Of a stretch of DNA of 64,000 nucleotides, positions 1 through 64,000 are shown in pieces. Position 1 is the first letter of the stretch; each line of letters starts with the position of its first letter. The notes beneath the pieces were generated by a model that saw nothing but the letters and a program-made list of their open reading frames with translations, searched no databases and was not told where the DNA came from. Both the position numbers and the translations under genes were made by a program. This DNA comes from Hermatobates lingyangjiaoensis (lineage: Eukaryota; Arthropoda; Insecta; Hemiptera; Hermatobatidae): assembly GCA_026182355.1 (NCBI GenBank), contig JAPFBL010000310.1:229501-293500 (forward strand), read 5' to 3'.

Positions 1-240
1 GGCCATTTTCTCTTGAGTCGTCTTGGGGGATTCTAGGAAGGTGAGGAGGAAGCAAGGATTCGTACAAATGGATTTGGGTGAGAGGAAAGGTTCTTGTGAA
101 ATGACCTACAACGATCAGAGGCAAGGTTTTGGATGAATGGAATTTTTAAGTCTTTATGAAGAGTGTAGTTTTTGACATAATACGGAGCACTTGTGATAGT
201 GATAATAGCCCCTCAATCATATATATTTATATATATATAT
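1..240. other. Intergenic, nothing recognised
   Basis: AT-rich DNA ending in a short TA-rich tract. I see no gene, repeat match or RNA here. Confidence 0.5.
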
Positions 241-335
241 AATGATCAAACCACAAAATGAAATGTGAACAAAGACTAATATATAATATTAAAACTTCCG
301 GCAGCTTCTGCACTCACTATTTTTGGTCTGGTAGC
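241..335 (-). repeat. Chimeric PLE fragment joined to F1 tail
   Basis: On the minus strand a short PLE N-terminal stretch (encoding SAEAAGSFN) runs into an F1-type tail (GTGGTTTGATCATT). The SAEAA peptide recurs at 28971-29060 and 19231-19346 in clearer PLE N-terminal fragments. The join of two families suggests recombination, template switching or nested insertion. Confidence 0.55.
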
Positions 336-455
336 CTCAATCTTTCGGGAATTTTCCCTTCGCCCGGCTGTCATGTCTGTACCAGTGCACTTGGTTTCTT
401 ATCTTATCTCTCCTGAAGAAGGTTCAGCCAAAAATTGGAGATTATAATTGAATGT
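336..455 (+). repeat. F5-type PLE 3' end with hammerhead-like remnant
   Basis: GC-richer, pyrimidine-rich stretch resembling 4440-4566, 32001-32193 and 32500-32640. CTGAAGA at 413-419 is followed by A and a GG..CC mini-stem (421-429), then AAAA where a hammerhead would have GAAA. CTC/GAG can flank as a weak stem I. I read it as a decayed or divergent hammerhead at a PLE 3' end. Confidence 0.35.
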
Positions 456-2004
456 TTTAAATTTAGCTAAGTTTCATTATCTTCATTGAACTTTAAATAA
501 ACCTTATTAAACATAATGTCATTATGCCAAATAATATTATAACTATTCTTAATACATTTTTCAGGGACATTATGTAATATGGGAATTTATTTGTCGTAGA
601 ATCACTGCTAATAGTGATTACACAGCACTGTTTAAAGTGCCCATCGCAAGCAGTGAACCACGCATAGAACTAGTATTCAAGTTCAGCAAACTCAAATTTC
701 AGTTGGAAAAATCATCCTACAAGTTGATAGAACTGTTGCTCAAGTGAATTCTACAAACAAATAAAACGCTATAAAAGAATATAAAAAAATGATACTTCTA
801 TTCTTAGATACATGAGTTTTTTTATTTTTATTGAATTATATTGCAAGAAAAGAGACTTGGAAGGAAATGGCCTTGACAGAGAAGGAAGTCGGCGACTGCA
901 CCAGTCTGAATTTTCACGCTTTCTACCGAGATATTCAGAGTCTCCCGTAACAGTGCCCCTGACGTCACGTCGTCAACAAAACCCGACTATCGCTTTCTAC
1001 ATAATTCGTACATATTCTAAATTTAGTAATCCTCTTTTAAAAAAAAAATTAAATTGATAAATCATATATACTAGCTTACATGAAAATTGTATAACATATA
1101 AATTTTCAGTGGTCGCTTTATTGGTCAACTTCTTTGTGCAACAAAAAATAAATTTTACTCTTTAAATATTTCGATGAAGTTATTGCAACTTACATTGGGA
1201 TTCTAAAAAGGAAACTACAATAAGTAAATGCTAATCTGATTATTAAATAATAACATTTGAACAAACAGTACCTTATAATAATAAAGCAGCTGCTTTTCTA
1301 CCAAAAGAGGCTTAATTCTATCGTACCATTCTAGGTTCCTGTGTATTTCTCGCAACAACAGCATATTCTATTCAAATTTTAATAACCTGAAGTAGACTAT
1401 TATAATTAAAATGTCGTTGAATAAGTTTTTCAGGCAAGGCTGACAATTAAGGCTTAAATCTAAGTTTAAATTATTTTTAAATATATGTTTCATTGAATAA
1501 TGCTTCATACCTCCTGAAGTAAGTTACATTATACAGTTTTAAAAGAGCCTTACTTTTGCCATTACGTTAAATATAATATTCTCCTAATTTAATTTTCTTC
1601 TAGAGTGACTTCATGTGCTTATAGGAAAAACAAAAATTACAATCAAACCAGTATAAATACTTTGTGAATCTGCCAAACTCTGAAATATACTAAAATCGGT
1701 TAATGAATCAGTCGAAATATAACAAAACAGAAGAAAATAAAATTGGGTTTTCGAGAAAAATGTTAAAAAACTTTTTCCTGGGATACAAAGTATATCACTG
1801 AACAAAATATTTACAATGTTCAAAATAAATTTTGCGTTAAAAAAAAAATCATTTTCGATTACTACCTATGAATATGTATAAATAATTATCAAAAATTAAT
1901 AACCAACTAAATAACAGGATTGAGGGAAAATAAATAAAAACCGTTTGTATAAATAATATATATATATATATTGATTATATATATATATATATTATCAATA
2001 TATA
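456..2004. other. Gene-poor stretch, no supported feature
   Basis: Mostly AT-rich. A GC-richer island at about 860-1010 contains a perfect CRE-like palindrome TGACGTCA (960-967) and an 81-codon open frame with no recognisable domain. I do not call it a gene. It could be a host regulatory island or exon, but nothing here proves it. Confidence 0.4.
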
Positions 2005-2385
2005 TATATATTGATAAAAGTATCGACCGGGGAATAGAAACAACACTAAAGTTTATCAGGACTCGGTCAGTTCTTCAAGTTCAAATTAAACTCTCATTGC
2101 CAACGTTTCGGTCTTTATACACCTTTTACATCTTGCTTGGTTATTTCAGTTCAGTGTCACGTGTTCATTCATACTACAGTTGTTAATGTAGTATTTTTCT
2201 ACTATTTTTCTTTGTAAAATAATGTGTAATGTAATACTTAGATTTTCTGTTTCAAAATTTATACTTCTGCCTATGAGAAAGGTTTTAAATAAAACGTCAG
2301 CAACGAGAGTTTAATTTTTGAACCTAGAAAATTGACCGAATCCTATTAGATAACACACCTATTCTATCAAGTGGTCGATATATAT
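2005..2385. repeat. F4 PLE-derived unit, inverted arms
   Basis: Left arm (about 2005-2130) is the reverse complement of the F4 sequence also seen at 26885-27085; the right arm (about 2265-2385) is in plus orientation. F4 hallmarks are an F4 hairpin (AAGGTTTT..AAAAC) followed by GAAACGTTGGC in better copies, and CCTATGA in front of the hairpin. Short (TA)n lies immediately left. Probably a partial PLE terminal repeat inserted as an inverted pair. Confidence 0.5.
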
Positions 2386-3192
2386 ACGGTGCGTAAATAC
2401 GGATTACGGACCTTGCTCGCCAATCAGGGCCCATGAAATATAATAATCACTAAAATGATTTTCCATTAAATTAACATTTCAATATAATCCCTCCAACTTA
2501 TATTTTAAATAATTGTAATATTAAGTTTATGTTGTTAATATTAGGAAAGGGTCACGGAACTCAGAATAACGCTATCTTTATAGCAGGAAAAGCTACTCCA
2601 AGATAACTGTACATCGGCATAAATACCATTTGTAAAAACCTAAAGACCGTAGTTTTCGCATTAATCATTTCAAAGGTGAATTTTTAAACGTTTCATCGTC
2701 CTGATTTGATCAAGTGAGTTGAAGACATCAACTAGATTACAGTCCTTGTGGTATTTATATTTACCTTTCACAACCTCATCTCATTTTGTACAATGTATTT
2801 TTAAAACTTTTTTTCACAATGTTATTGTTTTATAAATATTTATTTTTACTATTATATACCAAATTTGTTAATTCAATTTATTTTATTTTGTTTTTATTTT
2901 TCTCAATTATATTTTTTTTAATTTAATTCTCTCACAAGGCACTTGTGAGGTTCACTTATAGAACCAGAAGTAATTGTTTCTTTTGACCCTTCAGCTAAAA
3001 ATTGACATTGTGTGTTTTTTTATCAACTAATTCAAGCTCAGTATTTACTTTTCTTTTTTATTTCCGATCTGGATAGTTTTTCCATTGTTCAAGCTTTCCT
3101 GCTCACCTTACACGGAGAACAAGAAATAACAACAGTTATAATGAATTTGACATCTTCATTTAATTTTCATTTTACTTATGCATTGTTGAGTT
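2386..3192. other. Intergenic, nothing recognised
   Basis: AT-rich, T-rich runs near 2810-2920. No gene or repeat family recognised. Confidence 0.45.
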
Positions 3193-3465
3193 AGTAGACC
3201 AGGTTAGCACAGTGGTAACGTGCCCGACTTTGGACTGATAGATCCGGGTGGTAGGCACCACTCTGACCCATGATTTATTCACGCGGGAGGTGAATAAATC
3301 CGATCTGTTTTCCCTCGGAAAGGACGCCAGCTCTCGGTCACGAGCCTACACAATACCAGGTACTCACTAAACACCAACTCTAAATACACTTCAGTTAAGC
3401 AAAATTAGGACTAGAAATATACAGTGTTCATTGCCTCATTTGTGTCGTATCACAAAACGTGATAC
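3193..3465 (+). mobile_element. tRNA-derived SINE
   Basis: The 5' part is tRNA-like: an A-box-like segment GGTTAGCACAGTGG (3212-3225) and, about 20 bases on, a degenerate B-box region GATCCGGGTG (3241-3250). The body downstream (CTCGGAAAGGACG, then AACTCTAAAT and GTTAAGCAAAATTAGGAC) is shared in reverse with the copies at 10255-10475 and 58215-58435. It would be transcribed by RNA polymerase III and moved by another element's machinery. The B box is damaged here; the 10255 copy keeps it. Confidence 0.75.
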
Positions 3466-4265
3466 GAATTCAGGTTTTCTGTATTCCCTTGTGGACTGCC
3501 ACTGCAACCTACCTAACCTATGTATATTGATGAGTAAAGGAGTTAAATTTAAAGCTAATCTATTATTGTTAGAATTAAACTGCGAAAAAAATATCAAAAT
3601 AATTCATTGCAATGATGTATTGCAAATAAAACATTATACGATTTTAAACTAAGGGAAAATAGTAACAAAAAATGGTTGGTAAAATTATGATAGACTGATG
3701 ATGGTCAAATAGTCGATGCGCCAATTTGAAGTTTTCATTCTGTTTTTAAAATTTCTAGAGTTTAAATGATCTCACTGAGATAAAGTATTTCTAACAAAAG
3801 CTGCAGGCAATATTACCTGTACTCGAATGTGTTTTCATGTTAATTTTGAGCTAATTTTTTTAAAATACTTTCATCAAATTATTTTCCTATAATTTGTTTT
3901 ATATTTTTTTTTGCTTTATACAGTTTGGGTGAAGAAAAGGTTTGTAAAAAGCACTATATAAGCCAGTTTAACACGTAATTGATGATACTATATCGTAAAT
4001 GTGTTTACGATGTGCTTAAAGTAGTAATGGTTATAGAATAACGTAAATATGACGTCATTACTCAGCTAACACATGTAATATGTAACTAAGCATTCTTACA
4101 TGATCAGTATTATTAAAATGATATTATAAGAAGTGAAAGTAGAAATAAACATGGAATTGCCGAGTACAAGCAAGGTCTTAAAGTTGTTTACAAGTGGATC
4201 CACCTGGATTTGCAGGTTGAAGAAGAGGCTAAGTGTGGTGGATGTTAGACCAACATAAATCGTAG
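3466..4265. other. Intergenic, nothing recognised
   Basis: AT-rich. No gene or known repeat seen. Confidence 0.45.
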
Positions 4266-4270
4266 TTAGC

Positions 4271-4430
4271 ACCCACCAAAGTTAGCATCCTGATAAACAA
4301 TCATAAAGCTTCCGTCAACAACCCCTCCCATCTTCTCATCGCCATTCATGCCAATAGCCACGGACTCTACTTCAATGTGTGCTATATGCTACAAATTGTG
4401 CTAGAAATCCCTCTAATTGCAAAGATGTGA
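4271..4430 (+). pseudogene. PLE GIY-YIG endonuclease fragment
   Basis: Translating this stretch gives NNHKASVNNPSHLLIAIHAN followed by SHGLYFNVCYMLQI, which matches in order the end of the GIY-YIG domain of the open frame at 29293-30084 (NGHRASV..NYPVAIHANSHGLSFNDCFRVQIL). The catalytic YVG part lies upstream and is broken. It is followed by an F5-type 3' end (4440-4566), as expected at the 3' end of a PLE. Non-functional relic. Confidence 0.7.
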
Positions 4431-4439
4431 CTCTTATCT

Positions 4440-4566
4440 CCTTCCTTCTTTGTGACAGTCTGCGCATGCAGCAACAATCCGACACTCTCGACATCAGTGC
4501 GCTTGGCTTCTCTCTCTTATCTCTCCTGATGATGATTTAACAAAAATTAGGGACTGTCAGATTTGA
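4440..4566 (+). repeat. PLE 3' end (F5 type)
   Basis: Follows the GIY-YIG relic. Contains TCTCTCCTGATGATGATTTA, where CTGATGA resembles a hammerhead core, but the expected GAAA is replaced by AAAA and stem II is poor. Ends at a (TA)n tract. Confidence 0.45.
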
Positions 4567-4714
4567 AATATATATATATATAGGTGTGTTCTCTAATCGG
4601 GGTTAGGTCAATTTTCCAGGATAAAAAATTAAACTCTCGTTGCCAACGTTTCGGTTTTATTTAAAACCTTTTTCATAGGCATTATTTAAAGGAACAACAA
4701 TGTTCCTTTATTTG

Positions 4715-4721
<7 letters not shown>
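4567..4721 (-). repeat. F4 PLE-derived unit
   Basis: Minus strand reads CCTATGAAAAAGGTTTT, loop, AAAACC, GAAACGTTGGCAACG, the F4 hallmark, with its end toward 4567 next to (TA)n. Hammerhead-like in layout (hairpin then GAAACG, with TGCC/GGCA able to pair as stem I) but the core reads TATGA instead of CUGANGA. Confidence 0.5.
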
Positions 4722-4761
<40 letters not shown>

Positions 4762-4778
4762 TGTGTGTGTGTGTGTGT
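4722..4778. repeat. (TA)n / (TG)n microsatellite
   Basis: Compound simple repeat between an F4 unit and a PLE N-terminal fragment. Confidence 0.95.
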
Positions 4779-4784
4779 TTGTAA

Positions 4785-4915
4785 AAGTTGGAAGCAGTCC
4801 TTCATTTAAACATATATTGTTAAATAACGCCCCATATTTGGCTTGTATCAAACTGACTAACTCACTGTTATATTCATTATTGCCCTGATGATGAATGTGG
4901 TACATACAAAACACG
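4785..4915 (-). pseudogene. PLE N-terminal fragment
   Basis: Minus-strand peptide includes AKYGALFNNICLNEGLLPTF, the conserved N-terminal motif of PLE open reading frames, then runs into the microsatellite at 4722-4778. Forms a loose inverted pair with 4930-5040, which encodes AKYGAL on the plus strand. Confidence 0.65.
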
Positions 4916-4929
4916 TCGACTTGTAGTAT

Positions 4930-5040
4930 TGGTGATAAGCTTTATAGTTTTAATGAAGAGACGAGGAAAAAATTCCGGAAACTGAAGAAATTGTGAAAAG
5001 AAACAGATAAAAGCCAAATATGGGGCGTTATAACAATATA
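4930..5040 (+). pseudogene. PLE N-terminal fragment, truncated
   Basis: Plus-strand partner of 4785-4915. It encodes the same AKYGAL stretch and is truncated before the EGLLP motif, ending in a short TA-rich tract. Confidence 0.5.
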
Positions 5041-5393
5041 TACGTATATTCAACAGTCCATGGAGTGTTAAATAACTTTGTAACTTTGTTTCAGTTATGA
5101 CCTTTTTTTACTTCATTTATTTCATTGTTTTGGTTATTATTTCTGTATTTGGAGTTAACTGTGCATACTTACTTTTTTGTTATGGTAACTTTCTAAGAAT
5201 GTTTGAAATATTTTCTCGTATTATTGAATATCAAAATATGTTTGTTTTACTAGTACATTTTATATAAATATAATTATTAAATCATTCACAATTAATTAAT
5301 ATAATAATTAATTAAATCATTAGGTAACCACTAATGGCACGGGTAAAACAACACCAAGGTAAATAGACAAAAATTTTATTTTATGGTTTAATC
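5041..5393. other. Intergenic, nothing recognised
   Basis: AT-rich. No gene seen. Confidence 0.4.
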
Positions 5394-5517
5394 ATATATA
5401 TATATATATATATATATAACCAATCAGATGAAACGATTCTTCGAACTGAATAAACAGGAACTTTTAAAAAAAACACACAGAAAAGAAATCACTGTCCTCG
5501 TCGTCAGGTATATATAT
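5394..5517 (-). repeat. (TA)n plus truncated F2b unit
   Basis: (TA)n at 5394-5418, then on the minus strand an F2b fragment: CTGACGA and stem-II sequence are present but the GAAATATAG segment is deleted relative to the copies at 56587-56630 and 61272-61313. Confidence 0.55.
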
Positions 5518-5588
5518 ATAAAAAGATTTCACATAAACACGTGAAATAACAATCAATGATCAAACCACAATAAGAAATGGGAAAACAA

Positions 5589-5631
5589 GACTAAGATCTT
5601 TCAACCGTCACAAGCCGTCTTCGTCAGAGTC
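5589..5631 (-). ncRNA. F1 hammerhead-like motif, stem II damaged
   Basis: Minus strand: GACT stem I, CTGACGA core, A, GACGG..CGGTT (one mismatch breaks stem II), GAAA, AGATCT stem III, T, AGTC stem I. Probably weak or inactive compared with the partner at 5651-5693. Confidence 0.5.
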
Positions 5632-5650
5632 CAACCTCAGTTGGGTTTTT

Positions 5651-5693
5651 GACTCTGACGAAGACCGCTTGTTACGGTTGAAAGATCTTAGTC
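5651..5693 (+). ncRNA. F1 hammerhead-like ribozyme motif
   Basis: Stem I GACT (5651-5654) pairs with AGTC (5690-5693). Core CTGACGA 5655-5661, one extra A (5662), stem II GACCG/CGGTT (5663-5667/5675-5679, one G-U), GAAA 5680-5683, palindromic stem III AGATCT 5683-5688, and T5689 at the cleavage position. This matches the type-I hammerhead layout known from PLEs and retrozymes. The extra nucleotide before stem II departs from the canonical core. Activity is not proven. Confidence 0.65.
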
Positions 5694-5740
5694 TTGTTTT
5701 CCCATTTATTATTGTGGTTTGATCATTGATATATATAAGG

Positions 5741-5883
5741 TTCAATGTAGACAAAGAAACGTAAAGAAATTAAAAACATTAAAGAGAAGGAACTAAGTTT
5801 CTTTGTCTATATCTAACTTTATTCGTCGGTTTTAGATCGTATTTTCATCTAAAATGTATATATATATATATATATATATATAT
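5741..5883. repeat. F5-related hairpin and (TA)n
   Basis: GTAGACAAAGAAAC and GTTTCTTTGTCTAT form inverted arms; the sequence resembles 7890-7990 and 32150-32193. Ends in (TA)n (5857-5883). Confidence 0.5.
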
Positions 5884-7560
5884 CCAGATATCATATCAGA
5901 ACGTGTAAATCTGTTAACATCTCAAAACCTTTTGTTTTTTATGATCATTACAATTAACCTTACTGAATATACGGAAAGGTAAAGAGAATGGAGTACATAA
6001 TAAACTTTACAATAAAAAAAAATAAATAATATAGATTTAAAGTCCTAAGAGAAGTTTGAAATTTCTATTAGAGGGCAAGTAAAAGCCCTTAAGAGAACTT
6101 TCACTTGGTCTATATATTACAACACAACTTTCTTCAAGATATAATAGATGTTATGTTTTAAATTGAATCAAAAGAAAGCGTATTTAAGATATATTAAACA
6201 AGTGCATTAAATTTAGTTTTATCACTGTAATATATTGCAAAGAAATAGAAAGGTTTAGAGCAAAGCAAAGAAATAATACTACTTAGTGGATAAGAAAAGG
6301 TCAAAATGTTGTTTTGTTATCAATGTGACAAGCCTGCCATACTAATGGGCATTTTTATATGTATATTAGTAGAAAAACCGGTAGAAATAGCACAGCAAAT
6401 ATTTTTCCTTTGAAACATTGACATGGGAGAGAAATCAAAAATTTATATCCCAAGAGAATTTGTTATATGTCAGAGGTGAGATAGTCGCGCGGCTAGGGAC
6501 TCTGACCGACTTACCTTCGCCTGCCGTTATGATAATTCGGCCATGATTCAAAAAACTTTAATACTTTACCAACTTTGCCCCATTAACATATGAATTCTCA
6601 TATTGTCATTCTTTTTATAAATCATTTCTGATGATGCAATGACAAACTACTTTTTTGTCTTACTACAATGGTTATTTTATTATCATTTTAATTGTACCTT
6701 AAATCATTCATTTTGTAAAATAGTTTAAGATGTTTTTAACAATGAAGATACAAATACTGTTTGTAATTAATTTGGAAAACATCTGAAATAAGCCAGCAAA
6801 TAAATTTAACCCTAAAATTATATTTTAGAGAATATAGCCATTTCCCTATTTATTCCATTTATTTATTCCATTCCATTCTATATCGTCCATTTATTTCACT
6901 GAATTATATTAATAATTATTTTTTATTGATTGGTTAATTTAATTAATTAATAAAATGTAATTGATTAATTGAATTACATTAATAACCTCCATTTATTTCA
7001 CTGAATTCTAAATTAACGTAAAAAGTATAGAATAGATTTTAAGAGCCTTAGTTTAAGTATTAGAATATAAATACCGTTAAGAATTTCGTTAACATAGTGT
7101 ATTCAATGTAGTGAAATTGAATTTATTTACTTAGTGATAATTCAACAAAATCAAGAAATCAATGTATGAGAGTAAAGAACAAACAAAATATCTTAACAAC
7201 AAGTAATAGATGATTAGTAGTGCAAGATGGAATGCCTTCTAGAAAACAAGTGACTAAAAGGATTATTGTAATCCCTAATTCTACAACGGGAACACAGCCC
7301 TTAAGACTTAAAGAAATTCAGTTCACTTCTCCAAAAATCAATTCGATATTTCGACAGCCATCGTCATTATAAGGGTGAACTTTACGCTGTTAATTAACTG
7401 TGGTTTGCTTTTAAAATAATCAAGCCTCCTACATGCCATCCTTCCCGCACCCCTGGCGAGCTGTAGGTGCTCCGCAACTTAGAAATTGCCTAAGGTTCTA
7501 ATGCAAACACTTATATGGTCTCCCCTCCTTTACGACCATCACATCCAACGAATAATATAT
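5884..7560. other. Intergenic, nothing recognised
   Basis: AT-rich, with a TTAAT-rich stretch near 6900-6980. A GC-richer patch at 6470-6545 is vaguely SINE-like but has no convincing A and B boxes. No gene seen. Confidence 0.45.
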
Positions 7561-7561
7561 A

Positions 7562-7812
7562 TACATATAAACCAATTAAAAAAGATAGCAGACAGATAGA
7601 CACAGGAATAAGTCACTTCTATATTTCGACAATCGTCGTCATCAGGAGACAAAGAGTCCCGCAGAAAGGCTGAGTCGCCGCTCTGCTTTCCTGCGGGTCT
7701 CTTCGCCTCCTCATGACGACGATGGTCGAAATATAGAAGTGAGTTATTCCTGTGTCTATCTGTGTGCTATCTTTTTTAATTGGTTTTTATTTAAAAGTCC
7801 ATTGGACCGTTT
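7562..7812. mobile_element. F2 foldback unit
   Basis: Inverted arms 7575-7672 and 7680-7790 share GATAGACACAGGAATAA, the GTCGAAATATAGAAGTGA segment and the GAGTCCCGCAGAAAGGC stretch. The right side continues with the F2 end (AAAAGTCCATTGGACCG hairpin). The left arm has an intact hammerhead-like core; the right arm core is CTCATGA. Confidence 0.7.
7613..7650 (-). ncRNA. F2 hammerhead-like motif
   Basis: Minus strand: CTGATGA (7639-7645), extra C, GAC-GATT-GTC stem II, GAAA, ATAT stem III, A at the cleavage position, then GAAGTGAC. Stem I pairing with GTCTC is weak. The opposite arm (7710-7742, plus) has a G-to-C change in the core and is likely dead. Confidence 0.45.
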
Positions 7813-7824
7813 CATTTAATTACT

Positions 7825-7836
7825 ATATATATATTT

Positions 7837-7888
<52 letters not shown>
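7825..7888. repeat. (TA)n microsatellite
   Basis: Long TA tract with small interruptions at the end of the F2 unit. Confidence 0.95.
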
Positions 7889-7889
<1 letters not shown>

Positions 7890-7891
<2 letters not shown>

Positions 7892-8145
7892 ACTTTTTCG
7901 ATGAAAATACGATCCGAAATGGACAAATACAGTTCAATGTACATAAAGAAACATAGAGAAATTAAAAACACAAACTTACAGTCTGTAATGTTTGGTTGAA
8001 CCGTCATCATGAGAAAAGAAAGTGGAGTAAAAAAATTATCGGAACTCCCTTCTGTCCCGATTGCTTATAAGCCGGATATTACGGACCTAGAGACTGTAAG
8101 TGTATTTATCTATTTATTGTTTACCTATAGGGTTATATACATATT
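7890..8145. repeat. F5-related fragment and unassigned sequence
   Basis: 7895-7995 resembles the F5 tail (minus orientation; TTCAATGTACATAAAGAAAC). 8009-8145 holds a short plus open frame (RKESGVKKLSELP...) followed by F1; no domain recognised. Confidence 0.4.
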
Positions 8146-8285
8146 AATCAATGATCAATGGGTTTTTGACTCTGACGAAGACCGCTTGTTACGGTTGAAA
8201 GATCTTAGTCTTGTTTTCCCATTTCTTATTGTGGTTTGATCATTGATTGTTATTTAACGTGTTTATGTGAAATCTTTTTATACAT
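8146..8285 (+). repeat. F1 right arm
   Basis: Single plus-oriented F1 monomer with hammerhead-like motif and the full tail GTTTATGTGAAATCTTTTTA. No inverted partner next to it. It shows that the tail missing from right arms of foldback units is part of the full monomer. Confidence 0.7.
8168..8210 (+). ncRNA. F1 hammerhead-like ribozyme motif
   Basis: GACT 8168-8171, CTGACGA 8172-8178, extra A, GACCG/CGGTT stem II, GAAA, AGATCT, T, AGTC 8207-8210. Identical in every core position to 5651-5693. Confidence 0.65.
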
Positions 8286-8419
8286 ATTAATATTGAAAAT
8301 AACACCCAACTTAGCTGATACGTGTTTCTTAACGAATATCTCAATTCTTCTAAATAACACTTTTGTTATTTTGTCTACACAATAAATATATCTCTTTACG
8401 GTTGACATGTTTTGAATGA

Positions 8420-9620
8420 TCAGCTTTCATCTTGAGGACATGAATGACTTTTGGGTGGATTTTCTGCTTATTATAAATGCAAAGTGAAAACAGTGAGGAT
8501 TGTTTTTCTTCAAGTTTAACATAACCTGGTCATTAATCCTCGCTTGGGTTGGTGTCCTTGCGGTTTGAGTTAATATCTGCAAGGGTTTCTGGATGCCCTT
8601 GATATGAATTAAAGAGCTTTAAAATTTTGTCACTATTTTCGACTTGATAATTTAAGAGTAGTGTCAGTTTTTTAATTATATAACTTCTAAAATTCTCAGG
8701 TTATGATATTCATTTTGTTTTTTTATTATTATTTTTGAGTTTGTAACTACTCTTAGCATCTCTCGAGTTCATTTTACTTTGTGTTTCGCTTGCACATACT
8801 TTTTGGGTGCTCCTGTTATTAAGTGCATGGTGAACTTTCCTTATATAGAGATGCTAGTCAAACCCATGTACGAATGTTTTGGGTATCACAGTCCCCATTA
8901 GTACATGTATACTTGTACACTAGATTTCTTTCCTTTAAAGGTGAGTTTTTTGAGTTGGTTATTATTTTTTTTCATTAATAGGCTACTCACAGGTGGGCTT
9001 TTATATTAAATGACCCGTTTTACTTTTTTATTTAAGTTTTCACACCTGGCATTGTTCCTTACAATGTCTGTTAACAATCTTTCAGTGTTGTTCGGAATAC
9101 TGAATTTTGTAATAAATTCATGAACTATTGTTTATCTAGCTTCATAAATTTGCTTCTCTTTTTTACTCGAAGGTATTCTTTCAAAATGAGATCAAAATTT
9201 TCATTAGAGTAACCGTTATTCACAAATGCTTTCTTAGTTCTATTAATAACTATGTTAAATGATTCCCAATTCCATGCAAATCTTGTATGTTCTGTGCATT
9301 AAGACTTTAATTGCTCCATCTTTGTAGCGTTGAGGGCATTAACATTGAGATAGCAGGTTGTATTCGATTCTTTCTTGAATAATGAAGTTTAGATTTTGTC
9401 ATCCAACACGTTAGTACTGACATCAAGAAAGTTAATTTGGTTCTCCATTGCTTTTTCTGTTGTGAATTTCACACTCAAGACAGCTTAAACTCGTGAAGGA
9501 AGATATTGGAAACATAATGTGTTCATAATAACCATCTCAACAACGTGCAATCCTCATACAATTTGGTATTATTCGACTGTTGTATGTGTCTAATACACAA
9601 TTCCGAGATTCGGCATATAG
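8420..9620 (-). pseudogene. Decayed PLE: RT C-terminus and GIY-YIG
   Basis: Reading the minus strand from 9500 to 9160 gives, with stops and shifts, INFLDVSTNVLDD, then NTTCYLNVNALNA and WNWESFNIVINRTKKAFVNN, the region after the RT catalytic motif of PLEs. Nearer 8880-8745 the minus strand reads YVGLTSISI and TMHLITGAPKKYVQAKHKVK followed by TREML, the GIY-YIG endonuclease block. Order and spacing fit one PLE copy. Many stops and frameshifts show it is long dead. The RT catalytic segment is not recognisable upstream. Confidence 0.75.
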
Positions 9621-10254
9621 ACTCCATATTTAGGCCTTTACTCTATATATAACTAGACTACCCATGACCCTTTGTGTCACTCAGAAATTATAACAATAGT
9701 TATTGAAATAAATTCACTGAACATGATTGACAGGGATAATTTTAATTGTTGTTTCTTGTTATTAAGGCATGGAAACAGATTCTTATATAACCCAAGCTTT
9801 TGATATAGTATTTTTAACATGATTCAAGATATATACACAGTAAGTATATTAAGCAAAATAAAAATCATTTAAAAGTAAAAAAAAGTAATTACTTTATGAC
9901 ATAAGTAAATATAACATCAATTCAAGTTATATATAAAATCAAATATATTTAAAACAAACAAAAATTGTAAATTGAGATATTCAATTTATTTACCCAACAT
10001 AAAATAACATTAATTAATGAAAGGAATGTGTCTTTATAATATTACCTTAGAACATTCGTATTTTATCTAACAGTTGTGTTCAAGTTTTTTATAAAATTAT
10101 CCATTTTTAACTTCTAATGTAATAGTTACTTATACATTTGTTACATTTATTTATAATACATTTGAACTACTGTCATCGGTGAGTACGCAAGCCTCTGGGC
10201 TACTCTGGCTCCATGCCTTTACTTTATTACCAGTGTTATACTCTGCAAATTTTA
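9621..10254. other. Intergenic, nothing recognised
   Basis: AT-rich. No feature seen. Confidence 0.45.
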
Positions 10255-10475
10255 AATTATTTTTTTTTTATTTAGAGTAGAAATCCTTAACGACTACCTG
10301 ACATCGTAGATGCTAGTGACCAACGGCTTCACGTTCTCTCCGAAGGACGACGTGCTCAGATTTAATCACCTCCCTCCAGCCTAAATAAATCGAGTGCCCG
10401 ACTGGGCATTGAACCCTGGATCTACCAGTCCATGGGCTAGCACGTTGCCACTGTGCGGGCTACTCTGACCCCCAT
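10255..10475 (-). mobile_element. tRNA-derived SINE
   Basis: On the minus strand: GCCCGCACAGTGGCAACGTG (A-box region) and GGTTCAATGCC, a perfect match to the B-box pattern GGTTCRANNCC. Body shared with 3193-3465 and 58215-58435, ending in TACTCTAAAT and an A-rich tail (plus-strand T run near 10260). The best preserved promoter of the three copies. Confidence 0.8.
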
Positions 10476-12838
10476 TGTTATACTTCGTCATATTGGTTTG
10501 GTTCAATGTCCATGGATTTGATTTCACGTTTAACCACTTTCTAGGAGCACAAAATGTGGCTCAATCGTTGCTTGTTATTTATTTTAGCAATTGAAAACCT
10601 ATAATAATGGGTTTATTTTATATCGTGATAATAACATTATATTCTATTCAACCTTACTGAAATGGGGATCTTTAACTAGTGCTTGACATCAAGAAGGATC
10701 GGTGAACGGATTTTTAACTCTCTGACATATAGTGTTACACATGGTTTCATAGGAACTATTTAACAACTGTAGTTTAGCAGCAATAACACTTCCACTATAC
10801 CTCACATCCCTGTCTAGTATCTACAGTAACATTTAATAATAAACACCATCAATGAAAACACAACCCATTGTTAATAGACAAACAAAAAAAGGTATACGAA
10901 TTACTTATTGTCGAAGAACAATACAGTGAGAGCTTTGAAAACAATCAATCTAAACACAAAAGAACTTTTTCAATTTACTTTAAAACTTTGGCGATATGAT
11001 TAATTGCGCAGTCAAGCATATGCATTGAAACATTTCTCCATAAAGTTTAATGCATAAAATGAATCACCAGATTGAAAATGTTAAAATGCATCATTAGATA
11101 AGTAGTAAAGAATGCGGAAGTCTGTCAAAATATGGAAAACCACTCTGCAATGGAATATATTAGCAAAGTTCACTTAATTTTGAATACATTATGGGTCGCT
11201 ATTGCTAAATTAACTCAGTGGTAAAGTTTTCAGATAACACCATGCCGTTATGGTCTGCTCTCTGGTACGCGTAGCACTTTGAATGAAAGTGTACGTTTGT
11301 AAAAGGCGCGTGATATTTCGTACAGTAAGTAGGTCAGAGCTCAGTGCCTGTATGCAGGTCAGGACCGTGAACAAGGTCACTAACATCAAAACCTCTCAAA
11401 ATAAGTGAACTTTATCTCTGAAATACTTCTCTGTAAGCGAAAACAAATAAAATTTAATAATCATGTTTCTCAGACTAACACAAATGCTAATTTTCACGCT
11501 AAAATATAATAGAATATCTCAGGTTGTTTAAAATTCTTTTGGAATATAATAAAATGGTTAAATATTATATAACCGTCAATTACATCATCATTACATCAAA
11601 TATTCTAGAAGTAATAAGGAATTAATTGCAGAACTTTAGTATCATCAATCGCAATAAGTAATATTATCACAAAAATTAAGAATCACCATGTAAAAATATA
11701 ACATTTGGAACACTATTCGGGATATGGCTGCACTAATTTTACCCACGCATTACGAAGGAAGCTATTTTTTTCTCTGAAATAGTTGCAATTGGCTTTATTT
11801 TCGGCATGGTGTATAATCATAAGACATGTAAACAATGATGTGAGATGAGGACTGATGTATCCTGCAGGACTGAGGTGAAAAAATGAGTGTCTCATCTAGT
11901 ATTAAGGCTTCGGGCAAAACTACTCGATGAATCAACTGTGGAGGCACTTGGGCCAAACTCAAACGAGTAAACTAACCAATTAGTTTTATTATTCAATCTA
12001 GCAATGTGTTTTAATATCAAATTATAACGGAATAGTTGAAGTTGTCTGTTTCCAGGTGATGGATTCACCTATTCTATGAAATTTGTCATACAACGAAAGT
12101 AAGTTAGTCAACAACATGCATATATCTCATCGTACAAGATACTCACTTTAACTGTAAATTACCTATTCGTTTTGTTGGGCTCTACTACCAAGAGAGTAAG
12201 AACGGCTACTGAGCTAACCATTAGTAAAAACAGCCAAATTCTTAATAATATCAAAGTAAGCCTAATCATCAAGTTTAAAGTATTAAATAAAATTCATTCG
12301 AACGTGCATTCTTGAATTATATGAGACCAACATCCATACATAATTAATTTTTTTTTTCAAGAAAAAAACCTGAGAAGTTTTAAGGAGAAAGTAAGACGTA
12401 ATTCAAAGTGAATGCAACCTAGTACGTGACCCTCATCAACTAATAAACATGGAAGATGCATTTTATTTGGAAAGTTTGGCCTGTCAGTCATGCTTTAAAC
12501 GGCTAACTTTCTTGGGACTAACGCACGTTCACAGTGATAATTTAACATTTTCTCCAACGAATCATTCTTTGTGAATAACAAATTACTTAATAGTTTTTGT
12601 TGTTTAAATAAATATGTCTAATTTCAATTGATTATAATAACTATTTTATTTTATTTTTTTTTCCTATTCTTTTCAAAATCTTGGACATCTATAATACTAG
12701 TTATGTAGAAAAACTGATGAAATAACTCAAGGTTCAACAACGTATTTTATTCGAATACTCTAAATCGAAAGCGCAGTTTTAAGTTTGATCGACTTAACTT
12801 AAAAACTCCTAATACCCAAATCATATAAACAAAAATAT
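10476..12838. other. Gene-poor stretch
   Basis: About 2.4 kb of AT-rich DNA with only short open frames. No domain, repeat family or RNA recognised. Confidence 0.45.
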
Positions 12839-12915
12839 ACTATATATAAAAAGATTTCACATAAACACGTGAAATAACAATCAATGATCTAACCACAAAT
12901 GAAATGGGAAAACAA

Positions 12916-12958
12916 GACTAAGATCTTTCAACCGTAACAAGCGGTCTTCGTCAGAGTC
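12916..12958 (-). ncRNA. F1 hammerhead-like ribozyme motif
   Basis: Minus strand: GACT/AGTC stem I, CTGACGA (12948-12954), extra A, GACCG/CGGTT, GAAA, AGATCT, T. All elements intact. Confidence 0.65.
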
Positions 12959-12970
12959 AGTTGGGTTTTT

Positions 12971-13013
12971 GACTCTGACGAAGACCGCTTGTTACGGTTG
13001 AAAGATCTTAGTC
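12971..13013 (+). ncRNA. F1 hammerhead-like ribozyme motif
   Basis: Plus-strand mirror of 12916-12958, identical core. The pair would also form a long hairpin in any read-through transcript, competing with ribozyme folding. Confidence 0.65.
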
Positions 13014-13058
13014 TTGTTTTCCCATTTCATTTGTGGTTTGATCATTACTATATATAAA

Positions 13059-14245
13059 GATAAGTATCACAGAATTTACAAATCTTAAAAGGACTGAAGT
13101 ATAAACATATTTTTATATAAAAACATAAAGGTTAAATAACAATAAAGATGAAATAATAATAACAGTTGAAATTCTAATTAGAGATTGCATTAGATTTTAG
13201 GTAGTGATAAATGCTTAGTTAAAAACTAAACTTTAAAGTTTGTTTAATAAATTGATGGCTGATTTGAAAGGTTACTCTGATTACTAGCTACAGAGTTCTC
13301 TTTTGAGACAGCTATACTGCTCCAACTACTGTCAAACTCGCAAAAAAGTTACTTTTCTACTAATCAAGGGCTAGGGGAATTCATTAGTTCTGAGCAACAA
13401 TCGAAAATCAAAATACACACTCTCAAAATCAATATAATTCTTACAATTAGAAAAAACATTCAAAAAAAATTTTACAAAACTTGATTCTATCATAATATAA
13501 CTACCAAACTGTACTACAAAGACTATACTGCAAAGAGAGAATGAATTGAATCCTTCCAGCAATATAACAATTAAGCTCTAATCACCAAAATAAAATGTTT
13601 GTGCTTTAAACAATTGAAGAGACGTATGTTTTTACAAGTCCCAATCATTGACAGTATTCACAATCACAACTTTGTTCATATGTGATTGTGCTAATACAAA
13701 TTGTAAGTATTCATATTCCTTTTCTATATTTTATTTATTTTTTAATCCAATAATAATTTAATCTTATTTTATATAAAGGACTTCAGAATTTAAAAAAAAA
13801 AATTAATATAATTATGGCATATCTTTACTCAAAAAAAAAAAAATGCATATAATGAATGAACAAACCTTTGTAAGTTGTCTTATCGAGTTTTATAATTTAT
13901 CAGAGCAAAGAGAATACAGTTGTGAAATAATAGACATTTGAGATAGGGGCTAAAGTGAATTGAAATTTGAATTTTTGTGCATCAAAAAAATTAAAAGTTG
14001 AAAAAATCCTTTCCAAATCTATTCAAGAATGAAATGAACATCAATGAAACAAAATATTTTTAGAAATATCAAACACCTGTTTTCGTCGGCTGTAATCATT
14101 TCATTAGTTATAAGAATCATGGAATCAGTGATGAATCTGACATCTTATTAAAATTATCAAACTGAGGCCTGAAACTCATCGGCATCGTATTCTCCGCAGT
14201 CATACTGTTAATGCCATTCATGAAACTAAATTCAACTTTAGATTT
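13059..14245. other. Intergenic, nothing recognised
   Basis: AT-rich with A runs. No feature seen. Confidence 0.45.
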
Positions 14246-14253
14246 TAAGTTTA

Positions 14254-14526
14254 TTTTACAAATTTACGACCTTTACAAATGCAAATAGCTAGATATCCAT
14301 AACTTCCATAGATTTTGAAGTATAATTCGAGAGAATTCCCCTCTGAGATGATCGGCTCGAATACAGATATAATTTGATCAGGGTTCTTACTTTTTCTAAA
14401 CACAGAGTAGCATTCTTTGTGTGATGACGAATACAGCTCCCTCGATTGTAGTTGAGTAATTCTAGGGTAAAAAGGTTCATGAACTACGAAGGTAGTACAA
14501 TCCGCTATTATGTGGTATTTTCTCAT
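14254..14526 (-). CDS. Small open frame after an F3 unit, MRKYHIIADCT start
   Basis: A 91-codon frame starting MRKYHIIADCTTFVV. The start peptide recurs downstream of other F3 hammerhead units (MSKYHIITDCT at 20610, MSKYHTITDCT near 43293, and in reverse near 35545 and 50180), so it probably belongs to the F3 element's coding start rather than a host gene. The rest has no domain I recognise. It may be a PLE N-terminal segment or chance; the inverted copy at about 14738 has a stop at codon four. Confidence 0.35.
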
Positions 14527-14800
14527 TGTAGGCTAAAAAAGTTAATGAAATAGCCTCCACATATAGAAATTTAGAAATATATATAGAAATACGTATAAAA
14601 ATACATATACACATACAAATTTATAGAAACAGCCTAAAAAGGGACGCATTCTGCTGGAAATGTGTTCGAAAAGCATTGTTTATATTATTAAATTTCTATA
14701 TGTGGAGGCAAATTCATTAATTTTTTTACCCTATAATGAGAAAATAACACATAATAACAGATTGCACTACCTTCGTAGTTAAGTAAAAAAATCTATGAGA
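14510..14800. repeat. F3 foldback unit, degraded
   Basis: Left arm (minus) 14510-14575 and right arm (plus) about 14670-14790 share TTTCTATATGTGGAGGC, the ATGAGAAAATA segment and the CTACCTTCGTAGTT end. The hammerhead region (about 14645-14690, GTGTTCGAAAAGC) has lost the CUGANGA core. Confidence 0.55.
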
Positions 14801-15430
14801 TATTCTACATACATTTTTAAATCCTCCCTTTGGAGATATGGTATTCTTTACAAAAGTAATTACAGTTGGAAAACTTTTTAAAATAAATTAAACCTCGTTG
14901 TTCTTGATTTACATGTCTTCGAAGGGCACAATATCTAACCAACATATATATCAAACTATTTATGGATCATTCTATTATTTTTTGATATTTCATCTTACAT
15001 AGAGATCTTTTCATTTGTAAAATAAGGAGAAAATTAATAATTCTAATATAAATGTCTAACCTCGTAATGTAGTGCAATTGAGTTATTACAGTGTCTTTAC
15101 TCATGTAGGGTACAATATCTAATGAAATGGTCCAACATATATATCAAACTATTTAATGGATCAAGGTTGAACACGATTAGTGTTCTTGATATTTCATCTT
15201 ACATAAGAGATGCCTCTGAATAAGTCATATTGTAAAATTTATATGTGGAGATAGAATTATATAATTCATAATATAGACATGTCTATATAATCTAATGTAC
15301 AAACAAACCACCAAATGACGTTTATTAAGACCACTGATAACATTTAAAAGACACATGCTAGATATGATAATGAAATAAGCAATAAAAGAAAAAAACACAA
15401 TGAAAGTAATATACCTACATATACACAACA
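14801..15430. other. Intergenic, nothing recognised
   Basis: Contains a near-duplicated stretch (CCAACATATATATCAAACTA at 14939 and 15132) but no identifiable gene. The duplication may reflect a local rearrangement. Confidence 0.4.
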
Positions 15431-15640
15431 CTGATTACTAAATGACAGTATTATAAAACAACGCGTTTCGATCACTTAGGTGTTCTTGAAGATGGGATCC
15501 AGGCGACCCGAAACCGTCAGCTTTACAGGATTTACGAGTGCCTGACTGAATAAGTCATATTACTAATCTATTTACTAATCAGTGGAACTAACCCATTAAC
15601 TATATTTCATTAGATGTTTACCCTACAATGGATAAATGTC
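15431..15640. repeat. F3-related remnant
   Basis: Minus-strand GATCGAAACGCGTTG with CACCTAAGTGATC stem at 15462-15490, and a plus segment near 15600-15640 like the F3 right end (TTTCATTAGATGTTTACCCT). The core on the minus strand is CTTCAAGA, so inactive by consensus. Confidence 0.45.
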
Positions 15641-16191
15641 AAAATCGGAGACGTTTATTACTTATTTATTAGTCTTTAATCCTGGAGGTAGCACACGTAG
15701 TAATTGATCCAATTATCCCGAAATATGCGTGGGTATACGAAATACCGTAATAACTGGTATTACGACAGCACATAGCTTTGTTCCTATAGCCAGTGGATCG
15801 CTTACATCGCTTGTAGATCCGTTACATTCTATTCCGATGATCTGATTACCTTCCAGATTGAAGATTTAAGCAATAGCATTCTCTTTAAGCCTTAAAATTA
15901 TCCCTATTTTGTCTCAAAAATGTCAGAAATATGTAAGGAAAAAATATCAATATCATCGAATCACCAAAAAATCAACTTAAAATTAGTATCCGTTTTGTAA
16001 TATAGAACGAATAATATAGAAATAATATAGGAATAATATAGAAAGAATCTATTTTTCTTACTTAATAGTACACAAAGAAATAGTCCATTTGTCATAATTT
16101 ATTATTACCTAAAGATAATATCATTCATAAACAAACATCTACATCCTATATTAAATTCTGTTCAGGGATGCAACAGATAGATTGATTAGAG

Positions 16192-16940
16192 CAAAGTTTT
16201 TCAAACTTTTTTCGACGTGGAACTCTTTTGGTTCCAGTAACTATTCGGGAACCCCAGATTCTAATGATTTCATACAATCATAATATAAATATTTCATATG
16301 CCTTTTTAAATAATATGTATGTTTAAAAACAATCAAAAAAGTCATATTACTGCAATGTGTATTTTTCGAATAAAAATTCAAAACTAAAAGATTTTAATTT
16401 TCATATTTTCCACAAGTGCATAAGACATAAAACAGAATTACTAGCAATTTTAACACAGAGTTTTTTTTTTGAAACCATTTTTGGCTTTATAGTTGAGAGT
16501 TTGATTCTCAAGTTAGCCCCAGCATTAAGTAGGTAATGGGAAATGTCAGCAATGTGTGAAGTGCTACTTTTGCAATAGCAGGAAATTCGGGAATCAGATA
16601 GTTCCAAAAACTGACTAGTGATTCATCTTAACTATGAATAAAATTTTGAACACTTCTACTTATGGGTATATAAAAAGATTTCACATAAATATGTAAAACA
16701 ACAATCAATGATCAAACCATTTATATGTTTTTCCATTTCATATTGTGGTTTGATCATTTATGGATATATGTAGATAGGAACATTATTCGGTTTCATGATT
16801 CACAAGAAATATAAAATAAATCCATACTCACAAAAAAAAAACTTTTTATAAAAATGTTTTTACTAAATGTTTTTCACGGAACCTCAGACAGTCCATTAAG
16901 GAACCCCTGGGTTCCGCAGAACCCACTTTGGGAACCTCTA
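16192..16940. mobile_element. Non-autonomous hAT-like element
   Basis: Ends CAAAGTTTTTCAAAC and (reverse) TAGAGGTTCCCAAAG are imperfect inverted repeats of the hAT type, with GTTCC-rich subterminal sequence. Flanked by an 8 bp duplication GATTAGAG / TATTAGAG (16184-16191, 16941-16948; one mismatch). Inserted inside repeat B, since the uninterrupted B copy reads GATTAGAGCATATGAG at 54185. No transposase remains. Confidence 0.75.
16661..16769. mobile_element. F1-derived unit inside the hAT
   Basis: F1 arms without the hammerhead region (ends AAAAGATTTCACATAAA and GTGGTTTGATCATT), flanked by TATGGGTATAT / TATGGATATAT (16661-16671, 16759-16769). The hammerhead-containing centre is deleted, as at 24783-24910. 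Confidence 0.7.
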
Positions 16941-18110
16941 TATTAGAGTATACCATGGAAAGCAGAGAAATTATACGTTTGATTGGTGTTGATATTTTAT
17001 GTAAAAGAGTTTTATTCTTCTTACAGCTCATATTAAGTCATTTCAATTTTTTTGAATCCTTACTCACCAACCTAAATCCTTTGATTCAGGAATTACCACC
17101 TCACCAGATTCCTACCAACCTTATTAGAAAGCTCAAAAGATGTTAGCCCCAAGATCTCCTTAGCAATGGTAACTAACAAGACTAACTGCAGTTTATCAAA
17201 CCAATGCAGAATATGGAGTACGATCAATAGGTAGTTTCTCCACTCTTTTATTTTATTTTATTTTTATTACCACTAAGGGTAATAAAAAAACCTCTAAACA
17301 TCAATTTTATTTCAGTCGATTGGCACAAATTTTTTTTATATAAATGTAAATAAATAAAATCAAATCTGACAAATATAGCAGGTTATCCATTAGTCCAGAA
17401 TTAAATTCAGCCTTTATAGCTTTATTTTTCTTAGCCATAACTGAAAATTCAGGAATGTTTTCTTATAATTTGCTCATTTTCAATGTTTCGGCAAAATTTT
17501 CTGGGAAGTTCAAATTTATCATAACACCCCTGTAGTTGATGTAATTTGAAAACAATGTACCTATACACAGTCACCACATTATGCTCTATTTTTAGGCATA
17601 ATTTCATTTTAATCAAAATGACAAAGGGTATGGTGTCCTCCGAAACAAGCTTTCAGATTGTTTCAGAAGTCAAAATTTTTACATATTATTGAAAAAAAAT
17701 ATTTCCAGTTGCTTTAAAAATGTGAGGATTTTTCAATTATTGCATTAGTCGCTTTCATAATAATGCCAAATTTTAAGATTCTATATTTAGTAGTTTAGGA
17801 GGAAAAAATATTGTCTGAAAACATATTTTGGCCAAAAAAGTGATTTTTCCCATCACACATAGTTGCTTCCAAAAAAAAGGATTCTTCTATTTAATGAGGC
17901 CCATTGTTTTGTAAAATATCAATTTCATCTATCAAAGATACTAGACCGTACAGTGTAACTAGCTTTTGGATACTCGCTCACACATACAGATATTACTAAA
18001 AAAACGCCATAAAACGACTTTGGGGGACCTCAAAACATGTACATCTGTCAAAATCAAAACATCAAAATTTTTTCACGATCACTCTACGTGACTTAGAGTA
18101 AAGTAAAAAA

Positions 18111-18589
18111 CAAGAAAACAAGAAAACTTGGCAAGCTTTTAAAGTTACTTGAGACATTGGCTAGTATTTGAATAAGTTAGAAATGCTATAGGGAAGTTAA
18201 ATTGAGCTGGGTGCAAAGTTTGAATAAGAAAGTGACTGAAAATGGATAAGAACCTTGGGAGTTGTCAACTTGCCAGAGTTAAACAACGATGAAAAGGAGA
18301 AAGCAGAAACACAGAGACTATCAAGTCGATGAAAATGAGAAGCAACGTCTTGAAACGCGTGTTGTGAGAAAACTAAGTTAATAGAGAGGTATTCCTGTTT
18401 CAAGAGTAGCAATAGACAATCTATACGCACCCCAGTATTAAACTAAATATCTGTAAACATGACATAATCATTGGAAATATGTAAAGCACAATAGAGTGAC
18501 ATAACTCCAGTACTAATTGAATATATATTATTATGATCAAACCACAATTTAAATAGATCAAAATTTAAATTTTAAATTTAATAGATCAA
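18111..18589. other. Intergenic, nothing certain
   Basis: A short F1-like piece GATCAAACCACAATTT at 18535-18550. A 77-codon minus frame (18197-18430) has no recognisable domain and is not called. Confidence 0.4.
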
Positions 18590-18925
18590 ATATTTTAAAC
18601 ATTAGTAACGGTCTCTTCAAACTTGATACTTTCGTCACGAGGGCAATAGCCTCTTTTAAGAGGGTTGACAGCTAGCGGATAGTTTTTTACTCTTTCTAAC
18701 TCTATTCCTTTATTTCCCCAAACATCCCTTTCGGGACATTTGACCTTTCCTGCGCTTTCACCCTTTTAAAATACCATCCTTTCCTACCACTCTTCTCAAC
18801 CCCTCACCAGATGTTTTCTGCATCTGGTGTTTCAGTTGGGTTTTTGACTCTGACGAAGACCGCTTGTTACGGTTGAAAGATCTTAGTCATGTTTTCCCTT
18901 TTCATATTGTGGTTTGATCATTAAG
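18590..18925 (+). repeat. PLE-like 3' end with F1 hammerhead
   Basis: C/T-rich sequence (CCCTTTCGGGACATTTGACC) similar in composition to the 3' region after the PLE frame at 30085-30430, followed by an F1 hammerhead-like motif and GTGGTTTGATCATT end. Suggests F1 motifs sit at the 3' end of a PLE, as F2 does. Confidence 0.5.
18846..18888 (+). ncRNA. F1 hammerhead-like ribozyme motif
   Basis: GACT 18846-18849, CTGACGA 18850-18856, extra A, intact stem II, GAAA, AGATCT, T, AGTC 18885-18888. All consensus positions kept. No inverted partner. Confidence 0.65.
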
Positions 18926-19204
18926 ACCTCATGTATGTGGTCCATTCTCTAACTGAAACATCACAGTAAACTTAATTGGACTTTTAAATTATTTTACTTT
19001 ATCTGGGGACTTTTTCCTTTTTTTTAAAAAAAAAATCTAAAACAAAATTTAACGGATCCATTAAAAGTAATGCAATCAGTCAAAATCACAGAATAATATA
19101 TGATATATACTTCTCATTAATTTTTTGTATCAACATAATTAGAGTTCATCTCTTATTATTAAAGAAATTATAATCACTTTTTTTAAATTTAAACATGAGT
19201 ATCT
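18926..19204. other. Intergenic, nothing recognised
   Basis: AT-rich, A/T runs. Confidence 0.4.
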
Positions 19205-19420
19205 ACATATATAAATATTATTATAATATGCAGCAGCTTCTGCATTGACCAATTTCTTGTTGACACTCTCTAGTTTTCTTATCACTTTACGGTGATACGT
19301 AAACTAGAGAGTGTCAACAAGAACTTGGTCAATGCAGAAGCTGCTGCTTATTTTAATAACGTATGCTTAAGGGAAGACCTGCTGCCATTGTACACAAATA
19401 TATAATATATATATAATTTA
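19205..19420. repeat. Palindromic PLE N-terminal fragment
   Basis: Arms 19231-19275 and 19301-19346 are inverted copies (about 44 of 45 positions) around a 25 nt loop. The plus arm encodes NAEAAAYFNNVCLREDLLPL followed by YTNIY, a PLE N-terminal motif, then (TA)n; the minus arm stops at AEAAAYYNN and also meets TA-rich DNA. Confidence 0.7.
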
Positions 19421-19439
19421 CGAATATATATAATTATAT

Positions 19440-19600
19440 ATATCAATGATCAAACCACAATATCAAATGGAAAAACAAGACTAAGATCTTTCAACCGTAA
19501 CAAGCTGTCATCGTCAGAGTCAAAAAACGACTTTTCATATTGTGGTTTGATCATTGATTGTTATTTCACGTATTTATGTGAAACTTTATACATATAGCAA
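19440..19600. mobile_element. F1 foldback unit, shortened
   Basis: Left arm (minus) has a hammerhead-like motif at 19479-19521 whose stem II is broken (GACAG opposite CGGTT). The right arm has lost its hammerhead and keeps only GTGGTTTGATCATTGATTG and the tail. Confidence 0.6.
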
Positions 19601-19848
19601 ACAGCAGATGTTATTGAGGGTTGGTCTACACAAACAAACACTTCACTTACGCCAACGTTTCGCTACGGAAAGTGATCGAAACGCGTCGACTACAATTGCT
19701 GACCACCTCAACCGTTGTTCTAACAACGAAAAAGCTGTTTTTAGGCAAATCGAAGGTCTTGAGAAGAAACTTATAGACAGGAACTGTCTACACTACTCTG
19801 TCGTGTTCAACAAAGCATGCATATCCGAAGGACTGCTACCAAAGTATA

Positions 19849-19892
<44 letters not shown>

Positions 19893-19898
19893 TATACA
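19601..19898 (+). pseudogene. PLE N-terminal fragment running into (TA)n
   Basis: An open frame from 19554 encodes, near its middle, FRQIEGLEKKLIDRN then VVFNKACISEGLLPKYTNIY and continues as IYIYIY in the (TA)n tract 19851-19898. This is the PLE N-terminal block (leucine/lysine-rich helix then EGLLPKYTNIY). Upstream near 19640-19680 the segment GATCGAAACGCGTCG resembles a hammerhead 3' half. Truncated: RT and endonuclease are missing. Confidence 0.7.
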
Positions 19899-20052
19899 TT
19901 AAGCGGTCCAACAGGACTACTAGTTAACAAAGGAAAGAGAAAAACAGACAAAAACACCCACAAAAAAGACTCACAACAATATTTTGACATTCATCGTCAT
20001 CGGGCAGAAGTCATGACGACGAATGTCAAAATATCGTTGTGAATCTTTCTTA

Positions 20053-20097
<45 letters not shown>
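19899..20097. repeat. F2 foldback unit and (TA)n
   Basis: Arms around 19995-20015: minus GACATTCATCGTCATCGGGC, plus GACGAATGTCAAAATATCG. Both hammerhead-like cores are damaged (GAAA reads CAAA). (TA)n at 20050-20097. Confidence 0.55.
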
Positions 20098-20098
<1 letters not shown>

Positions 20099-20329
20099 TA
20101 ATAATAATAAGTGAATTTTAATATTAGAGGATAATATAAAATAAAAACAAACGAATATTTACAGAGTGAGAGTTTTTTGTTAAAATACACACAAACGTAA
20201 TTGTAATAGAAGGGAAGAGGAAACAGTAAACCAGAAAAATTAGCTAGTAACAACGATATAACTCCCAATTATATGATAAAAGTACATGATTGATAAAAAA
20301 ACAGTGTTTGTAACGGTTCGTTTTAAACC
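20098..20329. other. Intergenic, nothing recognised
   Basis: AT-rich. No feature seen. Confidence 0.4.
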
Positions 20330-20470
20330 AAGCGTCTCAACCTTGAAAACCTTGTGTACTCTCTGAGAACTACTTTACTATTCTGGCAACCCCAGAATAA
20401 CTTTGTACTTATAAGTAAAATAAGTACTAATAAGTAAGTATTTTATAAGTAAATAGTACTTATTTACTTT
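20330..20470. mobile_element. Possible hAT-like end
   Basis: AGCGTCTCAACCTTGAAAACC and CTGGCAACCCCAG resemble hAT-family terminal sequence (CAGNGGTTCTCAACC type). I found no matching second end or duplication, so this is tentative. Confidence 0.3.
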
Positions 20471-20511
20471 GTACTATAGATAACTCTCTGGTGTCATTGT
20501 ATTTTTTAGTT

Positions 20512-20556
20512 AATGCCTGAGGAAGAACACTACGTGTTCGAAACGTGTTGTTTATA
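20512..20556 (+). ncRNA. F3 hammerhead-like ribozyme motif
   Basis: CTGAGGA 20517-20523, extra A, perfect 6 bp stem II GAACAC/GTGTTC (20525-20530/20534-20539), GAAA 20540-20543, ACGTGT stem III, T20549 at the cleavage position. Stem I is poor here (only C-G and G-U next to the core). Confidence 0.5.
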
Positions 20557-20660
20557 TCATTAAAATTTTTATATGTGGAGACCATTTCATTAGATTTTTA
20601 CCCTACAATGAGTAAATACCACATAATAACTGATTGCACTGCATTAGAAATTTCAATTGG
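20512..20660 (+). repeat. F3 unit, plus arm
   Basis: Hammerhead-like motif followed by GTGGAGACCATTTCATTAG and an ATG (20610) that encodes MSKYHIITDCTALE, the shared F3 start peptide. Confidence 0.6.
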
Positions 20661-22325
20661 TTTAAAATATAATGGCTGTTTGTATTTTGCGATGTGGAAA
20701 CTCCGAAAAGTGCAACGGTTTATGAAAGAGGCCCTCTTTTATTAGATCATTTCGAATCATTCTTACACTATGAATCCCAGATTTATTTCTAATAATTTTA
20801 ACAGTAAAATAAAATATTTGAAACCGGATAGATGGGTAAGTAAGTGCATCGTAATTATCATTATTCATGCAGATGTAATGTACCTCAATAAAAGAAAAAA
20901 AAAACGCAAATATTGAATGAAAGGTGAAATGTTGATCATTTTTTTAAAAAAAAATTATTAGCGACGAACTTAAAGAATTACTTATTATCAAGAAATGCTA
21001 ATAATTAATTAGACGTTTAATGGAAGGGATGATAGAAAAAGTGACACATTATCAAAAATTAAAATTATGATAATATAAAAAAATCCGGTAAGATAATCTC
21101 AGTCACTGAAAAGAGAGAGTAACAAACAACAGGAATGGCAAAGGCATATTCTGTATTTCTTTAAATTTTTGAGATTTTTGTAGCTTAAAAATATGCCGTG
21201 TAGGCAATGAGATTCTCAAGGGGCTAGAATTTTTAGACCAACAAAAGTGCTGCATCTGCAAGTTTTACCATTTCAAATATATTTTGTGGAAATATTATGT
21301 TAAACCCAGTTAACTCTGGCACTTTTTCTCTCAAAGGGGCTGAATTTCTTGACTATTGTTTGAATTCACTGCCCTCACTTCATTACTCTGTATAGGTATT
21401 TTGGGCTCTGTGTCATTAAGTATAACGATCTCTTGCCATAAACTACAAAAACAGTAATTGTATGGATAAGAGATTTTTAGCCAACGATAAAATAAATAAA
21501 TGGAAATGACGATTATTTCACAATAATTTCTCGTTATCTAATAAATAAAATTAAAACTCGCCGATAAGGTGATAAATTTTAATCATAATTCGAAACCCTC
21601 AATTAGACAAATATAGAAAGTGCAATACAAGGTTTACTGATTCAGTGATTTGCTTTTATCTTTCTTCAAATTACGCCAAAATTCAGCGAATGAATAAAGA
21701 ATGACAAACGAAAATAAGGCCTTCCAGTTACTTCTTTCAGTGAGCGCATACATAGAACGAAGTTGTGTATTGAGAAGGAGTTGTTGAACCGGTTGTGATG
21801 TTACCATCTTCATGAAGAAATCCAAGAATGCCCAAAACAGGTTGAACACCTCCTACTCCAGTATACAAGATATGCCTGTATCATCTAATACTGTGACTTT
21901 AACTAACCTCTATCTTCTAACATTAAGCATTTGATTATATATAACTTGTTTCAGGCCCTGTTTTTTTTTGTTTTTTTTTAGCGAATTCCTGATGGACGCT
22001 AAATAACTTTCAGATTGACAAATTCTAAAATCTTTTGAACGCAAACAATCTGAACTTTTGTTCATCACATCAGAAGTCACATATAAATAGAAATTTTAAA
22101 ATATGAAATCAATGGTCTATAAATTTTATAAAAAGAAAAATTACATAGAACATATAATGGAAAACAATACTTAATATGATCAATATTTTGAAAAAAGAAA
22201 CTCCCTATCAGGTCAAGATCAGGAGAAAATATGAAAGGAAAAAAGTGTTTTATCTAAGCCACGACTTCCATAGGCTATAATCTGAAAACGTATAATTATA
22301 ATATATAATAAATATATAAATTTTT
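20661..22325. other. Gene-poor stretch
   Basis: AT-rich with small open frames, none with a recognisable domain. No repeat family assigned. Confidence 0.45.
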
Positions 22326-22339
22326 TTTGCGTTTTATTA

Positions 22340-22484
22340 AAAGTAATGCCCAATTTAACTTTTACACTTTTTCTTATCCGTTTTTCAAGTGTTCTCATAC
22401 TTGACTTCCATGGTTCTGGAACTAAAAACATAAGTTCACCAAAATTTTTATTACTATACACCGACATGTTTCGGTCATCGACGA
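22340..22484 (-). repeat. Inverted 5' arm of the PLE locus
   Basis: Reverse complement of 24585-24725: minus strand encodes MSVYSNKNFGELM and the EKRIRKSVKVKLGITFNKT block of a PLE N-terminus. With 24480-24775 it forms inverted terminal repeats around the RT body, the arrangement known for Penelope elements. Confidence 0.7.
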
Positions 22485-22754
22485 ACGTACGAAACCGCAA
22501 AAACCTTAATAAAATTATATCTGTTTACCTCCAGCAAAATACCTCCTCAAGTCTAGCGATGAATTTCTGGAAATTTTAAAAGCCACAAAAGCTAAAGGAA
22601 CTATGGCTTCGCTAGACGTTGAATCACTGTTTACCAATGTGCCAGTTCTAGAAACAATAGATATTATTTGTGAGTAGCCTACAACCACGCTACGCTACCC
22701 CCCCACCATTTAAACAGAAATCTTGAAAGAATTACTTATAGCATGTACAACTAA
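22485..22754 (+). pseudogene. Duplicated RT fragment of the PLE
   Basis: About 270 bp nearly identical to 22954-23227. Encodes the stretch from ETAKTLNKII through LEILKATKAKGTMASLDVES to the region before RT motif B. In this copy the LEILKATKAKG reading frame is intact, where the second copy lost one T; conversely this copy has an indel at ICE-stop where the second reads ICDVAY. The two copies carry complementary lesions. Confidence 0.75.
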
Positions 22755-24320
22755 TATAGCATGTACCAAAAACCCAACAAATAAGTTAAAAGTGGAAATA
22801 AATAAATTAATTAGAATGGCTAATAAGGAGGTAGAAGATAAAGTGTTAAGACCGGTTATTGGAGAGTATAACCCGGGATACCTTTACGGAAATGTTAAGT
22901 GTCACAAACCTGGCTATCCCCTGAGACCCATAATTTCACAAGTTACAACGCCTACGTACGAAACCGCAAAAACCCTTAATAAAATTATATCTGTTTACCT
23001 TCCAGCAAAATACCTCCTCAAGTCTAGCGATGAATTTCTGGAAATTTAAAAGCCACAAAAGCTAAAGGAACTATGGCTTCGCTAGACGTTGAATCACTGT
23101 TTACCAATGTGCCAGTTCTAGAAACAATAGATATTATTTGTGATGTAGCCTACAACCACGCTACGCTACCCCCTCCACCATTTAAACAGAAAATCTTGAA
23201 AGAATTACTTATAGCATGTACAACTAAAAATCCATTCTGCCACATAGACGGGAGCATGTACTACCAGACGGATGGCGTGGCCATGGGTTCCCCACTTGGG
23301 GTCACATTTGCAAATTATTATATGTGCAACCTAGAGAATTCGATTATCGCTAAAATCCAACCTGGAAGCCTCATATATATTGTAGGTACGTTGATGACTG
23401 CTTTGTGATGATGGATAAGCCGGAATATATAGATAGATTAAATTGCTTTTGAAGCTGAATCGGTTTTGAAGTTTACATATGAGATGGAAACCAACAGTAG
23501 CTTGACTTTCTTGATGTTAAAATAAAGAGTAATGGAGAAAACCAGACTTTTGTCACTTCAGTGTTTGTAAAGTCTACGAATAGTGGAATACTTTTAAACG
23601 CTAAAAGTGAATGCCCTGACAGATATAAGGACGGCATGATTAAAACCCTCATTCGAAGAGCGTATAAGACGTCATCTAGTTGGGAATTATTCAAACAAGA
23701 AGCAGATAGGCTCAAAGAAGCCTTATTAACAAGGATATAGTAATCGACAATTCGATTCCATCTTGAAAGGTTGCCTGAACAAACTTCATGGTAGTGATAT
23801 TCAACAGAATCCCGAAAACAAAGGCGCAAACATTTAGTATATTATAAAAACCAGTTTTCGGAAGCTTATAAAACGGATGAACGTATACTAAAAGGAATTA
23901 TTAAGAATAATACATCATGCCTCAAGCCAGATGACAGATTAGAATTACGAATTTACTATGCCAACTCTGCCCTTCAAGAATGGTAATTACGAACAACCCA
24001 CAAAAAAAGCAACCCTTCAGAGAACTAATGTTGTATATGAGTTTAACTGCAAATTAGGGAACTGCGAGTCCCTACGCTCGAAATACGTTGGTTCCACCAC
24101 AACCACGCTTTCACGAAGGCTCACCATGCATCTGGCATCCGGAGGACCCAAAGAGCACGTTAGGTTAACACATGGATGCAATTAACCAGGGAAATGTTAA
24201 CGGACAATACTGTAATATTACAACAAGAACATGACCACACCAGATTGCAAATTTTGGAAGCTATCTTGATCCTTGAAAAGCAACCTAGTATTAACAGCCA
24301 AGGAGGAGGATTTTCAAAAT
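22755..24320 (+). pseudogene. PLE reverse transcriptase and GIY-YIG endonuclease
   Basis: Recognisable blocks in order: YLYGNVKCHKPGYPLRPIIS (RT motifs 1-2, about 22880-22935), MASLDVESLFTNVP (motif A aspartate, 23073), YYQTDGVAMGSPLGVTFANY (motif B, 23260), RYVDDCFVMMDKPEYIDR (catalytic YVDD, about 23385-23435, in another frame), FTYEMETNSSLTFLD-like segment, then from about 24030 VVYEFNCKLGNC, SKYVGSTTTTLSRRLTMHL (GIY-YIG) and TREML...ILEKQPSINSQ. Frameshifts at about 23047, 23370, 23455, 24185 and others plus stops make it non-functional. The element would encode the copy machinery for nearby non-autonomous units. Confidence 0.9.
22954..23227 (+). repeat. Second copy of the internal RT duplication
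   Basis: Direct repeat of 22485-22754, lying inside the RT body. The first copy abuts the inverted arm, so the 5' side was probably built by partial copying of the same template. Confidence 0.8.
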
Positions 24321-24479
24321 TCTAAAATTATATGAAGGCAGTCAGAAGGCGAACCAGTCTGGGAGAGGATAGAAGTTAATCGATTACCTTCCCAGATACA
24401 AATGACGGATGGAAGGTAACCAAGAGCCTGGTGAAACCTCAACATACCTTTACCTTTATAACCTCCCTAGTTGTGAATA

Positions 24480-24775
24480 TGTGTTATGGACTCGTTATGT
24501 TTATTTTGTTTTTTTAATTGTTATTCACTTTTCGATCATTAATAATTTTTATATTCTTTAACCTTGAAAATGGTCAACGATGACCGAAACATGTCGGTGT
24601 ATAGTAATAAAAATTTTGGTGAATTATGTTTTTATTCCAGAACCATGGAAGTCAAGTATGAAACACTTGAAAAACGGATAAAAAAAAGTGTAAAAGTTAA
24701 ATTGGGCATTACTTTTAATAAAACGTGTATAAATGAAGGCCTGCTCCCCAAATATATATATATATATATATATAA
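24480..24775 (+). repeat. PLE terminal repeat with N-terminal frame, ends in (TA)n
   Basis: Starts with a hammerhead-like remnant (TTGAAAA, GGTCA-ACGA-TGACC stem II, GAAACATGTC at 24565-24598; C3 and G8 changed), then MSVYSNKNFGEL, EKRIKKSVKVKLGITFNKTC and INEGLLPKYIYIYIY where the frame enters (TA)n at about 24751. The peptide is the PLE N-terminal motif. It would be the downstream partial copy (pseudo-LTR) of the locus. Confidence 0.7.
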
Positions 24776-24782
24776 TATATTT

Positions 24783-24910
24783 TTTTCAATGATCAAACCA
24801 CAATAAAAATTGGGAAAGCAAGACTAAGATCTTTCCCATTTTCTTATTGTGGTTAGATCATTGATTCTTATTTCACATGTTTATGTGAAATCTTTATATA
24901 TATATATACG
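24783..24910. mobile_element. F1 unit with hammerhead region deleted
   Basis: Arms CAATGATCAAACCACAATA and TTGTGGTTAGATCATTGATT surround a collapsed centre (AAGACTAAGATCTTTCCCAT). Retains the full tail and ends in TA. Confidence 0.6.
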
Positions 24911-25385
24911 ACCAACCGTATATCCATGCAATCAGCATTTTAATTATGCAAAATCATAAACTGATGCAAGAAGCTCAAGTAACTGACATAAATGACTAGT
25001 AAGCTTACCGTAGATTAGACTGTCAATCACCTCAGCTCCTTAGCTCCACCTGAAACAATGACACAGTTAATGACAAGAATAATAAAGTCGACAAATAAAC
25101 ATGCATTATTCCAAACTCTAATGTTAGATAACTCTAATTATACTCAAATTATATCTAACAACTCTGCTATACCTAATACCAGACTCATTTACTTACGGGC
25201 AAAAACTCACGAATTTGTATACCCATTTCATTTATAATGTAGTCCATTTTTTATTTCTATTTTTTTCAAAAGTCATTTGACAGTTTCCTTAATGTTTTCC
25301 CATAAATAAGATCGCTTTATATTTCAAAGTAGTAATCATTTGGTGTTTTCATTCATAATTCCGAATCCGACAACCTTTTGGTTGG
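24911..25385. other. Intergenic, nothing recognised
   Basis: AT-rich. No feature seen. Confidence 0.4.
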
Positions 25386-25429
25386 TTGTGTGTTTATGTG
25401 TTGTGTGTGTGTATGTGTGTGTGTGTGTG

Positions 25430-25502
<73 letters not shown>
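25386..25502. repeat. (GT)n microsatellite
   Basis: About 115 bp of GT repeats. It sits where repeat B copies have a short GT-rich stretch (TGTGTGTGTG...GGTGGGTG), so it is probably an expansion inside a B copy. Confidence 0.95.
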
Positions 25503-25504
<2 letters not shown>

Positions 25505-26010
25505 AGGCTGGGTGGGAGTGTATCCAAAAGTTTGTGTAGACGCTACGGTCCACAAACTTTGATGGATCAAATTAATATTTTATACAAAAATTGGCCTCAT
25601 AGTGTAGATGTGCTCTATAGTTTGGGAAAAATTATGAATGATGTAAAAGTCACTTTTTTGGCAAGAATTTGTTTGTAGTCAACATTTATTTTCTCCTAAA
25701 CTACTAACTCCGAAGTCCTCAAATTTTGGTCTCAAAAGTAACAAATGAAATAATAGCTAATTTTAAATTAGCTGAAAATATTTTTTTCTTTTTCAATTAA
25801 ACATAAAAATGTTGACTTATCATTCAATCTGAAAGCTTGTAAGGACAATACAAGCCATACCGTCTGACGGATCAAAATTAAATTAAACCTAAAATAAAGC
25901 ATTACGTGACAGATTAGTTCAAGGAACATTTTTCAAAATTACATTAAACGAAGCGTGATAGGGTCAATTTTATGTTTTCAGAAATTGGTTTTTTTTTTGA
26001 CACTTAACAG
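25503..26010 (+). repeat. Repeat B fragment
   Basis: Shares in order ACGGTCCACAAACTTTGATG, TAGTGTAGATG, AAGTCACTTTTTTGGCA and CAATACAAGCCATACCGTCT with other B copies (50656-51332 plus; 54395-55215 minus). Confidence 0.65.
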
Positions 26011-26880
26011 CTGATTATAGAGTAATCAAATTTCACCAGAAGATTTTAAATTATTCACTGCCAAAGAATCATAGATTGCGCCTCATATTATAACTAACAC
26101 AGATTTACGTTTTTCTATCCTGAAAAATAATTACTTCTATCATTCGTAAGCAAGAATGTTTTATCACATTAATTCTTTTTAACAAACATATACATTATCA
26201 ATTTTAGAGTTAAATATATATTTAAATTAGCACAAGTCACTAATGTCATTTTATAACTATGGTAGATCTTCTGGTATAGGAGCTCTTTTACCAACTTAAT
26301 CGTGTGATTTTAAAGGCTTCTTAAACTTTTAATCTACCTGATGGGTATTACACACTAAATCTGACGTCTACTAGTAGAAAGAAGTTATTGACAAAGACGG
26401 TCACTCACTGCAACTAAAATAGAGTTTTAAACGACTGATTCCTACACAAGAGACAAAATGACTTAGATAAACGTGAGGCTGGAGGTAATTATTTTTTCTT
26501 GACCTTTGGTAATAATTCTCTGAAAGCAAGATTGCGTGAGTTTGTTACACAAATGCCAAGTTTCAGGGAAGGAAGTTTTTAGTCTGAGATACTGAAAGTG
26601 CTGTATAGCCTAGTCAGCTGTCACTGTGACACAATTCCGATGACATTGTACAACTGTCTGCTTGGTCTTTTTACCTAATTACGACAGTCATTGCTTCACT
26701 CTTTCACTTTCATTATATTTATTTTTTTTTTTTGAAACTCAGAAAAATATCAAAATGTTGATATTTCTGTATACATGAAAATAATTACCATTCATACAAT
26801 GGAGTAACCACTACCACTATGGCAAGGAGGCTCACAATGCATCTGATGTCAGGATATAATCTGCTATTTTATATATATTT
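26011..26880. other. Intergenic, nothing recognised
   Basis: AT-rich. At 26820-26845 AGGCTCACAATGCATCTG looks like a tiny GIY-YIG scrap (compare 24118), too short to call. Confidence 0.4.
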
Positions 26881-26884
26881 ATAA

Positions 26885-27085
26885 TATAATATAATAAATA
26901 GAAACAAAACTAACGTTTATTAGGACTCGGTCAGTTCTTCAGGTTCAAATATTTCTTATGATTTTTATATTCCCTCTGCTTTGTAGGCCTATGAAAAAGG
27001 TTTTATATAAAAACCGAAACGTTGGCAATGAGAGTTTAATTTGAACCTGAAGAACTGACCTAGTCCCGATAAACTTTAGTTTTAT
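26885..27085. repeat. F4 foldback unit with hammerhead-like variant
   Basis: Inverted arms (ACTCGGTCAGTTCTTCAGGT near 26922 and its complement near 27044) flank CCTATGAAAAAGG, hairpin GGTTTT/AAAACC (26999-27004/27010-27015), GAAACGTTGGCAATG. GCC/GGC can form stem I. The core TATGA does not fit CUGANGA. Confidence 0.6.
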
Positions 27086-27262
27086 ATATATATAAAATAA
27101 ATTCAAAACGAAGGAAACACACAGAAAGACACAGACATACGAGTAACTCACATCGATATTTCGATGTGAGTTATGTCTGTGTCTTTTTGTGTGTTTCCTT
27201 CGTTTTAATTTATTTTATTTAAAAAAAGTCCGCTGGACCGTTTCTTTTAATTGGTATTATAT
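27086..27262. mobile_element. F2 palindromic unit collapsed at the cleavage site
   Basis: Near-perfect inverted repeat centred on CTCACATCGATATTTCGATG (27150). Left arm on the minus strand reads GAAATATCGATGTGAG; the right arm begins at GATGTGAG, which is the nucleotide right after the predicted hammerhead cleavage position. CUGAUGA and stem II are absent from both arms. Ends with AAAGTCCGCTGGACCGTTTC and (TA)n. Confidence 0.75.
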
Positions 27263-27387
27263 ATATAAACACTCAAAATAAACTGTGACACATAGACAGA
27301 AACATAACAAAGATTCACTGTTCAATATTTTAACCGTAATGACGGTCGTCCTCACGAGAAGAAGAGAATTGACGGAGGCACAACAGT

Positions 27388-27421
<34 letters not shown>
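27263..27421 (-). repeat. F2c unit, minus, and (TA)n
   Basis: Minus strand: GTGAGGACGACCGTCATTAC then GGTTAAAATATTGAACAGTG, matching the intact F2c motif at 39969-40010 but with CTGA changed to GTGA and GAAA to TAAA. (TA)n at 27391-27421. Confidence 0.55.
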
Positions 27422-27423
<2 letters not shown>

Positions 27424-27499
27424 CCATACTTCGAATAAAATGGAAGGTCCGTGTGAACAATAAAAAATTTAACACATAGGAAAGAACAGAAATGTCACT

Positions 27500-27544
27500 A
27501 AAACACTCAATTCGATATTTCAACATCCGTCGTCACCAAGAAGA
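27500..27544 (-). ncRNA. F2 hammerhead-like motif at PLE 3' end, degraded
   Basis: Minus strand: TTGGTGA (consensus CUGAUGA), C, GACGGATGTT, GAAA, ATAT, C, GAATTG. Two core changes. It directly follows the GIY-YIG coding relic with no long spacer. Confidence 0.4.
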
Positions 27545-27790
27545 AGTGACTATGAGGACTATGGGTAAGTCACTGCGCTGACCAACGCAGGACGCCTTGT
27601 GATTGTTCATACGTAGGCTCAGCTTGGTTGAGGCCAAGCCAACGTAAAAAGCATCACATCGAGAACAATCGAAACCTTAAATGCAGTTATAGAAGGTGCA
27701 AGATGTATCAGAGGGAACTGGATACGAGTTGCTACTAAGAGGGGAAGTAAAGTAAGGACTGGAGTTAATTAGGGGACAGGTTTGGCAGTC
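27545..27790 (-). pseudogene. PLE GIY-YIG fragment with zinc-binding-like segment
   Basis: Minus strand encodes CQTCPLINSSPYFTSPLSSN, then SYPVPSDTSCTFYNCI, a stop, then FDCSRCDAFYVGLASTKLSL and RMNNHKASCVGQRSDLPIV. This aligns block by block with residues about 158-240 of the frame at 29293-30084 (CQTC..., CVYRLDCTQCDSFYVGLTS). One internal stop and loss of the C-terminal end. The F2 hammerhead-like motif follows directly, linking F2 to this PLE. Confidence 0.8.
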
Positions 27791-27862
27791 CAATTAATAT
27801 ATTCTGTATATATTTGGTATTGGAATATATTATATTAAATATATATAGTATATATTATATAT

Positions 27863-27903
<41 letters not shown>

Positions 27904-28970
27904 TTTAGAATTTGAGACGCAATTGAAATTAACATAAGTTAATAGCATATAATATCATGTTTGATCATTTTTTCTCCTTCTGATATTCAAGCTTGGTTCA
28001 AGATATCGTGAATTTTATGCGTACTCTTCATTTGTGTGTTCTTTGCGTATATACTTGAACCTTGAAAATTATATATTTAATAATGAGTACATTTTGTAAA
28101 ACATCACATACAATTAAGAAAAAGAAAGAAGTTTTGATGTTATTCTTTCCCTGTGATGTCGTATTTATTATTATAGTGCTTCATTTAGCCTATTATCATA
28201 TCATGACAGGTGAATCTGATGCCTAATATTCAATATAAGACTCTAACATATTTATAGCGTTCTGAATGGAATTGTTTTTCCAATTCGTTTGTTGTTTCGC
28301 GGTCTCAAAGTTAATCATCAGGCTAATGATGTTTAATCACCCGAGCACTATCTTGAAACGTTTTCAAGGATGACTGATAGAACCGTAGGAAATTATTCTT
28401 GCTTAAATATCTTGACTGTGTGCTACCAAAGAAAGGCATTTATACCAACCGTAGAATAATAAAAAACAATGTAATAGGAGTGACTTGGGTGACATATTCT
28501 GTAAAAAATTTAGATAAATTGTGTATAGAAAGAAAAATATATGTAGTTATATTAGACTATTCATATCTAAGAATTACAAGACAAGAAGTGAAAATAAAGC
28601 AAGACAAAGGACATATTGATTTGAGGGATATCTAAGGGGAATATTATATGAGCTTCACAAGCCTCCGTTTCTTACAGATTCATGATTGGCTGCTGGAATT
28701 AAGTCATCATGCAATGGAAAATCAACATCTGCTGTCTACAATAAAAACAACTAACAACACACAACCAAAAAAAAAAAAAAAATAATTGAAATGAACTGAA
28801 GAGTTCAATCAAGGGTGCAACCATTGGCAGAATAACGCAGACTTCGCAGGGTAGCGAGTAACTGGAAACTTTCAAGCCAACTTGACCTGTAAAACTTCAT
28901 TCCTATTGGTCACAACTCAACTAATTATATATATATCAAATATTCTTTTAAATATATTTGGTTAAAATAC
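27791..28970. other. TA-rich tract then gene-poor stretch
   Basis: 27820-27900 is (TA)-rich low-complexity DNA. 27900-28970 is AT-rich with a 78-codon frame (28399-28635) of no recognisable family; I do not call it. Confidence 0.45.
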
Positions 28971-29060
28971 ACAGCAGCTTCTGCACTGACGACCTTGTAG
29001 ATGTCTTGTTCCAGCCTCCTGACTGTTTTCCGGTGCTCCGGGGTAAATCCCAAATCAGTT
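28971..29060 (-). pseudogene. PLE N-terminal fragment
   Basis: Minus strand encodes TPEHRKTVRRLEQDIYKVVS then AEAAVYFNQIYLKEYLIYI as it enters TA-rich DNA at about 28930. Same block as 19205-19420. Confidence 0.65.
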
Positions 29061-29074
29061 GCTCAAGGGACATT

Positions 29075-29285
29075 TAATAATAGAAAACACAGATCATTAA
29101 CAACAACACTATCTTGGAATGATTGAATAACTAAAATAGAAAACACAGATCATTGACAACAACACTATCTTGTAATGATTAAATAACTAAAATAAAAAGA
29201 TTTTAGTTATTCAATCATTACAAGATAGTGTTGTTGTCAATGATCTGTGTTTTCTATTATTAAATGTCCCTCGGGCATTGTAATC
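29075..29285. repeat. Inverted and direct repeats at PLE 5' junction
   Basis: The segment AATAATAGAAAACACAGATC with its following 50 bases occurs twice in tandem (from 29091 and from 29133) and once inverted (29205-29275). It sits exactly where the PLE body is truncated, so it marks the complex 5' junction of the insertion. Confidence 0.65.
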
Positions 29286-29292
29286 CATTGTA

Positions 29293-30084
29293 ATGGAGGT
29301 ACTGTTGGGAGTTGGGAGTTACAATAGTTGCCATCCATCCCATGTTAAAAAGTCTATACCTCGATCCTTGTCCCTCCGTATTCACAATATCTGCAATAAT
29401 TTCCAAGACCGCAGACATCACCTTAACCTCTTAAAGGACAAATTTTCTGAACGAGGCTATCCTCGCTCCTTCATTGATAGTCGTGTTTTACCGGCTGACA
29501 TCTCCCACCAACCCAGACCCAAGAGGGATAGAAGTAACACTTCCTTCTTCCTGACAACCTACTTCCCTGGCGCTTATAAGCTTCGTGCTGTTATTAAGGA
29601 GTCTTTTCCGATTCTGTCTACTTCTACTTCTACTTCTTCCATCTTTAATCACCCCCCTTCTATTTCCTACCGTAAACCTGCCAATCTAAAAAGCATTTTC
29701 TCTCATATTTCCCCTCAGCCTTCCAATCCTGTTCCTGGAATGAAACAATGTGGACGCCGTGGCTGTCAAACTTGCCTGATTGTAAATCCTAATCCTTCCT
29801 TCGATTCCCCTCTCCACCATAGTTCCTACCCGGTTCAGGTCAATTCCTCCTGTACCTCGAGCAACTGTGTTTACCGACTGGATTGCACTCAGTGTGACTC
29901 CTTTTACGTTGGCTTAACTTCTAATAAGTTGAGCCTTCGTATGAATGGTCATAGGGCTTCAGTCGGTCAACGCAGTAACTATCCTGTAGCCATCCATGCG
30001 AACTCGCATGGACTCAGTTTCAATGACTGTTTCAGGGTTCAGATCCTGAAACAGATCCCGAATCCAACAATAAAGTTACCCTAA
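29293..30084 (+). CDS. PLE C-terminal half with GIY-YIG endonuclease, 5'-truncated
   Basis: An uninterrupted 263-codon frame. SCHPSHVKKSIPRSLSLRI (residues 12-30) is the region right after the RT core in PLEs of the Neptune/Poseidon type; then ISYRKPANLKSIFSHI (about 123-138), a cysteine cluster CGRRGCQTC (about 152-160), and the GIY-YIG endonuclease from CVYRLDCTQCDSFYVGLTSN (about 191) through NGHRASV and YPVAIHANSHGLSFNDCF. The endonuclease would nick DNA for retrotransposition. The RT is missing: the frame opens at a junction of repeats, and the first ATG is not a natural start. Openness suggests a recent insertion. Followed by a 3' region and an F2 hammerhead-like motif at 30432. Confidence 0.8.
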   Translation: MEVLLGVGSYNSCHPSHVKKSIPRSLSLRIHNICNNFQDRRHHLNLLKDKFSERGYPRSFIDSRVLPADISHQPRPKRDRSNTSFFLTTYFPGAYKLRAVIKESFPILSTSTSTSSIFNHPPSISYRKPANLKSIFSHISPQPSNPVPGMKQCGRRGCQTCLIVNPNPSFDSPLHHSSYPVQVNSSCTSSNCVYRLDCTQCDSFYVGLTSNKLSLRMNGHRASVGQRSNYPVAIHANSHGLSFNDCFRVQILKQIPNPTIKLP

Positions 30085-30430
30085 GAGCTTCAGAGGAGGC
30101 ATACATATGCTTACTTGATGCTCGCTCTTCCCCCGGACTCAACCTCAACCGATAATTTATTTATGATTTATTTATTTATTTATTATTTTTTATTTATTTA
30201 TTTATTATTTTTTATTTTACTTTTTATTTATTGTTTTTATTAATTTTAATTTGATTTATCTACTTTTTTATAATTTTTTATAGTTATAATTTTTACTCGT
30301 TCCTTTTACGTCTTAATTTGGCTCTTCATTTCCTTCCCTCCCTTCCCCCGCTTGGTGGTAAGTGGTGGGGTACTGGCTGCGGTTTCCGAGTTCAGTACCA
30401 CCTGTCTTCCTGCGGGACTCTTCGCTCTTC
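30085..30430 (+). other. PLE 3' region
   Basis: Completes the endonuclease C-terminus in another frame (ACLLDARSSPGLNLNR-like reading), then a TTTAT-rich tract and C/T-rich sequence leading to the hammerhead-like motif. Confidence 0.6.
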
Positions 30431-30431
30431 G

Positions 30432-30469
30432 CACCTCCTGATGACGACGATTGTCGAAATATCGATGTG
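30432..30469 (+). ncRNA. F2 hammerhead-like ribozyme motif
   Basis: Stem I CACCTC (30432-30437) pairs with GATGTG (30464-30469), 5 of 6. Core CTGATGA 30438-30444, extra C, stem II GAC/GTC with GATT loop (30446-30455), GAAA 30456-30459, ATAT stem III, C30463 at the cleavage position. The best F2 copy, located 3' of a PLE frame. Confidence 0.65.
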
Positions 30470-30547
30470 AGTTATGTCTGTGTCTTTCTGTGTGTTTCCT
30501 TCGTTTTTTATTTTATTGTAAAAAAGTCCGCTGGACCGTTTCTTTTA

Positions 30548-30589
<42 letters not shown>
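30470..30589 (+). repeat. F2 tail and (TA)n
   Basis: TGTGTCTTTCTGTGTGTTTC, then AAAAAGTCCGCTGGACCG hairpin (GTCC/GGAC) and (TA)n at 30551-30589. This is the usual F2 3' end. Confidence 0.7.
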
Positions 30590-30591
<2 letters not shown>

Positions 30592-30599
30592 GAAAAATC

Positions 30600-30800
30600 A
30601 CAATAAGTAAACAAATAGAAAAAACAATAGAAAGAAGGTAACAAAAAAGGAGGAAGGTTTTTTGTTACCTTCCTTTTCCATTACTATTATGTTAGCTTCT
30701 CAGTTTTTACTTTGTTTGCTCTTTGATGACATACATTGAAAGGCTTCAGAGCATTTTTTTTCTATTGTTTTCCTTTCTTCATTGTGGTTTAAACTTCATA
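30600..30800. repeat. Inverted repeat, unassigned family
   Basis: AAACAATAGAAAGAAGGTAA pairs with GGTTTTTTGTTACCTTCC and TTCTATTGTTTTCC downstream; ends in CATTGTGGTTTAAACTTCAT and (TA)n. Looks like another foldback unit; no hammerhead-like core seen. Confidence 0.5.
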
Positions 30801-30829
30801 TATATATACATATGAATATATATATATAA

Positions 30830-31180
30830 GTGTGTTCTCTAATCGGGATTCGGTCAACTTTCTAGGATAAAAAAATCAAACTCTAGTTTCGGTTTTATTT
30901 AAAACCTTTTTCATAGGCAGAAGTAAGAATTTTGTAACTAAGAAAATGAAATTTACATTATTTAAAGGAACAACAATGTTAACCGGACAAAACCTTCGAC
31001 TAGACTAATAAGATAACATTACAAGTAATCTCAACACTGTTTACTCAAAGGAACTAAATAAATCAAATTTCACTAAAACTCAGCACAACACTCCAGTGCT
31101 GTTCCTTGTTATTGTTGTTTCTTTAAATAATGTAAATTTTATTTTCTTCGTCAAAAAAATTCTTCCTTCTGTAAGTTATA
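30830..31180. repeat. F4 unit plus inverted partner
   Basis: Minus-strand F4 hallmark at 30890-30920 and its end (CGAATCCCGATTAGAGAACA) next to (TA)n. The segment AGTAAGAATTTTGTAACTAA (30922) reappears inverted at about 31140-31172. Confidence 0.5.
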
Positions 31181-32000
31181 TTTTTTTATTTATGAATATT
31201 AACATTCCATTGGCTAGACTTTTGCAAATGTTACAACGTATAAGGTCCACATGCCCCCCCAATGCGAATCTTTTTTTATGAAGTGTCAAAGCTTTCTCAT
31301 TATAATAACATGGTTATGTGGGCTTGAGATGTTCAGGTAGTGATCGCTCTAGCTATTAGTACAATTAGTTGCTTATGAAAGCAGTTGCTCTAGGTTTCCT
31401 GTTTGAGACCTGGATAATCTTTTTTATACCCTCCATCGTCTACTAAAGTAGAGGACGCAATCCTGCTTTGAACCTGGTGCTGTATAATCTCACCTATTGT
31501 ACATATAACAACCCCAAACAATAACACACATCATATAGGATAATAATAGCAAAGTTAGTAGCCAATATGCTTTCTGAACAATACATATCCAAATAACCGA
31601 GAATGTTTTAAAGTCCATACAGTAGAAGTCTATACAAAACATCTCTTTGATTCTCTCTTAGTAATTATTTTTTAAAATAGTTCAAAAACCAACTGGGCTG
31701 CCGAGTGCGCGAAGTGCACTTCATCTTAATCAAAAGAGACAATCCTTCAGTTAATTAATTAGTTCATTGTCTTTACATTTAGTTTATGTTTTTTTTTATT
31801 ATTTAACTTTTTATTATCTAATACACTTTTTTATTATTTATTTCCATTTAATATTAATATTATTTTAAGTTTTAATTTATTTTATAATATTTTTATTAAA
31901 GCTTAGTTTTTTCTCTCTTATTTAAGTATCACTTCCTGAGATCATTCATTTGTTTTTTTTTTCTTATTTTTGTCGTAGTCCCTATCATACACTTAATTTT
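31181..32000. other. Intergenic, nothing recognised
   Basis: AT-rich, T-rich near 31780-31960. No gene seen. Confidence 0.4.
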
Positions 32001-32188
32001 GAATTGATTCTTGTCTACCTTATTCTCTGTGACCGGGCGAGTATGCGGTAAAATTGTTGACCTCCAACCGTCTCGGTACCAGTGTGCTTGGTATTCCTCT
32101 GTTATCTCTTTTTAAGACGACTCAAACCAAAAGTTAGATACTGTAAGTGTGTATTTTTAATTTCTCTATGTGTCTTTATCTACATTGA

Positions 32189-32231
<43 letters not shown>
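32001..32231 (+). repeat. F5 PLE 3' end and (TA)n
   Basis: Resembles 336-455 and 32500-32640 (CAGTGTGCTTGGTATTCCTC, AAGACGACTCAAACCAAAAG, ACTGTAAGTGTG) and ends with the F5 tail and (TA)n 32194-32231. Confidence 0.5.
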
Positions 32232-32232
<1 letters not shown>

Positions 32233-32295
32233 ATTTCACATACACACGTGAAATAACAATCAATGATCAAACTACAATATGAAATGGGAAAACAA

Positions 32296-32338
32296 GACTA
32301 AGATCTTTCAACCGAAACAAGCGGTCTTCGTCAGAGTC
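32296..32338 (-). ncRNA. F1 hammerhead-like ribozyme motif
   Basis: Minus strand with GACT/AGTC, CTGACGA, extra A, GACCG/CGGTT, GAAA, AGATCT, T. Intact; loop of stem II has one change. Confidence 0.65.
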
Positions 32339-32384
32339 ACCATCAGTTGGGGTTTGATGTTGACGGAGTTGTTGTTTTGATGTT

Positions 32385-32427
32385 GACTCTGATGAAGACC
32401 GTTTGTTATGGTTGAAAGATCTTAGTC
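32385..32427 (+). ncRNA. F1 hammerhead-like ribozyme motif, CUGAUGA core
   Basis: GACT 32385-32388, CTGATGA 32389-32395 (the classical core), extra A, GACCG/TGGTT with G-U pairs, GAAA, AGATCT, T, AGTC 32424-32427. The core position that varies in hammerheads (N7) is U here and C in most F1 copies. Confidence 0.65.
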
Positions 32428-32499
32428 TTGTTTTCCCATTTGATATTGTGGTTTGAACATTGATATGATATATAATATATATATATATAATAAGTAACC

Positions 32500-32712
32500 C
32501 ACTAGCCATTGTTGCGTTTATAACGTGCTTGGTCTCCCTTTCTCTTTTCTTCTTAAGACGGATTGCCCGAAAATTTTAGTCTGTAAGTGTGTTTTTTTAC
32601 TTTCTGAGCTACCTACCTATTTTCAATCCTGAACTGTTATATTATTATATTATATTTAATATATATATTATAATATATATATATATTATATATTATATAT
32701 ATATATATATAA
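32500..32712 (+). repeat. F5 PLE 3' end and (TA)n
   Basis: GTGCTTGGTCTCCC, CTTAAGACGGATTGCCCGAA AATT, TAGTCTGTAAGTGTG: the copy whose GAAA is preserved after a GG..CC stem. (TA)-rich 32640-32712. Confidence 0.45.
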
Positions 32713-32900
32713 ATGATCAAACCACAATACGAAAATGGGAAAACAAGACTAAGATCTTTCAACCGTAACAAGCGGTCTTCGTCAGAGTCAAAAATCCAAT
32801 ATATTATATTATATATATACATTGATAAAAGTATCGACCGTAAAATAAGAACAAAATAAAAATTTATGAGGACTTGGTCAGTTTATCAGATTTCTAGCGT
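32713..32900 (-). repeat. F1 minus arm next to F4 fragment
   Basis: F1 monomer on the minus strand up to 32800, then TA-rich DNA and GATAAAAGTATCGACCG with ACTTGGTCAGTTTATCAG, an F4 left end as at 2005. Confidence 0.6.
32747..32789 (-). ncRNA. F1 hammerhead-like ribozyme motif
   Basis: Minus strand, all consensus elements intact (CTGACGA at 32779-32785; stem I GACT/AGTC). Confidence 0.65.
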
Positions 32901-33779
32901 CATTTCTTGATTAATTATTTCGATGTTTCTCTTTAACGCTTGCTGGTTTAGTTCAATATGCCATAGATTTGTTTTTTACAAATTAATTTAATGATCACCG
33001 TGTCACCTGACATTTTATTACTTATCACAATGTAGTCTTTGCGATACGACCTTGGAGTTCAGAGGTGTTTAAGAAATGCTACTGATAGTAATTTACTGGA
33101 GTTAAATTGTGAATTATTGATAAAAGTCGATTGCTTGTTAAACAATGCCTTGCTTAATTAGAAATCGCCTTAATTGAAGAGCTTAGTGAAGCTTGGACTT
33201 AAACTTAATACAACTTCTAAATTAACTCTTTTCTTTTACGGTCTTTTATAGCCTGCCGTCTATTTTCTTCGGTTCATTTCATATTTGAAATTTAAATTAA
33301 TCATTACATATTTCAAATGTAGTAATGAATTCAAAACAGCTTTCTTACATTATTATATTTTTATTAATTGATTGATACTGTTTATAGTTGACTGAATCAA
33401 GTAAATTTAAAACCAATAAATATTATAAATATTGAACAAAGTTGAACAAAATATTAATTTAATTAGTTAAAAAAAATTGAAAAGTTTTAAGCATGCAATA
33501 TTGCCTTTCCTTAGATTGAATTTTTGGTCATTTTCATATATAAATTTCTAACTACAACTATTAGTTAATTTTGCCACAATATTCAACATGTATTGAACTG
33601 GAATTAGTATAATTTTTCAGCTTAAATAATCAATTATTTAATTTAATTATTATTTTAGTCTGTTCTAGAAAAACTCGCATAACTTCACCATCCGCACTTT
33701 ACTTTTTAACCAATATTACTCAAATATCAAAATTATATTCAGCTTTAATATAAGTTATATGTGATAACTTATTTGCAGA
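32901..33779. other. Intergenic, nothing recognised
   Basis: AT-rich. No feature seen. Confidence 0.45.
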
Positions 33780-33880
33780 AAGAAAACACAGAATGAAACA
33801 CGAAACTCACAATTATATTCCAACACCCGTCGTCATCAGGAAGTGAAGTGAGCCACTCGGGCATGCTTCACTTGGCTGTC
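33780..33880 (-). repeat. F2 fragment, degraded
   Basis: Minus strand: CTGATGA, C, GACGGGTGTTG, GAAT, ATAATTGTGAG. Core 3' part mutated. Followed by AACACAGAATGAAACACG in F2 fashion. Confidence 0.5.
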
Positions 33881-35529
33881 TTATTTTCTTACTCTGTTTT
33901 TTTTTATTTATGTCTATTACCAGGATTCTTTTTGGCCAGACTAATAATATTTTTTTTTGTTTTTCTTATGTATGGTGTGGGGACACATTTTTAAGCTACC
34001 ATTATACTATGGTCACTTCATTATTGAACATGTATTTATTTTTTAAAATATTACATACAGACATCGAGTTGTACATTGTACTAGCAGTCATTGTTTTCGT
34101 GTCGTTTATCTGCAAGTTGACATGTCATCTGTTACATTTATATTCTTCATACACTCATCTCACAGCTTCAACGATCATAGTCTTTTTTACATAATATTAA
34201 AACTTTTGATATCAAAAAAAAATTTATAAATCCAAAATGCCATCATTAGAAATTTGATTTCAACCTTTAAAAAAGGAAAATTATTGTAAGGTTATTGTAT
34301 TATATATAGCAATGCATGTGTAAGTTTTATATTGTAAATTAACACCAAAGCTGTTGATAATAATATGCCTTCATTGCAATTTCATTGCGATAGAATTAAA
34401 ATCACGAGTTAATTGAGTTTTGTCGAGACGTTGAATAAAAACAAAACGAGTCCTTATCTAATCGTGGAATAGCAGCATGGACCAGTGATAGAGATTTCTT
34501 TCATTTAGAGGTCACTCTGTGACTTACCTGCTAGATATATGCAAGAAATTCCTTCCATGATTTATTTTTATTATTTGATACTTATTCCGAAAATAAGTTC
34601 TAGCGTTTTTTTTTTTTGGACATTTTGGACTATAAACTCTCCCCTGAAAATAGTCCCTAGTTAAGATAATGTGACAAATATAATTCGATAAAAAATTGCT
34701 TTTGAATGTAGTAGGTGTCTCTAGCTGTCGTCATATTTCAGAAAATTCTTTGGAAAAAATATTCCAAGAAATTCCTTGTTTACCTCTAAAGTTCGTTTCA
34801 AGGAGGCTACTTAGACAATAAGTATTAATTTAACCACAGCTATATTGCAAGACATGAGAGATTCAGACCAATGATTCTATCATTGTCATCAAAATTTTGA
34901 TAATCTATGACGATGTTCCAGAAGATGATGTGACTATATTCGAATAAATTTAAATGTTTATATAAAAATAAATATTAAACAAAAATATATAAATATACTT
35001 AATGTACTTGAAGCCCTCGCCCGAGAATAAGCCCTAGCACGGATTTTGTCCTAAAAATAATGTAAGACAGTGTCTTATTTTCGGAAAAAGACGGTATGAC
35101 TTTGCATAAAAAAAGCGTGCTCCTCTCCTTTAATACTGATAGCATCAAATGACCATTAAGTTGATTTTATTAAATATCTACTGAATATCTCAATTCTGTT
35201 TCGTTTAGCAGTCTTTTCCAAATAGTGCTTTCAAATCTTGAGACTCCTAGAAGTGAACGAGGCATTCACTTACTCGATAAGACATTCATAGTAACAAATA
35301 CTTATGAAACCAGAGCACTACTTCTAACAGTCTTACTCACACATCATAGTGCAACCAAATACACATTAAGGTATACTGAAATAAACAATAAATATCTAAT
35401 ATCTCCATGATGTACTTCCATCTTCAAATATTTGTATCCGTTTTTATTTCTCAGTACACTTTATAGTAAGGAAGTTCTATTGAAAATATACATTTTCTAA
35501 AATTAATTAATTTAATGCCTATTATTAAT
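33881..35529. other. Gene-poor stretch
   Basis: A 94-codon hydrophobic frame (33910-34194) is typical of T-rich DNA and not called. 34470-34560 is faintly tRNA-like (CAGTGATAGAGA) but unsupported. Confidence 0.4.
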
Positions 35530-35621
35530 TCATTAACTGAGCAATCTGTTATAGTGTGGTATTTACTCATGCTATGGAAAATATTAAGTCTTCACACAAA
35601 AAAGTTTATTACAAGAAACTA

Positions 35622-35662
35622 AACAACGTGTTTCGAACACTTGGTGTTCTTCTTCAGGTTAC
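35622..35662 (-). ncRNA. F3 hammerhead-like ribozyme motif
   Basis: Minus strand: AAC, CTGAAGA, extra A, GAACAC-CAA-GTGTTC stem II (6 bp), GAAA, ACACGT, T, GTT. Stem I AAC/GTT, 3 bp. Confidence 0.6.
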
Positions 35663-35740
35663 ATCTGCTCTGCGGGGGGGGGGTTGTTCGGTCCTTGCTT
35701 GGTCTCACCTCCCGAGCAACCACTCCAGCAGAGCAGATGT

Positions 35741-35780
35741 AACCTGAAGAAGAACATCAAGTGTTTGAAACGCGTTATTT
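35741..35780 (+). ncRNA. F3 hammerhead-like motif
   Basis: CTGAAGA 35744-35750, extra A, GAACAT/GTGTTT stem II (35752-35757/35761-35766), GAAA 35767-35770, ACGCGT, T. Stem I is broken (AAC opposite ATT), so weaker than the minus partner. Confidence 0.5.
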
Positions 35781-35997
35781 AGTTTCTTATAATAAACTTT
35801 TTTGTGTGGAGACTTAATACGTTTCCTAACATATCTTTTATTAACATTAAATTAAATAAATCAATACAAACATCATTGAAGTGCAAATCATCATCACTTA
35901 TTTATGAATATACATTCATAAAAACACAAATTTAAACTTTTCAAACAATAAAAATTGAAATAATTATGATCTTTTTAGCTATATTAATTCAATTTTT

Positions 35998-36260
35998 ACT
36001 TTACTATAAGTAAATTATAGTGATCGTGAAATAATTCCATCTCTCGATTTTAATGGAGTGACTTGTTTTGAGCTCGCAAAAGTAGTTTTTTCGATGATGT
36101 CTGTTGTGTGTTTGGGGTGGTGTGTATCTAAATAATATTGGCGCGTGATGGATTTAATTAATATTTTACATAAAAAATTGACCACTCAGTGTAGATAAAC
36201 CTTATTGTTTGGCAGCAATTATGCATTATGGGAAACTCACTCTTTTGGGCAAAATGTGTT
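35998..36260 (+). repeat. Repeat B 5' fragment
   Basis: Begins TTTACTTTACTATAAGTAAA and continues GATCGTGAAATAATTCC, GTGACTTGTTTTGAG, GATGATGTCTG, matching the start of other B copies. Confidence 0.65.
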
Positions 36261-38030
36261 TTTAGATATTTTATATATCTGAAATATTACTTTATAAATT
36301 ATATTGTTATATTTTTTCATTATCGATTAATGAATTTCAATTTCTAATTATTTACTTTTGTTATAAATAAATAAGTGGCTAACGAAAAAAATCTTGTTTG
36401 AAATTTGGCAAATTCATATGTTTGGAACACTCCAGAAGTACGGAGTTTTCTTTATCCTGTTTTGTGCTGAGTCGTGGAATGCATGTCATCACAGGTGGAA
36501 CACAGGTCGTAATTACACAAGTCATCGTATGATGAAATGTGTAAAGATTTTTGTCATTAACTTTCCAATATCGTTTTCCAACTGTCTCAAAAATTAATTA
36601 AAAACCCTGTAAAATATATTTAACGAATTAAACATGTCCCACCTAATTGATAACGGATCAGGCTACATCACCTGTTATTATCATTATAATTAATGTTTTG
36701 ATTGGTAATTCATAGTAATAAGTGTTCTAATTTTTCTTATGAGGAATTGTTTTTATTTTAATGATTTTAACAAAGATTGCATATTCGTTATAATTATCTA
36801 AACGGAGATAACCACAATAAAATAAATTAATTAATCTGATTATCATTTAGTTTTGTAATAAGTTAACTCATTCAAAATTCACTGTTGATTACTTATGACA
36901 TCCTTTCATAATTTTTTATACAACTGCATATGTTACAAACATCAAAGGAATAAATTCAGCAATGTTGAAAACATGCAAAAAAAATGAATTTTATTGAAGT
37001 TTCGATTGAGTTCCGCGTAATTAAATTTATTCAGATTTCATTTGTTTTTCTCTTGTTTAGATATTACATTTTCATTATGAATCGAATCACTTTTGATCTG
37101 TTTTAGAATTAAACTAATTTTGCAAAATTTAATATATGAAATACAATATGGTGCAAATATATCTGATCACAAGTCTGTTTGTCAGTGAAAATAATTTGTT
37201 TAAATGATTAAGTCTGAAGGTCAGTTGTATTGAAATGACTTGGTTTATTCCTACTAAGAATTACGTTAAGAAGTTTTGTCAAATAATTCTAAAAATAAGC
37301 TTTCTGTAAAGAGTTTTATATAATTAGAGGAAACTGTTTAAATTGGAGATAACTGCATTTAATGAATGGGGTCATATTTAATGGTTGGAGACCATAGAGG
37401 TCTGTCAGAGTGCAATAACCTATGAAAACAAATCCAGGAACTCTAGTGTGAGGCAGAACGGATTCCGCATCAAGCCGGCACCATGCCCTGACAGGCAGAA
37501 AGCTTCCCTTCGCCTTTCATAATTACTCTTTCAATCAGTCACAGTTTACTTTTCATAAATATTCAAACATTCGCATTCATATTGCTTATATTCCAAAAAA
37601 TATAACAGTTCGTTAAACAAATATTAATTGATAAACAAACAAATAATAGATTTTATTAACATAATTAAATTCAGTGAACAGTAAACATTCCGTATTAGTA
37701 TTTCTCAACAGGTGTGTTTTGATTTTCAATTTTGTTTACCTGAAAGAATTGGGACTCAAACAATTTTAAAATTGAGTCAACTTTAAGTTTGTTCGCGAAA
37801 GTTGTTCTTGCATTATTACTAAACTATTATTAATAATAATTAGATATTATTAATATAATTTTATTAATACTAAAAATTTTAATAGTCTTTTGTTAATTTA
37901 TTAAATTTTTGGCATAAATTTGTTTAAAATAATGATGTAAAGATATTGAAGCTGAGTGGTGTACCAGTAAACATCTCCCTTTCAACGACAAATGTCTGGC
38001 ACGACTTTTATTAACATAAAACCGTTACAA
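36261..38030. other. Gene-poor stretch
   Basis: AT-rich. A GC-richer patch near 37430-37520 is unassigned. No gene seen. Confidence 0.45.
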
Positions 38031-38130
38031 TTGTACAATCGCTTACTATGCTGTACTAATTCATACTTGAGAACTATGGACTTTTATTCTCACAATGATG
38101 ACGGATGTCGAAATATTAAGAAATTTTGTG
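38031..38130 (+). repeat. F2-like remnant
   Basis: AATGATGACGGATGTCGAAATATTAAG resembles F2 with the first core bases changed; flanked by TTGTGTTTCCTT. Given here only as a weak match. Confidence 0.35.
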
Positions 38131-39860
38131 TTTCCTTTATGTATTTACTCTCGTGTATACATTTCCTTTAAATGGACAACACATATCATTATTGATTCCT
38201 TAAAGTTAAACACATACGGACAAAGTACCCATATTACTAATATTTATTATGAAAACACCATTATTGTAAATTTTCGTGTTTTTTTAAGTTGCATGAACCC
38301 GCCTGCTGTCAGAAAGAAGAATGTACAAAATTGATCAGAGTTCATTCACGTTCCTACATTCTCACTGTAATCAGATAAACATAAACAAAATACAACACAA
38401 AAATAACTTTATGTTGAGGCACTGTGTTACTTTTAAATGCAATCTGTAGCCATTTAGTGATGTTTACTCATTATCACGTGAATTGTAATGTTAAATTCTA
38501 AACATGAAAGAAAGATATTTTATAAATTATAAACGAAATATTTTTAAACAAAATTATACTTTTAATTTAATAGAAATTCAAAATAGAAAAGTATTTAAAA
38601 AAAAATTAATGGAAATTGGCTTATTGATTGTTATTTTATTGACTGCATAATTACGCTTAAATTTCTTTTTTCTGGAATAAATAATATAAATATTGTTAAA
38701 CAATAAGTATGTATATTATAATATATTTTATTAATTATATTAATTATACAATATTATATTATATTAAAAAGGAAGGATAGAAAAATGATAATATGAAAAA
38801 GTATAAATAATAATAATTATATAATAAACTATCTAATTATATATATAATAATACTATCTTAAATATAACAACATATATTATATATAATGTATAATTATAT
38901 ATAATATATAATAATAAGTAAATAATAATTAGTATAAATGATAATATGAAAATGAAAAATGCGACTAGGATGACTCGACTAGAAAACGTCTCAGTCATGG
39001 TCATAAGCAGAGTAATAGTACTTGTGACCCGAGGACGATAGCTAGGCTTCCAAAAGGCTTGGTTGGCTCATTTGAAATCTCATAGCGTCCTTTTATACAC
39101 TTCTTTCCATTTCACAAAGGAATGTTGTAATTTTTATTCATTTTAAAATATTGGGTACAGTAGATAATTTTTTATCTGTGGATAGTTTACCACTAAAGAT
39201 TTAAAGTTATTTCATAAGTAATTGTTTATATCAAAATCATCAATAAACAGAAGTTCATATTAAATTATTAAACCTGAAGGTCCTATTATTAAAAACTAAA
39301 GTAACAGATAAGTATAAGCATCATTAAAAATTTGCTATTAATTCAATTTATAGATAAATTGAAATATTTATCTGGAAATCAACTAAACATTGAACCGAAC
39401 ATGCTTAGTTATTATTTGTTATCTGAATAGAAATATTTTTTTACTGCAAGTGGTCTAACTTGATTAGTCTTTTTTCAAGTGTATACAATTGAAATATGTG
39501 TAATTGTTTGTGAAGTGGACCCATAGAGGCATGCATTAAGATAGCAGGTGATAACTTTCCTTTTCAGTTGGCACTTCACCTTCGTGGAGAGGTCTCCCTT
39601 CTGATGTCATCTCTATCAGCATCTCAATTTTAGACGGCCTTTAATCATATGTTATCTTCACTTTTGGCCAGATGTAATCAAAACGAGAGAGTTGTTACAA
39701 TTAAAATTGCTAATAATCTGTTTACCGGCATTAAAATACCCTCCGAATAATTCGAAATATCATCAAGGAAATAATCATGGATGCTGACTCTTAATCCATT
39801 TCAAATTCCTTACTCTTTTAGACGTTGAGTTTAACTTCAAGTATATTGTAAAATTATGTT
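38131..39860. other. Gene-poor stretch, very AT-rich
   Basis: 38700-38950 is low-complexity AT. No gene or RNA recognised. Confidence 0.45.
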
Positions 39861-39861
39861 T

Positions 39862-40100
39862 TATATATATATATATATATATATCTTAAAATAAACAGTA
39901 ACACATAGTCTGAAACATAACAAAGACTCACTTTTGCGTTGACTGTCGTCCCTCCGTCAATTCACTTCTTTTTCTGAGGACGACCGCCATTACGGTCGAA
40001 ATATTGAAAACTGAGTCTTTGTTATGTTTCAGTCTATATGTCACTGTTTATTTTAAGTGTTATCTGTCCTGCCGGACCGTTTTTCGTTTATCATGGTATA
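39862..40100. mobile_element. F2c foldback unit
   Basis: (TA)n 39862-39884, left arm (minus) 39885-39960 and right arm 39962-40085 share AAATAAACAGTAACACATAG-type ends and the AACATAACAAAGACTCA segment. Right end has GTCCTGCCGGACCG hairpin like other F2 tails. Confidence 0.7.
39969..40010 (+). ncRNA. F2c hammerhead-like ribozyme motif
   Basis: Stem I TTTTT/GAAAA next to core, CTGAGGA 39974-39980, extra C, perfect 5 bp stem II GACCG/CGGTC (39982-39986/39993-39997), GAAA 39998-40001, ATAT, T40005 at the cleavage position. The left arm copy is mutated. Confidence 0.6.
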
Positions 40101-40329
40101 TATATATATATAAATGATCAAACACAATTCAAAACAATGGAAAACACAGACTAAGATCTTTCACCGTAAAAGCGGTCTCTTCAGTCAAACCCAACTGACT
40201 CTGACGAACGACGTCGAAATATCGTGTGAAGTCTTAGTCTGTGTCTTTCCCATGTGTGTTTCTTCGTGGTTTGATCATTGATTGTTATTTTAAAAACAGT
40301 CCGCTGACGTTTCTGTTTAATCTGTTCAT
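40101..40329. repeat. Mosaic of F1 and F2 units
   Basis: The left part is a degraded F1 minus arm. The right part alternates short F1 and F2 pieces in the order both families would give: GACTCTGACGA (F1), GTCGAAATATCG (F2), TCTTAGTCT (F1), GTGTCTTTC (F2), CCCAT (F1), GTGTGTTTC (F2), GGTTTGATCATTGATTG (F1), AGTCCGCTG (F2). Either a consensus error of an assembler that merged two copies, or real repeated template switching. Confidence 0.65.
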
Positions 40330-40548
40330 ATATATATATGAGCCTGTCACATAAACACGTTAACAACAATCAATTCAAACCCAATAAGAAATGGGAAAAC
40401 AAGACTAAGATTTTTCAACCGTAACAAGCGGTCTTCGTCAGTTGGGTTTTTGACTCTGACGAAGACCGCTTGTTACGGTTGAAAGATCTTAGTCTTGTTT
40501 TCCCATTTCTTATTGTGGTTTGATCATTGATATATATATGAGCCTGTC
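40330..40548. mobile_element. F1 foldback unit with 19 bp target-site duplication
   Basis: Direct repeat ATATATATATGAGCCTGTC at 40330-40348 and 40530-40548 flanks a 181 bp inverted pair. Left arm (minus) has a shortened tail and lacks its stem I 5' half; right arm (plus) carries an intact hammerhead-like motif. The GAGCCTGTC part is not TA, so the duplication is unambiguous. Confidence 0.85.
40452..40494 (+). ncRNA. F1 hammerhead-like ribozyme motif
   Basis: GACT 40452-40455, CTGACGA 40456-40462, extra A, intact stem II, GAAA, AGATCT, T, AGTC 40491-40494. Confidence 0.65.
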
Positions 40549-42599
40549 CAGAGGAAGGTCTACTATCGTTACTATTGAGGTAGTTAGTTGTGAATAACCT
40601 TCTGGTTACTGTAAATAATCACTGTTACGATACACAAGGATATACATCCTTTTTGTTATTATAAGAAGATGAACACTTGATGGTACTGCCTTTGAGCTTA
40701 TCCTCCTTGATTGCCAAATGCTGAAAGATAGATAAAAAAGAAAGAAGTCGATATAAATCATACCACAATAGTCCTTATTCCTATCTCGAGAAGAAAAGAA
40801 AAAACAAAGCTTATTCTTCTAGAAAGATGATAAATCTCCATAGTCTTATTCATCGAGAAGAAAGAAATTTTTTGAGACTGAAAATCTCATTATTATAAAA
40901 TATTAAACTAAAACTCCCAGACTCACGCGAATAACTTTGAATGATCTTTTAAATAAAACTAATCTAGCCTATCGATGAAGACTAAACTGGAAAGGCAAGC
41001 ACCGGGCATAGTAGTGGAAAGCTCCAGTTTTATAGTACAATGAGATTGATCTACACCAGTGACTTGATGTTTGATATAACGAATAAAATGGATATAACCA
41101 CAATTAAACGAAAGAATTTATAATCTAGGAATTTCATGATAATTTACCAGAGTATAATATATTATGTGTGCACGATAGACTTATGAAAATAAAACCAAAC
41201 TTCAATTGATATGGACATACATTGATATATTTGTTGCATTGCTAAGTACAGCTCAGAATATTCCAGTTCTGGTAAAATATATTAATCGTTCCATTTAGAA
41301 AATGAAAGTCCTTGTTTGACTCCAAGCTCGTATAACCTGACTCTCCTTGACATTTTGCCATAAAGACTACTTCCGTTTCAATAAAAATTGTTTCAGCTAT
41401 TTTACAGATACAACATAATAATAATACGAATTTTAGATCGAAAAAAAATACTCATTGTAGATTGTAGTGTATGCTATATTACATATGGAATTTGAGAAAA
41501 AGTTATACATTTAATTCAACTTAATTTTTATTTTTTTCAAATGAACTACTGTATTTCATGTACATTTACCAAAACGATTGACCTACGAAATAAATTATTA
41601 TATTGTAAAATACAATATAAAATATTTCAGAGAAATATCACAAATTATCATCCGTTTAGAAAATAAATCCTGAGTTGTAATAAATCAGATGTTTATTAAA
41701 ATGTAATTAATTTGACATAAGTTTCTAAGCGTAACGTACGTATGGATTGGTACAGAGACATGGCTGATAACCCTACTAATCTGCTAGTCGTTAAGCATGT
41801 CGACCGTCACATTTCTGCTTCAGGTCACGAATTTCCCTCCTCTCCTGAAGACAAGAAGCAGACATGAACGAGAATCGTCACCTTTGCGTTTCACAAAAAA
41901 ACACACACTGAATAATTAATCTTATATTCCATTATCCATACTAAATAAGAAGGATCATCTTACGAGGTACGACGGTTTTACCTATTTCTAATATAAATAA
42001 GAAGTATGCCTAGAATAAAATCAAATTTGAGCCCAGTATTTAAAGCTCCAAAACGAAAAATAAACTCCATATCTAAAGACAGTTATTGATTGTACTAATA
42101 ATAATATTTTCTACTACTCTATTTCTAATAGTATTTTACTTTTATACTTTTTCTAATAGTATTTTGGAATGTACTGTATCATCTCTGAATTTTTTTAAAA
42201 TAACCGTCTGTATTCAAATTTCATTTAAAATATGTTTAAATATTTTGCAATCACTTTTTGCTATAATCGTTTATAGATTTATATGTAGACACAATATAAA
42301 GAGTGCATATCTAATGATAGCAGTTTGGTTTATTAGATCAAAATATACTGGGACGGCCCTAATGTAATCTAACAATATGTAACATATGAAACCTCTTAAA
42401 CAATATTTCTTTTTTAATGACGTGCAAACATATATAGCTATATTGAATAGCGAGGAACTGAATGCAACGATTTGTCAAAATTTCAAAGCAACGATAAAGA
42501 AATTTGTTACTGATGCTTAACTAATTGCTATGTACTATTCAATAATTATAACGTGCAAACTGAAGTGTAAACTGTAGGATTGTGGGAGGGTGGTCGATG
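40549..42599. other. Gene-poor stretch
   Basis: AT-rich. A GC-richer part at 41740-41900 (CTCCTCTCCTGAAGACAAG) may be a faint F5-type 3' end. A 93-codon hydrophobic frame (42086-42367) is not called. Confidence 0.4.
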
Positions 42600-42700
42600 C
42601 AGAAGGCTAGATGAATTGAAGGTGTTGTTGAGTTAGTGGAGACGTTTCGCTCCAGTTCGCGGCCACTCTTCAAGCTGAGGTAACACCCCCTCCCAGCAGG
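42600..42700 (-). repeat. PLE-like terminal motif, another family
   Basis: Minus strand: CTTGAAGAGTGGCCGCGAAC TGG AGC GAAACGTCTCC. The pairing of CTGAAGA-like sequence with GAAACGTC is typical of PLE ends in many animals, but the core has an extra T and stem I does not pair. Unique in this window. Confidence 0.4.
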
Positions 42701-43093
42701 CCTATTGCTAAATATTTAGCCAACCACCTTTCATTCTGCTACTTCAAATTGATCCACATTCTAACCCCATTACTACAGACAAAAACAATATGAATGACCT
42801 CTCTGTTGCAATCAGCTGTAACCACGGCCTCTCAATATAACACCCTCAGTAAATATCACCCCTTCCACATCGCTGCTTATTATAACAAGATTGTATATCA
42901 TTCAGACATTACTGACTCGCTAAAACAGTGCAACACCTTCCAGCCCAGCAATATCATGCACGCGTCTAGTGAATTCAAAGAGTCTGTTATTTACTGAACA
43001 GTAGCAAAAGTATTGTAATTGTAAAGAAAAGAAATCGACTTTCACATTTTATTAAAATTACATGTTTTTAGGTCTACAAAAACTGTTTCTTAT
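42701..43093. other. Intergenic, nothing certain
   Basis: A short open frame (42794-42997) follows the PLE-like motif; no domain recognised. Confidence 0.35.
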
Positions 43094-43343
43094 ACTTTTA
43101 AGTTGTTCTGAGGTAAAATGGATAAATAAACAAAAGTCTACACAAAAATGAAGTTTTATTCAACAACAACAACGCGTTTCGAACACTTTGTCTTCCTGAT
43201 GATGAACACAAGTGTTCGAAACGCGTTGTTGTTGTTTAATAAAACATTATTTGTGTGGAAACTTTTATTTGTTTATCCATTTTACCTCAGAATGAGTAAA
43301 TACCACACAATTACGGATTGCACAACTAATGACTTTTAAGTTG
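43094..43343. mobile_element. F3 foldback unit with 12 bp target-site duplication
   Basis: ACTTTTAAGTTG at 43094-43105 and 43332-43343 flanks a 226 bp unit. Left arm (minus): GGTAAAATGGATAAATAAAC, AACAACAACGCGTTTCGAAC. Right arm (plus): hammerhead-like motif, GTTTATCCATTTTACCTCAG, then the start peptide MSKYHTITDCTT and CAACTAATG at the end. The left arm lacks CUGANGA. Confidence 0.85.
43193..43232 (+). ncRNA. F3 hammerhead-like ribozyme motif
   Basis: CTGATGA 43196-43202, extra T, stem II GAACAC/GTGTTC (43204-43209/43212-43217), GAAA 43218-43221, ACGCGT, T43227. Stem I here is TTC opposite GTT, mismatched. Confidence 0.5.
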
Positions 43344-44084
43344 ATATCTCAATATATGTGAATCATTGGTTAGATCTTTAATATATGGGATCCAACAACA
43401 GGAGAAATTTGAAAGATCCTTATAAAATTTATTTGTTTTTGAGTGGACATAAACTTCTTAGTTTTAGAGAAATATCCAGTCGTAATAAAATTGCATTAAT
43501 TTTTCTTCTTTTTACTATCCAATTGACAAGAAGAACATTAAACACCCAGAGATCCCTTTGCTATATGATTTAGAGCGTATCTTTCAAATCAATTTACAGT
43601 AACATAAATTATACATGTTATTTAAAAATCCAATTTCAATGATATTTTAAAAGAAAGAGCAATTTGTTTGAACTAGTGGGGCTAGCATGAAAAGTATTTA
43701 GTGGCATCGAAAAGATTGGCCATTAAGTCAGAATTGGTTTAATTGACTAGATAAATCTTAATTTAACTAACCATCATTAAAACTAGATTACTTGCTATCT
43801 GAGTAATAATCCCTTAAGATAAACAAATGTGTTGGACCCTAGAGAACAATAATGTGTTTACTTCTCTGTGCAATTCAAGGATACTGAAACACTGAGTGTT
43901 AGCCATTAGGCACGGACTACTCGTCCATGAGAAAATTATTCCTTTTTCATTCTCAGGTCAACCCAAACCAAAAAACACGTTCTTCAACCTGTTAGTGGCA
44001 ACAATCTAAATAACTAAACCTAAATCATAAAGAAAACAATAAAAATACATGTTTCATCATAAACAAACGTATGGTAAATGAACA
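43344..44084. other. Intergenic, nothing recognised
   Basis: AT-rich. No feature seen. Confidence 0.4.
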
Positions 44085-44350
44085 GAACAGATCTTCATTT
44101 CAACAAGCGGTCCTTGTCAGAGTTAAAAACCCAACCCAATCAGTTGATCTGAGATCTAAGAAAGATCTTAGTCATGTTTTCCCATTTCTTATTGTGGTTT
44201 GATTAATTGTTATTTCACGTGTTTATGTGAAATCTTTTTATATATAACAATAAATACGTGATATAACAATCTATGCCTAAACGACAGTAAGAAATCAGAA
44301 AACTGACTAAGATCTTTCAAGCTAAACAAGCGATCTTCATCAGAATGAAA
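44085..44350. repeat. Two degraded F1 units
   Basis: 44085-44245: left-arm remnant (AAGCGGTCCTTGTCAGAGTT) and right arm with the CTGANGA part lost but full tail kept. 44246-44350: minus arm whose core reads CTGATGA and GAAAGATCTTAGTC but with a broken stem II and stem I. Confidence 0.55.
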
Positions 44351-45419
44351 CAGATACTGAATCTTCACTCTTATCTGCTAATGACAATTAAAGAATAAAT
44401 TAGAGACATTAAGTATCCGCAGTAGCTATTTATGTTATTGTTTGCTTATAGTATATGTATATTTAGGTAATTAATTTTTAAATGACTCGTTTGGTAATTA
44501 AATTATTATCGTACGGCTCTGCATGAGTACAGTAATATTTTATAAATAGCTAAACTGTGTATTGACGTAAACAAGACTACCACTGCTCTCTGTCTTTGTT
44601 TTCAGATGCCAGATTATGTTTTAAATGGCCTCTGACTAGAAATCTGCAGTCATCATCGGTTATTCATTATCAGAGAATGGCAACATAGTTTGAGTTAGAC
44701 GGTAATCTAATTTCCAATATTGTGCGTGAACAGCATACTCCTCACGTTCACGTAATCCATGCTAAACGAGACAATAAATTGGGCTAAAGCCCAGCGGAAG
44801 GCAGAACTCCATTTATTTTTGTAAAAAAAAAACACTTTTTTTACAAATATTTTTATATGATAACCAAACAATATTTTTATTCAAGTTATTTACATCCTGA
44901 CTTTTTTAAACAGGCTGTATTATATAATATCAAATAACATTTTTAATTATAGCTTTAGTTTTTTGACAGCACTATTAAGGCACATGTCAATTTTGAGAAC
45001 CATACATATCAGCAGATAATAACAGTGGAGACGTCTAAAAGTACTATTTTTTAATTTTACAAGAACAATTTTATATTTTGTTTTTAAAGAGAATAAATGA
45101 TATTAAAAGATTATGACTATTTGATTAAACCAGCTGACGTAATTTAGTAAAGTCATCAATTTGATCACAAAGGACTGCAAGCTAAATCATTCCGAAACAT
45201 AAGAGAAAATCAACAACCTTTGAACTGTTTAAATCCTTTTCAAAACAATGACTGGCCAGTTCTATGGGTTTATTGAAAGAGCAATAAATAGTATACATTT
45301 GAAGCTTTAGAACTGATGTTTTTACATGAAGTGCTATCTTTTATGAGAAATCCATAATACTTTTTCATGGATGAAAACCATTCTTCTTCCATAAATAAAA
45401 AATACTTCATCAAAATTAT
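44351..45419. other. Intergenic, nothing recognised
   Basis: AT-rich. No feature seen. Confidence 0.4.
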
Positions 45420-45860
45420 ATTTTTAAAGATGTGTTATAGCGCATTTTCTTTTCTCAGAAAATGTTTTTTGACCATAAACGGCCATTAAAAAAACAATAA
45501 AGGTTAGCCAAAAAAAAGCAAAAAATTAGCAATTTATAAAAACAAATCGTGAAATTTCAAACATAGCAAAGAACAATAAAACTATAAAAACTGAATATTC
45601 ATCCGGACTAATGAATCACCTGATATATTTGTCGGATTTGTTCATATTTATATATGTACACTGTTTATATTGAATTAGAAATTTTTTGAGTGAATCCACT
45701 AAAGTTAAGAAGTTTAATGAAAAATCTGGAGTGGCCTACACTCAACTTTACTATAAGTAAATATAATATCAAACTTCCTGAGAACATGAAGAAGCAGCTT
45801 AAAATTGTATCCGTTTTGTATTATAGAACGAAATAGAGTTCATTCCTTATCCGTCCATTA
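45420..45860 (+). repeat. Repeat B fragment
   Basis: Matches B in TTTTTTGACCATAAACGGCC, AAAACTATAAAAACTGAATA, then TGGCCTACACTCAACTTTAC and GTATCCGTTTTGTATTATAGAACGAA, parts also seen at 16000, 49600 and 53170. Confidence 0.55.
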
Positions 45861-47039
45861 ATATGATTCATAAACACAAAAAGGTTTACATCTGATATAC
45901 AATGTATTAAAAATTATTATTACATAAATAATTATAATTTATTTATAAATATAACATAATTTATGAATAAAGATCATATAATTAAAATTATACATTTTTC
46001 TGCTTATTTTTTTTTAATCCAGTTTCAAAGCTTTGCTATAATTCAAACGTTCTTATTAATGCGAATGATGCCTTTGTTAAAATATTTCAAATAATCTGAA
46101 AATAACATAGTTTTGGAAAATCTTAATAGACCATTACTCTAAAAAATATAATTGTAAGAAAACGAAGAAATTTAGATGTAGCATCAGCCAGGAAACATAA
46201 AAAAACCTACTCGAAAATATATTGGAATTGATGAATGAGATTGAGTTTTTGTTTTAAAGAGTAAAGTGAGCGTTGTGGTCAAGCAGGGAACATCCACCAC
46301 ATCGCCTGTTCACAAAGTAGAAGTAAAGACAAATTGCAATGAATATTTCACGTCTATGCTGCTTTATAACAAGTTTTCACAAGCAGAATTGCCGTTATTC
46401 AACATCCTATGTGATAAAATCAAAACTACATGTAAAATCAACTGATCGTTCTAAACACGGTCTGGCAGCTCGCGAATCCAGTAAAAAAATAAACACTGAA
46501 CCCGAGATCAGATTTACAAATATGAAAGCCCTTCAAATTGCACTTAGAAATTCTATCCCTCATAAACCAGTTGGCATGAATAAATTAAAAACTGAACACG
46601 TTGCTTCATTTTCACAAAGTCATAATTTTTGCAGTTACTGAATAATATTTGTTTCGCAATCGTTTCTTTGCAATATTGCCTCCGGTTACTGAATAACTAA
46701 TATTTCAATCAAATATTTCTCACCTTCATTCAGTTTGAACCGTAAAAGAATTAGGACCAAGCATATTTTTGATCGAATAATATATTAATGAAAAAAATAT
46801 TAAAAAAAAATTAATCATTATAGTTCAGCCTTATTTATAAAATAAAGGTTCTTACGTATTCTACATATATTCAAACTGCAACATGAATTAAAATATCATT
46901 ATCAGTCAACTTATAAACAATATTACGATTATATATAATACATTAGTTAAACTAAGGTATTAACAAAATATACGTGATATTCTCTAATTCACTTAAAAAT
47001 TTATATAATGGAATAAAATATCAAAAGATTTAGTTATTA
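45861..47039. other. Gene-poor stretch
   Basis: A 100-codon frame (46339-46641) is the least AT-biased here but has no domain I can name. I do not call it; it could be an exon or chance. Confidence 0.4.
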
Positions 47040-47320
47040 TTCCAGATTTAGGCAGATTTACATGTTTTGAAGTCCCAAAGACTTTTGAAGACCAAAGAAG
47101 AAGAAGGAAAAGACCCAAAGACCAAAGAAGACCCATGAACTTTTAAATACATACCCAGCCACCCCCACACACACTTTCACACTCAAACACACAGACATCA
47201 TTGAAAAATAATCTCAAAAACGGTCTTTGAGACTTCAAAACATGTAAATCTGTCAAACTCTATAAATCGTTATTTTTTTCATGATTACTATACATTATAG
47301 TAAAGTAAAAATTATAAATT
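47040..47320 (-). repeat. Repeat B end fragment with local duplication
   Basis: Ends CATGATTACTATACATTATAG and AGTAAAGTAAAAATT as other minus B copies. Inside, GACCAAAGAAG and related GACCCAAAGACC segments are repeated. Confidence 0.5.
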
Positions 47321-49339
47321 TCGTCACAAGAAACTTTACCAAGATAATTAATAATGTTAGTAATTTGTTTGAAATAAAACCTGATTTTATCTTTAAAATA
47401 TTAACTAAAACTGCAAAAATGTCCACTTTTAACTTTTAATAGTTAATGCATATTGACTATTAACTTCCCTTTTTAAAATTGAAAGAATTTGGAGTTTATC
47501 TGTAGGACAGATTACCATTTTGACCGTAGATTAATGAAATTTCTTGAATTTCCGGAGCTAGAACTACATATCATCCAAATCTTGTTCAGGTGCCAGAATG
47601 TGGTAGAAAGTTTTCTTCCAAGAATATAAGACTATTCAGGAGTAATAAAATTACTAAAAAATCGTTTTCGAAAAAAAATGATCTTTCGACTGAATTTCAC
47701 ATTATAGAGCTGATGAAAATAATAACACAGATATTCGCAGGAAAAAATGAATATTTCCCGAGTACCAATGTCATTCCTTACTTTAAGCCTTTGCTTTATC
47801 ATGTTTACCAGAAGACCTTTGAAATTCTAAAAAAGTGATATAATCTCACTTCAATGAAGTTAGGATGTAATATCCTTTTAAATAATGCAGTAGATTACTG
47901 TTGGAAGTTGTTCGAGTTGACGTAAATGGTGGTCCTTACTTTGTCTGGTTTTCATATTTCTGCTTCTCTTAAAGATAAGGATAAATCTAATGATAATCAG
48001 TTTAAAAGTTTGCAGAAAACTCAAGTTACTTACTGTAGTAGTTTCAGTGATTTCAACGGGAAAATCCATTGTTGGCACTAATCATTTATTTTGCTCTGTG
48101 ATTAAGTATTAAGGAACAGAATATGGATTTATCCACAAGGTCCTTTCTATTGGAAAGGAAATGGCTTGTTTTTGTTATCTACAAATTTTGCAAAATGGAG
48201 AAGTATCCCAGTATGATTATACAAACGAATTCAATTTTGCCACCATGTGTGGGAACATGGATAAATATTTACTGGAACAAAAGGAAATGGAATGGTAAAC
48301 AAGAAACCAAATATGAAGTAAACGATTGGTTATGATTCAAATAATTTTGATTAGTAATGCAGACTTTACGAGTCATCACTGTAGAGAAGAATGATCGTCA
48401 TATGGCAACCTTTGAAATAATTCAGACTCTAGGCTTCCTATATTTTATCATAATTCACCCGCTGAATTAGACTGGTGGCAAAACTGAAGGAGCGCTACAG
48501 CAGTTGCTATTTGGGTGTTTATGTGCTGGTTCCCATGACCATAATGTATTAAGCAGTACTAATAAAAATGTTAAACACAGTTAATCAACCAAGAATATGA
48601 GAAAATAAAAAAAAATCAGTTCTATACAAACATTTTTTTAATGATTTTTATTACAGTGGTGTAAAATTAAATTTTATAGAAACAGAATAGTCAATAAAAC
48701 TATTAATTAGAACATTTTTAACCAGAAATTTACTGACTGCAGAAATTAAAACATTAAGTTATCGTCTAGTGGCGGTTACAGCGAAATTGAGATTAACACG
48801 GGTCTGCAAATAACGGGAGCAAGTTGTCAATCAGGATATTGACTCAATTATGTTTACTATCATCTTCACACAATGATTTAAGATTAATTAACAATAGATT
48901 AAGACAAAAATTGATTATATGTAATAAAATATCTAAACGAAAAATTGAAGCCATAACACATAAACATTATGCAAATACAGTTTTATTGACGAAGGATAAA
49001 CGCTGTAAGGTAATTTTACCTTCATTTCTTATTCACCCTCTACTCCTAAATAACTATTACTTTGCGCGGAAGCGAAAACAGTGTTAAACTTGTTAAAACG
49101 ATTAAAATTACAAGGGTTATATGAATCATGTCAGTTTGTTAAACTCAATAAATGATCAAGTCAAAGATGACTAGTAATGCAATAAAACTATTGTACATAT
49201 AATAGAGAATTTAGGATGGTCAGGCTAACGCTACTATTTTAACTGGTGCTATGGATGCTTGAAAAATAATTTTGAATAACCTACATTCAACTTAACTGTA
49301 AGTAAGCATGACATCAAACTTCTTGAAAACCAAATGATT
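47321..49339. other. Gene-poor stretch
   Basis: Small frames (47590, 47878 minus, 48123, 48824) with no recognisable domain. At 49270-49320 a piece shared with 45730 and 53165 (CTACATTCAACTTAACTGTA). Confidence 0.4.
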
Positions 49340-50151
49340 TTACTTTACTATAAATATGGTGATCATGAAAAAATTCAATCTCAAGATTTTGACGAAATTA
49401 CTTGTTTTGAGGTCTTCGAAATCGAAAATAGATATTATACAGAAAATGAGTTGAGGTAATTTTTTTTTTAAATTATATTTATTAAATGAGCGTAAGGTTC
49501 ATTTTAATCTTTTCATAAAATTATTATACAATTCATTATAGAACAATACAATTTTTGACAAAAAACTGAACATAAAATTATCAGTTTCGAGAAAAATATT
49601 CGTGAAATTACAATTACTGCAACAGTGATAAAGCTATAAAAACTGAATCCCGGACTGAAGGATCATTTGCTATACTTATACTGAAAAATATTTTTTCAGC
49701 GAATCAACTCAAAACAAAATTGAAATTGGAGGTATGATAAAAAAAAATTGAAATGATTTAATGACTTAATATCAGATGCAAGAAAAATAAAATTTTACAT
49801 TTTAAAAATCTACGCCAATCAAACATGTAAGTTCCATGCTTCCATGGTGTGATTGATTTGTCCAACAAAATGCTCTAATCAATCTATGTGTTGCACTTTG
49901 AATAAAACTTAATATCAGATGTATATTTTCTTTTGTTCATCTATAATATTATCTTTGGATAACATTGAATTATGAGTAATGGACTCCTTAGTTTTATATT
50001 ACTAAACTGATTTTACTAATTTTAAGCTGATTCTTCGGTGATTCGATGACACAGACATTTTTTCTTACAAGTTTCTGACATTTTTTAGGAATATGTCGAA
50101 GTCTTAAAGGATAGTTTTGCCTAAAATTATCAATTCAGGAGGAGGTCAGAT

Positions 50152-50382
50152 AAACTTTATTAAATCATTAGTTGTGCAATCCGCAATTGTGTGGTATTTA
50201 CTCATTCTGAGGTAAAATGGATAAACCAACAAAACTGTAATTTTGTAACTGATTAGATATAATTTGTATTATAGTGTCTTCCTGATGATGAACACAAAGT
50301 GTTCGAAACGTGTTGAATAAAACTTCATTTGTGTAGAGACTTTTGTTGGTTTATCCATTTTACATCAGAAACTTTATTAAAT
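50152..50382. mobile_element. F3 unit with 14 bp target-site duplication
   Basis: AAACTTTATTAAAT at 50152-50165 and 50369-50382 flanks a 203 bp unit. Left arm (minus) holds the F3 start-peptide region and GGATAAACCAACAAAA; the right arm (plus) has the hammerhead-like motif and TTTTGTTGGTTTATCC. Inserted in repeat B, so younger than it. Confidence 0.85.
50279..50317 (+). ncRNA. F3 hammerhead-like ribozyme motif
   Basis: Stem I TTC (50279-50281) pairs with GAA (50315-50317). CTGATGA 50282-50288, extra T, stem II GAACAC/GTGTTC (50290-50295/50299-50304), GAAA 50305-50308, ACGTGT, T50314 at the cleavage position. Best F3 copy. Confidence 0.6.
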
Positions 50383-50440
50383 ATAACAAATACGCTAGCC
50401 ATATGTTACAGATGACCATTTATGCGATCCTCTAGATATT

Positions 50441-50655
50441 TTGTCCTGAAAGAAATGAATTTGTAACACGGAATCTCCACTTCATCATTACAAAAGTTTT
50501 ATTACTCTGGGTTAATAACAATGATATTATATGCATCAGTGGTGTGATATACAAAAATAACCATATAGATTGATAAGTGGACTAATCACTATCTGTACTC
50601 CCACCAAGAATGAAAGACTAATAAACACCTCCCATTTAAACTTTTGTATTATGTC
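50441..50655. other. Probably repeat B 3' sequence
   Basis: Contains CAGTGGTGTGATATACAAAA, which is mirrored at 53345-53385 near another B copy. Not enough to be certain. Confidence 0.35.
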
Positions 50656-51332
50656 TCAATGGGACATCATCTACCCAAAAGTATATTTATGACGATTTTT
50701 CGATGATGTCTTTGTGTGTATGGATATGTATTCAAAGTTTGTGTACATTCTACAGTCCACAATCTTTGGTGGATGAAATTCATATTTTACATGAAAATGA
50801 GCCCAATTCAGTGTAAATGAACCCTAAATTTTTCCGAGCATTATGCATGCCATGCACAATAGCATAATATGTATAGAAGTAAAAAAAATCACTTTTTTTT
50901 ACCAAAATTTGATTTTAGACAACTTTTTTTTCTCCTTAACTAACAACTCGTAAAGTCTTGAAATTTTGACATTATTATGGAAGAGACAAATGAAATACGT
51001 GGAAAATCTTCAGATTTTTAAAATGACACGTCATTTTTTTCAATACAATGTAAAAGTGTTGACATACCATTCAATCTAAAAGTTTGTGAGGGCGATGCAA
51101 GCTATACTGTTTGACGTATCAGAATGAAATTATACCTAAAAAATAAAGCATAATGTGAGAAATAAGTTGACATAATTTCATTTTACATTACCTATAGAGC
51201 CGTTAGAGTATATTTTCAGTTTTTTTACGATAAACAGCTCATTAAAAAACAATTAAATATTGCCAAAAATTTAACAAGCAAGTCGCAATTTACAAAATAA
51301 ATAAAAGAAATTTCAATAACTGCAATGAGCAA
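50656..51332 (+). repeat. Repeat B copy, partial
   Basis: ATGATGTCTTTGTGTGTATG, ACAGTCCACAATCTTTGGTG, AAAATCACTTTTTTTTACCA, TGACATACCATTCAATCTAA: the same blocks as 25503-26010 in the same order. Confidence 0.65.
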
Positions 51333-51570
51333 TCTATATAAATAAAACAAAGTTGTGTCTATACATTCCTTAGAACTGACTCATTTCAAGTTATCCTTAG
51401 GTTTTTATACATTAAAAAAACTGAATCCACCCATAAACATATTTCTATCTGTTTGTTTGTCCAAAAATTTTATCACATGTCAACTCAACCATCATAAGTC
51501 ATAGCGAAACGTTGACAGAAGATTTGTGTGTCTAACTTAAAAGCTATGATTTGAAAATCAACGTAAAAGC
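51333..51570 (+). repeat. Repeat D (Helitron-end-like)
   Basis: TCTATATAAATAAAACAAAG, GAACTGACTCATTTCAAGTT, ACTGAATCCACCCATAAACA match 58940-59095. Such TCTATATAAATAAA starts are common at Helitron 5' ends, and the other copy sits next to a Helitron helicase relic. Confidence 0.5.
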
Positions 51571-51899
51571 GAAGTTATGAACTTGAAGCAGTGTTTGGCT
51601 AGCTGCACAGGTATATGGCTAAAAAACTATTTAGGTGTTTTTAAGTGCTGCCCACGGTAGCAAATAGGTATTGTTAGTTCATTTTACTTTGCTCACTAAA
51701 AATTCATAATTTACTCACTTTAAAAAAGTGTGCCTCACCTCTCATATAGTAAATATGAAGTATTGCTAGAACAATATTAAGTTTGACTTCAGTAACTAAA
51801 GCTGCAAAACTTAAAAAAAAACTCCAAATCTAATGACACTTATGGACTGTACTAATAATGATATTTTCCACTACTCTATAATTTCTAATATTTTGTCAT
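51571..51899. other. Intergenic, nothing recognised
   Basis: AT-rich; may belong to repeat D. Confidence 0.3.
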
Positions 51900-52290
51900 A
51901 CCACTTATTATCTCTGAATTTTTGTAAAATACCCATCAAAGACGGGTACTTTTTATAAGTAAAGTTATAAAAATTGAATATACGCCCTGGTTAATTGATC
52001 AATCACCTGCTAGACTTGATTTGTTTACATTTATTTAAATAGTTTAGTTCGACTTGAAAAATTTGTAAAAAAAAATCAGCTCAAATACAAACTATGTTTA
52101 GAGGTTCAATGAAAAAATTGAAATTATTTAATAACTAAATATGAGATTTAAGAACAATAGAATTTGTACATGTAAATAAATCAACAAGTAATTTCTAATG
52201 CTTTCCATGGTGTGATGGATTTCTTTATCACAATGCTCTAATCAATCTATATGTTGCACCCTTCAAGAAATCTTAATATCAGATGTAGAT
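51900..52290 (+). repeat. Repeat B fragment
   Basis: AAGTTATAAAAATTGAATAT, TTTCCATGGTGTGATGGATT, CTAATCAATCTATATGTTGC, TTAATATCAGATGTAGATA as in 49600-49930. Confidence 0.6.
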
Positions 52291-53449
52291 AGAATATTTG
52301 ATTCTAGGCTGGAGTGGGGTTGTGTGATTAGAGCGAACAAGTGTGTGTTCTCTGAAGAGAAGGATTTGCTTATAAACGATGCAAAATTCTTGATTTATAA
52401 TTGAAATAAGAGAGATAGTTTTATAAGTCTAAAATCTAATGAAATTATTATACTGATAAGTAAGTAAATGACGTTTGGCGATACGTAGGTGGCTTGTATT
52501 CATTTTGAAGAAGAAAAGTTAAAAAAATATTTAAATATTATATAAATTAAACTTTAATCATGTCCTTAGGTAACTGTAACAACAATATCAAACAAAACAA
52601 TTTCCTTTGATGTTATCTAAGTCAATATCAATTATTTTTATTATTAGAACAAGACTTAGTAACAACTAATAGAAATAACCAACTAGGTGCCATTTTTCTA
52701 GAACTTTACATACAGACGAAGTTTATGAAACTTACTTATTTGATCCCAAACCAATATACGTGAAATTAGATCAAATGGAACACACACTATTATACGTGAT
52801 ATTGGACCGATTCGAACAGGATGTTCAATTATCAACCATTTTCACAGAAATGATTGGAGCTAATCAATGTATAATAATTCATAACGACAGTTAAATAAAA
52901 ATATAAAAAAAGTCAATTTTCGTCAAGAAGTTTCATATTATGCTTACATATAGTACAAGTTGAATAGGATTTTTTTCACTATTACTAAACACACATTATT
53001 TTAATAACAGAAGAATACAGTCCAATTTTGATTAAAAGAAATCAGTAATAAATACAAAGGCAAGCAATGCTTTAAACTTTATAAATGATCCCACAAAGTC
53101 ATTACTACATTCGCAATGTTTTATTATATAACCAGTAACTCATCACGGCTTCACAAATGCAAAAAAAAATATGGAGTGGCCTACACGCAACTTTACTGTA
53201 AGTAAACATATTATCATAGTTCTTGAGTATATAATATATATTGTTCCATTTAGGTGTAATATAAATGTCTAAATGAGAGATATTCATAGATCCTTCATTC
53301 CTGGAATTAATAAACATAGTGATGTCCACTTATCAATATATTCGCTCATTTGTGTATACCACACCAATGATGGATATAATAATATCATTGGTATAACTAC
53401 AGTAGTAATAACATTTTAGAAAAGCGAAAGGGTAAATTTCGTGTTACGA
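52291..53449. other. Gene-poor stretch
   Basis: AT-rich. At 53165-53215 a piece shared with 45730 and 49270 (CTACACGCAACTTTACTGTA). No gene seen. Confidence 0.4.
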
Positions 53450-55215
53450 AATTATCTCTTACAGGAGAACATGGCTTTTGTTCCAATAGCCAAAGAATCT
53501 CTTATTTAGTTTATCTAACCTCCTTCTACAATGAAAATTTAAGACAAAATTTCCAATTTACAACTTTAAAATATTCCTATTTTGCCTGAAAAATGTCAGA
53601 AACATGTAAGAAAAAATATTGTTTTAAGATAATTGTTAATTTAAGATATAGGATAATTATATTTATTATTTTTCAAAGATGTTTTCAAATTGAATTATGT
53701 TTTGCATTTCTGGTCTTTTATAGAATTATTATTCTGGATATCGAATGGCCTGCTCGTGTTTTTTAAAAAAATTACTTTTCTCTCCGTTTGTCAAAAATCA
53801 TAATAATCCAATTTACTCAGTGGGAGTGTTACTTTTTTTCTGCGTGCTGTACTCTGTTATAAGGTTGCTTTTAATGTACAATACATTGAGAGAAAGTATA
53901 TTAGTAATTAGCCAGTTTTACATACTCAAATCAAAGTCAAAGCCAGCTATTCAGTATAATTTAAAAGTTATGTAACTGGAAGTTTAAGATTTTTAAAAAT
54001 AATAGATATGAACTATTAGACTACAGTAGTGAAAAAACTGGATATTTGTCAACATAACTCGTCTTTCTTGAGGAAAGAGTCCATTTCTCACACTTCAATA
54101 TTATCCAAAGATACTTTGATTCATAAACACAAAATAACTTACAACTGACACTAAGTTTTGTTCAAGGATGCAATATATAGACTGATTAGAGCATATGAGA
54201 CAAATCCATCATAACATGGAAAGCAACAGCAACTTATTTTCATTGCTGGTGATTTTAACAAGTAAAAATATTATTCCTCTGTTAACTCATATACATCAAT
54301 AAATTATCTATTTTTTTCACTTATAAACATCAATATTATTTCAGTAAATTCACTCAAAAACTTTCTAAATCAATGTAAACAATGTAAATAAATATCAATA
54401 AATTCAAAAAGTATGGCAGGTGATCCGTCAGTCTAGGATAAACAATGTGTTTTTATAGCGTTATTACTCTTTGACGAAATTAAAATTACATGAATTTCTT
54501 ATCATAAATTGCTCATTTTTTGTTCCATTTTTGGATAACTTTTCATAGTTTTTTTTAATGAGCCGTTTAGCGTCAAAAAATATTTTCTGAAAACAGAAAA
54601 TGTACTGTAACGTCCCTTTGGTGAATGTAATTATGAAAAAAATTATTTCAACTCATCCTGCTTAAAATGCTCTATTTTCAGGTATAGTTTAATTTTAATC
54701 CCTTAAACGGTATGGTTTGTATCGCTCTCACAAGCCTTTAAATTGAATTATAACTCGAAATTTTTACATTTTATTTGAAAAAAATATTTCCTGTAGTTTT
54801 ACAAATTTGAATATATTTTCACTTTATTCCTTTTGTAGCCTCAAAAATAATGCGAAAATTTCAAGACTCTAGAATTACTCGTTTAGGAGAAAAAAAAATG
54901 TATTCTAAAAACAGGTTTTTGGCAAAAAAAAAGTGACTTTCCCATAATGGATAATTGCTCCCAAACAATATGGCTCATCTACACTATGAGGATCATTTTT
55001 TTTGTAAAATATCAACTTGATCCATCAAAGATTCGGGACCGTAGCGTGACCACAAGCTTTGAATATGTACTCACCCACTCTCTGATTCTCCCACACACAC
55101 AGACATCATCGAAATAACTTCATAAAATGACTTTTGGGACCTCAAAACATGTAATTCCGTCAAAATCTCGAAATCGAATTTTTCCACGATCACTATACTT
55201 TACTTATAGTAATAT
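53450..55215 (-). repeat. Repeat B, long uninterrupted copy
   Basis: The longest B copy without large insertions and the reference used here. Minus-strand order from 55215 down: TTTACTATAAG-like end, CACGATC region, GACCGTAGCGTG, AAAGTGACTTTC, GATTAGAGCATATGAG, AAAATGTCAGAAACATG, GGCTTTTGTTCCAATAGCCA. No open reading frame with a known domain. Confidence 0.65.
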
Positions 55216-55744
55216 AAAATAATAATAATAATAATTACTATGAAAGGATCATAATGTTTATAATGCAGATAAACCATGAATCGTCTTCGTACTGTAGAAT
55301 ATCTAAGCTATGTTTTAGAGGAATAAAGAATAGTAAATAATATTGACGGTGATTATGGACAATGCTTTAGACAATAGGAAAATCTCAGGTATGAATCAAG
55401 TAAATGATATTGGCTTGATAACATTTAGAATAAATACAAATGAAACGCAGTTTGATTTAAAATGATTAATTATTTAGACTGTGATAATCTGATCTAGTAG
55501 TTTTTAAACAAGAGAAATGATTACTTTAGTTAATCTACTCTTGTAAGGTTATTGGTTTGAGAATTGTTTGCATGGTGATGGGTCAGATTAATTCATTGAC
55601 GTCATTCCAGGTATATTGATTGAATATTGTGTTAAATGTGGTTAGCCTGTGTATAATTTGATGGCACCAACTTCATTATTATACCAGTAGATAATTCCTG
55701 TCAGTTCATTACTAACAACCATTATACCTACATCACAAACAATT
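55216..55744. other. Intergenic, nothing recognised
   Basis: AT-rich. No feature seen. Confidence 0.4.
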
Positions 55745-55968
55745 AATATATGTATATATATATTATTGAAAATGACACCAAATTTATGGTCTTGACCATA
55801 GGAGATGTACTTTATTGTGTAGACGAAATAACGAGAGTGTTATTTAGAAAAATTGAGAAACTTGTTAAGAAACAGGTATCAGCTAAATTTGGTGTCATTT
55901 TCAATAATGTGTGTGTCAAAGAAGGACTGCGTACCAAAATTTACGAGTATATATATATATGTATCTGA
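55745..55968 (+). pseudogene. PLE N-terminal fragment with inverted stub
   Basis: Plus frame encodes LFRKIEKLVKKQVSAKFGVI then FNNVCVKEGLRTKIYEYIYI entering a short TA tract. The left edge (TTGAAAATGACACCAAATTT, 55767-55786) is the inverse of 55886-55905, so a short inverted stub starts the unit. Confidence 0.65.
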
Positions 55969-56083
55969 TCATTGCACCCATAAAAGAAATGAAAACTTAT
56001 TAACTAAATAAACTACATTAAACAATGTAGGATTTGAGACAGAAAACACTGTAGGATATTTTCTTAAATAACAGGTACAATAT
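55969..56083. other. Intergenic
   Basis: Nothing recognised. Confidence 0.3.
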
Positions 56084-56335
56084 CTTATATATATATATAT
56101 ATATATATAATAATATAATATATTAGTATATTTAGGAAGCAGTCCTTCATTTATACAGGTTTGATTAAATAAATAAATTAATAAATTTAATAAATTAATA
56201 AAGAAATGTTCTATTCAATTTAGATGTTTGTACAAGAAGATTATTCGAGTCCTTGAGAAATACACAAGGAAACTAATCAACCGTAAATATGGCGTTATTA
56301 TTTAATCAAACCTGTATATATATATATTATATATA
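56084..56335. pseudogene. Inverted pair of PLE N-terminal fragments
   Basis: Minus strand at 56165-56110 encodes NQTCINEGLLPKYTNI then (TA)n; plus strand at 56217-56320 encodes RVLEKYTRKLINRKYGVII and ends at NQTC before (TA)n. The two outer ends both meet TA tracts. Confidence 0.65.
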
Positions 56336-56544
56336 TAATATTATATATATATATATATAGCACACAGATAGAGTCGCCGCTCTGCCTTCCTGCGGGACTC
56401 TTCGCCGCCTGATGACGACGATGGTCGAAATATAGAAGTGAGTTATTCCTGTGTCTATCTGTGTGCTATCTTTTTTTTTAATTGGTTTTTATTTAAAAGT
56501 CCGTTGGACCGTTTCATTTAATTATTATATATATATATATATAA
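56336..56544 (+). repeat. F2 plus arm
   Basis: Hammerhead-like motif, TGAGTTATTCCTGTGTCTAT, the GTCCGTTGGACCG hairpin and (TA)n, as in the right arm of 7562-7812 and nearly identical to it. Confidence 0.65.
56403..56440 (+). ncRNA. F2 hammerhead-like motif
   Basis: CTGATGA 56409-56415, extra C, GAC-GATG-GTC stem II (56417-56426), GAAA 56427-56430, ATAT, A56434. Core intact where the copy at 7710 is mutated; stem I (CGCCGC/GAAGTG) is imperfect. Confidence 0.5.
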
Positions 56545-56660
56545 ACTAGAATTATCAAAAGAACACAGAGAAAAGAAATCACTGAACTCACTACTATATT
56601 TCGATGTCCTCGTCGTCAGGAATAGATGTGAATAGCTCCAAAGGCTTTATCGGGACTCGG
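56545..56660 (-). repeat. F2b minus arm with hammerhead-like motif
   Basis: Minus strand: CTGACGA (56613-56619), extra C, GA..TC short stem II, GAAA (56599-56602), ATAT, A, GTAGTGAG. Same family as 61272-61313 and 5419-5517. Stem II is only about 2 bp. Confidence 0.5.
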
Positions 56661-56689
56661 AATAACAAAATTAAAAATCAAATGATTTT

Positions 56690-57145
56690 GATCTCTCTCA
56701 TACTTGTTGAAAGATGAAAAAAATATTTCATATTTTTTTAAAAAATTGAATATATTTTAATTTTATTGCTTTTGTAGCAATAAAACATAATGTCAAAATT
56801 TCAAAACTCTAGAGTTAGCAGATTAGGAGAAAACAAATGTTTTCTAAAAACCGGTTTTTGGCAAAAAAAAAAAGTGACTTTTTCGTCATGCGTAATTCTT
56901 CCCAAACAATAGGGATCATCTACACTATGGGGCCTTATTTTTGTGTAAAATATCAACTTGATCCATCAAAGATTCTGGACCGTAGCGGGGTAACAAGCAA
57001 TGCTAACACACTCACCCACCCACCCACACACACACAAACATCATCGCAAAAACATCATAAAACGACTTTTGGGACCTCAAAACATGTAATTCCGTCAAAA
57101 TCTCGAGATCGATTTTTTCACTATACTTTACTTATAGTAAAGTAA
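56690..57145 (-). repeat. Repeat B end fragment
   Basis: AAAAAGTGACTTTTTCGTCA, GGACCGTAGCGGGGTAACAA, GGGACCTCAAAACATGTAAT and CTTATAGTAAAGTAAAAATT match 54880-55215. Confidence 0.7.
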
Positions 57146-58214
57146 AAATTAAATCTGATGAGTATTTTAGTTGATAAACTGCTTCCATTTAACTGACTAA
57201 ATAGTGATTAATTTTAACACTACTGCAAGTAACGTATAGTTGTTATAAAAATAACTTATTTTAAGAATATTTTGAAAAAAGTTTACAATTTGAGAAAGCT
57301 GAATCAACTATTGATAGAACCACGCCAGGAAGTGCAGTCACTGGATTGCTTCTTCCCTCCTGTGTTTCCTCCTACATCTGTGTTCAGTGTCACTGGTAAT
57401 GTAATACTTACATTGTTGCGACTTTAAACAAATAAAATTTAAAAAAAAATTATTGATACTTTTTTATATTGTATCTGTGTATATGTTTATGTCCAAAAAA
57501 GTTAAATGCCTTTTAGGTGGTTCCAGTATACCCGTAAGATACTCGCCTAAGGTTGAGTAGGGCCGTGTGAGAAGACGATACAGCATTAAACCGAAATTTG
57601 TTAACATCACTCACGACACATACTTGCTTCATTTATTTACTTCAGATTAATTGTAAACTCAGAGGTGAAAATAAGTAATGTATCAGATGTACATTTATTT
57701 TCATAAATTAGAGCAATTCAATTTTGAAAAGATATAGTTGAAAAATATTATAACTTTTCAAGTCATTTAGATTTAATAAACTGTAAAAAATGTTTAAAAA
57801 ATTAAAAGAGATAATGACATGTAATGATAAAAAATTAGCCGTTGCTTTTTCTGATAGTGACAGAAGTGGCAATTAATGGCTAAACAAAAGTCGTTCAAAC
57901 CGATCACAGCCGAACAACAATCAACATATGCGAGTCAAAACTAAATACGAACCAACAATGAATAGAAAATTAGAGCCACCGATAAAAAATTCCAATTTCA
58001 GACAAATAACTTCCTTCTGTTTATACGGGCCGATTGTGAATTTGTGATTGGACATAAGTAATTAGTTTTTTTTATTTTATTATAGTATCCTTCTTATTTA
58101 AATGATTCATTGTAGATTGTAAATGCAACTGGAACTGGTGAAGAGTCAGACAATGATTTGTGTTAGGTTAGGTGCAATAGCAATCTCACGAGAGAACACA
58201 CATAAGCTAAGCAT
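57146..58214. other. Gene-poor stretch
   Basis: AT-rich. No feature seen. Confidence 0.4.
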
Positions 58215-58435
58215 TGGTTCTTTGTGATACCACGCAATGAACGTCCTAAATTTTGCTTAACTCAAGTTAATTTAGAGTAGGGATCTTTAACGAGTTCTTG
58301 TCATCATAGAGACTCGGGACCGACAGCTTAACGTCCACTCGAGGTATTGAGCCTCGCTCATATACCAGTCAAAGTTATGCCAGTTGATACTGGGCTAACT
58401 TGGCCTCTAGTCGATAAATCAAGACTGGAGAGTGA
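58215..58435 (-). mobile_element. tRNA-derived SINE, diverged
   Basis: Minus strand: GAGGCCAAGTTAGCCCAGTA, GGTCCCGAGTCTC, CCTACTCTAAATTAACTTGA, GTTAAGCAAAATTTAGGACG, as in 3193-3465. A and B boxes are eroded. Confidence 0.6.
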
Positions 58436-58939
58436 AAAAAAGGTAGGTGTGACTTAATGAAAGACTAAAAAAAAACAGCTCTCGCCGATACTCTCAGAGT
58501 TTAGTCGAACAGTAACTGGCAAAGGCCACAACGGCCGCTGTGCCTATATTGAGTCATCAAACTAATAACGTCTTGCACATTACCCAAGTCTTGCCAGAAC
58601 ACTACTGCAGTAAAATAAATAAGCGACATCAGCTTTGTTAATCAACAGACTTTATCGGTATTGCTACAAAATGTTTTGTTTAAAACATCCAACATAAACT
58701 TAACCACCATCACAAAGGTTTAAAACATATTTCAAGAAGTACTATTACTGGAATTAAATGTGTAGTGTTTTTTATTTAAGTTAATAGTATACTGTTAAAT
58801 CCATTACTTCTAATCTTCTCAGACTAATTTAAAATAGCTCATATACTGGAGACTATTTTTAGTTTCATCATTCTGTCACTTAGAAAAAAGATAAGGAGCA
58901 GTTTTCTATTCAAAACCATATAATAGAAATAATGATGTA
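58436..58939. other. Intergenic, nothing recognised
   Basis: AT-rich. No feature seen. Confidence 0.4.
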
Positions 58940-59095
58940 TCTATATAAATAAAAGAAAGGTTTTGTCTGTTTATTGCTTAGAACTGACTCATTTCAAGTT
59001 TTCATTACGTTTCATACATTCGAAAAACCGAATCCACACTTAGAAAAATTTGTGTCTGTCGGTTTGTCTGTTTGTTGGAAAAGTCAAGAAACAAG
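58940..59095 (+). repeat. Repeat D (Helitron-end-like)
   Basis: TCTATATAAATAAAAGAAAG, GAACTGACTCATTTCAAGTT, CGAATCCACACTTAGAAAAA: second copy of 51333-51570, directly upstream of the helicase relic. Confidence 0.5.
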
Positions 59096-59120
59096 TTCTT
59101 ACAGTATAGTAGCAGTAACA

Positions 59121-59520
59121 AATTTAATGTTACGTAATGTGACTGTCCCAAAAATGTGTAAAGGGACACGACCCTGAGTTCGTGCTCTCCACAGATACAC
59201 CATAGAGGCGGACATAATGACTGGGTATGGTATGGTACTGGGGAGTCTGTGTGTATACCACGCATACCATTGATTCCGAGCTGCTATCTGTTTCCATTCA
59301 AACGATTGCAATGTCCCGTCTGCCTCTGTTTTGCAATGACAGTAACTAAGTCGCAAGGAGAAACTCTATATACCTCAGGAATTCAAGTGAGTGAGACTAA
59401 GTTTTTCTCACTTGGTCAACTGTAGTTTGCTTGCCCAAGAGTCAGAGGTTCCAACTCTCTGTCCTTCCATGCACCGGAAGGACAGACAGCTAATGGGGTG
59501 TATACAGAGGCATTTACTTA
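59121..59520 (+). pseudogene. Helitron helicase C-terminal fragment
   Basis: In two plus frames the sequence encodes NLMLRNVTVPKMCKGTR, then ALHRYTIEADIMTG, ESVCIPRIPLIPS, FPFKRLQCPVCLCFAMTVTK with SQGETLYTSGIQV, FSLGQL and HAPEGQTANGVY. These are the last conserved blocks of the Pif1-like helicase of Helitrons (IPRIPL..FPFKRRQFPV..FAMTINKSQGQTL). A frameshift near 59215 and a stop after SLGQL show it is dead. The Rep nuclease part is not present in the window. Confidence 0.85.
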
Positions 59521-60240
59521 ACACTGTACTAATAATGATATTTCCTACTATTCTATAATTTCTAATGATATTTTGGAATACTATGTATAATCGAATTCGT
59601 AACTCTGTCAAATACGATTACGTTTGCTAGTAATTTAAAAAAATAAATCAAAATCGATACATCCGATTACTTAAAAAACATTATTATCACCAACAAAAAA
59701 TAAAAAAAGGTAAATAAATTGTGAAACAGATTTAAATACATGATTCTTTTTACTAGAAGCTCATTTAAGCTGATTTCATTTAAAAGCTCAGAGGAACATA
59801 GATACAGGCTCTGCCTACGTAGAAAGTAGGATATTTGCTCCCAGTCTAAATCTTTCTCATTACCGTATTTTTCATTTTTTAACAGTCATTTTTTTTACTT
59901 TTTTTTCGTTATTTATCATCAATATGTCATTGACAAAAGATTCTTGTTTTTCTTTTAAATAGTCTTATCTGGTATTTTTTTAAAATTAATTGGTATCTAC
60001 TAATGAAAGCGCGTGCACAGATAAACACAAAGAGGATTACAGGTTCTTTAAATGTTTTTTTCCTTGTAATATGACCTGTCTTCGTAGACTGTTTCATACC
60101 TACTACACATATACGCTCTACACATGTAGGCTAAATGCAAGAGGAGGATTAGACCACAAAAATGTATGCTGTAGATTTTGAAATAATAGTGTAACAGACA
60201 AATGAGAGTCACATGAAATGTGAGAGAGTGTGTTATAAGC
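59521..60240. other. Intergenic, nothing recognised
   Basis: AT-rich. No feature seen. Confidence 0.4.
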
Positions 60241-60440
60241 GATATGTATCACCGTTCAAACCACAATAAAAAATGAGAAAAAAAGACTAAAATATTTCAA
60301 CCGTAACAAGCGGTCTTCGCCTCAACTGAGATTTAACTCTGATGAAGACCGCTTGTTACGGTTGAAATATCTTTTTTTCATTTCTTATTGTGGTTTGAAT
60401 GCTGATGGTTATTTCAGGCGTTTATTGTGAAATCCTGTTT

Positions 60441-60486
<46 letters not shown>
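60241..60486. mobile_element. F1 foldback unit, degraded, and (TA)n
   Basis: Left arm (minus) lost its CUGANGA part at 60319; right arm has CTGATGA (60339-60345), intact stem II and GAAA, but stem III reads ATATCT and stem I AGTC is replaced by TTTT. Tail then (TA)n 60443-60486. Confidence 0.6.
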
Positions 60487-60488
<2 letters not shown>

Positions 60489-61189
60489 TACTAAAGGTAA
60501 GAGTAGGAGGAGATGGAGAAAAATAATACATAATTATCCTTTCACAATTAAGATGTGAAGTTTATCTCAAGGTTCATAACAGTATGTACGAAAGTGACGG
60601 GACTGCTTCTTGAATCAACCTAGTTTTCATGTGTCATTGCAACCTTCAAATGTTAACATATTCATCCAACAAATGCCTCACTTTCAATCCAACTCTCTAA
60701 GCCATACAATTTATATTTTAAAACATAATTTTATAAAGAAAAATTAATCACGTTCTTTAACGTGTTTCCCATTAAATACAGAATAATTGACGTGATAGCT
60801 TTTTTAAAATATTCAAAAGTACTAAAAACACTATTTGTTTATATAAATAATAATGTTCATTTTATGTTTAAGAATTAATAATATCTGTTTAAATTTTCAT
60901 TTTCTCGGAATATGGTAGATTATGAGGCTTTATGTTTTTCATGTATATACTCGCGAGGTATATTTCTCGCTTCGTCCTTCGGCGTGGAGAGATCTCTCTC
61001 ACTTCGTCCTCTCTTCTTGTCTACTCCTGATAACGATTAACAATTCGAAATAATGAGAATTTAGTAAAAGTGTGCTTTTTGTAAGTGTGCTGCGTCGTGC
61101 TTTGTGTAATAATTTTCTTTTATATAACATTATTCAGATAATAAATAATATATATTTAATTTCAGGTCTATATCTCCACGGGAAATGGG
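60487..61189. other. Mostly intergenic
   Basis: 60950-61050 has a C/T-rich piece ending TACTCCTGATAACGATTAAC, possibly an F5-type 3' end. No gene. Confidence 0.35.
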
Positions 61190-61345
61190 TGAACACACAA
61201 ACAAACAAACTCACGAACTTTATATATATATATATATATATAAATGAGTCGTTGTCTGCGTGCGACTCGTTACTATCTTCCTGATGACGAGGACATCGAA
61301 ATATAGTAGTGAGTTTCTGTTTCATTTCTGAGTGTTCTTTGTATC
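61190..61345 (+). repeat. F2b unit with (TA)n
   Basis: (TA)n at 61221-61241 then F2b hammerhead-like motif and GAGTTTCTGTTTCATTTCTG end. Confidence 0.5.
61272..61313 (+). ncRNA. F2b hammerhead-like motif
   Basis: CTGATGA 61281-61287, extra C, GA..TC short stem II with GGACA loop, GAAA 61298-61301, ATAT, A61305, GTAGTGAG. Core intact but stem II very short. Confidence 0.45.
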
Positions 61346-61359
61346 ATTATAGTTTATAT

Positions 61360-61487
61360 GTATATAAAGATTTCACATAAACACGTTGAAATAACAATCA
61401 ATGATCAAACCACAATAACAAATCAGTTGGATTTTTGACTCTGACGAAGACCGCTTGTTACGGTTGAAAGATATATATATATATATA
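61360..61487. mobile_element. F1 foldback unit, truncated in stem III
   Basis: Left arm tail and GATCAAACCACAATAACAAA, then directly the plus hammerhead 5' part (GACTCTGACGA, stem II, GAAAGAT) which merges into (TA)n at 61472. The 3' part of the ribozyme and the right arm end are missing. Confidence 0.6.
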
Positions 61488-62178
61488 CTATTTAATTAAA
61501 TTCTTCTGGAACATTGTTCTTGCCACTTTTCTAGGTAACTTTTCTAGCTTTCTAATAAGTCATTTGGAATCAGGTATACCCAATTATCATCCTTCAAATG
61601 TTTTATCCGCAATACTAATCATAATTAATACTATTCATTAAAATAACTTTTAACAATTAACCAATTTATTAACAATTGTTCATTAATATAAAGTAAAAAT
61701 AAATAACTCTTCTTTAGAGGCACGAGATGATGAATATGGAATAATTAACCATCCATATCTAAGGAACTAAGAGAATCACGGTAATAATCCCTCTACAGGA
61801 AAAATATAAATGCTCGTCAATAGGAAATAAAAAAAGTTCTCAAACAATGGTTTAGAATTTTCACAATGAAGTTAGTTCATTATTAAGGAATATGTGTAAG
61901 AAATAGCGTCACAACAAAGCCTTCTTTAACAAATTATTAGTCAAATAGTATTTAGTTGCTTATTGTATTTGTTTACTTTAATAGTTAATTGCATACAGAT
62001 ATTCACCGTCAAGTGTTTTTAGTGTTTTTAACCGCTACCCACCTATTGTTTTGTGCTTTGCTGAATGTCGATTGCTAACTAGTTTTAGCAATTGTCACCT
62101 TCACAATTGAGTATCCTGAGAAAAATAGAAGCAATTCTTAAAAAAAGTCGTGAACGCAGAATCTGCTAAAAATGTTAA
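61488..62178. other. Intergenic, nothing recognised
   Basis: AT-rich. No feature seen. Confidence 0.4.
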
Positions 62179-62310
62179 CCATATATATATATATATATAT
62201 ATATTAATATATATATATATATATATATATAACAAGTCTAAACCACAGTAAGAAATCTTGGTAATTTTTCTGATTTCCTACTGTGGTTTAGACGTTGATT
62301 ATATATATAT
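62179..62310. repeat. (TA)n and collapsed F1-like hairpin
   Basis: (TA)n 62179-62232, then AAGTCTAAACCACAGTAAGA and its complement TCCTACTGTGGTTTAGACGT around a short centre. Confidence 0.55.
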
Positions 62311-62475
62311 ATATATATAAATCAAAACTTGAAATGGTCCAACAGGACTACAAGTTAACACATGAAAGAGAAAAAAAACAAATAAAGATACACACAAAAG
62401 ACTCACAACGATATTTCGACAGTCGTCGTCATCGGGTAGAAGTAGTCCCTTTGAGTAGCTGAAGCTAACTGAATA
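62311..62475 (-). repeat. F2 unit, minus
   Basis: Minus strand: CCGATGA, C, GAC-GACT-GTC stem II, GAAA, ATAT, C, GTTGTGAG. Core U4 is changed to C. Shares GGTCCAACAGGACTAC-type ends with 19899-20050. Confidence 0.5.
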
Positions 62476-62479
62476 TACT

Positions 62480-62700
62480 CGTATATTAGTATACTAATAT
62501 ATATATATATTAGTATACTTTGGGAGCAGACCTTCCTTTAAACACATTTCGCTAAATGCCTCGCATATTTCTAACCTTGTATGTCTCCTATATATCTTCT
62601 CTAATTGTCTTCCATTTCATTGAAAACATGTAAACCAGTTCACCTAATGATTTATTTTTTATGTTTAAAAAGGATCTGACGTTTCGGTATACAAAGACCA
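62480..62700 (-). pseudogene. PLE N-terminal fragment after a hammerhead-like remnant
   Basis: Minus strand from 62700: GGT-(loop)-ACC hairpin and GAAACGTCAGATCC, then a frame encoding QLEKIYRRHTRLEICEAFSE, MCLKEGLLPKYTNIYIYI ending in TA repeats at about 62490. Same order (ribozyme-like element, N-terminal frame, TA) as 24480-24775 on the plus strand. Confidence 0.65.
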
Positions 62701-62784
62701 TTATTAAGGAAAAACATAAATCAACTTAATTCACAATAACATTAACTAATAACTATTATTTAAATAAGTTAAAACACTCTAAAA

Positions 62785-63265
62785 CAGGCATGGGCAACCT
62801 GCGGCCCAGCACGTGTATTTGTGCGGCCCTCGGAGACTATCTGGAATTCTATCTTAATATTAAAAGTTCCTTTGTTTTGTGGTTATTAAAAAAAGTTAAC
62901 CGTGACTTTTGGAAGGAAATTACAACATGAGAGAGAGAGAGAGAGAGAGAAAGAGCTCTATAGCAACAAATGTTTTAGTTTTTCATATATGACGCACTAA
63001 TCTTTTGGAGATTTTTTGTGATCATTTTTTATCGTAAGGAAATAATGAGATCTGAATTATAATTTTTCATTATAGGAACAATAAAAAGTGAAATAATTAT
63101 TGACACATTAATACAGCGCACAGTATGTATTTCTATATATTTATAAAAATACATTGTACATATAAGTTGCATATATCGAAATACCACAGAAATTACCATG
63201 CGGCCCGCGATCACTTGGAAATAATATAATGCGGCCCTCAGTTCACAAAAAGTTGCCCATACCTG
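62785..63265. mobile_element. Non-autonomous hAT element
   Basis: Ends CAGGCATGGGCAAC and CAGGTATGGGCAAC (reverse) are hAT-type terminal inverted repeats (13 of 14), with GCGGCCC subterminal sequence. Perfect 8 bp duplication CTCTAAAA at 62777-62784 and 63266-63273. 481 bp, no transposase; contains (GA)n at about 62930-62952. A textbook hAT MITE and probably young. Confidence 0.9.
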
Positions 63266-63418
63266 CTCTAAAATTTACATCAAAACTAAACATAACTTTG
63301 TATCAACAGATTTGTTTTCATCAGGTTTACTTTAAACCACTTCTAATTATACTACATCAAACTTAACACGTCATTGTTTACATTATCTAGTTCTTATGTC
63401 CCTTTCACGTAGGTGACT

Positions 63419-63673
63419 TTAAAATTCTAGAAAAACAAATGACTGATCGTTTAGGTTTCGCTTCTTCTCTTCTATACTTAACAATTCAATAATATGTAGC
63501 TTCCTATAGTCATTTTCTTTATATAATATTCCAATGTTGTCTTCTAGTGTTTTCCTATTTAGCTTTATTTTACGGATATTCATTGCATGTTCTGTCAGTG
63601 CTCCGGCTGTGAGGTGCATTTGTAAGTCTACATGAAAGTTTTGTAGTCGCAGAACCAATATAGTTCTAAACAC
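63419..63673 (-). pseudogene. PLE GIY-YIG C-terminal fragment
   Basis: Minus-strand frame contains LQMHLTAGALTEHAMNIRKI, LNRKTLEDNIGIL and DYRKLHIIELLSIEEKKRNL followed by NDQSF. This follows the PLE endonuclease pattern (TMHL..G..EH.., LTREML.NN..I, RL.ILEAL.I....INSQ) seen at 24110-24300. The first residues share sequence, inverted, with 63930-64000. Confidence 0.7.
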
Positions 63674-63870
63674 TATAATCTATATATACTAATATATAGT
63701 TCTATATATACCAATAATAATTATTAGTATCTGTACTACTAATTAAAACAAAAAATATATGTGTTAACTCAGTAGACAAGCTAAATATTAGCATTTACTA
63801 TAGCAGTTACAGCACAGCAAATCTCATAATCAGGAACAAATTACAACAGAAAACACAACTACAGAAAACT
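63674..63870. other. Spacer between inverted PLE pieces
   Basis: AT-rich, TA-containing. Nothing recognised. Confidence 0.35.
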
Positions 63871-64000
63871 AATGTAGCATAGAGATACAACTGCATCATA
63901 GGAGACTGTGAGGTCCTTAAATCAAGCTATATTGGTTCTGCGACTACAAAACTTTCACGTAGACTTATAAAGCACCTCGCAGCCGGAACACGAAAAAACA
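63871..64000 (+). pseudogene. PLE GIY-YIG fragment, cut by window end
   Basis: Encodes NVA-stop-RYNCIIGDCEVL, KSSYIGSATTKLSRRLIKHL, AAGTRKN: the catalytic start of the GIY-YIG domain (YIG). It is the inverted counterpart of 63595-63665. The rest lies beyond the window. Confidence 0.75.

Follow-up and report, generated by a model that had tools for sequence, protein, structure and literature searches.

Head-to-head, hammerhead-bearing ends in the genome of Hermatobates lingyangjiaoensis: probably one insertion of a short, protein-less Penelope-like element

Introduction

How does a palindromic pair of hammerhead-like motifs come to lie between two exact copies of a 19-bp repeat? Was the pair mobilised as it stands, or was it assembled where it landed? 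Both questions are raised by positions 40330 to 40548 of a 64,000-nucleotide stretch of contig JAPFBL010000310.1 of Hermatobates lingyangjiaoensis, hereafter the window. A sequence-only reading of this DNA had set the locus beside the tandem retrozymes of animals, and had taken an inverted ribozyme pair moving as one unit to be a class not yet described. Here the locus is compared with its relatives in the window and in the 909.9-Mb assembly, and with Penelope-like elements (PLEs), a third class of eukaryotic retrotransposon. The later steps of PLE insertion are presented in PMC11167929 as yet to be validated.

A palindromic pair inside one duplication

The 19-mer ATATATATATGAGCCTGTC occurs exactly twice in the window (40330-40348 and 40530-40548), with no third match at up to 3 mismatches on either strand, which bears out the exact repeat described earlier. 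The 181 bp between the two copies (40349-40529) form a head-to-head inverted repeat, whose arms (40377-40441 and 40456-40520) are 95% complementary and separated by a 14-nt spacer. By reading the boundaries between flank and element, 15 bp of the duplication are unambiguous and 19 bp are the maximum, because the outermost AT of the right copy and the TC of the left copy can equally be assigned to the element. The features of the locus are as follows.

40330..40348, plus strand: left copy of the target duplication, exact match (the last TC may be element)
40349..40529, no strand assigned: F1 element, 181 bp, head-to-head pair of hammerhead-bearing pLTR-like arms
40347..40441, minus strand: tailed arm, matching arm positions 18-116 in BLAST with the F1 arm query
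40413..40441, minus strand: hammerhead-like core with a broken stem III palindrome (AATC)
40439..40531, plus strand: tailless arm, arm positions 1-93, inner end complete (CAGTTGGG; BLAST to the F1 arm query)
40456..40484, plus strand: hammerhead-like core, AGATCT stem III and then U
40530..40548, plus strand: right copy of the target duplication, exact match (the first AT may be element)

The tail of the minus-strand arm is cut within the CACATAAACACG loop. Slippage as the origin of the 19-mer, already judged unlikely in the earlier reading, was rejected: the non-TA part of the repeat, GAGCCTGTC, is exact and sits at the element ends, and other copies show the same. We consider it probable that 40330-40548 represents one insertion of a short, protein-less PLE, the two hammerhead-bearing pLTR-like ends of which were joined head-to-head at insertion.

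Hammerhead-like cores

The string CTGACGA-A-GACCG...CGGTT-GAAA is present on each strand (minus, 40413-40441; plus, 40456-40484). After the plus-strand core comes AGATCT-U, in which the six-base palindrome makes up stem III, and then AGTC, which pairs with the GACT preceding the core. Cleavage of this core would presumably fall after 40490, a position that, like the numbering, we take from the hammerhead consensus. Exact matches to CTGANGA-N-stem-GAAA, with a stem of at least 4 bp, number 21 in the window, against a mean of 0.08 and a maximum of 2 in 100 second-order Markov sequences. The letters of stem II vary among families while its pairing is kept (GACCG/CGGTT, GAC/GTC, GAACAC/GTGTTC, GACCG/CGGTC), and the window families have one extra nucleotide between CTGANGA and stem II. 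The minimal type I hammerheads of PLE pLTRs have almost no helix III (PMC7761336, PMC6155905); the 21 window cores may differ from them by this extra nucleotide between GA and stem II, which the search itself required. Rfam 15 returned no hammerhead match for either the whole window or 40440-40560, so that "hammerhead" is here a motif-based designation; the 36 sub-threshold Rfam matches, 30 of them to miRNA precursor families, reflect generic hairpins.

The transcript of the 181-nt pair is predicted to fold into a near-perfect hairpin (-116.2 kcal/mol, z -21). Given this fold, and the broken stem III of one core, the F1 pair itself is probably a poor ribozyme. Another hammerhead-like family in the window, the pLTR of an abundant PLE (7624-7731, 30438, 56409, 62414), has post-GAAA bases such as TATCGATGTGAG, in which no UH site was found at the spacing that helix III has in F1 and in a second family, F3.

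Related copies in the window

F1 arms are spread across the whole window. In a typical pair, one arm ends at GGTTTGATCATT(GAT) beside a TA run, and the second extends through a hairpin-forming tail (GTTATTTCACGTGTTTATGTGAAATCTTTTT). None of the following copies has a strand assigned.

5525..5730: F1 pair B; the common flank string ATATATATAA is inseparable from the TA run
8146..8274: F1 copy F, in which the tailed arm is full and the tailless arm a stub; TATACATATTAAT duplicated, starting at 8136 and at 8279
12853..13046: F1 pair C; TACTATATATAAA duplicated (12838-12850, 13046-13058), of which 1 base may be element
32232..32464: F1 pair D, with a longer centre
40110..40290: F1-like pair K, immediate left neighbour of the 40330-40548 pair; its tail is of PLE type (GTCCGCTGACG)
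43106..43331: F3 pair tailed on the right (39 nt); ACTTTTAAGTTG duplicated (43094-43105, 43332-43343)
50166..50368: F3 pair tailed on the left (39 nt); AAACTTTATTAAAT duplicated (50152-50165, 50369-50382; 12-14 bp)
60248..60434: F1 pair E; duplication not found

The two F3 duplications are devoid of TA runs, and the single tails of these pairs lie on opposite sides. Further palindromes of the window (4812-5041, 14482-14780, 19218-19359 and 29060-29277) showed no hammerhead-like core in the core scan.

Known elements of similar anatomy

Which known elements does F1 resemble? Animal non-LTR retrozymes are short, lack an ORF, carry a type I hammerhead and show long duplications where these are present; they form repeats of 150-450 bp, arranged in tandem in the axolotl (PMC7229834). 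F1 is likewise short, with hammerhead-like cores and, where they can be read, long duplications, but its arms form head-to-head pairs. A tandem retrozyme, defined by direct hammerhead repeats, was rejected on this inversion, and the comparison made in the earlier reading pointed to the wrong family, the anatomy being that of PLEs.

As in published PLEs, F1 combines hammerhead-like pLTR ends, inverted pLTRs, a tail of about 35 nt on one arm, duplications and (TA)n targets. In the endonuclease-containing Penelope elements of Adineta vaga, adjacent inverted pLTRs are mostly head-to-head, a 31-bp tail is optional on one inverted pLTR, duplications measure 8-10 bp, solo pLTRs occur, and foreign DNA can be carried between pLTRs (PMC3846280). 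None of these PLE features is new, and the claim of an undescribed class is not supported: head-to-head pLTRs with an optional one-arm tail and 8-10 bp duplications are published for Penelope elements (PMC3846280), as are hammerheads in PLE pLTRs (PMC7761336, PMC6155905). Two differences from Adineta vaga stand out. Full or truncated PLEs are found there at very low copy number, whereas the form described here is two-armed, protein-less and present in many copies; and self-priming on an antisense template is invoked there, whereas the joins and tails of the present copies point to priming from both target strands. In titles and abstract openings, neither a two-arm protein-less PLE family nor two-sided priming with one tail per pair was described, an absence that carries little weight.

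A miniature inverted-repeat DNA transposon with a chance hammerhead-like motif would also be short, palindromic, TA-targeted and present in many copies. Such elements have equal terminal inverted repeats and duplications of fixed length; in F1, one arm is longer than the other by its tail, the ends being unequal by about 35 nt, and duplications range from 8 to 19 bp. As the anatomy moreover matches that of a PLE with a putative reverse transcriptase, this explanation was rejected as very improbable.

Flanks and tails across the genome

A genome search with the 40330-40548 pair as query yielded 1206 candidates, of which the best 40 were scored. All 40 match the query in both orientations, as inverted pairs, an arrangement that is partly selected since these are the best-scoring places for this very query and do not form a random sample. 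Together, the other 39 of these places and five pairs of the window make up the set of 44 F1 pairs analysed below. No ORF was seen in any of the F1 copies found.

Across the 44 loci, the strings common to left and right flank are longer and rarer when the flanks are correctly paired than when they are mispaired (sum 546.6, against a permuted mean of 413.8 with sd 23.1; 0 of 5000 permutations reach it). Taken singly, seven of the 44 loci beat all 43 mispairings (1 expected), and at many of the other 37 the common flank string is a TA run; inspection of the flanks found no duplication at locus L043 or at window pair E. The expectation of the earlier reading that other copies would be flanked by duplications thus holds for the set as a whole, but for few loci individually. 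Duplications going beyond pure TA include ATATGTTTTGTA (L023), ATAATATCATTA (L027), ATAATGTAGTATA (L032) and ACTAATATAT (L045), in addition to that of window pair C and to the 19-mer itself. Where readable, target duplications measure 8-19 bp, within (TA)n flanks; duplication and AT-rich target are again as in PLEs.

The outer ends are equally regular. In 42 of the 44 pairs, one arm ends at arm positions 88-99 and the other runs into the tail (position 110 or beyond). Exactly one arm is tailed in 42 pairs and both in the remaining two, and the tailed arm is the shorter one in 40 of the 42 one-tailed pairs. A single tail of about 30-40 nt on one of two inverted pLTR-like arms is a feature of PLEs, and is found in 20 of 22 pairs of the PLE described next.

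Head-to-head pairs of an abundant coding element

The genome contains many near-identical copies of a PLE, one of which lies in the window.

29319..30556, plus strand: 5'-truncated PLE copy with GIY-YIG region, pLTR, tail and (TA)n, 97.7% to copy L075

Along one strand of this copy, a GIY-YIG-type C-terminus is followed by the pLTR, which has a hammerhead-like core of its own (30438), then by the tail AAAAAAGTCCGCTGGACCGTTTCTTTTAATTG and by (TA)n. A protein search with the endonuclease ORF gave one homologue (P0001), and the Pfam GIY-YIG matches are below cut-off both on the window copy (E 0.018) and on that homologue (E 0.00045). At the start of the window copy, 29287-29315 is a 29-nt inverted piece of the copy itself, possibly a fold-back scar at the truncated end. 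Copy L075 shows the fuller layout: a pLTR (1255-1490), an open frame of 1010 codons from stop to stop (1682-4711), and a second pLTR (4899-5135). Loci L074 to L077 have open frames of 794-1048 codons and are 98-99% identical to L074 over long alignments, which suggests that the family moved recently. In L076, units of about 123 bp repeated in tandem (1-1899) precede the PLE copy. A second PLE-like ORF remnant, with broken frames and 25-31% identical to the abundant PLE, occupies 22600-24200 on the plus strand of the window; its RVT_1 match (23034-23408, E 1.8e-4) is below the Pfam cut-off, and a KYVGST-type GIY-YIG motif was recognised by eye downstream of the reverse transcriptase. No link was established between this remnant (22.6-24.2 kb) and an F1 copy located at 24.8 kb.

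With the endonuclease ORF as query, 24904 candidate places came up in the genome, 144 of which were scored. Among these 144, all 14 cases of opposite-strand neighbours within 5 kb are minus-then-plus, that is, head-to-head. Twenty-two pairs were mapped on the natural copy L075: these 14, with both arms among the 144 matches, and eight more, two with long ORFs (L074, L077), two from a long-ORF search (L053, L057) and four (L078, L080, L081, L082) from a systematic sample. That sample took every fourth of the 144 matches between the 13th and the 45th, and its nine loci, L062 included, comprise five head-to-head pairs, one case of inverted fragments and three single copies. Not counted among the 22 are L055, L056, L058 and L059, whose partner is cut off by the end of the sequence examined, and L085, with inverted fragments only; L048-L052, L054, L075 and L076 have no second arm, or a short inverted piece only, within the stretch examined.

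The 22 pairs show 22 truncation combinations, the difference in inner truncation ranging from 0 to 3433 nt. At the joins, arms overlap by 1-5 nt in nine pairs, abut in one, and are separated by 2-234 nt of filler in 12. Twenty of these pairs have one tailed and one tailless arm, two lack a tail altogether, and no pair is tailed on both arms (P 5e-5 against independent tails, which would leave about half of the pairs mixed). The tailed arm is shorter in seven of the 20 one-tailed pairs, longer in 12 and equal in one, so that the F1 bias towards a more complete tailless arm is not common to the PLE; at L074, a short tailed inverted arm faces a near-complete pLTR-ORF-pLTR arm. Arms of one locus differ by a median of 0.0008, compared with 0.0042 between loci, and in 13 of 18 pairs no arm from the other 17 is closer than the partner. 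Any target duplication around these pairs is masked by (TA)n.

Could each pair simply result from two separate single-arm insertions into the same (TA)n run? The element does target (TA)n, and single-arm copies exist (L079, L083, L084), but the uniform head-to-head order of the 14 close pairs led us to reject this explanation. The near-identity of the arms of one PLE locus, the readable duplications that surround both arms, and the lack of (TA)n between F1 arms likewise make it scarcely credible.

Joins and the question of a palindromic master

If a palindromic master gave an RNA spanning both arms, and this RNA served as the single template for reverse transcription and insertion of the whole pair, all copies should carry the join of their master. 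Classified by coordinates, the central joins of the 44 F1 pairs fall into 21 kinds (28 distinct centre strings if point differences beside the join are counted). Three joins recur, in 15, 7 and 4 copies, each on 3-4 nt of microhomology between the arms, the commonest including L015 despite a point difference there; the other 18 are unique, some with filler, whereas a palindromic RNA would keep one join. Recurrence of joins, together with the match of all 40 scored places as inverted pairs and the greater completeness of the tailless arm in 40 of 42 cases, is what copying of a ready-made pair would produce. Yet copies with the same join are no more alike in either arm among the 26 copies concerned (tailed arms, 0.0768 within against 0.0747 between joins; tailless arms, 0.0572 against 0.0542; a result as extreme came up in 1856 and 1940 of 3000 permutations), nor does tail subtype depend on the join (p 0.94). 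The power of these tests is limited, the majority of differences between copies being private; as far as 26 copies can tell, recurrent joins are not inherited by descent.

The two arms of a locus nevertheless share variants. Site 72 agrees between them in 41 of 44 loci (31.4 expected), the mean distance between arms is 0.0598 within loci and 0.0700 between (0 of 20000 permutations), and the distance matrices of tailed and tailless arms are correlated (Mantel r 0.32, 151 of 5000 permutations as high). Source variants common to both arms fit two cDNAs made from like RNA, and taken alone would also fit the copying of whole pairs, under which the Mantel correlation is expected too. That route would further require the 5' end of the RNA to fall at the same outer position, start site 1 of the scheme below, every time, and the coding PLE yields head-to-head pairs with a different truncation combination in each of the 22. 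Copying from an inverted master is thus, in our estimate, unlikely.

Of the earlier view that the whole pair was inserted as a unit, one part stands: both arms lie inside one duplication, here as at other loci, which indicates a single insertion event. The other part, an inverted unit handed on from copy to copy, is not sustained by the diversity of joins, by the lack of a link between recurrent joins and arms or tail subtype, or by the variable PLE pairs. New here is that head-to-head pairs apparently arise in the course of insertion rather than by the copying of an inverted master.

How could pairs be made at insertion?

A purified PLE protein offers a precedent. In vitro, PAc (Poseidon, from Anolis carolinensis) was found to cut both strands of its target and to extend both, with a preference for AT-rich DNA. 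It begins reverse transcription at either of two internal sites lying close together, and the distance between them corresponds to the tail; its pLTR contains a hammerhead, and mutants without ribozyme activity insert as before (PMC11167929). The scheme proposed below agrees with this in vitro work in two-strand cutting and extension, in two start sites about one tail apart, and in AT-rich targets; the origin of inverted pairs is not addressed in the main text section considered here. In PMC11167929, top and bottom strands do not differ in start site, so that the one-tail rule is not predicted there. This weighs against the scheme below, and the rule is an addition from this genome to the PAc picture.

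In this scheme, a PLE-type protein (GIY-YIG endonuclease and reverse transcriptase) would make staggered cuts in both strands of a (TA)-rich target, and the two target 3' ends would each serve as primer for a cDNA of element RNA, begun at start site 1 for the tailless arm and at start site 2, about 35 nt further 3', for the tailed one. Both cDNAs would be extended towards the RNA 5' end and halt at independent places. Joining of their 3' ends, in many cases over 1-5 nt of microhomology or across filler, would then leave an inverted pair inside the target duplication. Two-sided priming at two start sites followed by cDNA joining would account for the head-to-head order, the set outer ends, the single tail, the unequal truncation, the varied joins and the duplication around both arms. 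From the anatomy, duplications, two outer ends, single tails, variable joins and near-identical PLE arms read in the sequence, we infer that both strands act as primers, that the template is one RNA or several from a single locus, and that a PLE protein mobilises F1. Tentatively, and at somewhat less than an even chance, we propose that an asymmetric pair of reverse transcriptases primed by both target strands uses start sites 1 and 2 once each on that RNA (or those RNAs of one locus), the single tail per pair being the footprint of the complex, and that any RNA with both sites, even a protein-less hammerhead pLTR of about 120 nt, would yield a head-to-head palindrome.

Several observations go against two-sided priming. 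Besides the shared arm variation, the F1 bias in completeness, the partly selected arrangement of the F1 copies, the lack of an ORF in those found and the masking of PLE duplications by (TA)n, all mentioned above, arms of L074, L077, L053, L069 and L065 have closer relatives elsewhere than their partners. Others call to mind the mechanism put forward for Penelope in PMC3846280, in which one cDNA (or antisense RNA) self-primes at its 3' end and copies itself. Near-identical arms are what such fold-back would give, and short fold-back pieces do exist at joins, in the window copy (29287-29315) and in L082, where 86 nt between the two PLE arms (1463-1548) are an inverted copy of the adjoining arm end; a cDNA end may thus copy itself before joining. 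L061, which alone of the first 14 PLE pairs has no tail, lies between two inverted copies of a single flank, fits fold-back better than two-sided priming, and is possibly a true snap-back product. As a general explanation, fold-back is nonetheless improbable: a copied arm cannot outreach its template, yet among one-tailed pairs it is the shorter arm that has the tail in seven of 20 cases for the PLE and in 40 of 42 for F1. Among 14 PLE pairs compared, moreover, flanks are clearly inverted only in L061 and L068, and those of L068 look diverged by eye, so that they seem to predate the insertion.

Significance

The compact F1 pair is a possible source of long hairpin RNA. For PLEs at large, near-identical head-to-head copies serve as insertion footprints, recording set outer ends, one tail per pair and varied joins. 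Such footprints make two-sided priming directly testable, and two-sided priming would explain why inverted pLTRs are so common.
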